Below are positions 1 through 39,985 of a stretch of 39,985 nucleotides of DNA, piece after piece; position 1 is the first letter of the stretch, and each line of letters starts with the position of its first letter. The position numbers and the translations under genes are program-made. Source of the DNA: a virus. The notes beneath the pieces were generated by a model. That model worked only from the letters and a program-made list of their open reading frames with translations, made no database searches and had not been told where the DNA came from. Where the stretch lies: positions 1-39,985 of IMG/VR virus record IMGVR_UViG_3300044638_002932; one strand, given 5' to 3'.

Positions 1-480
1 CCAGATCAGTTGAAACAAAAAGGAATGAATATTTCATCCAAAGGAGGTGTATCTTTAAGTTTTGAAAACATAGACCCTCTTTATGATTACCAAGCAGCAA
101 AAGAACCATTTAATAAAAGCGTTTCTTATTCCGTTGCAATATTGAATGCAGATAATGATTTGCAAAAAGCAATAAAAAAACTCGGTGGATTTCAAAACAT
201 TTCATTCTCAACAAAAAGGGGTAAAAATTATATTCCATACCAAGAGGATGGTGTAAGTAAAAGTATAGAAGTTAAAGATGCCACTCGTAAGGCAACGGAA
301 TTTATGCTTGGGGTTGCACAAGGAGCTAAAGATGCATTCATGCCATTGTATGGAACAGAAATTGATATTCCTGCTGTTGGTGGTGGCAGAGATATTAAAT
401 CCTTAGAAGGCAAGATCGGGACTGATCCAAAAACTGGAAAGCAATTTAAGATTGTAAATGGTCAACCAGTGCCTCTATAA
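1..480 (+). CDS. C-terminal part of an unknown phage protein (cut by window start)
   Basis: The reading frame is open from base 1 to the TAA at 478-480, so the 159 visible residues are probably the C-terminal part of a longer protein. The TTG at 10 and ATG at 25 are possible starts but neither has a convincing leader. The product is mixed polar and ends in a short Gly/Lys-rich tail (GTDPKTGKQFKIVNGQPVPL). I recognise no domain. It lies 8 bp upstream of the giant virion-type gene on the same strand, so it is likely co-transcribed with it and may be a structural protein. That role is inferred from position only. Confidence 0.6.
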   Translation, partial: PDQLKQKGMNISSKGGVSLSFENIDPLYDYQAAKEPFNKSVSYSVAILNADNDLQKAIKKLGGFQNISFSTKRGKNYIPYQEDGVSKSIEVKDATRKATEFMLGVAQGAKDAFMPLYGTEIDIPAVGGGRDIKSLEGKIGTDPKTGKQFKIVNGQPVPL

Positions 481-488
481 TAAACAAT

Positions 489-3400
489 ATGAGCATTCGT
501 ATTGAAGACCTCGTTTTCGATGGAGGCAGCAATAAGGTATCAATTGATGATCTTGTTTTTGATGAAGGAAGGCAACAGACACTTCAAGAGCAGGCTAAAG
601 TAAGCGAGCTTCGTCAAGTCCCAGAGATGATCAATCGTGGGCAAGGTCTTCCTATAGGTGGAGAACCAATGGTAGGCGGCCCAGATATATTGGCTCAAGA
701 GCAACGCCAAACCAAGACCTTCATGGAAGATGAGGAAGGCAAACCTGTAGAGGTTCGTCGCGCCCAAGCAATTGATATTGGTGGTAAGATTATCCAAGAA
801 CCAATTAGCCCAGATGGAATGACGCTGGACTTCCGAGGGAATCTGATCAAAGAAAAGACCAAGGAACTTGAGTCCGCTTCTGGTCTTCCATACTCTGAGT
901 ATATCAATAAATCAAATACTCTACGCTCAGAACTCTCAAAACTACAGCAAGAGCAACAGAAGCATGAAGCAAATCAACTCAGTTTCTTGAGTAAATTGAT
1001 TACCCGCAAGCCGGGGGTTTCTGTAGATGTAGAGACTGGATTGGGAGAAGAGAGGATTACTGGGGTAGAGAGTGAAATTACAAGTATTCCAATTCTGACA
1101 AGGGGAAAGGCGGCGATTAAGAGGGTTGGTGATCAGCGTCAATTCATAGATAACATTATCGGAAACGATAAATTCTTGGACTACATCAAAACCAAAGGAA
1201 TCGATGCGCCCGGAATGATGTCTCGCATTGCTGGTCAGTATCTGAATATTGGTGAAGCACCAGATAAAGTTGAACAACTAAAGCAGAATCCAGAAGTAAG
1301 AAAGCTCGCGGAAGAATGGGCGATGACATCTCCCGACTTCATGGATTTAGCTACGGATATTTTTAAGCGAGCATGGGATGGATACGCTGGGGCTATTGGG
1401 TCTGGAACTGTTGGCCCAGTCGGTATGCTCTTGAAAGAAGCTGGCTATGAGCAAGCAGGACAATCATTGGTAGAAGCCGCCGAGTATGCAGACCAGCAAA
1501 GACAACTTGGTCAAGACCCAAGAAGGGTTGGAGCATTAGCTCAGTTCGGTAGAGATGTGTCTGGTGGACTTGGATTTAGTGGTGCTGCGATTGTAACTGG
1601 TGTATTGGGAAATACTGCTCGCGCATCACTTGGATTAAACTCTGCAAGGGCAATCGATCTTTTTCAAAAAGGAAATACACTTACATTCTCTGGGTTGAAT
1701 AGTGCATGGGCAGGATACTCAGAAGCCAAAGCGGACGGGGCTACAGATGACCAAGCAAAGCAAACGGCACTCTTCTCCGCTCTAACACAAGCACCATTGG
1801 AATTGGTGTCTCCATTGCAAAAGTGGGTAAGTCGATTTGATCCAAAACAACAAGAAGCAATCTACAAAGGTCTTAATAGGGCCGCGCAAGCCGTAATCGA
1901 AGGAACTGAAGAAGCGTTGTTCAATGAGATGCCGCAGCAGATTGCTGGTAATTTGGTGAAGAAGTATGTCTACGATCCCAACCAAGACATCTTTGAAGGA
2001 ACTGCATACGCTGGCGGTGTGGGTGGGGCATCGGGTGTAATTACATCCATCTTCACCCAGATGATTGCTGGAAAGCGAGCTAAGAAGCAGGCAATAAATG
2101 GTGATCAAGAAGGTTCAGAAGAAACTGATATTGAATCCAAGGCAGATGCTATGGCTGACCAGTTAGCTCCAGACGCAGTATCTGATCTGGCGCAACAGAT
2201 GACTGCTGTGAGCGGAGATATCGACAATCTTAAAGAAGAGATTGCTAACGACGAGATGGGTCTACAGGCGATTGAAAAAACCGCGCCAGAATACCAAGCC
2301 GCCGAACTGGCATTGAATGAGAAGAAGACCAACCTCGCGCAATTACAGACCCAATTTGATAAACTCTCCGCAGGCCCAGCAGAAGTTAAAACAGAAGCCC
2401 CTGCCGCAGCACCTGCAACACCCACCGCTACCAAGGAAGCAGCACTCGCAAAGATCGATGAACTGAACAAAGAGTTCGATGCTTTGGATGAGAACGACCA
2501 AGTAGGCATCAATAGGGTGAACGAAGCTATCGCAGTTGAGCAGAATAAACTGGCTGAACTTACCGCTATTGAGCAAGGAGTAGAACCACAGGGAACAACG
2601 CCAACCCGTGAGATTGGACTACCACCATCGGGTAGAAGGTCAGAATTTGGAACCTTCTTTCCAGATCGACCAGTCCTTCAAGCGTTCGTTAAAGCTACAG
2701 ACAAAGTTCTTGGTGGCATCAAGGCTACAGGGAAACGCGCTCAGAAGCTCAAGAATGCGATCAGAACAGGGATTGCTGCCAATGCAGGGTTCTTGGCTGG
2801 AACGAATACAGAGGTCATCTCAAGCGAAGAATACGCCAAGCTGACAGGTGGTAAACAAGTAGCCGCCGACACTGGCACATACCGCGCAACATTCTTGAAT
2901 GGTAAAAAGTATCTGGTAGTTCCAGATGTAAATGTTCTTCAGCAATTAGCGACCCAAGGTGAACAACGAGCAGCAAGCAGAGACGCTGCATTAGATCAAG
3001 AGTCACGGGCTACAGCAAAGAAACTGGAGGAGGAGATGATCCACCTCTCCATGTTCCAAGGTATCCAAGACGAATACAAAGCTCTCAAGAAACCTAAACT
3101 CACAGAGCAAGAATACATCGTAAAGCGAATCTCTGACATAGCCCAAGAAGTAAAGCGCACGAATCCAAATGCACTACCGGGTGTGTCTGAAGTATACTTG
3201 AATGAGAAGAACAAGAACCTTGATGATCTTACCTTCTCTCAAGAGTTCATGCGAATGGTCATCCAGCGTGTAAGAACTGGGCAGATCACTGAGGACTTGA
3301 ATGCTATCAGACAAGCAGAGAAAGAATCCTTCTCTGATAAAGGTGCTATTGCATCGCTCAAGAATTCAATCCTAAACGCTCTTCAATTCCTCCGCAACTC

Positions 3401-6400
3401 CATCGCTCGTTACCTTGGCAAAGGAACCTCGACCAAGGAAGTAAAGAAGATGGAAGATACCATCAACAACATCCTTGATGAGTATGGTATCGTGAAGGGT
3501 GAGGCTAATTACGAGTTTAAAGATTACTCTGCCGCTCAACCTAAAGGTGAAGTGAAGGTAGCAGAAGAAGTTGCGTCTGCACCAGAAGCCCCAGCAACCG
3601 CAGTATCGGAAACGATAACTCCAGCGATTGAAGCTGGTGCGCCATTCTTTCAAGATTTTGAAGTATTCAATAAATACGGAGAAGATCGTAGGGTAGAACG
3701 AATAGAAGTGCAGGCTAACAATGCACAAGAAGCGGCAGGATTAATTCGTGAAACAGATAAATATAGGAGGCTTGCTACCCAAAATAGAAACAAATCAATA
3801 CGTTTGTTTCCTATGGGTGAACCAACTCAAAAAAGGCTTCCTACTGAATTTCCAATTATCGCCCGTGCTGGCGTAACTCCAGAAGGTGAACCAATGTCCA
3901 AGAAGAGTCAGACTGTGATGCAGAAGATCACAACAAGAATGATCTCTGACTTGGAAGCTCAAGCAGAAATGCTCAAGCCAAAGAATAACAAGGCATACAC
4001 TGAGTATCAGTCCCGCGCTGCACAGAAAGATAAGAAGTGGAATAAGGCATTACTTTCTCCGTTCTCAATCGCCGCGAATCTATTCACATCGAACTCATTT
4101 ACGGCAGCAAACAATGCCTTGGATAAGATTTTCAGAAACAATCCAGACGCTGACTTCTTTAGTGTTGCTCAGAACTTAGCAGGAATGGATGAGGCTACCG
4201 CACAGAGAGCATATAACATTTCTGCATACGAGAGATTGGTATTGATGGAGATGATGTATGAACTCTCTTCTGTTTACAGAAAAGAAGTGATGGATTCCAA
4301 CATGAAGGCAACTGCCCGTGAATCCTTTGCTTTGGAATCTATTGATGTAGAAGCGGGATTGGCTCGTAATATAGCTCTGACTCTGCGGGAGAGTGGACGA
4401 ATGGTTCAAGCCGCCGCTGCTCTCCGCAAACTTGTCGGTGCAGGAATGGCTATTGATACCTACAAGAGGAACATCATTGCCTCGATGGGTAATCTGTCAG
4501 CAGTTACAAGATCATCATTCAATGAAGTAGCCAATGCCATCCGAGGTGATCGGCGCAAGTCGATGGATAAGGTCTTCAATACTCAAGAAGTATTTAGGAA
4601 GGCAGCGTCCTTGATTAAGATGGCGCAGAGGAATCCAGAGAAGGTTCGTCAATCAATCCGCGCAGAAGTTTCTAAAAAGCAAACCGACTCAACCCGCCAG
4701 ATTCTATTAGACTTTGCAGCGGGACTCTTCGATACCAAAGAAGACAAGTATGCCAACATGGTGGTAGACCAAACTGTTCAGAACATCCTTTCGATTGGAA
4801 TGAACAAGAAGGAATTCTCCATCGATAATGTAACCAAGTTCATGTATCAGTCCTTTGCTGCCGCCGCGAAGCAGATGGGCATTCAACAAGCTGGAATTGA
4901 AAAGCAGAAGGCAGGCAAGCGCAGTGGCAAATACTTGGAGATGGTGAAGGCAGTTATCGGAAACGATAATGCTTACAAGTCCTTCTTGAATGATTTGGCA
5001 AACCGAATGGCAGAGAAGTATCAGAGTAGGGATGCCTTCAATGCTGACTTCGCGGAACTCTTCAAGGCACTTCGTTCAAACGAATGGGCAGATGGGCTGA
5101 GGACACAGGCTATCAAAGACTCAGCAGACTTCTTGAACTACAAGTTTGCTGACCTATTCACCTACCTTGGATCGAAGAGGAATGTAAACCAAGAAGCGGT
5201 TAAGCAGCACATCCGCACTGAACTTCAAGGAACTGGCGCATCAAACGAACTGATCGAGAAGTTCATCCAAGATACAGACAAGTATCTGAACGATGAAACG
5301 AGCAGAATCCTGCAAGATACACTTGGATTCCGTATCGATGAGAAGACAGGCAAGGTTATACCTAAACCACTTCTCTCACAGAAAATTCAAGAGGAAGCTG
5401 AAGCTCAGTTCAAAGCAATCAAGAACCTCAAGGATATCAGCAAGCTATCAACGAGCGATGAGGGTAACTTCAAACAAAACTTGATCAGTAGAATCATCAC
5501 TGAAGTTGGAATGGATGAGCAAAATGCTACTGAGTTGGCTACCTTAATCTCCGCTCAAATGGAGAAGGCAATGCTGGCGCAGAGGAGCGAGAATGTAGAC
5601 AAGGCTATCAAGAAAGCTCAAGAGATATTATTAAACAATAAAGTTAAATCAACCGCCAATCAACGCACCATCCTTCAGAAGCTAATTGAGATGGCAAACA
5701 TGGGCGTATTGGATTCGGAGATGGTATATGAGGCATTCCGACAGACCCATGACTTCCCTAAAGGCTTCATGCCATACGATGCTGAGTTTGCAAATACTCT
5801 TCGTGAGTGGGGTGACAGGATTTCTAAACTTCCAGCAGGAGTTATCCGTAGCATCGAAGAGGACAAGATGGGCCGAGCATTGTTAGGCAGGTCTAAGTTC
5901 TCTACTGGCGATGTTCTCTCAAGCTATTGGTATTTTGCACTGATCTCACAGGCATCAACCTCTGTGATTAACGCTTTATCTGGTTCAAGTAACTTGATTG
6001 CCAACGTAGCTACATGGTCATTATACAACCCTAAAACAATCATTCCAATGATGAGGGCGATGTATTCTGCTATTTCTGGGAAGCAATCAGCAGCAGTGAA
6101 TTCATTTCTGTATGTCATGCGTAACGGATTAAACCCATCTGGTATGCAGGATGAGAAGAGGGCTAAGTATCCTAAGACGAATGTGCTTGAGGGTGCTACC
6201 CCAGAGAACACTCCCAAGATTGTTTACTACCTTACCAACTTCGGTGACGGGAAGATTAACTTCCTCCCCGATTGGATGAACACAGCATTGAAGAATGTTA
6301 ACCCAAGGCAGTTGATGCGACTGATGAGGGCAACTGATATGTTCTTGAGGGAAGTTGCATACGAAGCGAAAGCAGCACAACTTGGTGCAGCGGATTTTAC

Positions 6401-7802
6401 AAGGGAAGGGTTTGACATGGCAAAGCGTCAAGCTGAGTTGGAGTTGGCATCATCGCAGGCTACAGGAAAACAGAAGGAGCAGGAAGTCATAATCCGCGCA
6501 AATGAAATCTATCGTGAGCAGAGATTGAAGGATGAGGAGAGACGAGCTATTGCGGAGCAGGCATCACTCGAAACTGCATTCAACCAAGACCCACAAGGCT
6601 TATTCGGCATGATGGCAAACTTTGTTAACGCACTTCTTGCCAAGTATCCAGCCACCAAATTCGTAATCCCATTCACAAATGTTGTGGCTAACGTAACGAA
6701 TGAGTTCCTTAACTACACATTCCCAGTTGCAATGTGGCGCGTGTATCAATCCAAAAAGAATGGATTGAAAGATCCGTTTACCCAAGGTCGAGCAGATAAA
6801 GAACATGAGATAGCAATTAAGGGCGTGATTGGTTTTGCTGCTTTGGTTGTTCCTTTCATTATCCAAGCACTCACAAGTGGAGATGAAGAGGATCAAGAGA
6901 AACGTCCATATGTTCAGTTCTATGCTGAAGGGCCAAAAGACCCGCGACAAAAGAAAATCTGGCAGCAACGGGGAGGTCAGAAGTATTCGGTAAGAGTTGG
7001 TGATACATACTACTCATACCTATACACTCCACTTGTTATACCATTGGCTATGTCTGCGATGTTGCAGGAAGAAGTGAAGTCAATGAAGAAGAAGGGCGAA
7101 AAACTTCAAGCCGAAGACATGGGGAAACTTGCAGCAAGCGTTCTGACTGCACCATTCTCTGTTGGATTCGTTGCTGTCCTCAACCAATCATTCCTTACTG
7201 GTCTTGCTGACTTGTTGGAGTTCAAGGAATCTCAAGACCCAGTTCAAAAAGGAACGCAATTTGTAGGAGGAATCATATCCCGTATGTTGGTTCCGGGTGC
7301 ATTCCGCGACATCAACAAACTCTACACAGAAGACAAAGCAGTGGGTGGAGATTACCTTTCAAACTTCTTCAAGGATATGCCCGGATCAGTGAACTTCTTG
7401 AACAAGGATGTAAATTACTTTGGTGATGATGCCAAGTTCCCATCTGCTGTGCAAGAGTCTGGATTCGGAAGACGCTTGGCAAGTGTTGTTGGGCGTATCG
7501 TTTCTACTGAGCAACCAGACCCAGCATGGGATGTTTTGTATAGAAACAACCTTACACCTCCAGCTTGGGATTCAAGTCTGTCATGGGATAACGGGAAGAA
7601 GATGACCAAGGAGCAGGAGTTGCAGTTTATCAGAGAGGCTGGGCCAATGATGCGTGATGCTATCATTGACATACAAGGTGATCTTGATGAGCTACCACTT
7701 GATGAAGCTCAAGACCTACTCAGCACAGAGATTCGTATCATCCGTAGAGAGGTGAAGGAAGACCTGCAAGATAGGTTGGAAATCCCTCTTGACATTGAGT
7801 GA
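489..7802 (+). CDS. Giant polyvalent-type / internal virion protein, 2437 aa
   Basis: This single uninterrupted frame fills 7.3 kb. The N-terminus carries two copies of a short motif (IEDLVFDGG, IDDLVFDEG at about residues 4-28). Residues about 300-530 are Gly/Ala-rich and amphipathic, resembling the membrane-active or packing regions of phage polyvalent proteins. Residues about 545-640 look coiled-coil. Ala/Pro-rich linkers at about 633-650 and 1026-1046 separate modules. EEEMIH at 847-852 resembles a zincin motif but lacks the first His. The C-terminal third is helical, with hydrophobic stretches near 2112-2130 and 2180-2240. In podoviruses such giant proteins are usually packaged and ejected with the DNA. 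That role is inferred from size, modular look and neighbourhood; no enzymatic activity is proven. Two copies of the 16-bp palindrome lie inside, both encoding I-G-N-D. Confidence 0.7.
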   Translation: MSIRIEDLVFDGGSNKVSIDDLVFDEGRQQTLQEQAKVSELRQVPEMINRGQGLPIGGEPMVGGPDILAQEQRQTKTFMEDEEGKPVEVRRAQAIDIGGKIIQEPISPDGMTLDFRGNLIKEKTKELESASGLPYSEYINKSNTLRSELSKLQQEQQKHEANQLSFLSKLITRKPGVSVDVETGLGEERITGVESEITSIPILTRGKAAIKRVGDQRQFIDNIIGNDKFLDYIKTKGIDAPGMMSRIAGQYLNIGEAPDKVEQLKQNPEVRKLAEEWAMTSPDFMDLATDIFKRAWDGYAGAIGSGTVGPVGMLLKEAGYEQAGQSLVEAAEYADQQRQLGQDPRRVGALAQFGRDVSGGLGFSGAAIVTGVLGNTARASLGLNSARAIDLFQKGNTLTFSGLNSAWAGYSEAKADGATDDQAKQTALFSALTQAPLELVSPLQKWVSRFDPKQQEAIYKGLNRAAQAVIEGTEEALFNEMPQQIAGNLVKKYVYDPNQDIFEGTAYAGGVGGASGVITSIFTQMIAGKRAKKQAINGDQEGSEETDIESKADAMADQLAPDAVSDLAQQMTAVSGDIDNLKEEIANDEMGLQAIEKTAPEYQAAELALNEKKTNLAQLQTQFDKLSAGPAEVKTEAPAAAPATPTATKEAALAKIDELNKEFDALDENDQVGINRVNEAIAVEQNKLAELTAIEQGVEPQGTTPTREIGLPPSGRRSEFGTFFPDRPVLQAFVKATDKVLGGIKATGKRAQKLKNAIRTGIAANAGFLAGTNTEVISSEEYAKLTGGKQVAADTGTYRATFLNGKKYLVVPDVNVLQQLATQGEQRAASRDAALDQESRATAKKLEEEMIHLSMFQGIQDEYKALKKPKLTEQEYIVKRISDIAQEVKRTNPNALPGVSEVYLNEKNKNLDDLTFSQEFMRMVIQRVRTGQITEDLNAIRQAEKESFSDKGAIASLKNSILNALQFLRNSIARYLGKGTSTKEVKKMEDTINNILDEYGIVKGEANYEFKDYSAAQPKGEVKVAEEVASAPEAPATAVSETITPAIEAGAPFFQDFEVFNKYGEDRRVERIEVQANNAQEAAGLIRETDKYRRLATQNRNKSIRLFPMGEPTQKRLPTEFPIIARAGVTPEGEPMSKKSQTVMQKITTRMISDLEAQAEMLKPKNNKAYTEYQSRAAQKDKKWNKALLSPFSIAANLFTSNSFTAANNALDKIFRNNPDADFFSVAQNLAGMDEATAQRAYNISAYERLVLMEMMYELSSVYRKEVMDSNMKATARESFALESIDVEAGLARNIALTLRESGRMVQAAAALRKLVGAGMAIDTYKRNIIASMGNLSAVTRSSFNEVANAIRGDRRKSMDKVFNTQEVFRKAASLIKMAQRNPEKVRQSIRAEVSKKQTDSTRQILLDFAAGLFDTKEDKYANMVVDQTVQNILSIGMNKKEFSIDNVTKFMYQSFAAAAKQMGIQQAGIEKQKAGKRSGKYLEMVKAVIGNDNAYKSFLNDLANRMAEKYQSRDAFNADFAELFKALRSNEWADGLRTQAIKDSADFLNYKFADLFTYLGSKRNVNQEAVKQHIRTELQGTGASNELIEKFIQDTDKYLNDETSRILQDTLGFRIDEKTGKVIPKPLLSQKIQEEAEAQFKAIKNLKDISKLSTSDEGNFKQNLISRIITEVGMDEQNATELATLISAQMEKAMLAQRSENVDKAIKKAQEILLNNKVKSTANQRTILQKLIEMANMGVLDSEMVYEAFRQTHDFPKGFMPYDAEFANTLREWGDRISKLPAGVIRSIEEDKMGRALLGRSKFSTGDVLSSYWYFALISQASTSVINALSGSSNLIANVATWSLYNPKTIIPMMRAMYSAISGKQSAAVNSFLYVMRNGLNPSGMQDEKRAKYPKTNVLEGATPENTPKIVYYLTNFGDGKINFLPDWMNTALKNVNPRQLMRLMRATDMFLREVAYEAKAAQLGAADFTREGFDMAKRQAELELASSQATGKQKEQEVIIRANEIYREQRLKDEERRAIAEQASLETAFNQDPQGLFGMMANFVNALLAKYPATKFVIPFTNVVANVTNEFLNYTFPVAMWRVYQSKKNGLKDPFTQGRADKEHEIAIKGVIGFAALVVPFIIQALTSGDEEDQEKRPYVQFYAEGPKDPRQKKIWQQRGGQKYSVRVGDTYYSYLYTPLVIPLAMSAMLQEEVKSMKKKGEKLQAEDMGKLAASVLTAPFSVGFVAVLNQSFLTGLADLLEFKESQDPVQKGTQFVGGIISRMLVPGAFRDINKLYTEDKAVGGDYLSNFFKDMPGSVNFLNKDVNYFGDDAKFPSAVQESGFGRRLASVVGRIVSTEQPDPAWDVLYRNNLTPPAWDSSLSWDNGKKMTKEQELQFIREAGPMMRDAIIDIQGDLDELPLDEAQDLLSTEIRIIRREVKEDLQDRLEIPLDIE

Positions 7803-7857
7803 GGCTGATGTAGTCTGAGTCCGCAGCTTGTTGCTGTTTCATGTTATTCATTAGGGG

Positions 7858-7893
7858 ACGCACCTCGGAGAAATCTGGGGTGCGTTTTCTTTT
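7858..7893 (+). terminator. Rho-independent terminator after the giant gene
   Basis: An 11-bp stem (ACGCACCTCGG paired with CTGGGGTGCGT, two G-T wobbles) with a 6-base loop is followed by TTTTCTTTT. It lies 55 bp after the stop of the 2437-residue gene and directly before a palindrome copy and the next promoter, separating the structural and early transcription units. Confidence 0.85.
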
Positions 7894-7907
7894 ATCGTTT
7901 CCGATAA
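7892..7907. repeat. Dispersed palindrome copy upstream of the early promoter
   Basis: TTATCGTTTCCGATAA, a perfect member of the dispersed family. Its centre is about 72 bp upstream of the inferred transcription start of the promoter at 7938-7965. Confidence 0.85.
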
Positions 7908-7937
7908 AAATATTTTTAGAAATATTATAAAAAACTA

Positions 7938-7965
7938 TTGACGATTATTGGAGGATTGGTAGTAT
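7938..7965 (+). promoter_or_regulatory. Probable sigma70-type promoter for the early plus-strand operon
   Basis: TTGACG at 7938-7943, a 16-bp spacer and TAGTAT at 7960-7965, preceded by an A-rich tract. It follows the terminator and precedes the 8007 gene by about 40 bp. Because of it, the TTG at 7938 is unlikely to be the start codon of the next gene. Confidence 0.6.
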
Positions 7966-8006
7966 CTACATTGTTGGACGGCACAACCCCCGTCCACATA
8001 AAACTA

Positions 8007-8219
8007 ATGAAAGATACACCAACAGTAAAAAAAGAAACAACAGAAAAACCAGTAGTGAACTCCGAACTCCAGCGTGAAATCTATCTCCGTTTGGTATCGG
8101 CAGCGGCATCAGACGGCAAATTTGAATTGGGTAAATTGCCCAACGCACAAGCCGTAGTTAAGCAGGGTGACCACCTCAAAGGTGTAGCTGAATTGCTTGC
8201 TAATTGTTTCGAGAAATGA
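8007..8219 (+). CDS. Small hypothetical protein, 70 aa
   Basis: I chose the ATG at 8007, because the in-frame TTG at 7938 overlaps the -35 element of the promoter. The product starts with a charged Lys/Thr/Glu-rich tail of about 18 residues and then has one likely helical domain. No family is recognised. Its stop overlaps the ATG of the nuclease gene (ATGA at 8216-8219), so the two are probably translationally coupled. As the first gene of the early operon it may assist the nuclease, but this is only context. Confidence 0.6.
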   Translation: MKDTPTVKKETTEKPVVNSELQREIYLRLVSAAASDGKFELGKLPNAQAVVKQGDHLKGVAELLANCFEK

Positions 8220-9091
8220 CGATCACGAATAACTTCGGGCTACCCGCCCCTATGTTTCGCGCTCTTTCCCATGATGGGTATATGGCAGGAACAAAGAAGG
8301 CAGACATCTCGGTTACCACCTTGATCGGGCCACCTAAAATCAACCAACTCAAGAAGCGATACTCTGACCAGATCACAGAAGACGCATCCGACAGGGTGTG
8401 GGCATTGCTTGGTCAGTCAGTGCATAAAGTTCTTGAGCTGGCTGGCGGCGAAGATGAGATGACTGAGAAGCGTTTATACAAAGAGATCAATGGATGGACG
8501 CTGACTGGTCAGACTGACTTGTATGAGACAGGCAACAAAGTAATAAGTGACTTCAAAGTCACATCGGTATTCAGTTTCCTCCTCGGCGGCAAGTCTGAGT
8601 GGGAAGCACAGATCAACCTCAATGCTATGCTCTGGAGAGAGTATGGATACGAAGTCAAGAAAGGTCAGATCGTCGCTATCCTTCGGGACTGGCAGTCGAG
8701 CAAGGCTGAGTTTGATAAAGAGTATCCGCAGTGTGCAGTCCACATTGTAGACATACCTCTTTGGGATAACGAAGAGTGCATAGCCTACGCAGCGGAGAGG
8801 ATCAAGTTGCACCAAGCAGCGGCAGCAATGCCAGACGATACCATCCCTGCTTGTGATCCAAAGGAACGCTGGGCTAAACCAGATACCTTTGCGATCAAGA
8901 AGGACGGGAACAAACGAGCAGCCAAAGTGTGCGATACATTGGAGGAAGCACAACAACTCCTTCCTACCTATGGAGCGAAACACTCAATCGAAACAAGAGC
9001 AGGTGGGAACATCCGCTGCGAGCGTTACTGCTCAGTAGCCCCCTTCTGCCACTACTACAAAACAACCTATAAATCTAATGAAATTAACTAA
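8216..9091 (+). CDS. RecB/Cas4-like PD-(D/E)XK nuclease
   Basis: The 291-residue product shows the order of motifs expected of RecB/Cas4-type exonucleases: GQSVHKVLE near residue 66 (conserved His), LTGQTDLY near 96-103 (GxxD), ISDFKVTS near 110-117 (D-x-K catalytic pair) and WEAQINLNAML near 126-137 (Q-motif). A Cys cluster at the C-terminus (CERYCSVAPFC) plus an upstream Cys could bind an Fe-S cluster, as in Cas4 and AddB. It would process DNA ends during phage recombination or replication. The start is the ATG at 8216 coupled to the previous gene rather than the in-frame TTG at 8204. It is not beside any CRISPR locus, so this is a stand-alone phage exonuclease. Confidence 0.8.
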   Translation: MTITNNFGLPAPMFRALSHDGYMAGTKKADISVTTLIGPPKINQLKKRYSDQITEDASDRVWALLGQSVHKVLELAGGEDEMTEKRLYKEINGWTLTGQTDLYETGNKVISDFKVTSVFSFLLGGKSEWEAQINLNAMLWREYGYEVKKGQIVAILRDWQSSKAEFDKEYPQCAVHIVDIPLWDNEECIAYAAERIKLHQAAAAMPDDTIPACDPKERWAKPDTFAIKKDGNKRAAKVCDTLEEAQQLLPTYGAKHSIETRAGGNIRCERYCSVAPFCHYYKTTYKSNEIN

Positions 9092-9332
9092 GAAACAATT
9101 CGAGCAAAACATGGAAGATATTGCGGAGCAATTCACGGATATCATTGAAGATAAAATTGTTGAACTCGCCAAATCAATTATGCTGGATAAAAGAATGCAA
9201 TCATTTGTTTGGATTGGAGCAATTGAAGAGGGTGAAGAAGCCTCTGTAACCCGCATGGCTATAGAAAATGCAGTTATAAACGCATTCAATAGAGAAGACA
9301 CATATGAAGTAGGATCAGCAAATCCTTGGTAA
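9078..9332 (+). CDS. Hypothetical acidic helical protein, 84 aa
   Basis: The frame overlaps the end of the nuclease gene by 14 bp, which suggests translational coupling. The product is acidic and predicted helical (KKQFEQNMEDIAEQFTDIIE at residues 5-24). A similar segment, FNQNMENIAQSLIEKIQTK, forms the tail of the membrane protein at 9611-9805, so the two may share a short helix of common origin. No known domain is evident. Confidence 0.6.
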   Translation: MKLTKKQFEQNMEDIAEQFTDIIEDKIVELAKSIMLDKRMQSFVWIGAIEEGEEASVTRMAIENAVINAFNREDTYEVGSANPW

Positions 9333-9373
9333 ATATTAAAACAAAGAAAGCTACAAAGCAACATACAAATCAA

Positions 9374-9610
9374 ATGAATAGCAAACTACTACCATCTATC
9401 GAAAGACTGGCGATGCTGCCAGAAGAGAATAGGCAAGAGGCATTAGACTGGATGGCAAGTCAACCTCCAGCAATCATAGATGAAACTGTTGATCCAATGA
9501 TGCGTTGGGAAGTCCGTATTTCTCTTAGCGGAGTATTTGACTTCAACTACATCTACGATAGAGCAACCAAGGAAAAGAAATTATTAAAATCAAACGAAGA
9601 CAACTGGTAA
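9374..9610 (+). CDS. Hypothetical protein, 78 aa
   Basis: I chose the ATG at 9374. A longer frame starts at a TTG at 9326 inside the previous gene, but its extra residues look like translated leader. The product contains PEENRQEALDWMASQPPAII and a Phe/Tyr-rich C-terminal half. No family is recognised. The next gene starts directly after its stop (TAA ATG), so these two are translated together. Confidence 0.55.
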   Translation: MNSKLLPSIERLAMLPEENRQEALDWMASQPPAIIDETVDPMMRWEVRISLSGVFDFNYIYDRATKEKKLLKSNEDNW

Positions 9611-9805
9611 ATGAAATTACCTTATAGAATCAGAGTCAAACTACGCAATGTAATTGATTTTTGGATATTTCCAATAATTATTGGAGCCTTATGGGGAATA
9701 CTTTTCTCCATAATAACAAAAGCAGCAATAGTAAATAACGTGCAATTTAATCAAAACATGGAAAATATTGCACAAAGTTTAATAGAAAAAATACAAACCA
9801 AATGA
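9611..9805 (+). CDS. Small single-pass membrane protein, 64 aa
   Basis: The product has a basic N-terminus (KLPYRIRVKLRN), one hydrophobic helix at about residues 16-38 (DFWIFPIIIGALWGILFSII) and a polar helical tail. By the positive-inside rule the N-terminus should be cytoplasmic. It starts immediately after the previous stop and ends in an ATGA overlap with the SSB-like gene. Function unknown. It is smaller than most holins and sits in an early operon, so a lysis role is not supported. Confidence 0.6.
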   Translation: MKLPYRIRVKLRNVIDFWIFPIIIGALWGILFSIITKAAIVNNVQFNQNMENIAQSLIEKIQTK

Positions 9806-10620
9806 GTAACCAATTAGAAGGAATCGAACAGAAAGACATCATCAAACGGGTGACTGGCAAGGTCACTAAATTGTGGGAACCTAAGACATTCAACGGCCCC
9901 AAGGGTGAGTTTGTCATCCAAGGTGGAGACATCGAGATCGACGGGCAAACCTACGGCCTCAAGTTCTTCAACAATACGCAGGAGCAAAGCATCAAGGGTA
10001 ATGTAGTTACCCTGTCCTCAGTCCGTGGAAAGCATGGTCTGACTGGAGTATCCTTGGAGCATGAATCCTACGAAGGTAAGAACGGCAAGGTAGATCGTGA
10101 TCTTATCAAAGTCACAGCTACTGGTAAGGTTGAGTTTGATCAACCAAGCGAAGAGCCTGCCCGTGTCACCTCAACACCCAAGGTTATCGTAACCGATAAT
10201 CCAGAGAAGGCGTTAGATGAGATCGTTGAGATGCACCAATACATTGATAGCCTCGTCCGCATGGCATACCTTGGCAAGATCACAGACGAAGAAACCCTTC
10301 GCTCGTATGTCTCATCGGTCTTCATCGAAGCTAATCGCAAAGGCATCCACTACTCGACCAAGGCCGAAGCCCCGAAGAAGGAAGAGGCAACCGAGGTGAA
10401 GGATGAGGCTGATCCCAACGACTGGGGTTCTGTAATCGTCCCATCTGGATCACAGAAGGGCAAGAAGCTGGCAGAGATCGGCAAGCCTGCTCTCACCAAA
10501 CTCTACGAATACTACTTGGAGAAAGGATTCACAACTCCCTTCGCTAAGTGCGTAGAGAAAGCAGCAGAAGACCTCAACCTCGACGCTCCAGCAGAAGAGA
10601 GCGACGACATTCCATATTGA
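9802..10620 (+). CDS. Single-stranded-DNA-binding-like protein, 272 aa
   Basis: Residues about 12-110 are beta-rich and fit an OB fold (GKVTKLWEPKTFNG, YGLKFFNN, GNVVTLSSVRGKHG). The protein ends in EESDDIPY, very like the acidic DDDIPF tail with which bacterial SSB recruits repair and replication partners. The middle is helical, followed by a Lys/Glu-rich linker (about 190-205). It would coat ssDNA during phage replication and recombination, together with the nearby RecB-like nuclease. A palindrome copy at 10184-10199 is in frame and encodes V-I-V-T-D-N. The start overlaps the upstream stop (ATGA). Confidence 0.6.
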   Translation: MSNQLEGIEQKDIIKRVTGKVTKLWEPKTFNGPKGEFVIQGGDIEIDGQTYGLKFFNNTQEQSIKGNVVTLSSVRGKHGLTGVSLEHESYEGKNGKVDRDLIKVTATGKVEFDQPSEEPARVTSTPKVIVTDNPEKALDEIVEMHQYIDSLVRMAYLGKITDEETLRSYVSSVFIEANRKGIHYSTKAEAPKKEEATEVKDEADPNDWGSVIVPSGSQKGKKLAEIGKPALTKLYEYYLEKGFTTPFAKCVEKAAEDLNLDAPAEESDDIPY

Positions 10621-10662
10621 TTCTGTTCTCCCCAGAACACCTAACCTAAACACAAACACAAC

Positions 10663-11649
10663 ATGAAAAAGAAAGAATTAGAATTGTTCAGCCCAACTCA
10701 AGAGGGAGTCATTGTCCCTCTGTCAACCTACCTCCGTCACATGGGGGAGTTCGTTAAAACCGAATGGCCGGGGATCAACATCACCGAAGCTCACATCAAG
10801 AAAGCATGGAGCAAACTCCAGAAGAACGAATACCTTGGCGACGATGCGCCAGATGAAATGCTGGAGATGTATGAGAAGATGTCCGCTGACTTGGACATGG
10901 CCGAGGAAATGGAAGAGGAACGCCTTGCCATGCCAGCAGTAGAAGAGCCAGAAAATATTGAAGAATTGATTGATATTACAATCGAAGAGCCAGTCAACGA
11001 ATCCATTGCCCTTGTGGAGAGTGTCAAACAAGGTTTAGAGTTATCTTCCTTTACCACTAAGTTCGATATTGGCGCAGGAATGACACAATGCGTTCCTCGT
11101 GGACAAGTCGAAATGAAGGACTGGGTAGCAGCATTTGCCTTCGGTCTGACCCTTGAAAGCGGAGCGCAATGGATCATCGGTGATTCGGTTGTAGCCTTGG
11201 AGAACGCAGGGCATGAGGATGTAGTCAACCAACTCTGCTCCAACTTCAAGAAAAGCTACAGCACAGTCTCTGGATATGCCCGTGCTTGCCGTGTATTCAC
11301 AGCAGAAATGCGTGACGCTACACTTCCATTCACAGTCTACCGAGAGATCGGCAACGCTAACTTCGGAGATGAAAGCACCAAGAAACAGAAGGAACTTTTG
11401 GAGGCGGCGAAGACAGAGAAGCTATCCTCGACTGAGGTTAGGAACCGAGTGCGTAGCGAGCAAGGTAAAGATGACAAACCATCTGGTCATCGCTTCCTTC
11501 TCCTCAATGTCGGTAACTTCTCCAACTCAGAAGTCCTCCGCACAATGCCAGAGGAAGTGCAAGAACATCAACTCCTAATTGATTTAGGAGACAAGTCATG
11601 GTTTGATCCAGCAGAAGGAGAATGGTTGAAATTCTTGAAAGAACAATAA
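10663..11649 (+). CDS. HTH protein, possibly ParB/KorB-like, 328 aa
   Basis: The N-terminal 60 residues look like a helical domain. An acidic stretch follows (DLDMAEEMEEERLAMPAVEE, about 76-95). Residues about 165-260 contain helices of ParB/KorB-HTH style (IGDSVVALENAGHEDVVNQL, YSTVSGYARACRVF, LPFTVYREIGNA, EKLSSTEVRNRVR). This assignment is from pattern only; no ParB N-terminal box is obvious. It starts behind an A/C-rich leader without a Shine-Dalgarno sequence (CTAAACACAAACACAACATG). Being a phage-encoded HTH protein, it is a candidate ligand of the dispersed 16-bp palindrome, but nothing in the sequence proves that. Confidence 0.45.
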   Translation: MKKKELELFSPTQEGVIVPLSTYLRHMGEFVKTEWPGINITEAHIKKAWSKLQKNEYLGDDAPDEMLEMYEKMSADLDMAEEMEEERLAMPAVEEPENIEELIDITIEEPVNESIALVESVKQGLELSSFTTKFDIGAGMTQCVPRGQVEMKDWVAAFAFGLTLESGAQWIIGDSVVALENAGHEDVVNQLCSNFKKSYSTVSGYARACRVFTAEMRDATLPFTVYREIGNANFGDESTKKQKELLEAAKTEKLSSTEVRNRVRSEQGKDDKPSGHRFLLLNVGNFSNSEVLRTMPEEVQEHQLLIDLGDKSWFDPAEGEWLKFLKEQ

Positions 11650-11652
11650 TTT

Positions 11653-11940
11653 ATGTCAGAACAAACACCACAAAACGAAACCTCGAAAGCGGTGATGGAA
11701 GCATTTACTTTCATCAAGTCCGGTGACGAGACACTAAACGAACGAGTCCACGCAATGGCAAGCCTGTTGCATACAGCAAGCATGATGGTCATTCGATCCG
11801 AATCCCGCAAGGGTGAAGGGTTTGAGTGCATCAAGTATCTGGAACTTGCATTCATGTATTATCAGAATGCTCAGTTCCGCAAACGCTTCGATGAACCAGA
11901 GAAAGAGAAGGATAACCAACCGCTTCTCTTCACTCCGTAA
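11653..11940 (+). CDS. Small helical protein, possibly Acb2-like
   Basis: The 95-residue product is predicted to be two or three helices. Its C-terminal half (ECIKYLELAFMYYQNAQFRK at residues 57-76) resembles the pattern of the Acb2 family, small phage proteins that sequester cyclic nucleotides used in CBASS defence. The size also fits. The resemblance is by eye and weak, so hypothetical protein is the safe call. It is the last gene of the early operon, 3 bp after the HTH gene and directly before a palindrome copy (11941-11956) and a bidirectional terminator. Confidence 0.4.
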   Translation: MSEQTPQNETSKAVMEAFTFIKSGDETLNERVHAMASLLHTASMMVIRSESRKGEGFECIKYLELAFMYYQNAQFRKRFDEPEKEKDNQPLLFTP

Positions 11941-11965
11941 ATATCGGAAACGATAACAACAAAAA

Positions 11966-12008
11966 AGCCCACAAGGATTTTATTCCCTGTGGGCTATTTG
12001 TTTTTTAG
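11966..12008. terminator. Bidirectional terminator between convergent operons
   Basis: AGCCCACAAGG pairs with CCCTGTGGGCT (11966-11995) around an A/T-rich loop. An A-tract lies on the left and a T-tract on the right, so it can end the plus-strand early operon and the minus-strand helicase operon. A palindrome copy lies 10 bp to the left. Confidence 0.85.
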
Positions 12009-13639
12009 GCATTCACTTCTTTCGGTGCTACTGATATTGTCCCATCTACCTCGCCATCCATGAGTGTATCCATACGCTTGAGTTTAGCATCCAGCGAACT
12101 GCATACTGACTCTTCGATGTCTACACCAGCGGCGTAGATGAGATACTGGATCGACTTGGACTTACCTCCAGCGCGATGGACTCGACCAAGAACCTGCTTC
12201 AGATCGAAGACTGAATAGGTTGGCATGATGAGGGCAACACGGGAGTATTTGCCGTTGAGATCATGTAGGTTCAAACCTTCTCGACAGGCTTGGATGATGC
12301 CAATGATGACTCTCGACTTGTCATTCTGGAACGAATCGATGTTACCTCTTCGGACAATATCACTCTGACCTCCGCGAATGGAACAGGTTGTCTTGAGTTC
12401 TTCTTCCATAAACTTGAGAGTCTCGGTGAAGTTGACCGCAATGAAGACACTATTACCTTCCTCGATCAAGTCTTTGACCATTGCACAGACTGCTGGTGCT
12501 TTGAAGAGTTCGATCTTCTGACGGGCGCGAGTCATCTCAGCGAGGACTGCACCCATCGAGGATGCGGCATTCTCCTGCATCTTGATCTGCTCTACCCTCA
12601 TAAGAAGGTCATCGTATTCTTTGGCAATTTCACGGGCAGTATCCATGTCAAATGCTCTGGCTTGGATCAGTGTCTCTGGGAAGGCACTGCCAACATCAGA
12701 TGGTTTGAGTCGATTACCTCGATCTGGAAAGATACGGCCATGAAGGTTCTTGAGGATTTTATTGTTACCCTTGAACTGCATACCGAACTGAGTGTTGTAG
12801 CATCCGTTGGCGTTGAGGAAGCGGAAGAAGTCCCTGCCACCTTGATGAAGACCAAGGAACTGACCCAATGCCCACATCTTTGTAGGATCATCAGCTATCG
12901 TAGCCGATAATGCTATGGTGGGGATGTTCTGGACTACAGCATCGCGGAGCAGGAATGCATTCTGTGTGTTGCCTTGAGCCTTGGCGCGGTGAACCTCATC
13001 AAAGACAAGATCGGTATCTGGTGGCAGCATGAATTGGAATTCCTTCTTCTTATCATCTGTCCACCTACCGATCTTACTCTTGCCAGTCTTGACCCACTCC
13101 CAACCACAGACCTCGTAGGTTTCAACGCCAAGGTATTTGGCAAGCCTATGCCAGTCGGTGGTGATGGGTTTAGGGCAGATAACAGCAACGCGCCTGCCAC
13201 GCTCACGGGCCACAGCAAGGGCAATAGCAGTCTTACCCATACCAGTGCCATGCCCAAGCAATGCACGATTGTATTTAGACATGGAACGAAGGGCCAACTG
13301 AACTGAAGTAAGTTGATACTCAAATAACTTTTCGGGATAGATGAGTGGGGGAAGGTCATACTTAACCTCTGGTTCTACCTTCTCTGGTGAGGAGGAAGGG
13401 ATTGTCGGAAACGATAAGTCGGATCTCGACCACCAAGCAATCTCCCACTCATCTCTGAACTTGGAAAGCTGAAGACCTAAGTCTCCCATGACCTGTTTGT
13501 AGTCATCCTTATCTTCTCTGTATAAAGTCCAAAACTCAGGCGTGACGCTCGCCTTCCGAAGAAGACGAGGGCCACGCTTAGTTGTAGTGGACATGGGTTG
13601 AGAGAACTCAACTGTATCAAGTAATGCTTTGATATTCAT
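12005..13639 (-). CDS. SF2 (SNF2-type) DNA helicase/translocase
   Basis: The 544-residue product has all the main SF2 motifs in order: Walker A GHGTGMGKT (about 128-136), DEVH box in DLVFDEVHRAK (about 209-219), motif III ALSATIA (about 241-247), and motif VI QVLGRVHRAGG (about 480-490). The length and spacing match phage SNF2-like helicases acting on dsDNA in replication, recombination or repair. It is the last and largest gene of the minus-strand operon. Its ATG overlaps the stop of a 41-residue gene (ATGA). Palindrome copies occur at 12895-12910, where the site encodes motif III, and in a degenerate form at 13402-13417. Confidence 0.9.
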   Translation of the reverse strand: MNIKALLDTVEFSQPMSTTTKRGPRLLRKASVTPEFWTLYREDKDDYKQVMGDLGLQLSKFRDEWEIAWWSRSDLSFPTIPSSSPEKVEPEVKYDLPPLIYPEKLFEYQLTSVQLALRSMSKYNRALLGHGTGMGKTAIALAVARERGRRVAVICPKPITTDWHRLAKYLGVETYEVCGWEWVKTGKSKIGRWTDDKKKEFQFMLPPDTDLVFDEVHRAKAQGNTQNAFLLRDAVVQNIPTIALSATIADDPTKMWALGQFLGLHQGGRDFFRFLNANGCYNTQFGMQFKGNNKILKNLHGRIFPDRGNRLKPSDVGSAFPETLIQARAFDMDTAREIAKEYDDLLMRVEQIKMQENAASSMGAVLAEMTRARQKIELFKAPAVCAMVKDLIEEGNSVFIAVNFTETLKFMEEELKTTCSIRGGQSDIVRRGNIDSFQNDKSRVIIGIIQACREGLNLHDLNGKYSRVALIMPTYSVFDLKQVLGRVHRAGGKSKSIQYLIYAAGVDIEESVCSSLDAKLKRMDTLMDGEVDGTISVAPKEVNA

Positions 13640-13761
13640 TTTTTTATAGGAGTGTATGTTGATTTAAACTTTGGCGGTTCTGACTTTTCAGATTTCTTCC
13701 AAAGGTGAATGTATGCCTCTGGTGGAAGGCAAGTGTGTTGTGTTTTTTCTGTTGCGCTCAT
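13636..13761 (-). CDS. Very small protein, 41 aa, coupled to the helicase
   Basis: The frame from ATG 13761 to TGA 13636 is joined by ATGA overlaps to both its upstream neighbour (13758-13761) and the helicase (13636-13639). This double coupling is the main evidence that it is real. The product is short, polar and Lys/Pro-rich (HTCLPPEAYIHLWKKSEKSE). No domain is recognised. Confidence 0.6.
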   Translation of the reverse strand: MSATEKTQHTCLPPEAYIHLWKKSEKSEPPKFKSTYTPIKK

Positions 13762-14003
13762 AGGAGGATTGATTTGATTGCTTCGATTTCGTTTGCGTCA
13801 AGGTGAGTGACTTTGATTTCATTGGCGATTGATTGAATGATTGTCATATCACGGCAAATATCATCTCTGAGAATTGCGGTTTCAAATCCCTCACAATCTT
13901 CAGTCATCGTGATGGTAAAAGTTGTGCCGCTCATTCGGATTTGTGATGCGATTTCTTCGCCAATTGTATCTTCTGGTTTTAAGTTTAGTGTTAGGTTTTT
14001 CAT
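13758..14003 (-). CDS. Hypothetical acidic protein, 81 aa
   Basis: The small acidic protein has a beta-rich centre (MSGTTFTITMTEDCEGFETA) and a helical C-terminus. It overlaps the genes on both sides by 4 bp, so it belongs to the last translationally coupled block of the operon (14233 to 12005). No family recognised. Confidence 0.6.
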   Translation of the reverse strand: MKNLTLNLKPEDTIGEEIASQIRMSGTTFTITMTEDCEGFETAILRDDICRDMTIIQSIANEIKVTHLDANEIEAIKSILL

Positions 14004-14233
14004 TGGTTGTATTTGTTGCTGATGTGGTTGATGAGTTGATCAAGGACAGACTGCTTGTTACCTTTAAAGCCGAAGTCTTTCTTGACTTTAGCGTAGACTG
14101 ATCCTTTGCTGTGTTTCATGCCAGCGACTTCTAATTTAAGTGCTGACTTGAGTCGGAGAAGAGCATAAAGCTCAAATCCCTGTGGTTCTACTATATACAT
14201 AGGTTTTTGTTTGTATAGGTTATGTGTTCTCAT
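14000..14233 (-). CDS. Hypothetical basic protein, 77 aa
   Basis: This is the first gene of the block that ends in the helicase. Two starts are plausible: ATG 14233 behind the second hairpin of the cassette, or ATG 14200 (66 residues) behind an A/C-rich leader. The product is basic and helical (ELYALLRLKSALKLEVAGMK; VYAKVKKDFGFKGNKQSVLD) and could bind nucleic acid, but no family is recognised. Confidence 0.6.
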   Translation of the reverse strand: MRTHNLYKQKPMYIVEPQGFELYALLRLKSALKLEVAGMKHSKGSVYAKVKKDFGFKGNKQSVLDQLINHISNKYNQ

Positions 14234-14246
14234 TGGGTTTTTCTGA

Positions 14247-14305
14247 TAGCATCTGCTACCAGACTGCTCCCCACTATCGTGAACGATAATGAGGAGAGTG
14301 TCTGG
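14247..14305 (-). ncRNA. Hairpin cassette copy 1 (mRNA element)
   Basis: On the minus strand, directly after the stop of the 14306-14518 gene, the RNA can fold into a long hairpin (14305-14259): outer stem CCAGAC/GTCTGG, internal loop ACT opposite CA, inner stem CTCCTCATTATCG/CGATAGTGGGGAG with G-U pairs. A second small hairpin TAGC-ATCT-GCTA (14258-14247) follows. The mismatches are C-A on the plus strand but G-U on the minus strand, so the fold belongs to the minus-strand transcript. It precedes a new translation start. Probably an mRNA processing, stability or re-initiation element. Confidence 0.75.
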
Positions 14306-14518
14306 TTACTTCCAAATCGGGCCGAGGGACTCCAAGTATCTATACATTGGAGTTCCGATAGGGATAAGACGCGATTGACCATCGCGGCGAATCCACTCGC
14401 ACCCATGCATTTTACCATTGCTCCAATACCAAGCGGAACATCTACCAGTAAAATTGGGAGATGTTATCTTGTGAAGAGCAAAGCCTTGCTTGCCTTCGTT
14501 GAATAATATCTTTTTCAT
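14306..14518 (-). CDS. Hypothetical protein, 70 aa
   Basis: I chose ATG 14518, which overlaps the stop of the upstream gene (ATGA), over a longer frame reaching 14539. The product is aromatic and basic (SAWYWSNGKMHGCEWIRRDG), suggesting a compact beta fold. No family recognised. Its stop at 14306 is followed at once by hairpin cassette 1. Confidence 0.6.
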   Translation of the reverse strand: MKKILFNEGKQGFALHKITSPNFTGRCSAWYWSNGKMHGCEWIRRDGQSRLIPIGTPMYRYLESLGPIWK

Positions 14519-14934
14519 GGGCAGGCGTGGTTGTAGCAATCTTCGGGTGAGTTGAATGGCCCTTGAGACATAGACATATCATCATAGTAATACCATCCGG
14601 GATGTTCGATACCTGTCACTTGGAATGGATCGACATTCTTGATGGCATCTTTGATGTTATCGATGAACTCTTGAGCTTCTGGGAGCCAGCAATTATCATC
14701 ATACTCAATCCAATTGCCATCGCGGATCATTTGATCCTGATAGTTATTCACTGTCTCGCGGAAGGCAGCGTAGTCATATTCTTTGAGGACATCACCTGCT
14801 GACATATGAGTGAATGGGCCGCCGATCTGCTTGAAACTATATGTCTCATTGAGCATCTCAATAGTGGCTTCTTCGACATCTATGTATTGATGTTCATCAT
14901 AGACTCTATCTTCTAAGTATTGTTCTCTTGTCAT
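14515..14934 (-). CDS. Hypothetical acidic protein, 139 aa
   Basis: The acidic, Tyr/Trp-rich protein (NVDPFQVTGIEHPGWYYYDD) has no recognisable catalytic motif. It is the first gene of a two-gene coupled block and is preceded by an A/C-rich SD-less leader and hairpin cassette 2. Function unknown. Confidence 0.65.
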   Translation of the reverse strand: MTREQYLEDRVYDEHQYIDVEEATIEMLNETYSFKQIGGPFTHMSAGDVLKEYDYAAFRETVNNYQDQMIRDGNWIEYDDNCWLPEAQEFIDNIKDAIKNVDPFQVTGIEHPGWYYYDDMSMSQGPFNSPEDCYNHACP

Positions 14935-14969
14935 GTTATTGTATTTGGTTATTGTTTCGTGTTTTTCTA

Positions 14970-15030
14970 CTTACACCATGTAAGCAGACTGCCGCTCACT
15001 ATCGTTGAACGATAATGAACGGAGTGTCTG
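14970..15030 (-). ncRNA. Hairpin cassette copy 2 (mRNA element)
   Basis: Starting right after the TAA at 15032-15034, the minus-strand RNA folds as outer stem CAGAC/GTCTG, internal loop ACT opposite CA, inner stem CCGTTCATTATCG/CGATAGTGAGCGG with a 5-base loop (15030-14985). A second hairpin CTTACA-TGG-TGTAAG (14984-14970) follows. The architecture equals copy 1 with different stem bases, so the shape is conserved rather than the sequence. Confidence 0.8.
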
Positions 15031-15031
15031 A

Positions 15032-15406
15032 TTAGTTGATTCTTACTTGAATGGAGCATTCGGAAAGATGATCGGTGACTTTCTCTGTGACCATCTCGTC
15101 GATATCTATGCTATCGAGGGTATTGTCGATTACACCATCGTAATCGTAATCTCTAACTGCATTTCCTACAGCTTCATCAACGATGTCGCCAATACTTACT
15201 GTAGCCAAGTGTGCTGCTACTCTACCTTGTATATTAGCATCACTGACTGCATCGTTAACACGGATAATAACAGCATCGATGATGAGTGTATTTACCTTGT
15301 TGACAGCATTGGTGACTGCCGACTGGATGAGGATTGCGATTGCATCTTCCGAGCTGATTTCAGCTTGGATGAAGTTGCCGTTGTCGTTTTTATAGTATGT
15401 ATTCAT
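15032..15406 (-). CDS. Hypothetical helical protein, 124 aa
   Basis: The product is acidic and rich in Ile, Val, Asp and Ala, with repeated amphipathic segments (AVTNAVNKVNTLIIDAVIIR; GDIVDEAVGNAVRDYDYDGV). This suggests a helical repeat or coiled-coil protein. It stands alone between hairpin cassettes 3 and 2, so it is translated from its own SD-less leader (ACACAAAACCAAATG). An overlapping 204-codon frame on the plus strand is a mirror of it. Function unknown. Confidence 0.6.
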   Translation of the reverse strand: MNTYYKNDNGNFIQAEISSEDAIAILIQSAVTNAVNKVNTLIIDAVIIRVNDAVSDANIQGRVAAHLATVSIGDIVDEAVGNAVRDYDYDGVIDNTLDSIDIDEMVTEKVTDHLSECSIQVRIN

Positions 15407-15430
15407 TTGGTTTTGTGTTTGGTTTCTCCA

Positions 15431-15488
15431 CTTACACTATGTAAGCAGACTGCTGGCATTATCGTTTCCGATAATACCAGAGTGTCTG
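15431..15488 (-). ncRNA. Hairpin cassette copy 3 (mRNA element)
   Basis: Directly after the TAG at 15490-15492 the minus-strand RNA folds as CAGAC/GTCTG, loop ACT opposite CA, inner stem CTGGTATTATCG/CGATAATGCCAG with GAAA loop (15488-15446). The hairpin CTTACA-TAG-TGTAAG (15445-15431) follows. The apex is a perfect copy of the 16-bp palindrome. Confidence 0.8.
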
Positions 15489-15489
15489 A

Positions 15490-15654
15490 CTACGCCCAAT
15501 ACTTGCCGTCACATACGCGAATGACTTGCTTGTCTTTCTTTGTTATGATGGTGACAGTTTGTTTCTTGGGAGTGGTGGCGCGGACAACGCCGATTTGTTT
15601 GATGGGGATGGCATCGAATAGCTTTCGAGCCTTTACCTTACTTATTTCGAGCAT
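15490..15654 (-). CDS. Small basic protein, 54 aa
   Basis: The frame starts at ATG 15654 inside the end of the 25-residue hydrophobic ORF and stops at TAG 15490, two bases before hairpin cassette 3. The product is Lys/Val/Ile-rich with alternating beta-type pattern (KQTVTIITKKDKQVIRVCDG) and a C-terminal KYWA. The close fit between neighbours supports it as a gene. No family recognised. Confidence 0.55.
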   Translation of the reverse strand: MLEISKVKARKLFDAIPIKQIGVVRATTPKKQTVTIITKKDKQVIRVCDGKYWA

Positions 15655-15719
15655 AGGATGAGAGTAGCTACTACTACTTGGAAGAGCATGATAAGTATTA
15701 GAAGGTTTCTTACACTCAT
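15642..15719 (-). CDS. Tiny membrane peptide, 25 aa
   Basis: The frame runs from ATG 15719, in ATGA overlap with the stop of the Gp88-like gene, to TAA 15642. It overlaps the start of the next gene by 13 bp. The product is one hydrophobic helix (LLILIMLFQVVVATLIL, residues 6-22) with a short basic N-terminus (SVRN). Size and coupling resemble two other tiny peptides at 18034 and 20680. It may modulate membrane proteins or be a toxin-like peptide; this is inference. Confidence 0.5.
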   Translation of the reverse strand: MSVRNLLILIMLFQVVVATLILCSK

Positions 15720-16393
15720 GCTAAAGCCTCCACAGCTTTACGCACTTGGTATCCATGAGGATTGATCCATACAGATGGGAGAGATGAGCGGCGATAGTTG
15801 CCGTCACACAATCCACACTCTGAACAAGACAATCCTTTGGCATCTGCGAGACATTCGATATCGTTAACGATAGGCTCGTTAGAGACAGTGAATGTCCGAA
15901 GACCAAGGTTCTTGGCATACTCCACATTGCTGGCATTGGTAGATGCCATGAAGTATCTACCATATGATTTGGCAAGTGGCGCAGGCATAGAATGCCAATC
16001 ATGGAAGTATCCTGTGATACGCTTGGCGAGCTTGGCAATGTCATAGACCATTTCCAAAGGAATGTGGGATGGATTACCATAAGCACCGAAGCGGATATAG
16101 GGGACAGAGAAGAAATCATACCACTCGCGTGTTCCCATATGAAGGTATCCATACGAGCCGCGCTGATATGCTCGCCAGATTGCACCGAGAGGATTGTCGG
16201 ATACATAACATCCTTGCTTGGATGCAAACTCGCACCCATTGCATTGATTGTCTGCGTCTGGGCCTTTGCGTGACTCGGTTGGATGCATACGCGCATCCAT
16301 AATCCAAATCTGAACGCTTTTGCCTGTCTTGCGGTTCTTGCTGTTGATTGTAGCGATAACTACAATGTCACTGGTTTCGTGTATAATATACAT
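15716..16393 (-). CDS. Gp88-like / DUF7227-type cysteine-rich protein
   Basis: The 225-residue product resembles mycobacteriophage Gp88-type proteins. It has a short beta N-terminus, then GKSVQIWIMDARMHPTESRK, a Cys cluster (CNGCEFASKQGCYVSDNP, about 51-68) with the typical RAYQRGSYG, a central helical domain and a second Cys group (CSECGLCDG, about 192-200). Paired Cys clusters suggest bound metal or an iron-sulfur centre. The role of the family is unknown. It heads a coupled block and is preceded by hairpin cassette 4. A palindrome copy at 15858-15873 encodes I-V-N-D. Confidence 0.65.
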   Translation of the reverse strand: MYIIHETSDIVVIATINSKNRKTGKSVQIWIMDARMHPTESRKGPDADNQCNGCEFASKQGCYVSDNPLGAIWRAYQRGSYGYLHMGTREWYDFFSVPYIRFGAYGNPSHIPLEMVYDIAKLAKRITGYFHDWHSMPAPLAKSYGRYFMASTNASNVEYAKNLGLRTFTVSNEPIVNDIECLADAKGLSCSECGLCDGNYRRSSLPSVWINPHGYQVRKAVEALA

Positions 16394-16410
16394 TAGGTTT
16401 CGTGTTTTAC

Positions 16411-16470
16411 TGACTGGTTGTAGTCAGCCTGCTGTCCTGCTATCGTAAACGATAACAGAACAGAGTGGCT
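16411..16470 (-). ncRNA. Hairpin cassette copy 4 (mRNA element)
   Basis: After the TAA at 16473-16475 the minus-strand RNA folds with outer stem AGCC/GGCT, loop ACT opposite CA, and inner stem CTGTTCTGTTATCG/CGATAGCAGGACAG with TTTA loop. TGACT-ACAACC-AGTCA forms the second hairpin (16426-16411). Here both stems differ completely from the CAGAC/GTCTG type but pairing is kept. This is direct covariation for an RNA structure. Confidence 0.8.
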
Positions 16471-16472
16471 AA

Positions 16473-16583
16473 TTACTTGGAACGAATATATCGTAAGGCT
16501 ACGACATAATCGCGAAGGGTTTTGCGCCAATATGGATCGTGCCGCCATGCCCAATACCTTCTGAATAAGGTGAGTAAATTCAT
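16473..16583 (-). CDS. Very small basic aromatic protein, 36 aa
   Basis: I chose ATG 16583, in ATGA overlap with the zinc-ribbon gene, over an upstream ATG at 16655. The product is Arg/Trp/Tyr-rich (LFRRYWAWRHDPYWRKTLRD). It could bind RNA or DNA, but nothing specific is recognised. Its stop is followed within two bases by hairpin cassette 4. Confidence 0.5.
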   Translation of the reverse strand: MNLLTLFRRYWAWRHDPYWRKTLRDYVVALRYIRSK

Positions 16584-16819
16584 TTGATTACAAGTAAATC
16601 CATTATAAGTAATTGCTCCATTCCGTATACTTTGCGTTGACCGCAGCATTCGCAAAGATACTTGGAAGCGTCTGGCTCAACGCCATCGACTTCCTCACCA
16701 CAGGTTAAGCACCATCCGGGCGAATCCATACCGAACATGATTTGTTCCATCTCTTCAGCGGAAACGACAGGAACGATATACTTGTTACCTTTATCGGATA
16801 CGATAGTTTTAGTAGTCAT
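16580..16819 (-). CDS. Zinc-ribbon protein, 79 aa
   Basis: Cysteines 37, 40, 56 and 59 (CLTCG and CECCG) form a treble-clef or zinc-ribbon site. The linker GVEPDASKY and the trailing VYGMEQLLI match small zinc-ribbon proteins common in phage genomes. The partner is unknown; nucleic-acid or protein binding is likely for this fold. It overlaps its neighbours by 4 bp on both sides. The 16791-16806 palindrome variant encodes I-V-S-D-K near the N-terminus. Confidence 0.65.
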   Translation of the reverse strand: MTTKTIVSDKGNKYIVPVVSAEEMEQIMFGMDSPGWCLTCGEEVDGVEPDASKYLCECCGQRKVYGMEQLLIMDLLVIK

Positions 16820-17052
16820 AATCCTTTAGGAGCGAAGTCTTGAACGCATTTGTAATAGCCTCTTGCATAAGCTGTGATGCAAGCGTCTAATTCAGCGGCG
16901 GGAACATGGCCGAATGTCATAACATGACTGCCGCCATGCATGATTGAATAGCCCTTACCTTTACCATGTGATTGGCAAGATAGTTCATAGCGAACGCCTG
17001 TGACGTTATATAGGTATTCCAACCTATCTTTTAGTAGTTTCTTTGTTATCAT
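16816..17052 (-). CDS. Hypothetical protein, 78 aa, first gene of the minus-strand operon
   Basis: The product is small and basic with Gly/His-rich centre (SHGKGKGYSIMHGGSHVMTF) and helical C-terminus ending in CVQDFAPKGL. It starts behind an A/C-rich leader (ACACACGAAACAAATG) about 200 bases downstream of the promoter at 17260-17288. No family is recognised. Confidence 0.6.
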   Translation of the reverse strand: MITKKLLKDRLEYLYNVTGVRYELSCQSHGKGKGYSIMHGGSHVMTFGHVPAAELDACITAYARGYYKCVQDFAPKGL

Positions 17053-17095
17053 TTGTTTCGTGTGTTGTGACTCTGCGTTTGCGTTTCGCTTTACG

Positions 17096-17178
17096 GGCTT
17101 GTCACCGATTGATTATCGGACACGATAACCAAGCCGCATTACACCGCTGACATTATCTTTTACGATAATGCCAACGGC
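17096..17178 (-). ncRNA. Structured leader of the minus-strand operon
   Basis: Two hairpins can form in the minus-strand leader. One pairs 17164-17178 with 17143-17157 (GCCGTTGGCATTATC with GATAATGTCAGCGGT, three G-U pairs). The other is closed by GGCTTG/CAAGCC (17130-17135 with 17096-17101) and encloses a palindrome copy (17113-17128). They resemble the cassettes further down but lack the ACT/CA loop. Confidence 0.5.
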
Positions 17179-17259
17179 ACACGAAAAACCAAAACTGAAA
17201 ACCTAAAATGGTAAATGATCAATTGTCGTTGGAAAACTAACTCTTCCCCGACTTTCAAT

Positions 17260-17288
17260 AGTATAGCACAAGACACCCACTTTGTCAA
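17260..17288 (-). promoter_or_regulatory. Strong sigma70-type promoter of the minus-strand operon
   Basis: On the minus strand: TTGACA (17288-17283), 17-bp spacer, TATACT (17265-17260). It points toward the gene at 17052 and leaves a leader of about 200 bases. A palindrome copy (17336-17351) is centred about 90 bp upstream of the inferred start. Confidence 0.8.
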
Positions 17289-17335
17289 TAGTTTTATGTA
17301 TTTATTTTACATTTAGTCAAAATAATTTTATTGAT

Positions 17336-17351
17336 TTATCGTAACCGATAA
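17336..17351. repeat. Dispersed palindrome between divergent genes
   Basis: TTATCGTAACCGATAA, 15 bp before the ATG of the plus-strand 199-residue gene and upstream of the divergent minus-strand promoter. It could serve both units. The rest of the 17179-17335 stretch is AT-rich with no further feature I can name. Confidence 0.8.
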
Positions 17352-17366
17352 TCTACTTTCCCGACC

Positions 17367-17966
17367 ATGAAAGCAAAGAAACAAGTCGATGCCCGTAAGA
17401 AGTGGGACATGGATAAAGTAAGAGCGTTATACATCCAAGGAACGGAAATCGCTGACATAGTAAAGATGCCAGAGTTTAATGGACTCTCACGCTTCTATGT
17501 GAAGAATGTAATGATCAAGGGGAAGTGGTCACAGCAAAGACAGCTCATCCGAACACAATCTACTGGATTGATAGAGAAGACGATAGTGGACGCAATGAAG
17601 GAACAAACGGAGGATCACCTGCGTTTCATGCTCAAGCAAATCAGCGAGGAAAGAGCCGAGATAGTTGCCAGAAAAAAGATGGGTAACATAAAAGACCAAC
17701 GGGAACGCTTGGAAGTGTTATCAGAATTAGATAAAACCGCGAGAAGGACGCTTGGCTTGGATGATCAAAACATTGCAGATAAACGAGCAATGAGCGTGAA
17801 CGCAATGATCAGCCTCCATGTAAGACCACCAAGCAAAGCGGAAGAGGTGGAAGTAATATCCGGGCAATATGTGGAAGGGGAAAAGGGGGAACAGAACGAG
17901 GTGGAAGAGGCTATCGTTTACGATAACGAAGGGGAAGTGGAAGAAGGGGAAGAGCAAGCAGTCTGA
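17367..17966 (+). CDS. Terminase small subunit-like DNA-binding protein
   Basis: The 199-residue product starts with a helix-turn-helix-type region (WDMDKVRALYIQGTEIADIV and YVKNVMIKGKWSQQR, about 13-56) followed by a long helical middle. It includes SELDKTARRTLGLDD, a pattern seen after the DNA-binding domain in many small terminase subunits. It ends in a Glu-rich tail. The assignment rests on this layout and on the absence of another TerS candidate; it is 12 kb from TerL. A regulator of another kind is possible. A palindrome copy at 17911-17926 encodes I-V-Y-D-N. Confidence 0.45.
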   Translation: MKAKKQVDARKKWDMDKVRALYIQGTEIADIVKMPEFNGLSRFYVKNVMIKGKWSQQRQLIRTQSTGLIEKTIVDAMKEQTEDHLRFMLKQISEERAEIVARKKMGNIKDQRERLEVLSELDKTARRTLGLDDQNIADKRAMSVNAMISLHVRPPSKAEEVEVISGQYVEGEKGEQNEVEEAIVYDNEGEVEEGEEQAV

Positions 17967-18003
17967 GACCGGCAAATCGCAGATTATTTTTGGGCACAAA
18001 AAA

Positions 18004-18035
18004 GGGTGACCACCGAAGTGATCACCCGATTTTTT
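18004..18035. terminator. Bidirectional terminator between convergent genes
   Basis: GGGTGACCAC-CGAA-GTGATCACCC (18004-18027) with T-run on the right and A-run on the left. It lies between the TerS-like gene (+) and the minus-strand 18114-18837 pair. Confidence 0.85.
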
Positions 18036-18114
18036 ATAGGAGTCTGAAAGTGATGAACGCGAGCATAAGCGCGAGCGCAAGCACCTTCAACAAGACCTTT
18101 TCTTGTATTGTCAT
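18034..18114 (-). CDS. Tiny membrane peptide, 26 aa
   Basis: The ATG at 18114 directly follows the TAG of the 240-residue gene (TAGATG), so ribosomes can re-initiate. The product is a single hydrophobic helix (VLLKVLALALMLAFITF, residues 7-23) with MTIQEK in front and RLL at the end. The stop lies at the edge of the terminator T-run. It is the second of three such peptides in the window. Confidence 0.5.
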   Translation of the reverse strand: MTIQEKVLLKVLALALMLAFITFRLL

Positions 18115-18837
18115 CTACTTTTTAGCTTTGAGGGTTTCGACTGCTTTCGCCGCGTCAACGTGCATGAGAATATAGCCGCCTAAGTTAAGCTTTGCTATGA
18201 TCTGCTTTGCAATCTTCAGACGAGCCTCACCCTCTGCAATCTTGGAATATTTATCGGTATACGATAAAAGCAGAGTTTCGAGCTTGTCCGCCTCGTCTGC
18301 GAAGTTTACCGCTTTCGGTTCACTAGTCTCTTCCTGCTTCACTGGCTTGTCCTTTGGCTGAATCGATTCTTTGACCGCACGAGGGCTTTTACCTTCGTTG
18401 AGTAATGCGACCGCTTGTTGGCTTGTCTCCTCGCCCTTTAAGAGCTTGGAAACCTCGCGCAGCGCATAGAGGTCTTTCACCTTGTCAATGCTTAAGCCCT
18501 TGTCCTCAAATGAAGGGAGGGCTTTTGAGATACTGATAAGGTTCGGAATAGTAGAACCAGACCAACGTGCTTTCAACTGTTCACTATATGCTTTGCTTTG
18601 CTCTTCTGGCTTGTTCTTGAACACCCAAGCACTGAACAGAATCGCATCACGAATGGCAGATTGCCCTGCATCAAGTTTAGTCACAACGTAACCTACAGCG
18701 TCATCTAATGAGATATCGGCTGCTTTACTGCTTTCGAGATAGCCCAAGCTATTTCGTTTGAACATCTGATCAATTGCGACTGGTTCACGGACGATTGCGA
18801 CTGTTGCTGTTGCTGTTTTTTTGTTTGCTGTTTTCAT
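18115..18837 (-). CDS. Putative DNA-binding protein, 240 aa
   Basis: The product is mostly helical: a Thr/Ala/Lys-rich N-terminus, a central segment (AWVFKNKPEEQSKAYSEQLK; SIDKVKDLYALREVSKLLKG; ALLNEGKSPRAVKESIQ) of HTH or ParB-like pattern, and a charged linker before a C-terminal helix bundle. The name is tentative. It has its own promoter (19009-19037), and repeated motifs around that promoter suggest it is regulated, possibly by itself. The 17-base palindrome variant at 18251-18267 lies inside. Confidence 0.5.
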   Translation of the reverse strand: MKTANKKTATATVAIVREPVAIDQMFKRNSLGYLESSKAADISLDDAVGYVVTKLDAGQSAIRDAILFSAWVFKNKPEEQSKAYSEQLKARWSGSTIPNLISISKALPSFEDKGLSIDKVKDLYALREVSKLLKGEETSQQAVALLNEGKSPRAVKESIQPKDKPVKQEETSEPKAVNFADEADKLETLLLSYTDKYSKIAEGEARLKIAKQIIAKLNLGGYILMHVDAAKAVETLKAKK

Positions 18838-18875
18838 GTTTAGTCTTTCGGTTTATCAATCAGCTGATCGCATCA

Positions 18876-19002
18876 AATCCAATTGGATTCAATCATGGTT
18901 TATTCCATGTCATGATGAACGATTGCCGACTGATTGCCGAAAGCTAAAAAGTAAATTCAGAATGTCACAGATCAAATTGCAATTGGGACATTCCCAATCA
19001 CT
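18876..19002 (-). promoter_or_regulatory. Leader with inverted and direct repeats
   Basis: Within this 5' leader I see AATCCAATTGGATT (18876-18889), a tandem GATTGCCGA pair (18921-18929, 18932-18940) and ATTGGGA-CAT-TCCCAAT (18982-18998), whose right arm lies at the inferred transcription start. They look like operators or RNA hairpins controlling the 240-residue gene. Confidence 0.5.
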
Positions 19003-19008
19003 GAAAAG

Positions 19009-19037
19009 AGAATACCACATGACATGGTCAGCGTCAA
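19009..19037 (-). promoter_or_regulatory. Sigma70-type promoter for the 240-residue gene
   Basis: On the minus strand: TTGACG (19037-19032), 17-bp spacer, TATTCT (19014-19009). The palindrome variant at 19067-19082 is centred about 72 bp upstream of the inferred start, the same distance as at the 7938 promoter. Confidence 0.7.
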
Positions 19038-19066
19038 CTATTTGATCAAATTATTTTCAGATTATT

Positions 19067-19082
19067 TTCTCGTTAACGATAA
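19067..19082. repeat. Dispersed palindrome variant upstream of the 19009 promoter
   Basis: TTCTCGTTAACGATAA, one base off the consensus arms. Confidence 0.7.
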
Positions 19083-19284
19083 CAGCAAAGCATGACAACA
19101 TTGTCATGTATTCTGTGTCATGAATTATTTGTCCTGACATATTTGTAAGGAATCTCTTTTTCTATGAGTGACAGAGGCCACCACCCACCCACCCCACCAT
19201 GCCTGACTCGCTGATGCTGCCAACGGAAACCCCTCCTCAGAGAAAAACTGCCATTTTGTATGTCAATATAGTCTATTGACAGAG

Positions 19285-19365
19285 CAAGCTAAGTTCAAGC
19301 TAAAATCCAAGCTAATTCATGCTAATGTCGTATGGTTAGCTTGGGTCTTATGCTAATGTCTTATG
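19285..19365. repeat. Iteron-like CAAGCTAA/ATGCTAATG array
   Basis: CAAGCTAA starts at 19285, 19296 and 19308 (11-12 bp period), followed by ATGCTAATG at 19319 and 19350. A 20-base stretch (ATGCTAATGTCGTATGGTTA, 19319-19338) recurs exactly at 19702-19721, on the other side of the small coiled-coil gene. This may be a replication or partition site, or a trace of an inserted gene. The rest of 19123-19284 is C-rich or AT-rich without a clear feature. Confidence 0.6.
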
Positions 19366-19371
19366 TGCTGC

Positions 19372-19659
19372 TTATTGTAATGCACGTTCAAGATTTTCTT
19401 CAAAATGGCTTGAGTAATAATCTTCTATTTTTTTGAAATTTTCTTTTTTCTTCTTATTCTCGTAGTAGACTGAAGCGATGGTTTGTAGTCTGTCGCGCAA
19501 CAAGTCGTTTTCTTCTTGGAGCGATCTATTTTCAAATGTGAGTCTTAACACCTCGTTTTGAGAAGAGCAGTAGAACTTTCTTTCTGTCTTCCATTTTTCT
19601 ACTGCTTCGTCTCTTTGTTTTTTTATTTCTTCTATTTCTTGTTTGTTGGTTTTTTTCAT
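19372..19659 (-). CDS. Coiled-coil protein, 95 aa, flanked by direct repeats
   Basis: The product is almost entirely heptad-type coiled coil (KKQRDEAVEKWKTERKF; FENRSLQEENDLLRDRLQTI) and very Lys/Glu-rich. No catalytic domain is present. The 20-base direct repeat on each side (19319-19338 and 19702-19721) suggests that the gene is a discrete cassette. It is the last gene of the long minus-strand operon and is not overlapped with a neighbour, unlike most others. Confidence 0.6.
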   Translation of the reverse strand: MKKTNKQEIEEIKKQRDEAVEKWKTERKFYCSSQNEVLRLTFENRSLQEENDLLRDRLQTIASVYYENKKKKENFKKIEDYYSSHFEENLERALQ

Positions 19660-19701
19660 TTGTTCATTGATGTTATTGTCTTATGCCTTGCCCTATGTCT
19701 T

Positions 19702-19721
19702 ATGCTAATGTCGTATGGTTA
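19702..19721. repeat. Second copy of the 20-base repeat flanking the coiled-coil gene
   Basis: ATGCTAATGTCGTATGGTTA, identical to 19319-19338. The 19660-19780 gap otherwise holds only AT-rich sequence and a doubtful 24-codon frame. Confidence 0.75.
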
Positions 19722-19780
19722 TCTTTAATTGTATTTTTGGTGCTGAAATACAAATCTGAATGCTTAAATTGCATTTTCTA

Positions 19781-20326
19781 CTACTCACATGAGTAGATAG
19801 TCTCTTGGAGTTTGAGTTTGGGTAGGGTAGTGGGGAGGGTATAGCTTTTGTCTATGAAGGCTACTTTGTTGGTTGGTTGGATGGTTAGTCTTCCGTTGGT
19901 GAGTTCTATGAAGATGAATTCTTTGTCTTGGTCTGGGGAGTCTGACCAGCCATCGTTTAGGTGTGCGGTTGAGAATAGGTAGGTTCCCTTGAGTATATTT
20001 GGGCCTATCTTGGTTGTTACTGGCATTCCTCTTAGTATTGGGTTCTGTAGTATGGTGAAGTTGTATGAGTAGCAGTCCCATAGTTGGCTTTCTTCTATGC
20101 GCCAGTTTTCGAGTGAGTTTTCTTTGAATCTTACTGCGTTTGGTGGGATGTTTCTATAGAGTGCGCCGCCTTCGCGCAGAATGACGTTTATTCCCCATGC
20201 TCTGCTTGGTATGGAGGTTAGCCCTACCCACATAGCTTCTACTGGCCCGATTGGTTTTTCGTGTGTGTATTCGCTATCTATCCAGATGTAGCGATGGGTT
20301 GGCAGTGCGCCGATTTTTGTATTCAT
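19781..20326 (-). CDS. Conserved-looking hypothetical protein, 181 aa
   Basis: The protein is beta-rich and Trp/Pro-rich, with well-formed motifs (EAMWVGLTSIPSRAWGINVI; GGALYRNIPPNAVRF; QLWDCYSYNF; DSPDQDKEFIFIELTNGRLT). The even composition suggests an enzyme or binding domain under selection, but I cannot name the family. It starts one base after the stop of the 49-residue gene, whose end is formed by the palindrome at 20328-20343. Confidence 0.6.
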   Translation of the reverse strand: MNTKIGALPTHRYIWIDSEYTHEKPIGPVEAMWVGLTSIPSRAWGINVILREGGALYRNIPPNAVRFKENSLENWRIEESQLWDCYSYNFTILQNPILRGMPVTTKIGPNILKGTYLFSTAHLNDGWSDSPDQDKEFIFIELTNGRLTIQPTNKVAFIDKSYTLPTTLPKLKLQETIYSCE

Positions 20327-20327
20327 G

Positions 20328-20477
20328 TTATCGGTTACGATAATTGTAGGATGCCGCCCATCCGTGTCGGAAGGATGTGCATATTACGTCTTGAGAAAAT
20401 AGCCATATATTAAAGTCTTCGTATTGGTCTGTTAGCCACGGGTAGTAGTTTAGGAAGGCTTGGTGACAGTCTTTCAT
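20328..20477 (-). CDS. Very small protein, 49 aa, ending in the palindrome
   Basis: ATG 20477 overlaps the upstream stop (ATGA). The frame ends TAT CGT AAC CGA TAA, that is, inside the dispersed palindrome (20328-20343), and the next gene begins one base later. The product is aromatic and acidic (NYYPWLTDQYEDFNIWLFSQ). No family recognised. Both-side coupling supports it. Confidence 0.6.
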   Translation of the reverse strand: MKDCHQAFLNYYPWLTDQYEDFNIWLFSQDVICTSFRHGWAASYNYRNR

Positions 20478-20683
20478 ATTACTTTGATTGTTTCGTCTTC
20501 ACACTTTAGCCAGTAGAACTCTTCTTGCCAATACATCTCATTTGGATCAACTCTGGCTATTCCTTTATAGTCTGGGTAGTTATCTTTTACCCATTTGCGA
20601 AGTTGTTTTTTTGTGCGGAATGCCGCGATTGGAAGTCCGTTGCTGTTGTTTCTGTATCCTTGGAATAAGATGTATACTTTCAT
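20474..20683 (-). CDS. Hypothetical protein, 69 aa
   Basis: The small alpha/beta protein (MKVYILFQGYRNNSNGLPIA; FRTKKQLRKWVKDNYPDYKG) is linked by ATGA overlaps to a tiny membrane peptide upstream and a 49-residue gene downstream. The pattern is common among small phage proteins of unknown function. Confidence 0.6.
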   Translation of the reverse strand: MKVYILFQGYRNNSNGLPIAAFRTKKQLRKWVKDNYPDYKGIARVDPNEMYWQEEFYWLKCEDETIKVI

Positions 20684-20763
20684 TTTCTAGTTGTTGTTTC
20701 TATGATGAAGCAGGCTACTACTATGCTCCATGCTAAGATCATTGCCATTACTTGGTCGCTCAT
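20680..20763 (-). CDS. Tiny membrane peptide, 27 aa
   Basis: The frame from ATG 20763 to TGA 20680 is joined by ATGA overlaps to the dCMP deaminase gene upstream and the 69-residue gene downstream. The product is a hydrophobic helix (VMAMILAWSIVVACFII, residues 5-21) with a polar tail ETTTRK. Perfect coupling at both ends makes it the best supported of the three tiny membrane peptides. Confidence 0.6.
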   Translation of the reverse strand: MSDQVMAMILAWSIVVACFIIETTTRK

Positions 20764-21272
20764 ATATCGAGTAGTTTTGCTCCATTTTGGTAGCCTCCGC
20801 AGTGGATGATTGTATCTCCCCGTTTTACTACGAATACAGATGGTTTTCCGCTATGATCCCAGTAGGAGGTTAGTTTCTCCTGCTTAAATTGGACTACTGT
20901 GACTCCCATTTTTTCTGCTATCTCTAAGGCTATTGGGTCAGATTTGTAGATTTCTTTGTAGAGGACTCTCTTTATCTTATAGGCGGCTATGGTCTTTAGG
21001 CAGTCTCTACATGGGAGTAGGGTGGATACCAGTGTCTTTCCTTCGCCCGGACTGGTATATCTCAAGGCATTCTGCTCTGCGTGGATTACGAACTTTTTTC
21101 TCTCTTCTCTGTCTGACCAGTCTTCTTCTACACCTTGAGGGAATCCATTATATCCCACTGAGGCTATGGAATTATCTTCTCTTAGGATCACCGCGCCGAC
21201 TTTATGCCACGGGTCTTTGCTCTTCTTAGCCACTACCTCGGCTATGCTCATTGCATATTCGTCCCAATTCAT
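20760..21272 (-). CDS. dCMP/cytidine deaminase family enzyme
   Basis: The 170-residue product carries the zinc site of deoxycytidylate deaminases: H64-A-E66 in VIHAEQNAL and P87-C88-R-D-C91 in LLPCRDCLK. The KVGAVILREDNSIASVGYNG substrate segment precedes it. It should convert dCMP (or a modified form) to dUMP, feeding thymidylate or modified-base synthesis. I chose ATG 21272, in ATGA overlap with the methyltransferase gene. A C-terminal extension of about 30 residues after the catalytic domain is unusual. No thymidylate synthase is seen nearby. Confidence 0.85.
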   Translation of the reverse strand: MNWDEYAMSIAEVVAKKSKDPWHKVGAVILREDNSIASVGYNGFPQGVEEDWSDREERKKFVIHAEQNALRYTSPGEGKTLVSTLLPCRDCLKTIAAYKIKRVLYKEIYKSDPIALEIAEKMGVTVVQFKQEKLTSYWDHSGKPSVFVVKRGDTIIHCGGYQNGAKLLDI

Positions 21273-21811
21273 AGGTAGTAAGCTGTTCCGTAGCATCCAG
21301 ACTCTGCGAGTTGGATTGTTTTACCTTCCTTACCTATCCATTGATCCAGTTTTTCTTTGGTCAGTTCTACTGGATGTCCGTCATGCGGTGGGATGTTTAT
21401 CCACTCAAAGATTCTTAGTTTCTTTGCTGACTTTAATGCGTTTTGAATAATCAGTTCTGGATCGTCGGTATGCTGGAGGCAGTTGTATATCCACGCCTCG
21501 TCATATCCTTCTTCAATTACATCTTCTCCACGGAAAACTAAACAACTAATCCCCTTCGCAGCATATCTGTCATAAGTCCACTTTGGATACTCCAGCGGAT
21601 CAACAACCAATCCTTTGCCAAGGTTTATCGTCTTGAGCAGCATGGATGTCGGGCCACCACCAATATCTATGATTGATTTACCCTCTATATCGAACGAGTA
21701 ACCAACCTGCTTCAGACCCATGTAGCGAGCGTAGACATAGTGCTTTTGGTCTTCGTCGAATGTATTGCAGCAATCTCCCCAGTAGTTTGATTCAAATGTG
21801 TAATCACTCAT
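21269..21811 (-). CDS. SAM-dependent methyltransferase-like protein
   Basis: The 180-residue product has class I motif I in SIIDIGGGPTSMLL (about residues 45-58), the acidic residue after strand beta-2 (GLVVDPLEYP) and a later acidic strand (EEGYDEAWIYNCLQH). The target is unknown; adjacent glycosyltransferase and deaminase genes suggest a role in modifying a sugar or base. Start chosen at ATG 21811, which overlaps the glycosyltransferase stop. Confidence 0.7.
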   Translation of the reverse strand: MSDYTFESNYWGDCCNTFDEDQKHYVYARYMGLKQVGYSFDIEGKSIIDIGGGPTSMLLKTINLGKGLVVDPLEYPKWTYDRYAAKGISCLVFRGEDVIEEGYDEAWIYNCLQHTDDPELIIQNALKSAKKLRIFEWINIPPHDGHPVELTKEKLDQWIGKEGKTIQLAESGCYGTAYYL

Positions 21812-22935
21812 GGGTAGTATCTGTTCATTGCTTCGATGTCGTTTCCTTTGGCATACCACCCGTCTCCTGTGTAGACATCCATGACATCTGAGAAATATTT
21901 CTCATACATGGGTGCTACCCGCTCCAAGGTGAAGTTCTTTCCAAATCGGTGGCAATCGTATGGGCAGATTCGGTCGATGTTCTTAATCGCATCTACGTAG
22001 TCACCCATCGTGCGGCAGCGGAATCCTGTAATTCCGTGTAGGTTATTCTCTGTAAACGATCCCCAGTCGGAGGTAATTGTCGGAGTGCCAGAGAGTAGGT
22101 TTTCAATTTGGACTCCACCAAATGGTTCTACATACTGACTTGGTAGAAAGGACGCTTTAGCCTTCGACATGAGCCTCTTTCTGGTAGGAACATCGGCGTA
22201 TCCTACATAGTGAACATGGTCTGGTAGTTTGTAACCTTCCTCTTTTTGTCCTGCGATTACCAATTTAACTCCCGCTCGGTAGGTAGCTTCAATGGCAATA
22301 TCTACACCTTTTCCGCTATATACCCTACCCAGATAGAGAAAGTAATCTTCTTTCTGGTCACAGAAGTCAAAGTCTTCTTTATCGAAGTAGTTTGGGATTA
22401 CTACAGCATAGTTATCTTGCTGGCATTGTCCTACTGCCTGCATCCCGCAGAACGCATGGTAGATTGCGTAGGATTCAAATACTTTCCACCTCGCCCAGTG
22501 TCCACCCGCATACCCAATTCCCGGCTCAACTGTGATTAGGTCTGGATGCGCGTCACAAATAGGACGAACGCCACTTCCCCAAAATGGGAGAATGAAGTCA
22601 TTCTTCTTCTTACGCTGCCCGATTTCTTTAATCGCATTTCGGTAGAAGGTTTGGTAGGCATGGTCATTCGTATCAAACTTGAAGAATGTTTTCCTCCAGT
22701 CATGTGATCCGTAGCTTTTGTTGAAGTCATCGTTGGTTAGAACAGGGACGTGTTCTGTGCAGATTAAGTCTGAGTCTTCGTGTCCGTAGTGGATGACTTC
22801 ATGGCCGCGCTGGGTCATCATCTTGCCGAACTTAACTACTTTTTGGGTGTAAGCACAGGCGTTGAACTCTTTGGAACTTACTGTGTGAGGTAAGCCAAGA
22901 ATGTGGAATCTAAATTTATCGTTTACGATACTCAT
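21808..22935 (-). CDS. GT-B glycosyltransferase (group 1 type)
   Basis: The 375-residue product shows the C-terminal GT-B domain: FLYLGRVYSGKGVDIAIEA (about 193-212), KLVIAGQKEEG and the EPFGGVQIENLLSGTPTITS donor-binding motif (E-x7-E). The N-terminal domain starts FRFHILGLPHTV. It should transfer a sugar from a nucleotide donor. The acceptor could be DNA, a virion protein or host glycan. The first codons run through palindrome copy 22916-22931 (encoding S-I-V-N-D-K). It overlaps both neighbours by 4 bp. Confidence 0.85.
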   Translation of the reverse strand: MSIVNDKFRFHILGLPHTVSSKEFNACAYTQKVVKFGKMMTQRGHEVIHYGHEDSDLICTEHVPVLTNDDFNKSYGSHDWRKTFFKFDTNDHAYQTFYRNAIKEIGQRKKKNDFILPFWGSGVRPICDAHPDLITVEPGIGYAGGHWARWKVFESYAIYHAFCGMQAVGQCQQDNYAVVIPNYFDKEDFDFCDQKEDYFLYLGRVYSGKGVDIAIEATYRAGVKLVIAGQKEEGYKLPDHVHYVGYADVPTRKRLMSKAKASFLPSQYVEPFGGVQIENLLSGTPTITSDWGSFTENNLHGITGFRCRTMGDYVDAIKNIDRICPYDCHRFGKNFTLERVAPMYEKYFSDVMDVYTGDGWYAKGNDIEAMNRYYP

Positions 22936-23138
22936 GGTTTTTTGAACTGAATTTCATCTAACATATCTGATGGGTCTTGATCGCCATTTGCCATAGCTTC
23001 AATCCATGTAGCGGCGTTAATGGTTGCAGTATGTGTCCAACCTTCACTTGTTAATTTTTCCCTATGCGCTTCATCTATTGTTAAGCATTTTATCTTACCT
23101 TCTTTGGCATAGATAAAAAGGAATTGTGGAATACTCAT
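22932..23138 (-). CDS. Hypothetical protein, 68 aa
   Basis: I chose ATG 23138, in ATGA overlap with the zinc-ribbon gene, over a longer frame to 23165. The product starts MSIPQFLFIYAKEGKIKCLT and is otherwise helical and acidic. It overlaps the glycosyltransferase gene by 4 bp. No family recognised. Confidence 0.6.
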   Translation of the reverse strand: MSIPQFLFIYAKEGKIKCLTIDEAHREKLTSEGWTHTATINAATWIEAMANGDQDPSDMLDEIQFKKP

Positions 23139-23389
23139 AGATTGATTAGCATCTTCTTTGCCCATTCGGGTGTGTCTTCATCTACTTTTACTGTCCACTC
23201 TCCAGTAACCGCTTTGGTCATGGATAAGGCTTTAACTACTTTCTTGAAGGTAGTTTTCCTTGAAGTAGTAATTACTTCTTTAGTTGAAAACCTTTCTCCG
23301 CAAGAACAAAGCCTCCTCCTTACTACTGTGCCATCTTTTTTTCTGCTATTGATGACTTCAGTAGGTGATTCACATTTAGGACAAATCAT
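23135..23389 (-). CDS. NrdR-like zinc-ribbon protein without ATP-cone, 84 aa
   Basis: Residues 3-36 match the N-terminal zinc ribbon of NrdR (CPKC, NSRKKDGTVVRRR, then CSCGERFST), with Cys 3, 6, 28 and 30. The second knuckle is C-x-C instead of the usual C-x-x-C. The remaining 45 residues are basic and do not match the ATP-cone that lets NrdR sense dATP. It may be a minimal DNA-binding regulator. It overlaps neighbours on both sides (ATGA). Confidence 0.65.
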   Translation of the reverse strand: MICPKCESPTEVINSRKKDGTVVRRRLCSCGERFSTKEVITTSRKTTFKKVVKALSMTKAVTGEWTVKVDEDTPEWAKKMLINL

Positions 23390-23550
23390 TTCTTTTCTTT
23401 ACCAGTAAGCGTATATTGTTTGATTCCTCGCTTCTTAAAGAAGTCATCACAAGCTTTGCTAATCTGCTTGGAGTTGATTGGATACTTCCATCCTACTCTG
23501 GCATCATCCATAGCAACATTGCTCTCTGTATCTTTGCCGTTGATTTTCAT
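23386..23550 (-). CDS. Hypothetical small basic protein, 54 aa
   Basis: ATG 23550 overlaps the stop of the gene upstream (ATGA) and is preferred to the longer start at 23580, which would overlap by 34 bp. The product is basic and helical (YPINSKQISKACDDFFKKRG). No family recognised. Confidence 0.55.
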   Translation of the reverse strand: MKINGKDTESNVAMDDARVGWKYPINSKQISKACDDFFKKRGIKQYTLTGKEKK

Positions 23551-23789
23551 TTCATTGATTTTGACCCGCGACAACGCCATTTTTTCCGAGAAAGTCGGTT
23601 CGGGCTATTCGGGTCACTCTTCCAGTCACCCTTGATCTTAGCTGACCTCGCACAATATGAATCACCACGCTTGCTGCCCGGATCAACGTTTGCTCCTTTT
23701 TGTCCGTAAGAAACCTTGCGGGTTCTTCCAGTCTTTGCATTTTTTACTATTTTAACTGACGCTTTGCCAGTCGCTGGTTTTGATTTCAT
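23547..23789 (-). CDS. Small basic phage protein (DUF6321-like), 80 aa
   Basis: The C-terminal half (KRGDSYCARSAKIKG, SPNRLSRKKWRCRG) resembles the DUF6321 pattern found in many phage genomes. The product is strongly basic with two Cys. It is the first of three small basic proteins in a row (23547-24123), whose charge suggests DNA or capsid association. That is inference. Confidence 0.6.
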   Translation of the reverse strand: MKSKPATGKASVKIVKNAKTGRTRKVSYGQKGANVDPGSKRGDSYCARSAKIKGDWKSDPNSPNRLSRKKWRCRGSKSMK

Positions 23790-23932
23790 TTTTTCTTTGC
23801 AGTTTTAGCTGATTGCTTAAATGCCTTCGCAGTTGGTGCGCCTTTGCTTCCAACCTTCCGCATCTTCTCACCACTACCAGCGGCGATGCGTTTTTTCTTT
23901 TGATTAATATTGTAGTAAAGTCCTTTATTCAT
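23786..23932 (-). CDS. Small basic phage protein, 48 aa
   Basis: The product has the widespread phage pattern GLYYNINQKKKRIAAGSGEK and MRKVGSKGAPTAKAF ending in Lys/Ala repeats. It is coupled to its downstream neighbour by ATGA and begins two bases after the previous stop. About one third of its residues are Lys or Arg. The function of this family is unknown. Confidence 0.65.
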   Translation of the reverse strand: MNKGLYYNINQKKKRIAAGSGEKMRKVGSKGAPTAKAFKQSAKTAKKK

Positions 23933-23934
23933 AA

Positions 23935-24123
23935 TTATTTTTTCTTTTTGGACATTCCTGCCTGTGAAAGTGCAATAGCTACTGCTTGTTTACGGCTCTT
24001 AGCCATAGGTGCTTTCTTCGGGCCTTTAGGGTCAATACCAGCTTTCAGTTTGCCAGCTTTGTATTCACCCATGATTTTAGCCACTTTCGCGGCCTTACCT
24101 GCTTTTGTTGTTGGTTTTTTCAT
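23935..24123 (-). CDS. Small basic phage protein (DUF6496-like), 62 aa
   Basis: The pattern KVAKIMGEYKAGKLKAG then KSRKQAVAIALSQAGMSKKK fits DUF6496. The product is highly basic and helical at the C-terminus. ATG 24123 overlaps the stop of the resolvase-like gene. Confidence 0.65.
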   Translation of the reverse strand: MKKPTTKAGKAAKVAKIMGEYKAGKLKAGIDPKGPKKAPMAKSRKQAVAIALSQAGMSKKKK

Positions 24124-24449
24124 AATGATTCCATCCCATCTCTGAGAAGTTTAAAAAATGTATCTGATGACATCGTGACTTTCCAAGGTTTATTATTCTT
24201 CTTTGAAGCCACGGCCCACGCAATGCCATTAGCATCTCGCTCGGCTTGCTCACAAGCCTTATCTAAATTTAAGTTCTGAACGTGCTTCACTTCAAAGTGG
24301 AGTTTACCTTTCAGTTCTTCGCAGATTACATCTGGCGAGTCTTGTCCTCCCGCGAATTGCTGTCCTCGTTTAGCTGTGTAGCCTTCAGCGCGAAGCTGGT
24401 CACGCCACTGCCGCTCACCTCTTGCTCCTTTAGCTCTGGAGTTAATCAT
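24120..24449 (-). CDS. Holliday-junction-resolvase-like PD-(D/E)XK nuclease, 109 aa
   Basis: The layout is that of Hjc/VRR-type nucleases: E12 in KGARGERQW, D40 in GGQDSPDVI, E53-V-K55 in LHFEVKHV, followed by the helical ACEQAERDA. It would cut branched DNA during replication or before packaging. The start is ATG 24449, overlapping the stop of the membrane protein gene; a longer frame extends to 24485. Confidence 0.75.
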   Translation of the reverse strand: MINSRAKGARGERQWRDQLRAEGYTAKRGQQFAGGQDSPDVICEELKGKLHFEVKHVQNLNLDKACEQAERDANGIAWAVASKKNNKPWKVTMSSDTFFKLLRDGMESL

Positions 24450-24652
24450 TTCGCGCCCTCCTTTTCGTATCTCCCATTGGTCCAATTTTCAGTTTGAGCA
24501 ACGGACAATTCCTTCTTTCGATTGTAGTAGAACAAGAAAGGAATGGTAGGCCACACCAGCAGAATAAAACCGCACCAAACCAAGCAGACGATCACACAAA
24601 GAGGCACTGCAAACACGCTGCCGACGGCATACCAAAACGGACTGAGTTTCAT
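24446..24652 (-). CDS. Small membrane protein, 68 aa
   Basis: Residues 8-44 are hydrophobic and can form two closely spaced transmembrane helices (YAVGSVFAVPLCVIVCLVWC; GFILLVWPTIPFLFYYN), followed by a polar tail. A holin is possible by size, but no endolysin gene is adjacent. Both ends are coupled by ATGA overlaps. Confidence 0.6.
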   Translation of the reverse strand: MKLSPFWYAVGSVFAVPLCVIVCLVWCGFILLVWPTIPFLFYYNRKKELSVAQTENWTNGRYEKEGAK

Positions 24653-24975
24653 TTCGCGCCCTCCTTTACAAAAGCCAATACATCCTCCGGATGCTTGTCT
24701 GCAAATTGAGGGTGTGTTGAAAGTAACCCAACCGCAATGCGTAGTTGCTGCCTCGCCTCATTGCGCTCGCGCCTCAACACGCACATCGGCCTTTGGCATT
24801 CATCGTGGCAAGTGTGTATCGAACTGGCTTTTATGTTTTCCAGTTGCCTTATCGCCTCGTCGCGCTCGCGTTCAAGTTTGCGAGCAAACTCCAAATCAAC
24901 GCACGGCACTTGGTAGCCGTTATCGTTCATGGCGTAGATGATTGGCTGGTCATCCGTCTCAGGCGTGGCGCTCAT
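24649..24975 (-). CDS. Coiled-coil protein, 108 aa, paralogue of 25292-25615
   Basis: The product starts SATPETDDQ, contains FARKLERERDEAIRQLENI and ends RQQLRIAVGLLSTHPQFADK. The C-terminal part is nearly the same as in the gene at 25292-25615, and the DNA of the shared 101-bp stretch differs at about eight positions. The two arose by a recent duplication with the 107-residue gene between them. Start at ATG 24975 by ATGA overlap. Confidence 0.65.
   Translation of the reverse strand: MSATPETDDQPIIYAMNDNGYQVPCVDLEFARKLERERDEAIRQLENIKASSIHTCHDECQRPMCVLRRERNEARQQLRIAVGLLSTHPQFADKHPEDVLAFVKEGAK
24669..24769. repeat. Duplicated 101-bp segment, copy 1
   Basis: About 92% identical to 25297-25397, in the same orientation; the differences are nearly all transitions. 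It encodes the C-termini of the two paralogous coiled-coil proteins. Confidence 0.85.
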
Positions 24976-25295
24976 TTCTCGCCCTCCCATTTTCCGATTG
25001 TCCTTAGAAATGCCTCTGCGCGTTGGCGAGCGGTTGCCTCATTTATCCAGAACCATATTGGTATTGCCCTATCATCACGCCCAGTCCAAATGATGCAAAG
25101 CTGGTCAGCGTAGATAATCCTCTGAGTTGCTGACAGCACCTTCTCCGCTTCGTGCATCGCGTTGAGGTCGTTGCAATAGTTTGGAATGACACACTGAGTT
25201 TCACCGTCACCCGATTTTATCCACCCGCGATTAAATGCTATATTCTTCCAGCCACAATGTTTTCCGATTGCGATATTGATTTGTTCGTTTGTCAT
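24972..25295 (-). CDS. ABA-sandwich-type phage protein, 107 aa
   Basis: The sequence (IGKHCGWKNIAFN; IPNYCNDLNAMHEAEKVL; NEATARQRAEAFLRTIGKWE) follows the pattern of the small phage ABA sandwich domain, known in many phages but of unknown function. It lies between two duplicated coiled-coil genes and overlaps both by 4 bp. Confidence 0.55.
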   Translation of the reverse strand: MTNEQINIAIGKHCGWKNIAFNRGWIKSGDGETQCVIPNYCNDLNAMHEAEKVLSATQRIIYADQLCIIWTGRDDRAIPIWFWINEATARQRAEAFLRTIGKWEGEK

Positions 25296-25615
25296 ACAAA
25301 AGCCAATACATCTTCTGGATGCTTGTTTGCAAACTGCGGGTGCGCTGAAAGTAACCCAACCGCAATGCGTAGTTGCTGCCTCGCCTCATCGCGCTCTTGC
25401 TTTAGTCGGTCATTCTCTTGCGCTGCGACCAACTCTTCATGCTCATGTTTTCGCTTAATGTCTTGCAGCTTCATGACATCCTCCCTCGCCTCGTCCCGCT
25501 CGCGCTCCAGTTTGCGGGCAATGTTGGCTGGCACAATCATTTCGTTTTCGGGAGTGCAGTCCTCATACCAGCTCCATTCAGCCGCATCCGTCTCTGGTGT
25601 GTCACTTATATTCAC
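25292..25615 (-). CDS. Coiled-coil protein, 107 aa, paralogue of 24649-24975
   Basis: The start codon appears to be GTG at 25615, inside the end of the upstream gene (14-bp overlap). The product begins NISDTPETDAAEWSW and has a long coiled coil (IARKLERERDEAREDV; LKQERDEARQQLRIAVGLL). The C-terminal HPQFANKHPEDVLAFV matches its paralogue. Function unknown. Confidence 0.6.
   Translation of the reverse strand: MNISDTPETDAAEWSWYEDCTPENEMIVPANIARKLERERDEAREDVMKLQDIKRKHEHEELVAAQENDRLKQERDEARQQLRIAVGLLSAHPQFANKHPEDVLAFV
25297..25397. repeat. Duplicated 101-bp segment, copy 2
   Basis: Direct repeat partner of 24669-24769, 628 bp away. Recombination between the two copies would delete the gene in between. 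Confidence 0.85.
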
Positions 25616-25832
25616 GGCACTCCTTTATCATTTTGTCGATTGCTGCTCGTAGGGTAGACCACTCGTATGGATCAATGAAGATTTTCCCATCGTTGTTATC
25701 GTTGCATTGGGATACTTCAAGAAACTCACCAGATGCCTCGTCTATGATTTCTATGTTCGTTACTCCATTGTGGAATAGTGGTTCTCCTTTCGGAGCAACT
25801 GATACTTTGACTGTTCGTGTTTCGTAAGTCAT
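25602..25832 (-). CDS. Hypothetical protein, 76 aa
   Basis: The beta-rich N-terminus (RTVKVSVAPKGEPLF; TNIEIIDEASGEFLEVSQ) and helical C-terminus (WSTLRAAIDKMIKECREY) form a small alpha/beta fold common in phage hypothetical proteins. It overlaps the upstream gene by 4 bp. Confidence 0.6.
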   Translation of the reverse strand: MTYETRTVKVSVAPKGEPLFHNGVTNIEIIDEASGEFLEVSQCNDNNDGKIFIDPYEWSTLRAAIDKMIKECREYK

Positions 25833-26023
25833 GGGAGCATTGAATCAATATCTTGTATCTGTGTCAATACTTTTGTTTCAGAAAAGTATTGGTTCATGAT
25901 CTTGAGTCCTTCGTTGTGGTAGTTCTCTGCGATACAATACCTTTCCTTGTCTTGAGCCTCCCAGATTACGTTTGCTGCCTCCAGATACTTCAACGCTTTT
26001 CCGTATGCTTGGTCGATTGTCAT
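25829..26023 (-). CDS. Hypothetical helical protein, 64 aa
   Basis: The product is helical (YGKALKYLEAANVIWEAQDK) and follows the DnaB gene with a one-base stop-start overlap (TAATG), so its synthesis should be tied to that of DnaB. No family is recognised. A helicase accessory role is a guess from position. Confidence 0.6.
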   Translation of the reverse strand: MTIDQAYGKALKYLEAANVIWEAQDKERYCIAENYHNEGLKIMNQYFSETKVLTQIQDIDSMLP

Positions 26024-27255
26024 TAGTAAACCTCCTCAAGTTTTGAGATGTCTCCACGCATGATAATATCAGTCATGTAGTTCCTTTGTCCTCGGCGGTT
26101 CTTCTTGATCGTCAGCCTACTCTTCTCCTTAATGTGTTCTATATACACTACTTGGTCAGAGTGCATTCCAATTGCCCGTGATTCGCGGAGTCTTCCTTCG
26201 TCGTTTAGCTGAGAAGCTGTCAGCATTATCGAGTTATTCTTCAGTGCTGCTAGTTTTAATCTCCTTGCAATCTCGGAAATCTGGCTTTCTCTGCCTTCTT
26301 CACCATCAGATGAGATGATTTGTAGGTAATCTACGACGATTACATCCGCTCGATTTTCACCAACGTATCGGTTGATTTGGGCCTCAATCTCGTCAATTTC
26401 GGCTACTCCATCCACGATTTCGATGGGTAACTGGTGTAATTTCAACAATGCGGCGTTGATTTTGAGGAGTTCGTGTTGGTTTGCGTTCTTGTAATCCTCC
26501 GGTTCTCTCACCGGATACCCTGCGATGTTGCAAGCCATACGGGTTAGGATGTCTTTTGCCTTCATTTCAAGGCTGAAGAACAAAACTGACTTGCCTTCTT
26601 CAAGATTTGCAAGTGCTGCTTGGACGAGGTAGATTGATTTTCCTCCACCTGTCTCTGATGCTACTGTCATCATTTCACCTTTGTGCATTCCACCCTTGAG
26701 CGCACGATCTACTTTGAGTAATCCAGTAGGAAAGAATTCCTTTACTGCTTTACCTTCCATCTCGTCGATGATTTCGATGATGAGGTCTTTGACTGGTTTC
26801 ACTTTTGTTGTCCTATCCTCGGCGCACTTCATTATCGTTTCCGATAATCCCTTCAAATCGGCCTTGCCTGCGCGGAGGTTTACTTCTTCCTTCTCCATGA
26901 GTGTAAGAACATCGCGGTATGCCTTCGTGCGGTGCAGGTGCTTCCGGTAGTCATCCGCCATGTCTTGGCAAACCTTTCCCGAAGCTACCTTCATCGTGCA
27001 TAATGTGTCGTGGACAGATTCTTCACCACCTGCCGCTTCTAATTGTCCAGTTGCTTCAAGCTCTGCGATGGCTGAGAACGGGCAGCAAACCCCTGTCCGC
27101 TGGTGAACCCCTTGGAGCGCATTGAAAACGATTCTGTGGGCTGGCATGGCGAAATAATCACTATCCCATGTTTGTTGGGAAAGGATGTTTCTGTCGATGG
27201 CGATGAGCGACAAGACTGCCGCTTCGCTCTTTCGTGCTATTGGGACTTTTTTCAT
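26023..27255 (-). CDS. dnaB: Replicative DNA helicase (DnaB family)
   Basis: The 410-residue product has the DnaB layout: a helical N-terminal domain (EAAVLSLIAIDRNILSQQTW), a linker, and a RecA-like domain with Walker A ASETGGGKS (about 198-206), SVLFFSLEMKAKDIL, Walker B DVIVVDYLQII (about 305-315) and the QLNDEGRLRESRAIG sensor region. It unwinds DNA at the phage fork as a hexamer. It directly follows the initiator gene (one-base overlap), the lambda O-P arrangement. A palindrome copy (26832-26847) lies inside, encoding L-S-E-T-I-M. Confidence 0.9.
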   Translation of the reverse strand: MKKVPIARKSEAAVLSLIAIDRNILSQQTWDSDYFAMPAHRIVFNALQGVHQRTGVCCPFSAIAELEATGQLEAAGGEESVHDTLCTMKVASGKVCQDMADDYRKHLHRTKAYRDVLTLMEKEEVNLRAGKADLKGLSETIMKCAEDRTTKVKPVKDLIIEIIDEMEGKAVKEFFPTGLLKVDRALKGGMHKGEMMTVASETGGGKSIYLVQAALANLEEGKSVLFFSLEMKAKDILTRMACNIAGYPVREPEDYKNANQHELLKINAALLKLHQLPIEIVDGVAEIDEIEAQINRYVGENRADVIVVDYLQIISSDGEEGRESQISEIARRLKLAALKNNSIMLTASQLNDEGRLRESRAIGMHSDQVVYIEHIKEKSRLTIKKNRRGQRNYMTDIIMRGDISKLEEVY

Positions 27256-27983
27256 TAGAATGAATTGTTGTTAAAGAAACCCATTTGACTCTCGCTTTCT
27301 TTGTGGGCACGAGCTTTGTCTATCTCGCCCGCCCAGTTGTTAAGGAGGGTTTCCATTGAGCGGCGAGTGTAAACGTCTTTTTCGTTTCGTTTGGAATAGA
27401 AGTTTTCGAGTAACTTCCAATCTTCTTCACAGGTATCAAGATTTGGTTTAGCCGCCCTTATTTCTTTTGGTGTCCAGTTTGTAGTATCGCGTCTTCCGAG
27501 AAGTCGGTTTGCTCGTTGCTGAAAAGTTAAGAGATTAAGAGATAATTCTCCTTTAGTATCTCTACTATTTTCTCCCTTAGTATCTATGTTCACCTGTGGG
27601 TTGAGTCTGAGTTCACCAGCAGGTTGACTCTGATTGCACCTGTGGGTTGAATCAGACTTCACCTGTGGGTGAACTCTGACTTCACTTGTAGATGAAGTCC
27701 CGCTTGGCAAAACAGCAAGAATTTTCCTACTTCTGCCATCGTAAGAAATTTGTTTAATCATCTTCAATGACCTCAATTTTGAAATCATGTTTGAGATGCT
27801 TGACTCTGTGCTGTGAAACATTTTTGCAAGATAGCCATTACTTGCAAAACATGGTTTCTCTTCAGTTCCAAGCGAACTGATTTCTGCCCACAAACATTTC
27901 TCCATCCACGATAGCGATTGAGATTCCCATATCTCTACTGGAACCCATACTCCGCGAAAAACCCGTTCGTTCTTCTCGCTCAT
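27255..27983 (-). CDS. Replication initiator with winged HTH and internal iterons
   Basis: Residues about 12-90 are a winged helix-turn-helix (SLSWMEKCLWAEISSLG; FASNGYLAKMFHSTESSISN; MISKLRSLKMIKQISYDGRS). The middle (about 95-150) is low-complexity because the DNA there is an iteron array. The C-terminal part (WTPKEIRAAKPNLDTCEEDW) is helical and probably contacts the helicase. Initiators of the lambda O type bind iterons within their own gene and load DnaB. The order initiator-dnaB supports this. No catalytic motif is seen. Confidence 0.7.
   Translation of the reverse strand: MSEKNERVFRGVWVPVEIWESQSLSWMEKCLWAEISSLGTEEKPCFASNGYLAKMFHSTESSISNMISKLRSLKMIKQISYDGRSRKILAVLPSGTSSTSEVRVHPQVKSDSTHRCNQSQPAGELRLNPQVNIDTKGENSRDTKGELSLNLLTFQQRANRLLGRRDTTNWTPKEIRAAKPNLDTCEEDWKLLENFYSKRNEKDVYTRRSMETLLNNWAGEIDKARAHKESESQMGFFNNNSF
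27525..27703. other. Candidate replication origin inside the initiator gene
   Basis: Five tandem iterons with an exact 23-bp period start at CAC positions 27591, 27614, 27637, 27660 and 27683, each a version of TTCACCTGTGGGTTGA. The best copy has the dyad TTCACC-TGTG-GGTGAA. On the left is an AT-rich stretch with two near-identical units (GATACTAA-rGGAGAA on the minus strand), a likely unwinding element. The layout mirrors lambda ori. Confidence 0.75.
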
Positions 27984-28294
27984 AATTCGATGCCCTCCCC
28001 ATAAACATCATTAATATAATTGATGTTGCAGAATATTTTTACTTCATCACGGTTTTTTTGAGCATATATCAAATCCATTGCTGCTAAACAATCCAATGCT
28101 GAATTTATACTTTTTTTTGATACATTAAAAACAAATGCCAAATATTCTTTGTCATTCACGCACCCTCTATCCCAATTTTCAATGTATGCTAATAATGTTC
28201 GTTGCAAAGGATTCAATCCTTTAATACGAATTATTTTGCGTTTAATTATTATCCCATTTTTTGTCCGTATTGGACAATCGTCATATTTTTTCAT
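27980..28294 (-). CDS. Winged-HTH protein, 104 aa
   Basis: The product contains GLNPLQRTLLAYIENWDRG followed by EYLAFVFNVSKKSINSALDC and LAAMDLIYAQ, a winged helix-turn-helix pattern like that of the initiator next to it. It may help at the origin or regulate the operon. I chose ATG 28294. The frame is open further to a GTG near 28366, but that would translate the attenuator-like leader. Its stop overlaps the initiator start (ATGA). Confidence 0.6.
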   Translation of the reverse strand: MKKYDDCPIRTKNGIIIKRKIIRIKGLNPLQRTLLAYIENWDRGCVNDKEYLAFVFNVSKKSINSALDCLAAMDLIYAQKNRDEVKIFCNINYINDVYGEGIEL

Positions 28295-28302
28295 TTTAGA
28301 AA

Positions 28303-28371
28303 AAGGCGACCCCTTGTAGTGGCGAAGAAGTGCGGCAACAGACGCATGAAGGTGGATTACCACCACAAGGG
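28303..28371 (-). promoter_or_regulatory. Attenuator-like leader with alternative hairpins
   Basis: In the minus-strand RNA, CCCTTGTGGTGG (28371-28360) can pair either locally with CCACC (28355-28351) across TAAT, or with CCACTACAAGGG (28322-28311). The long pairing is followed by GTCGCCTTTTTC and would act as a terminator before the 28294 gene. The two folds exclude each other. The long pairing has one G-U pair. Confidence 0.55.
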
Positions 28372-28409
28372 ATCATTTATTTTTTATTTGGTTAACTTAA
28401 ACTTCTTCA

Positions 28410-28429
28410 ATCCGGCCTTCACCCCGGAT
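28410..28429 (-). promoter_or_regulatory. Hairpin just after the second replication promoter
   Basis: ATCCGG-CCTTCACC-CCGGAT, a perfect 6-bp stem with 8-base loop, near the start of the transcript from 28452-28480. It may be an RNA hairpin or a protein site. Apart from these elements the 28295-28496 gap has no gene. Confidence 0.5.
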
Positions 28430-28451
28430 GTGCAATTTCTCGCACGACTGA

Positions 28452-28480
28452 AAACTACTATAGGTTGTGTTCGATGTCAA
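28452..28480 (-). promoter_or_regulatory. Possible second promoter of the replication operon
   Basis: On the minus strand: TTGACA (28480-28475), 17-bp spacer, TAGTTT (28457-28452). The -35 is perfect and the -10 weak. A palindrome copy (28490-28505) is centred about 52 bp upstream of the inferred start. Confidence 0.45.
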
Positions 28481-28489
28481 GCATCTTTT

Positions 28490-28505
28490 TTATCGGTTAC
28501 GATAA
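28490..28505. repeat. Dispersed palindrome forming the end of a gene
   Basis: TTATCGGTTACGATAA; on the minus strand it supplies the last codons TTA TCG TAA of the 125-residue gene. The same codons end the 125-residue gene at 32186-32201. Confidence 0.85.
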
Positions 28506-28874
28506 CCAGTCCATTTCAACCTTCTCAACTTCACCTTTCGACCACTCATACATTTTATCATTGAGTAAGTCCCAGATTTGACTGGCATCTTCTTCTGTCT
28601 CGCATTGGAAGGTGGAGCGGCGTTCACCGATACCATCCATTGTAATAATAATATCTGCCTTAATGACAGTATTACTATTATTGCCAGTTGCCGCAAGAAT
28701 AGCTGTGTTGTTAGGCTTGAGTGCCATGACAAGAATACCTTCATCACTTTCGTAGGTAGCCATGAACGGAGTCTCCAGCGCGGCGGCTAAAGATAGGTTT
28801 GTAACCATGACAGTTTGCCTTACTCCAGCGAGTAATTTTTCTGCGTTGTCTTTGATGTTGTTAGTGTTATCCAT
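28497..28874 (-). CDS. Hypothetical protein, 125 aa, ending in the palindrome
   Basis: ATG 28874 (DNTNNIKDNAEKLLAGVRQT) is preferred over a TTG at 28880. The product is mixed alpha/beta (PFMATYESDEGILVMALKPN; TVIKADIIITMDGIGERRST). No family is recognised. It is the first gene after the strong promoter at 28883-28911 and thus among the first expressed of the replication operon. Its stop codon lies inside palindrome copy 28490-28505. Confidence 0.6.
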   Translation of the reverse strand: MDNTNNIKDNAEKLLAGVRQTVMVTNLSLAAALETPFMATYESDEGILVMALKPNNTAILAATGNNSNTVIKADIIITMDGIGERRSTFQCETEEDASQIWDLLNDKMYEWSKGEVEKVEMDWLS

Positions 28875-28882
28875 AAGCAATC

Positions 28883-28911
28883 ATAGTATCAAAAAAGTAT
28901 TGACTTGTCAA
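28883..28911 (-). promoter_or_regulatory. Strong promoter of the replication operon
   Basis: On the minus strand: TTGACA (28911-28906), 17-bp spacer, TACTAT (28888-28883). A start near 28876 would leave almost no leader before ATG 28874, so the mRNA may be leaderless or nearly so. The stretch is shared with a divergent plus-strand promoter candidate (TTGACT at 28900, TATTTT at 28923). Confidence 0.75.
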
Positions 28912-28930
28912 TAGTCTTGGTTTATTTTTT

Positions 28931-29257
28931 ATGGAAATGAAACATCCATTAGAAACTGCTTATGAATCCTGCATGAGTGCCTACGAGCAATCACGCACGA
29001 TCCGTTCTCTTGGACGAAAGACTTTCGCCAGCCAGCTTCGTGAAACAAGGAGATTGCTGAAATTGACTGTCCGTGAACTTGGAGACAAGATCGGCGTGAC
29101 AGGATCACTGGTCAACCAGATTGAAGTAAACTCCAAGAGTATCTTAAAGAAAGAACAAGTCGAAAAAGTAATCGCCCTATGCTACAAAGAAAAACGCCCC
29201 TACAGGCAAAAACAGGATTCAAAAAGCGAGGCGGAAAGCTCAGAGCATTCTCAGTAA
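28931..29257 (+). CDS. XRE-family HTH regulator, 108 aa
   Basis: Residues about 31-80 form the Cro/CI-type fold: FASQLRETRRLLKLTVRELG, DKIGVTGSLVNQIEVNSKSI, LKKEQVEKVIAL. The C-terminus is Lys/Ser/Glu-rich. It could repress divergent promoters between 28883 and 28930. XRE proteins bind short palindromes, so it is another candidate for the dispersed 16-bp site. Its end overlaps the HNH gene by 79 bp in another frame. Confidence 0.75.
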   Translation: MEMKHPLETAYESCMSAYEQSRTIRSLGRKTFASQLRETRRLLKLTVRELGDKIGVTGSLVNQIEVNSKSILKKEQVEKVIALCYKEKRPYRQKQDSKSEAESSEHSQ

Positions 29258-29502
29258 AAGGTAAGCAAAGGAATGAGTCTTATAGGAAAGTTAGGCAAGA
29301 ATACCTTGAAGAAAAAGATTACGCCTGTGAAGTTTGTGGGATGTATGCAACTGACATTCACCATAAAAAGGGAAGGGGCAAGAACCTTTGTAAAAAAGAA
29401 TCATTCATGGCAGTCTGTAGAAAATGTCATACCTTCATTCACGACAACCCTGCATGGGCCAGAGAGAACAATTATTTAATTTATGAATACAAACACGTTT
29501 GA
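29179..29502 (+). CDS. HNH-type endonuclease-like protein, 107 aa
   Basis: The zinc pair C50-x-x-C53 (CEVCG), the His pair H61-H62 in DIHHKKGRG, and C80-x-x-C83-H84 with H88 (CRKCHTFIH) fit the HNH fold, in which H61 or H62 and H88 bind the metal. HNH proteins near terminases often take part in genome cutting or packaging. The basic N-terminus KTPLQAKTGFKKRGGKL is typical for the phage version. The ATG at 29179 lies inside the regulator gene; a later start is possible. Confidence 0.7.
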   Translation: MLQRKTPLQAKTGFKKRGGKLRAFSVKGKQRNESYRKVRQEYLEEKDYACEVCGMYATDIHHKKGRGKNLCKKESFMAVCRKCHTFIHDNPAWARENNYLIYEYKHV

Positions 29503-29707
29503 ATCCCGCATCATCTGCGAGGGAACTGAAGTAAGCAATACACCAGAGAAGATTCTTTTTCGTCAAAAGTTCAATCAATGTTGGGTGAAGAAGAGTGACA
29601 TCCGACTAAATGAAACTCTTGGACATCTTGACGGAGAGAAAATGATTCGTATTGTAGTTCCAGAAGAAGTAGCGAATACTTTGGAACTTGAAGGTATTCT
29701 CGATTGA
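29483..29707 (+). CDS. Hypothetical protein, 74 aa
   Basis: The product is alpha/beta (SRIICEGTEVSNTPEKILFR; MIRIVVPEEVANTLELEGIL) and overlaps the HNH gene by 20 bp. No family recognised. The following gap (29708-29929) holds no gene I can support: a 42-codon frame at 29723-29851 and an open frame without a start before 30050 are both doubtful. Confidence 0.5.
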   Translation: MNTNTFESRIICEGTEVSNTPEKILFRQKFNQCWVKKSDIRLNETLGHLDGEKMIRIVVPEEVANTLELEGILD

Positions 29708-29929
29708 TCTTTACTGGGAAGCATGGAGTCATGCGGTGAGCGTAACTTCCTCAATAAATTACGCATCTTATATGGCAAAAAGAGCCAAACGGCAATACAT
29801 GGGGCCGTCACTGAAACCATGACCAAGAGTAACGCCTTGGCCCAGTATTAAATTTTATATGGTCGGCGGATGAAATCGGTGCGCTTTTAAACGCCCTTAC
29901 CGATAATGCTGAGTTAACCCGGCCACCCT

Positions 29930-31780
29930 TTACCAATCTCCGTTATCGTCTGATCCGTAATCATCGTCTGGGGTGGTATCAATTGATACCTCATCCCGCG
30001 CCCAAAATCGGTTAGTTGGAACTGGTTTATCGTTACCGATAAAAACGAGTCCATTACGCCGCGCCATTTCAAGGGCATAGATTAAGCTATCACTCAAGTC
30101 GGGCGAGTATCCCGTTCTTCCTTTAAGCTCATCTTTAGTCTCAATAGCAATCTTCTTGGACTTGATCGTGTATCGGCGCAGGCAAAGTTCCCGCGCCAAA
30201 TCTGAAGCAGGATCAATCCCAAAGATAACGCGACTCTTAAAGGCGTGATAGGCCGAGTAGTAGTATTCAGACACAAGCCTATCATAAACATCCTTACACG
30301 GGCGTTTATCAACCTCTGCCGCGATCCGGTCAGTAGGTTTACCCATAGATGAGATAAGAGCGATAGCGGCTCCAGAAGCGTCAAAGCGTAGCCACTCACG
30401 AATAATAGCCTGCCCGACTCGGCCACCATCACCAGACACGTCCATACCAAACTTAGAAGGCTGAACGCCAGCCGCACGGCACAACTGAACAACTTCCGTA
30501 GCAAGCTGGATTTCAAACTCAGCAGCGGCGTTAGCCGATAATTGGATAACCTTCTGACTTTCCAGCCACATGACACGATTGCGAGTTCCGCGCACGAATC
30601 CTAACTTAGCGATAGTAAGAACGCACCTATCTCCACCGATTGTAAATGCGGTATCGAACCCTGCTACCTTGGTAAATCCTTCGGAATCCCATAGTGGTTC
30701 TTCGTTGGTATCAGCATTACGGATCAAGTCAGCGGTAAGTATGGTCTGAGCAAATCCAGTCTTCGGCCACCAACCAATAGCGTTACGAACATAGTCAATT
30801 GCATTTTCGTCTCCATAACACAATTTGAGCATCATCTCCTGCTTCTTACGATCCATGAGAAATGGAAACGGAGAGGGTTCATTAGCAGGCGCGGCGAAGT
30901 TTGGGCTACGCATACCATTGTAGAACAAGCAAACTCCGGTCTCAGTCTCCCACTTATCCATGTTTGGGTTTACTGAATCAAAGTTAGAACAACCTTTAGG
31001 CATAGCCCAACGAGTGTGAGGATTATCACCAGCAGATGGGTTTCCGATACCGATAAAGGTAACATCATCGTTTGCGCCCAAGTTGACTTTTGATGTAATC
31101 GCCCCCATTTCCATTTCTGGCAACTCATCAAGTGCAAGACGGATTCGATCATTCTTACGACCACGGGTGGTATCAACTGCTTTTTGACCTTCATTACCAG
31201 ATGGGAAGGCGAGGGCTTTGATAGCATTATCGTATTCTTTTTCCTCATCGTTTGTTGCTCCACCCCAAACAATCATATGGCGGTAGTCGATTAGTTTACC
31301 TATCTGAACGCGAGCGCATTTATAGAGCTTGGAGATGATACCCCAAATACGATCTTCAGACGCGCCTAACGTAGTAGTAGCTACCCATGACGAAGTGCAG
31401 TGTGGGGCAGCGCACCAATCAAGATAAATCCAAAGACCCACTGGAAAACTTTTTCCCATTGAAGCGGCTCCAGCTAAACAAATATCAACATTACTGCAAA
31501 GTTCATCTAATGTTCTAATCAACTGAGTGTTGGTATATCCTCGGTTGTAAATAGAAACTTCAGTCGGCCATTGAAGTTTAACTGCATTAAGAAAATGTTC
31601 AGATGGAGAAAGTAGTTTAAAATCTGAAATATTTATATTTTGTCTAATACAATAAGTTCTACCATATTGTCCTCGGCTTATAGCGTAGCAGTATAACTCA
31701 ATACCAAGGTCATCCATATTTTCTGGGAATTGAATTCCGTAACGACGAATACCTTTGTTTGAAGAAAAAACTCTTGACAT
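29930..31780 (-). CDS. terL: Terminase large subunit
   Basis: The 616-residue product has the ATPase motifs of TerL: Walker A variant GAASMGKSF (about 102-110) and Walker B RLALDELPEM (about 211-220). The RNase H-like nuclease residues follow: AGFDTAFTIGGDR (about 372-384), FGMDVSGDGG (about 443-452) and SPDLSDSLIYAL (about 556-567). It pumps DNA into the procapsid and cuts it. I chose ATG 31780; a longer frame to 31939 covers the start of the opposite gene. The gene is on the opposite strand to the portal and capsid genes, which is unusual. A palindrome copy (30027-30042) encodes I-G-N-D-K. Confidence 0.9.
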   Translation of the reverse strand: MSRVFSSNKGIRRYGIQFPENMDDLGIELYCYAISRGQYGRTYCIRQNINISDFKLLSPSEHFLNAVKLQWPTEVSIYNRGYTNTQLIRTLDELCSNVDICLAGAASMGKSFPVGLWIYLDWCAAPHCTSSWVATTTLGASEDRIWGIISKLYKCARVQIGKLIDYRHMIVWGGATNDEEKEYDNAIKALAFPSGNEGQKAVDTTRGRKNDRIRLALDELPEMEMGAITSKVNLGANDDVTFIGIGNPSAGDNPHTRWAMPKGCSNFDSVNPNMDKWETETGVCLFYNGMRSPNFAAPANEPSPFPFLMDRKKQEMMLKLCYGDENAIDYVRNAIGWWPKTGFAQTILTADLIRNADTNEEPLWDSEGFTKVAGFDTAFTIGGDRCVLTIAKLGFVRGTRNRVMWLESQKVIQLSANAAAEFEIQLATEVVQLCRAAGVQPSKFGMDVSGDGGRVGQAIIREWLRFDASGAAIALISSMGKPTDRIAAEVDKRPCKDVYDRLVSEYYYSAYHAFKSRVIFGIDPASDLARELCLRRYTIKSKKIAIETKDELKGRTGYSPDLSDSLIYALEMARRNGLVFIGNDKPVPTNRFWARDEVSIDTTPDDDYGSDDNGDW

Positions 31781-31801
31781 ATCAATAAGAAAATATATTT
31801 T
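31774..31801 (+). promoter_or_regulatory. Possible promoter of the head module
   Basis: TTGACA at 31774-31779 preceded by AAAAAACTC, with TATTTT at 31796-31801 (16-bp spacer). The same AAAAAACTCTTGACAT block recurs at the capsid promoter (36305-36320). It overlaps the start codon of TerL on the other strand. Confidence 0.5.
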
Positions 31802-31816
31802 CCGACGAAAGGCAAG

Positions 31817-32194
31817 ATGAAACTGAAAAACAAGAACCTCGCTCCAGTCGGTGGATGGTATTGGAAGTATGAGATCAAGCGCGATAAACTCACGTTTCCA
31901 GCGATTGTTTACGGAAGCACATGGAGTAGTTTGATGCAAAACATCCAGAAAGACTATCGCTCAAACGGAGTTGAACTTCCTGCTAACATTGAGCAGTTGG
32001 TCGAAGATCAAACCTGCCAACGCCAACCAAGTGATCGTTGCTGGTATAGTGATGGACTTGGAGATAGGATTGCACAGGTTATTCACACAGTAGCCAAGAC
32101 TACTGACAAAGTTTTAGGAACTAAACTTGAGCATAAAGCTCGCGGATGTTCTTCTTGCAATAAACGCAGGAATGCTCTTAACTCGTTATCGTAA
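31817..32194 (+). CDS. Conserved-type phage protein preceding the portal, 125 aa
   Basis: The product has a beta N-terminus (APVGGWYWKYEIKRDKLTFP), a Cys-containing middle (DQTCQRQPSDRCWYSDGLGD) and a C-terminal HKARGCSSCNKRRNALN. These four Cys may bind zinc. Similar proteins often lie before phage portal genes; their role is unknown. The stop is inside palindrome copy 32186-32201, and the portal starts 12 bp later. Confidence 0.6.
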   Translation: MKLKNKNLAPVGGWYWKYEIKRDKLTFPAIVYGSTWSSLMQNIQKDYRSNGVELPANIEQLVEDQTCQRQPSDRCWYSDGLGDRIAQVIHTVAKTTDKVLGTKLEHKARGCSSCNKRRNALNSLS

Positions 32195-32201
32195 ACGATA
32201 A
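32186..32201. repeat. Dispersed palindrome at the end of the pre-portal gene
   Basis: TTATCGTAAACGATAA; it supplies TTA TCG TAA, the last two codons and stop of the gene before the portal. Confidence 0.85.
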
Positions 32202-32206
32202 AAATT

Positions 32207-34702
32207 ATGCTATCCATCGGAAACGACAACTTCTCACTTGCTGTCTTAGATCAAGACGGCAAACCACCAGAAACACGAATCTCCAACGCAAGTCACGCTT
32301 GGAACATAGCAAATCATCTTCGACTTGCTAACATCGGGCGCGAGAATAAACGCATCCGTATCTATAAAGCGTATAAAATGTTCCCCCCTACGGGTTACAG
32401 CAAACTCGCGGAGAAACGTTTGCCTTGGCAGTCTGACGTTAACTACGGACAACTTGGATTTATCGTTGATAACCAGAAGTCTAGTTACTACGATGTAATT
32501 ACGGAACGGCAGGCTTGCTGCACAATCAAAAGTAAATTTGGCAATGAAAAAGAACGCCTCGTTAACTCAGAGAACATCGGAATCGCATTTGATCAAGCAA
32601 TCCGCGAATGGCCCGGATACCTCTACAACACAGAACAAGACCTTGAAGAAATGTTGTTGTATGGAAAAGGAATCGGAATGTGGGATAGCCCACTCGGATG
32701 GATGCCAGAACACGTTTACCTCTCCGATCTTCTCTTTCCAGACGACATTAGGATCGACTTTTGCAACCTTGAGGAGTTTGTCCGCCGTGTCCGTCTGACA
32801 CCATACGAACTCTACAAGAAGATTGAGAATCGTGCGGCGGCAGAAGCAATGGGATGGAATGTGGACGCAGCAATTGACGCTATCCGTTTCCATCGTGCAT
32901 TTAGCAACAATCGCAAGACACGCGAAGACTTCTTCCGCACTATCAGCGAAGCAGGATTTAACTGGTCACTTTCCGTAAACCAAAAGATCGACCTCTACGA
33001 AATTTACTGGAGGGAGTTCGACGGCAAGATCAGCAAGGCGATTATTCTTCAAGACTATCAACCCATCTCGGACTATATCAACTCCAACATCAAAGGAGCA
33101 GGCAAGATTAGCGAAGATGATGTCAGAAGCCAACATGGGTTTATGATGCTCAAGATTGGACTCTTTAACTCATGGGATGAGATCATGTATATGTTGACTG
33201 ACTCGGTTGGCAGCGGACTCTTCCAAGACATTAAGAGCCAAGCGGAATCAGCTTTCGTCGCCTGCCGCCAGTATGACTTCACCATGAACTCATTGGTTGA
33301 TGCCGTGCGACTCAACTCCATGTTGATGATCGAAGGTCAAGGCCCAGACGCAACGAAGATGTTGAAGCAAATGGAATGGTTGCCAATCAGCGTAATGCCA
33401 GATGGTGCAAAGTTCATCCAGAACCGTTTCCAGCTTCCAGTAGCAGAAAGCATGAGCTTTATGCAGTTCTTCATGGGAGATATGTATCGCGGCATGGGGC
33501 AGTATCGCATCAATGCTCCTACCGCTGGAGGAAAGCAACGCACCAAAGGCGAAGCAGAATTGGATGCCGCTGAGTCTGCAAAACTATCTGGAACTCAGAT
33601 TCGCCGATTCAACGAGTGCCAAACCCTCTACTTCAAACAACTCTACAAACGCTTCGTAAATGCTAAGTCAAGCGATGATGGATACGAATATGTTAAGAAG
33701 TTCTATGAAGTATTGGAAGAACTCGGAACTCCGAAAGAAGCCGCCGCTTGGAAGAACATCACAAGCATCCGTTCTAACCTCATCAATGGGGCAGGTAGTC
33801 CGTCATTCAAGCTCATCACGGCAGAGAAGCTATTGCAGATTACAGCAATTACTCCAGCCAACGAAGGGCAAGAGAACGCAGTTAAAGATGCAATCGCGGC
33901 ACTCTCTGGCAGAGACAACGTAGCTCGCTACCGGAATACTAAACCAACTAAGATTACTGATACCGCTCGCGTAATCGGGTTTGAAAATGCTGGCATGACG
34001 GATGCGTTCGTTAACCCGCAAAACTTCCCTGTGCTGCCAACTGATCCACATATCGAACACGCAGTTGGTCACTTGCAGGATATGATGATGCAGTTGCAGA
34101 TGAACCTGCAATCTGTGCAGCAAGGTCAACCAGAGCTTGCAGAGCTTTCCAAGGCAGTTCGCTCAGTCAAATTCAAAGGTGGTCACATCATGGCGCACGT
34201 TGAGTATATCAGTAAAGACCAATCTAAGCAGGACTTTTTGAAACAATTCATGCAGGGAATGAATGAAGCACAAGCAATGGCCGACGAACTTCAACAAGTT
34301 TACGTCCAAATGGCTGAAGCTGAAGCTCAGAAATCCGGTCAACCTAACTCCGAGGAAGACATCAAATTGCAATACCTTGCTGCTAAATCTGGTATCGAAA
34401 TCGACACCAAGAAGAAACTTGCTGACATCTCGGTTGGCAAGGCTTCTATCAGTCATGCTCAACGCACTGAGCAACGCAAAGAACAAGGCATTACTCAGCT
34501 CGCACTTCAGAAGGCTAAAGCTCGCGCCGAAATTCAGAAGGAGAAATCCAAGCAAGCAGCAATGCAAGGCAAAGCTCCAGAGATGGAAGAGCCAAAGATG
34601 GAAGAAGAACCAGAAGAAATGGAGACTGAAACCGAAAAGGTTGAGACTCCAGAAGAAACTGAAGAAGTTGAGATGGAAAATAATATCACACCAATGCAAT
34701 GA
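32207..34702 (+). CDS. Portal protein, 831 aa (podovirus type)
   Basis: The length, the position between TerL and the scaffold and the sequence style (RIYKAYKMFPPTGYSKLAEK; PWQSDVNYGQLGFIVDNQKS; YGKGIGMWDSPLGWMPEHVY; EIYWREFDGKISKAII) fit large portal proteins of podoviruses. Residues about 680-790 are a long helical barrel or coiled coil. The last 45 residues are an acidic Glu-rich tail. It forms the dodecameric ring through which DNA passes. A degenerate palindrome near 32216 encodes S-I-G-N-D-N at the N-terminus. Confidence 0.8.
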   Translation: MLSIGNDNFSLAVLDQDGKPPETRISNASHAWNIANHLRLANIGRENKRIRIYKAYKMFPPTGYSKLAEKRLPWQSDVNYGQLGFIVDNQKSSYYDVITERQACCTIKSKFGNEKERLVNSENIGIAFDQAIREWPGYLYNTEQDLEEMLLYGKGIGMWDSPLGWMPEHVYLSDLLFPDDIRIDFCNLEEFVRRVRLTPYELYKKIENRAAAEAMGWNVDAAIDAIRFHRAFSNNRKTREDFFRTISEAGFNWSLSVNQKIDLYEIYWREFDGKISKAIILQDYQPISDYINSNIKGAGKISEDDVRSQHGFMMLKIGLFNSWDEIMYMLTDSVGSGLFQDIKSQAESAFVACRQYDFTMNSLVDAVRLNSMLMIEGQGPDATKMLKQMEWLPISVMPDGAKFIQNRFQLPVAESMSFMQFFMGDMYRGMGQYRINAPTAGGKQRTKGEAELDAAESAKLSGTQIRRFNECQTLYFKQLYKRFVNAKSSDDGYEYVKKFYEVLEELGTPKEAAAWKNITSIRSNLINGAGSPSFKLITAEKLLQITAITPANEGQENAVKDAIAALSGRDNVARYRNTKPTKITDTARVIGFENAGMTDAFVNPQNFPVLPTDPHIEHAVGHLQDMMMQLQMNLQSVQQGQPELAELSKAVRSVKFKGGHIMAHVEYISKDQSKQDFLKQFMQGMNEAQAMADELQQVYVQMAEAEAQKSGQPNSEEDIKLQYLAAKSGIEIDTKKKLADISVGKASISHAQRTEQRKEQGITQLALQKAKARAEIQKEKSKQAAMQGKAPEMEEPKMEEEPEEMETETEKVETPEETEEVEMENNITPMQ

Positions 34703-34944
34703 CAACCGAAAAAGTAAAATCCCTATGCGCGGCAATAACCTCACACGAAGACTGGAACAAACTACAGGCGTATCTGCTGCTTAACGTAAACCCACCAGAA
34801 GGAGTAACCACGCTTATCCATGCAATCAAAACTATTGATGCTATTGGAACGGAAGAGCAAGGAGCATTCAAAAAAACAAAAGCTACTGCAAAACATAAAG
34901 AGCCTGCGGATAGCACGATTGATCCAGACCTCGACGAAATCTAA
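34699..34944 (+). CDS. Small head-module protein, 81 aa
   Basis: ATG 34699 overlaps the portal stop (ATGA). The product has a helical half (KVKSLCAAITSHEDWNKLQA) and an acidic C-terminus (DSTIDPDLDEI). It lies between the portal and scaffold-like genes and may be an assembly factor. No family recognised. Confidence 0.55.
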   Translation: MTTEKVKSLCAAITSHEDWNKLQAYLLLNVNPPEGVTTLIHAIKTIDAIGTEEQGAFKKTKATAKHKEPADSTIDPDLDEI

Positions 34945-34947
34945 TTT

Positions 34948-36231
34948 ATGGCAGACACAAACGACACAGCAGACGTAATTGCGGAACTGAAATCCAAACC
35001 TCAAGTCCCGATTAAAGGTAACACATCTGACTTCCTCAAGAAGTTCAGCAAACAACAATCCGACGAAGGCAAGCCAAGTGCTACCAATGTTGGCGACCCT
35101 AACCTTGGAATAGCAAAATACAATGAAGAAGAACCACCAGAAGAAGTGGCGGGAGTTACCGAAGCTGAAATCACATCTGACCGAACAGGAAAAAAGAAAG
35201 GTTTCGTTGAGCGACAAATCGAAGAGAACCGCAAGCTCAAAGAAGAACTTGAGAAATACAAGAAAGATGAAATCCCCAAGTTTGAAACCAAAATCCAAGA
35301 ACTTGAGCGAATGGTCTCCGAGTCAAAATCGACGGCAGAAACCAACCACTACCAAGAACAACTCAACAAAGCCAACCAAGAAAAGTTGGAAGTTGAGCAA
35401 CAACTATCAGAACAGATCAAGGAACTCCGGGGTAAACTGGACTTCCATGACATTACAAGTAATCCAGACTTCAAAAAGACTTACCTCGATCCTATCAAAA
35501 GCACCTACGATACTGCGCGACAATTGTTATCGAATGATCCAGAACTTCTTAAAACATTCTCCCGCGCTGTCAATGCAAACGCCTCCAGCTTCAATGCGAC
35601 TTCCGAAGAGGAGCGTCGAGCGGCTGAATTCGACCGCGAACAAGCATTCGATGAAATCGCAAACTCGCTCTCGCAATTCAAGCAGTATCAATTCGCAGAG
35701 CAAGCCAACAAATTCGTCAAAGCAACTCAAGACCACCATTCAGCTCTTGTCAACTTTGAAGAAACCAAGCAGAACATCCTTCAAACCGCTAAACAAAAAG
35801 AACAAGAAGGCAGGAACAAGTATCTGAACCAGTGGCGTGAAGGCTACAAGAATACTCAGCAAGAGATTGATCGGGCGACTGAAATCCCAGATACGATTGC
35901 TGACTACATGAAGGAGAAGGGAATCAAGTATGACATCTCCCGCGACGAGGCTATTGCTTTGGCGGCTACCCAGCAGACCAATGAGCAGGCATCAGTTGAA
36001 GACATGAACCGACTGATCCACCAAGGCCGCGCCTATCAGAAGATTCAAGCACAACTGAAAGCATACCAAGAGATGGTAAAAGAGAAAGATGAGTATATCG
36101 CACAACTAAAAGGTTCGTCGCGCATCTCATCATCATCAAGTGCATCGGATTCCCAGAAACCAAGAATGAGCATTACGGAAGGACTGGCTGCTAAACTTGC
36201 GAAATTCTCACCGCAAGGTCGAACGGCATAA
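34948..36231 (+). CDS. Scaffold-like coiled-coil protein, 427 aa
   Basis: After an acidic N-terminus (about 1-85), residues about 85-165 are a strong coiled coil (RQIEENRKLKEELEKYKKDE; KFETKIQELERMVSE; KANQEKLEVEQQLSEQIKEL). More helices follow, with a Ser-rich linker (about 395-405) and a short basic C-terminal helix (AAKLAKFSPQGRTA). Scaffolds are typically acidic and coiled-coil, with a C-terminal capsid-binding helix, and sit just before the capsid gene, as here. A terminator follows. Confidence 0.65.
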   Translation: MADTNDTADVIAELKSKPQVPIKGNTSDFLKKFSKQQSDEGKPSATNVGDPNLGIAKYNEEEPPEEVAGVTEAEITSDRTGKKKGFVERQIEENRKLKEELEKYKKDEIPKFETKIQELERMVSESKSTAETNHYQEQLNKANQEKLEVEQQLSEQIKELRGKLDFHDITSNPDFKKTYLDPIKSTYDTARQLLSNDPELLKTFSRAVNANASSFNATSEEERRAAEFDREQAFDEIANSLSQFKQYQFAEQANKFVKATQDHHSALVNFEETKQNILQTAKQKEQEGRNKYLNQWREGYKNTQQEIDRATEIPDTIADYMKEKGIKYDISRDEAIALAATQQTNEQASVEDMNRLIHQGRAYQKIQAQLKAYQEMVKEKDEYIAQLKGSSRISSSSSASDSQKPRMSITEGLAAKLAKFSPQGRTA

Positions 36232-36259
36232 GCCTTACATTCCTAAATCTGGCATAGAT

Positions 36260-36303
36260 GGGGGAGGTAGTTTGTCGCTGTTCTACCTCCCCCAATTTTT
36301 TTT
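36260..36303 (+). terminator. Strong terminator after the scaffold gene
   Basis: GGGGGAGGTAG (36260-36270) pairs perfectly with CTACCTCCCCC (36283-36293), followed by AATTTTTTTT. It separates the portal-scaffold unit from the capsid unit. Confidence 0.9.
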
Positions 36304-36313
36304 AAAAAAACTC

Positions 36314-36342
36314 TTGACATAGCAAATAGGTGATTGCAATGT
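36314..36342 (+). promoter_or_regulatory. Possible capsid promoter
   Basis: TTGACA (36314-36319) after an A-tract, identical in its upstream block to the 31774 site. With a 17-bp spacer the -10 is CAATGT, which is weak. It may need an activator; a palindrome copy lies just downstream (36365-36380). Confidence 0.4.
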
Positions 36343-36364
36343 CCGTTCAAAGAGAAATCCGAAA

Positions 36365-36380
36365 TTATCGTTTACGATAA
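36365..36380. repeat. Dispersed palindrome in the capsid leader
   Basis: TTATCGTTTACGATAA, between the capsid promoter candidate and the structured leader. Confidence 0.85.
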
Positions 36381-36388
36381 AATTAGGG

Positions 36389-36530
36389 ATTCAGCCGCAC
36401 TCTGGCTGGCGAGTATCAGAACTCGCATGAAAATCTGTTTCCGGACTGGTCTCGAAAGAGACACCGAGGGTTGAACTCCGGCTCGAAACCAACAAGCATT
36501 CGCTTGGGGCTTTCGGGCCTTTTGCGTTTG
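36389..36530 (+). ncRNA. Structured 5' leader of the capsid mRNA
   Basis: Several hairpins can form in order: CAGCC-GCACTCT-GGCTG (36392-36408), GCGAGT-ATCAGA-ACTCGC, a branched part closed by CCGGA/TCCGG that holds GGTCTC-GAAA-GAGACACC (GNRA-type tetraloop), AAGC-ATTC-GCTT, and a final GC-rich hairpin followed by CCTTTT. An unstructured A/C-rich stretch then leads to the capsid ATG at 36582. It does not match a riboswitch or ribozyme I know. It could regulate capsid translation or be a processed small RNA. Confidence 0.55.
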
Positions 36531-36581
36531 TGAACCAAAACTAAACCAAAACCAAAATCAAACTCAAACAAAATAAATATT

Positions 36582-37994
36582 ATGGCATCAGATCAGCTAT
36601 ATTTCAACAGTTGTGCCGAGATTGACAGTTTCTTCCGCGAGGGCCGCGAATATTTCAACGACCTCTACGTTAAGAAGCTCGTCACCAACTCTGCATATTT
36701 CACCCGTTTCGAGGAGCAAGCATGGCCTCTTAACCACACAACCGAGCAGAAAGCATTCCGCTTTGGCCGTGGATTCCACGATCCTTGCGCTCCTTTCCGC
36801 ACGATCACCGACACCTACTGCGAGACTGATTCTTGCGATAGCAAACCCGAAGTCATTCAGCGTCCCGGCACTGAGAGCTACACTTTCGAGCTTCTCCGTA
36901 AAGAGATGACCACTGACTGGATTTGCGTTGAGAGCCTTCTCTATCGCCTCTTCCCTGCTGAAGAGATTCTCCAGTTCGAGGAGTCGAATGCCCGTATCAC
37001 CAAGAACGTCCACGAAGAGTTCCTTCGCAGCAACTACATCGGTGGTTCTGGACACAAATGGATGGGCATCACCACGGATGACGGCACTTACTGCGGACTC
37101 GTTGACGATGCAGCATGGTTCGTTCCAGAGCATACGCTCAACAACGAAGCTGGCTACGACCTCTGCGCTCTTCGCGTTAAGATGGCTCCAGCCGACCTCA
37201 ACAAGATCGCTTATCTCTCGCTTGATATGCTCGACGATGCTCTCGTTGACCTCCAAGACGAAGATGACGCTTTCCGCCTTGATCTCCAAGACGCGACTGG
37301 TCAGCCTTTGCTCGACATCGTTATCCCTGATCCTCAAGTTGGCCGTGCGCTTTACTTCCAAGCCAAGCGCAACAATGGTTACTGGGATGCTAACACGGAC
37401 TTCGATGAGCGTCTTACCCGTCTGAAGCTCGGCATCAATCGTATCATCGGCGACTACGCCTTTGGTTACGACATCAACGCCGCTCGCTTCAACGCTGACA
37501 CTGCCTTCAACGCTGGTCTCGCTCCATTCAATGAAGCTGATCCTGCGACATGGGCGCGTCTCGTTCGCGTTCCTCGTTACATCAAGATCGTCCAAGAAAA
37601 CGGATGCTCCTATGTTCCTAACCGCGCTTACCGCAATGCCGACTTCGGTATCTCGGTTGCTATGGTGAACAAAGCAATGTGCAAATGGACAATGCCATCC
37701 TCGACTGGATACGGCCAAGCCCAACAGATGACCCAGAACTACGCTGGTGATTGGGAATGGAAGAACCCAGATTGGGAGTGCAACCGCTGGCGCAAATCGG
37801 GCTTCTATCAAGCCCAGTTCCGTCTCGCCGCACAGGTCAAAGACCCAACCATCATGCACTCGTTCCTGCATCGCCTGCCTAAGAGCAAGAACCTCTATGG
37901 TTCCTGCTGCCCAGTTCAGAGCTACATCGTTCCTGAGAACAATCAGGACTGCTATAGCTGCGCTGGTGTGGGTGACATCGTTGTGCCTTCCTAA
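36582..37994 (+). CDS. Probable major capsid protein, 470 aa
   Basis: It is assigned by place (scaffold, then this gene, then small structural genes), by its own promoter and leader, and by a different, C-rich wobble codon use typical of a highly expressed gene. The product is rich in aromatic residues and has about 15 Cys (for example DTYCETDSCDSKPE, YGSCCPVQSY, QDCYSCAG), unusual for a phage capsid. The centre (DLDMLDD-like helices, QVGRALYFQAKRNNGYWDAN) fits HK97-type shells loosely. It has no export signal. A coat protein of another fold cannot be excluded. Confidence 0.65.
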   Translation: MASDQLYFNSCAEIDSFFREGREYFNDLYVKKLVTNSAYFTRFEEQAWPLNHTTEQKAFRFGRGFHDPCAPFRTITDTYCETDSCDSKPEVIQRPGTESYTFELLRKEMTTDWICVESLLYRLFPAEEILQFEESNARITKNVHEEFLRSNYIGGSGHKWMGITTDDGTYCGLVDDAAWFVPEHTLNNEAGYDLCALRVKMAPADLNKIAYLSLDMLDDALVDLQDEDDAFRLDLQDATGQPLLDIVIPDPQVGRALYFQAKRNNGYWDANTDFDERLTRLKLGINRIIGDYAFGYDINAARFNADTAFNAGLAPFNEADPATWARLVRVPRYIKIVQENGCSYVPNRAYRNADFGISVAMVNKAMCKWTMPSSTGYGQAQQMTQNYAGDWEWKNPDWECNRWRKSGFYQAQFRLAAQVKDPTIMHSFLHRLPKSKNLYGSCCPVQSYIVPENNQDCYSCAGVGDIVVPS

Positions 37995-38002
37995 GTTAAA
38001 TA

Positions 38003-38030
38003 GGGGAGGGGCTTATTCAAGCCTCTCCCC
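38003..38030 (+). terminator. Hairpin after the capsid gene (no T-run)
   Basis: GGGGAGGGGCTT-ATTC-AAGCCTCTCCCC, a 12-bp stem with one G-U pair. Without a T-run it is more likely an mRNA 3'-protecting hairpin or a partial terminator that favours capsid expression. Confidence 0.65.
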
Positions 38031-38054
38031 ACAACCTTAAATAAAATACAAAAT

Positions 38055-38669
38055 ATGTCTAATTCACGACCACTCGCTTATGATCGCGTCAACCTGTTTG
38101 GCCCGATTGCCGTTAACCTCCTCGCTACTGGAGACGCTGACCTCCTCGTTCTTAACGACGAAGACACCAAGTTCTTTCCAACAAGCATCGTTCTGGAAAC
38201 TGCCTACGCTCGCGGAACCACTGCCACCGATCCAGTTGTGATCGTTGACAACGGAACCACTGGCGAAAACATCACTTCCTCGCTGACCATCACGGACGCT
38301 CTTGATAACCAAGGTCGCTACAATCCTCTTACGATTGCCGCGAATCCTTTTGTCATCACTGGCTCCCGCAAACTCCGCTTGCTGAAAAGCACAGTTGGAG
38401 CTGGTCAAGCTACCGCAACTCGTTCCCGCACTTCGGGCGTTGCTACAATCGTAACTGGTGCTGCTCATGGATTCTCCACGGGCGATGTCATCACGATTGC
38501 CAGCATGACTGATAGCACATTCAACGATGTGCAGGCTGAAGTTACTGTCGTTGACTCGACTACCTTCACCTACGCAAACGCTGGTGTGAATGTTGCTTCC
38601 GGTGCTGATACCGCTGGACGTGTTGGCGCACTCTACGTGAATGCCTACGTTGTTGGCATCTACTACTAA
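38055..38669 (+). CDS. Head or decoration-type structural protein, 204 aa
   Basis: The first 115 residues look like a beta-rich virion protein (YDRVNLFGPIAVNLLATGDA). Residues about 120-190 are a separate beta module (SGVATIVTGAAHGFSTGDVI; TIASMTDSTFNDVQAEVTVV; DSTTFTYANAGVNVASG) of the HGF-x-GD type repeated in many phage tail and decoration proteins. By position it may decorate the capsid. Codon use is like the capsid gene. Confidence 0.6.
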   Translation: MSNSRPLAYDRVNLFGPIAVNLLATGDADLLVLNDEDTKFFPTSIVLETAYARGTTATDPVVIVDNGTTGENITSSLTITDALDNQGRYNPLTIAANPFVITGSRKLRLLKSTVGAGQATATRSRTSGVATIVTGAAHGFSTGDVITIASMTDSTFNDVQAEVTVVDSTTFTYANAGVNVASGADTAGRVGALYVNAYVVGIYY

Positions 38670-38680
38670 ACCTCAACCTT

Positions 38681-38708
38681 GGGTGGGGAAGTAAATACTT
38701 CCTCACCC
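38681..38708 (+). terminator. Hairpin after the decoration-type gene (no T-run)
   Basis: GGGTGGGGAAGT-AAAT-ACTTCCTCACCC, with one G-U pair. It lies at the same relative place as the hairpin after the capsid gene. Confidence 0.6.
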
Positions 38709-38724
38709 TTACCCTTTCTAAATT

Positions 38725-38982
38725 ATGGCTTGCTTCACCGATCTCGACTACCGCAATAAATCCTACCCGTTCGTCCAAACAATCGCCGCTGCCGCTGGCA
38801 TTGATCCAATCTCCTATGGTTGCTATGACGCAGCTACTGATGCCGCTAAACTCTACCAATTTTATGTTGGACTCGCAACCATTGGTAGCCTCACCCCAGT
38901 TACTCAAAATTGCTTTGTGCAAAAAACTGAAGACCAGCAATACTATCTCACTAACGAAGCTCTTGCTGCTGCTCTTGCGTAA
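38725..38982 (+). CDS. Small structural protein, 85 aa
   Basis: The product (ACFTDLDYRNKSYPFVQTIA; YDAATDAAKLYQFYVGLATI) is small and mixed, ending in an Ala-rich helix. It follows the decoration-type gene within the same unit and is likely a virion or connector component by context. Starts with TAAATTATGG, no Shine-Dalgarno. Confidence 0.55.
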   Translation: MACFTDLDYRNKSYPFVQTIAAAAGIDPISYGCYDAATDAAKLYQFYVGLATIGSLTPVTQNCFVQKTEDQQYYLTNEALAAALA

Positions 38983-38998
38983 TTATCGTAACCGATAA
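38983..38998. repeat. Dispersed palindrome between small structural genes
   Basis: TTATCGTAACCGATAA, directly after the stop at 38980-38982 and 6 bp before the next ATG; it fills nearly the whole intergenic gap. Confidence 0.85.
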
Positions 38999-39004
38999 AA
39001 TATT

Positions 39005-39271
39005 ATGGCACTCACTCAACCCTGCTTTACCAATCTAACTCCAGATCAACAGAATTTCAATATCTATGAATCTCTGAAAGAGATTGCGGGGTTTGAGATT
39101 CCTGCCTACGATCAGATTGATATTACATATTACGGAGTAACAAACAATATTGCCACTGTGCAGTATCTAAAAGACGGAACCCCAGTTGCAACGCTAACTC
39201 TTACCTACGCTATCCAACCTCCAGTTGCCAATGATGCTAATCTGACAACTGTGTCTGTAGCTTACCCATAA
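39005..39271 (+). CDS. Small structural protein, 88 aa
   Basis: The beta-rich product (YDQIDITYYGVTNNIATVQY; GTPVATLTLTYAIQPPVAND) is probably a virion protein by neighbourhood. The next gene starts 3 bp after its stop. Confidence 0.55.
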   Translation: MALTQPCFTNLTPDQQNFNIYESLKEIAGFEIPAYDQIDITYYGVTNNIATVQYLKDGTPVATLTLTYAIQPPVANDANLTTVSVAYP

Positions 39272-39274
39272 AAT

Positions 39275-39985
39275 ATGGCACTTACATTCAATCCATTCAC
39301 AGGTAAACTTGCTTTTACCGGAAGTTCAGCAACCGCTGGAATTGGCGCAACAGGAGCCACTGGCCCAAGTGGTGGCCCGACAGGAGCTACGGGAGCAACT
39401 GGCGAAGCAGGCGCAACAGGCTCTGGAAGCACCGGGGCAACTGGTTTAGTTGGCGCAACAGGTGCTACAGGAACCTCTGGTGGACAAGGTAGCACAGGAG
39501 CCACTGGTTTGTCTGGCAATGACGGAGCTACAGGAAGCACAGGCGCAACAGGCGTTGCTGGATCACAAGGTTCCACAGGTGCTACCGGAATCGCTGGAGG
39601 TCAAGGTTCGACGGGGGCAACCGGAACTGCTGGCGTTGATGGTGCTACAGGAGCTACTGGCGTAGGTGCAAGCGGGGCAACGGGTGCTACAGGTTTGCAA
39701 GGTGCTACAGGTTTGACAGGTGCTGGTGGAGCGTCTGGTTTTTACGGATCATATTTTAGCAATGTCGATCAAACCGCTGCCGCTATTAATACTGCATATG
39801 CAATGACAGTAAATAATGTCATCGGACAAAATGGCATTTCTGTTGTTAGTGGATCACAAATTACTTTTACAAGCCCGGGAACATACGACATTCAATTCTC
39901 CGCTCAATTGCATAACAATGGTGGTGGAGGTGGCGGGGATATTGTTCAGATTTGGTTCCGTAAAAATGGAACTGATATTCCAGAT
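39275..39985 (+). CDS. Collagen-like fibre protein (cut by window end)
   Basis: After [20 protein letters not shown], residues about 22-150 are Gly-x-x repeats, mainly G-A-T with inserted G-S-T, G-Q-G and G-V-D. The rest ([34 protein letters not shown]) resembles the C1q/TNF-like jelly-roll that caps phage collagen-like fibres. The frame is open to the end of the window, so at least 237 residues are present. It likely forms a trimeric fibre on the virion, perhaps for host or surface binding. Confidence 0.8.

Follow-up and report, generated by a model that had tools for sequence, protein, structure and literature searches.

The region upstream of the gene for a 240-amino-acid protein in a phage genome carries a promoter-like sequence followed by a structured RNA, apparently a member of a new family of structured leaders on phage mRNAs. 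The source is an IMG/VR virus record, and the stretch that was analysed, all 39,985 nucleotides of it, is called the window. There is hardly any doubt that this family of structured leader RNAs exists, and its members share a compact, strongly covarying fold built around a four-way junction. The arrangement as a whole is probably best understood as a promoter and then a structured mRNA leader that acts in cis to control translation. An earlier note on this DNA had proposed a dense control region for the same gene, and that proposal is borne out.

There are 11 other viral records in which relatives of the 240-amino-acid gene are found. Leader coordinates and scores are identical for two of the corresponding loci, L007 and L008, and these were therefore counted once, which gives 10 distinct relatives and, with the window, 11 distinct leaders (W denotes the window locus and L0xx the loci of relatives). 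The upstream stretches that were compared comprise 463 nucleotides for the window and about 480 nucleotides for each relative. Among phage records there was no match to the 240-amino-acid protein and none to the leader by blastn, and the 43 pattern stretches obtained in genome contigs included no confirmed relative of the gene. The elements of the promoter, the leader and the gene are as follows, with positions given for the window.

19032 to 19037, minus strand: promoter-like -35 box, TTGACG
19018 to 19024, minus strand: heptamer in the promoter spacer, without counterpart in the spacer of any of the 10 relatives
19009 to 19014, minus strand: -10 box TATTCT, separated from the -35 box by a 17-nucleotide spacer in all 11 leaders
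18979 to 19001, minus strand: possible hairpin P0, close to where the transcript presumably starts
18963 to 18974, minus strand: conserved linker motif TGATCTGTGACA, putatively boxA-like (weak resemblance)
18845 to 18944, minus strand: core of the leader RNA, made up of stems P1, P2 and P3 and of hairpins Pa, Pb and Pc around a four-way junction
18937 to 18943, minus strand: 5' strand of P1, CTTTCGG, pairing with 18845-18851
18925 to 18934, minus strand: 5' strand of P2, pairing with 18855-18864, with double changes in 7 of 10 pairs
18919 to 18923, minus strand: 5' strand of P3, ATCGT, pairing with 18867-18871
18910 to 18918, minus strand: small hairpin Pa, TC-ATCAT-GA, overlapping the heptamer at 18908-18914
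18894 to 18909, minus strand: hairpin Pb, CATGG-AATAAA-CCATG
18872 to 18893, minus strand: hairpin Pc, very variable in sequence and covarying, with double changes in 9 of 10 pairs
18867 to 18871, minus strand: 3' strand of P3, GCGAT, pairing with 18919-18923
18855 to 18864, minus strand: 3' strand of P2, pairing with 18925-18934
18845 to 18851, minus strand: 3' strand of P1, CCGAAAG, 7 nucleotides from the ATG
18115 to 18837, minus strand: 240-amino-acid gene (P0001), under the control of the region and without a Pfam, PHROG or NCBIfam match

Every one of the 11 distinct leaders is preceded by TTGAC(G/T/A)-N17-TANNNT, which, as judged from its sequence, is a promoter of the sigma70 type. The leader is 171 to 176 nucleotides long in 10 distinct cases and is longer in L029. 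The fold always takes the same position between the promoter-like sequence and the start codon of the 240-amino-acid gene (11/11), and its core makes up the last 100 or so nucleotides of the leader, ending 2 to 8 nucleotides before the start codon. We rejected a shared coding leader peptide within the element, as no small frame common to the leaders was visible by eye.

The four-way junction is tight, with 0 to 4 unpaired bases between its helices. The inverted repeats in 18845-18944 are helices of this single RNA fold, a point that the earlier note does not make. P1, P2 and P3 together comprise about 22 pairs in the window and contain small internal loops; the short conserved ones are CA/AAA and, in most leaders, A/G. 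The leaders carry P1 in the versions CTTTCGG/CCGAAAG, CCTTTGG/CCAAAGG and GCTTTGG/CCAAAGC; all 77 of its 77 cells are paired in the structural alignment, and 3 of its 7 pairs exhibit double changes. An A-rich stretch that follows P1 is predicted to pair with a U-rich stretch that precedes it. Pa reads CC-AUCAU-GG in L004-L007 and L009, and this hairpin is part of the minimum-energy fold of every leader except W and L006.

Several lines of evidence support the fold. When each leader was folded alone with RNAfold, P1 and P2 were present in all 11 (by eye). Free-energy z-scores ranged from -3.8 to -8.2 for the sense strand (-5.2 for the leader RNA of the window) and from -1.6 to -4.7 for the antisense strand, with the sense strand giving the stronger value in 11/11. 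A manual structural alignment, adjusted by eye to match the structure, has 425 cells, of which 366 are Watson-Crick, 52 are G-U, none are A-C and 7 are other, and double changes are found in 32 of its 44 pairs. In addition, a covariance model (R1) built from four leaders recovers the seven leaders that were not used to build it, with values such as 6.7e-17 for the window, 5.5e-6 for L010 and 9e-7 for L029. In the alignment produced with the covariance model, which leans towards its own model, 95.3% of 406 cells are paired. The 11 leaders are kin and their changes are non-independent events, and with this understood both-side changes occur in 27 of 37 pairs of that alignment. Its covariation is 0.728 versus 0.250 +/- 0.023 for shuffled versions, with 0 of 500 shuffles as high, and falls to 0.108 or below when the alignment is slid. 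RNAalifold, applied to a plain MAFFT alignment, found P1 and P2 with 8 of 16 pairs double-changed; the four-way junction was not recovered from this unguided alignment because MAFFT misaligns the junction.

The types of pairs also indicate the strand on which the structure matters. The cells of the covariance-model alignment comprise 332 Watson-Crick, 55 G-U, 2 A-C and 17 other combinations, whereas slid versions contain 46-81 G-U versus 36-54 A-C. The excess of G-U over A-C in the true register indicates that the mRNA-like (minus) strand is what selection keeps. The same excess, together with the weaker antisense folds, speaks against explaining the inverted repeats by an operator or a cruciform in double-stranded DNA. 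A single-stranded DNA hairpin formed by the same strand would yield an equal asymmetry.

When 12 whole records were searched with the model, 11 yielded a single copy each; the L029 record was missed, yet the L029 locus itself scores 9e-7. Two weak extra matches to R1, one antisense to the L009 element (0.0038) and one at L003:6139-6182 (0.58), are taken as chance. Two DNA patterns that are blind to the protein gave 4 and 7 stretches in viral contigs, all of them in contigs with known leaders, and an earlier pattern gave 16 matches, comprising 7 in such contigs and 9 that appear chance-like by eye. Two more matches there came from a further pattern, to which no known leader conforms, and neither had a model match. 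There was no convincing copy of the leader RNA away from the 240-amino-acid gene in the viral contigs scanned, and it is tied to this one gene throughout the 12 records and the viral-contig patterns. In Rfam 15, no family reached its gathering threshold with the window, L005, L029 or L010 (0 matches), and the best matches by E-value, for the window and L005, are far below the thresholds. The leader RNA is thus like the cis-regulatory leaders of Rfam 15 in description, unlike them in that no family threshold is reached. It is also named in none of the titles and abstract openings among the open-access papers listed, and we call it undescribed on the basis of this result and the missing Rfam match.

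The region upstream of the -35 box contains further elements.

19068 to 19081, no strand assigned: copy of TATCG-N4-CGATA with one mismatch, upstream of the -35 box
19091 to 19139, no strand assigned: TGTCA/TGACA array upstream of the promoter, with heptamers at 19091, 19102 and 19116 and a degenerate TGTCCTGACA (19130-19139)
19147 to 19281, no strand assigned: non-coding conserved block with a dyad TGTCAATATAGTCTATTGACA (19261-19281), a G-rich stretch and AGATTCCTT

The earlier note had interpreted the region, with its TGTCATG/CATGACA heptamers, as rich in operators and perhaps a genetic switch. The five exact copies are present as it described, at 18908(+), 19018(-), 19091(-), 19102(+) and 19116(+), and the one at 19018-19024 indeed lies inside the 17-nucleotide spacer on the minus strand. 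The inverted repeats that it listed are likewise present, namely CATGACAA-CA-TTGTCATG at 19091-19108 and the palindrome at 19067-19082. The direct repeat reported by the tool, at 18810-18839, is located at the start of the gene; there is also a 14-nucleotide step at 19102-19122, reading CATGACACAGAATA / CATGACA on the minus strand.

One possibility is that a phage repressor or activator acts on the array and the spacer site to switch the promoter, which we consider rather doubtful. The clustering of heptamers is real: there are 14 in the whole window versus 7.05 +/- 2.84 expected, and 5 in 247 bases versus a maximum of 2 per 247 bases among 60 dinucleotide shuffles of the window. When any four-letter heptamer is admitted, 5 per 247 bases was reached in 1 of the 60 shuffles, and the window itself has places where four further words attain 5 or 6 copies. 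Just upstream of the promoter lie three heptamers and, as a fourth site, a degenerate one, with two of them 14 nucleotides apart, and L006 has a similar array with two 14-nucleotide steps. A protein that could bind them may also be encoded: an HTH_3 (XRE-type) domain scores above the family cut-off at about 29036-29170 (plus strand), and its product is a candidate for acting as regulator on the heptamers or on the palindrome. However, L006 is the only one of the 10 distinct relatives in which an array like that at 19091-19139 is found. Upstream heptamers number 5 in the window, 3 in L006 and 1 in L009, where the single copy is displaced to another place far upstream; the remaining 8 distinct relatives have none, and no spacer site occurs in any of the 10. 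A role as conserved signal is therefore ruled out for the heptamers, with 8 of 10 distinct relatives having none upstream of the 240-amino-acid gene. The site corresponding to the heptamer at 18908 reads CATGGCA in 4 of 10 relatives (L005, L006, L007 and L009) and diverges more in the others, and this heptamer belongs to the RNA fold (Pa/Pb). Moreover, W and L006 are 77% identical upstream of the -35 box, where the next best relative is at 58%, but their leaders are only 64% identical, compared with 75% between the W leader and those of L002 and L005. The array thus looks like a swapped module, and from these sequence comparisons it seems to be shared via recombination. The dense control region proposed by the earlier note stands, and the heptamers as the basis of an operator or switch gain little support from the comparison.

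The dispersed palindrome that had also been noted is confirmed as TATCG-N4-CGATA, with 23 exact copies in the window versus 0.044 expected. Of the spacings from 0 to 8, just two occur: 4, with 23 copies, and 5, with 2 copies. The element spans 14 bp with a centre that is mostly KNNM, and examples are located at 1157, 3604, 7893, 11942, 14275, 17337, 20329, 36366 and 38984; 13 copies are centred inside chosen ORFs and 10 outside. Exact copies are present in all ten relatives' loci examined, and most relatives have a more or less degenerate copy upstream of the promoter. In its dispersal the palindrome resembles stoperator, parS/Noc or matS sites. No match to the HTH_ParB Pfam domain was found in the window at E <= 1. 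Perhaps the heptamers and the palindrome constitute a separate layer of control that would operate at the DNA level.

Further upstream, AGATTCCTT (19147-19155, minus strand) is common to all 11 loci. The block at 19147-19281 served as a negative control: whichever strand is folded, its z-scores lie between -1.9 and +1.3, and there is almost no consensus fold. The G-rich block as a second RNA is ruled out, there being no structure by the methods used on the leader. Beyond it lies a 95-amino-acid ORF (19372-19659) for which tblastn gave no match in the loci of the relatives and which is flanked by repeats of the GCTAATGTCTTATG / GCTAATGTCGTATGG type at 19321-19370 and 19676-19723. This is possibly an inserted or mobile gene. 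Elsewhere in the window, an ORF for 2437 amino acids (489-7802) has no PHROG match at E <= 0.001. The gene convergent to the 240-amino-acid gene (17367-17966, plus strand) encodes 199 amino acids and is found in all 11 relatives' loci searched, with 77-98% identity over the parts present; it has no Pfam or PHROG match.

The 5' part of the leader possibly leaves room for antitermination or stabilisation, given P0 and the boxA-like linker. The stretches picked by eye for P0 can fold locally in 11 of 11 leaders, 6-7 nucleotides past the -10 box; in folds of the entire 5' part, P0 wins in 7 of 11 and loses in W, L004, L009 and L029. In rRNA leaders, boxB precedes boxA, and the conserved linker motif here comes after P0. 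It is nevertheless unlikely that the nascent RNA promotes antitermination, whether by a 5' hairpin with a boxA-like linker or by a direct effect on RNA polymerase such as that of HK022 put. The L029 version of the linker, GTTCTTTGACA, is one base off the gamma-proteobacterial boxA consensus GYTCTTTAANA given in a passage of PMC5725501, and there are more minus-strand ORFs beyond 18115. However, a hand count against that gamma-proteobacterial consensus gives 3 mismatches in seven leaders (including W), 2 in L006 and L011 and 1 in L029, with an extra base in L004. In addition, the next gene (17367-17966) is a convergent one on the plus strand. A scan of cellular genomes with the linker motif produced 61 matches. 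A 16S start motif was found within 800 nucleotides of 0 of these, and 1 of the 61 had a CRISPR-like array downstream versus 7 of 1080 random places. Kinship of the linker with rRNA or CRISPR leaders is accordingly not above chance, in a comparison where many loci did not extend far enough on one side to be tested in full.

That scan also revealed a word, TYGATCTTTGACANTTTGAWT, which occurs several times per genome in two planctomycetes; the sites are in L054, L070 and L083 (Blastopirellula sp. NORP48) and in eight contigs of Planctomycetaceae Bin_14. A word of the same type in L092, at about 4148 (a Rhodospirillales MAG), ends 24 nucleotides before a CRISPR-like array with a 61-nucleotide period.

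We return to control of translation. The leader would presumably be transcribed from the TTGACG/TATTCT promoter. P1 and its A/U-rich extension would then probably shut the ribosome-binding region immediately upstream of the AUG, and some factor would open or lock the leader RNA, such that the output of the 240-amino-acid protein would be set at translation. Repression of translation by the leader RNA, like the nature of what it would bind, is something that we infer. In the predictions for the 11 leaders, the region from -12 to -5 has a mean unpaired probability of 0.00-0.38 and the AUG is partly open (0.23-0.80). The predicted cost of keeping the stretch from the 3' strand of P1 to the AUG single-stranded is 9.5-15.1 kcal/mol, and a lock of 10-15 kcal/mol is strong for a simple switch, which weighs against this reading. 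There is no clear Shine-Dalgarno sequence visible, and closure of the ribosome-binding site is for this reason not clear-cut.

A leader that is stabilised or processed would draw on the same features, with the 5' hairpin and the long helix protecting the mRNA, or with a cut by RNase III freeing the start site. A possible P0 at the presumed 5' end and the roughly 22 pairs of P1-P2-P3 are consistent with this idea, and the locked start site would fit translation that is activated by cleavage. The covarying four-way junction would be unneeded for an RNase III site, however, and we regard this explanation as improbable. A metabolite-sensing riboswitch that acts on translation appears a little less probable again. 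The compact junction, the short conserved internal loops and the proximity of P1 to the AUG are features that such an RNA could have, but the element is associated with one gene only, has no Rfam match and exhibits no shared alternative fold. Specifically, the computed folds with an open ribosome-binding site include no alternative partner for P1 that is common to the 11 leaders, a result that counts against the translational control element as well. An RNA thermometer, for which the predicted closure of the ribosome-binding region by P1 might speak, is highly improbable given that the predicted opening of -12..-2 shifts by at most 0.06 between 15 and 45 C in all 11 leaders. Together, the paired region from -12 to -5, the cost of opening and the insensitivity to temperature fit a translational operator which some factor opens or holds.

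The identity of this factor is a matter for tentative proposals. As a first guess, the 240-amino-acid product might act on its own leader; this autogenous control is suggested by the occurrence of the leader RNA before one gene only, in one copy per phage, and by the basic nature of the product (pI 9.2). No recognised RNA-binding domain was found in the protein. Two AlphaFold models, based on 9 and 11 sequences, have mean pLDDT values of 69.0 and 69.6 and a confident helical core at approximately residues 44-160. Foldseek searches of the PDB and BFVD gave no trusted fold match (none with E <= 0.001), the best BFVD match being A0A6J5NPK0, an uncharacterised phage protein (E 0.081, probability 0.91, TM 0.33/0.37). 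VIA-align gave Z values up to 4.5, and the comparison with Noc (7nfu_B; Z 3.1, rmsd 5.2, 119 aligned) is within noise. A PDB profile match to a designed repeat (E 3.1e-6), in which no single stretch passes alone, was set aside.

Autogenous translational control has precedents among phages. The leaders of T4 gene 32 and gene 43 are bound by their own products, which inhibit their own translation, according to passages in PMC3014915. The leader described here is alike in that a structured, gene-specific element is located upstream of a phage start codon. As these passages describe them, the T4 gene 32 leader has a pseudoknot 67 nucleotides upstream and an A+U-rich stretch, and that of gene 43 has a single hairpin (PMC3014915). 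In contrast, the present element is a four-way junction of about 100 nucleotides that ends 2-8 nucleotides before the AUG, its autogenous binding is only presumed, and its 240-amino-acid protein, unlike gp32 and gp43, has no recognised relative beyond this phage group. The suhB leader is regulated through boxA by Nus factors and shares with our leader a boxA-like word in an mRNA leader, which here is a partial match; the passages on suhB in PMC5725501 mention no junction fold, unlike the leader RNA here. Finally, the HK022 put RNA suppresses pausing and termination in early transcription, as stated in PMC9378689, and is similarly a cis-acting phage RNA, whereas the element described here, unlike put, adjoins the start codon.

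What is new here is a strongly covarying four-way-junction leader without an Rfam match in an uncultured phage group, structured phage leaders as such being already known. It is conceivable that this leader represents an undescribed class of phage RNA that senses its own protein, or a ligand from the host or the phage, and thereby gates translation of its gene. A sensor of this kind would add to a promoter which, for its part, bears a copy of the palindrome dispersed genome-wide; the leader has so far been seen in one uncultured phage group. The leader RNA is a ready object for tests of its fold, of mutants and of its binding partner, and it illustrates that inverted repeats resembling operators, close to the start codon of a phage gene, can reflect the folding of an RNA.
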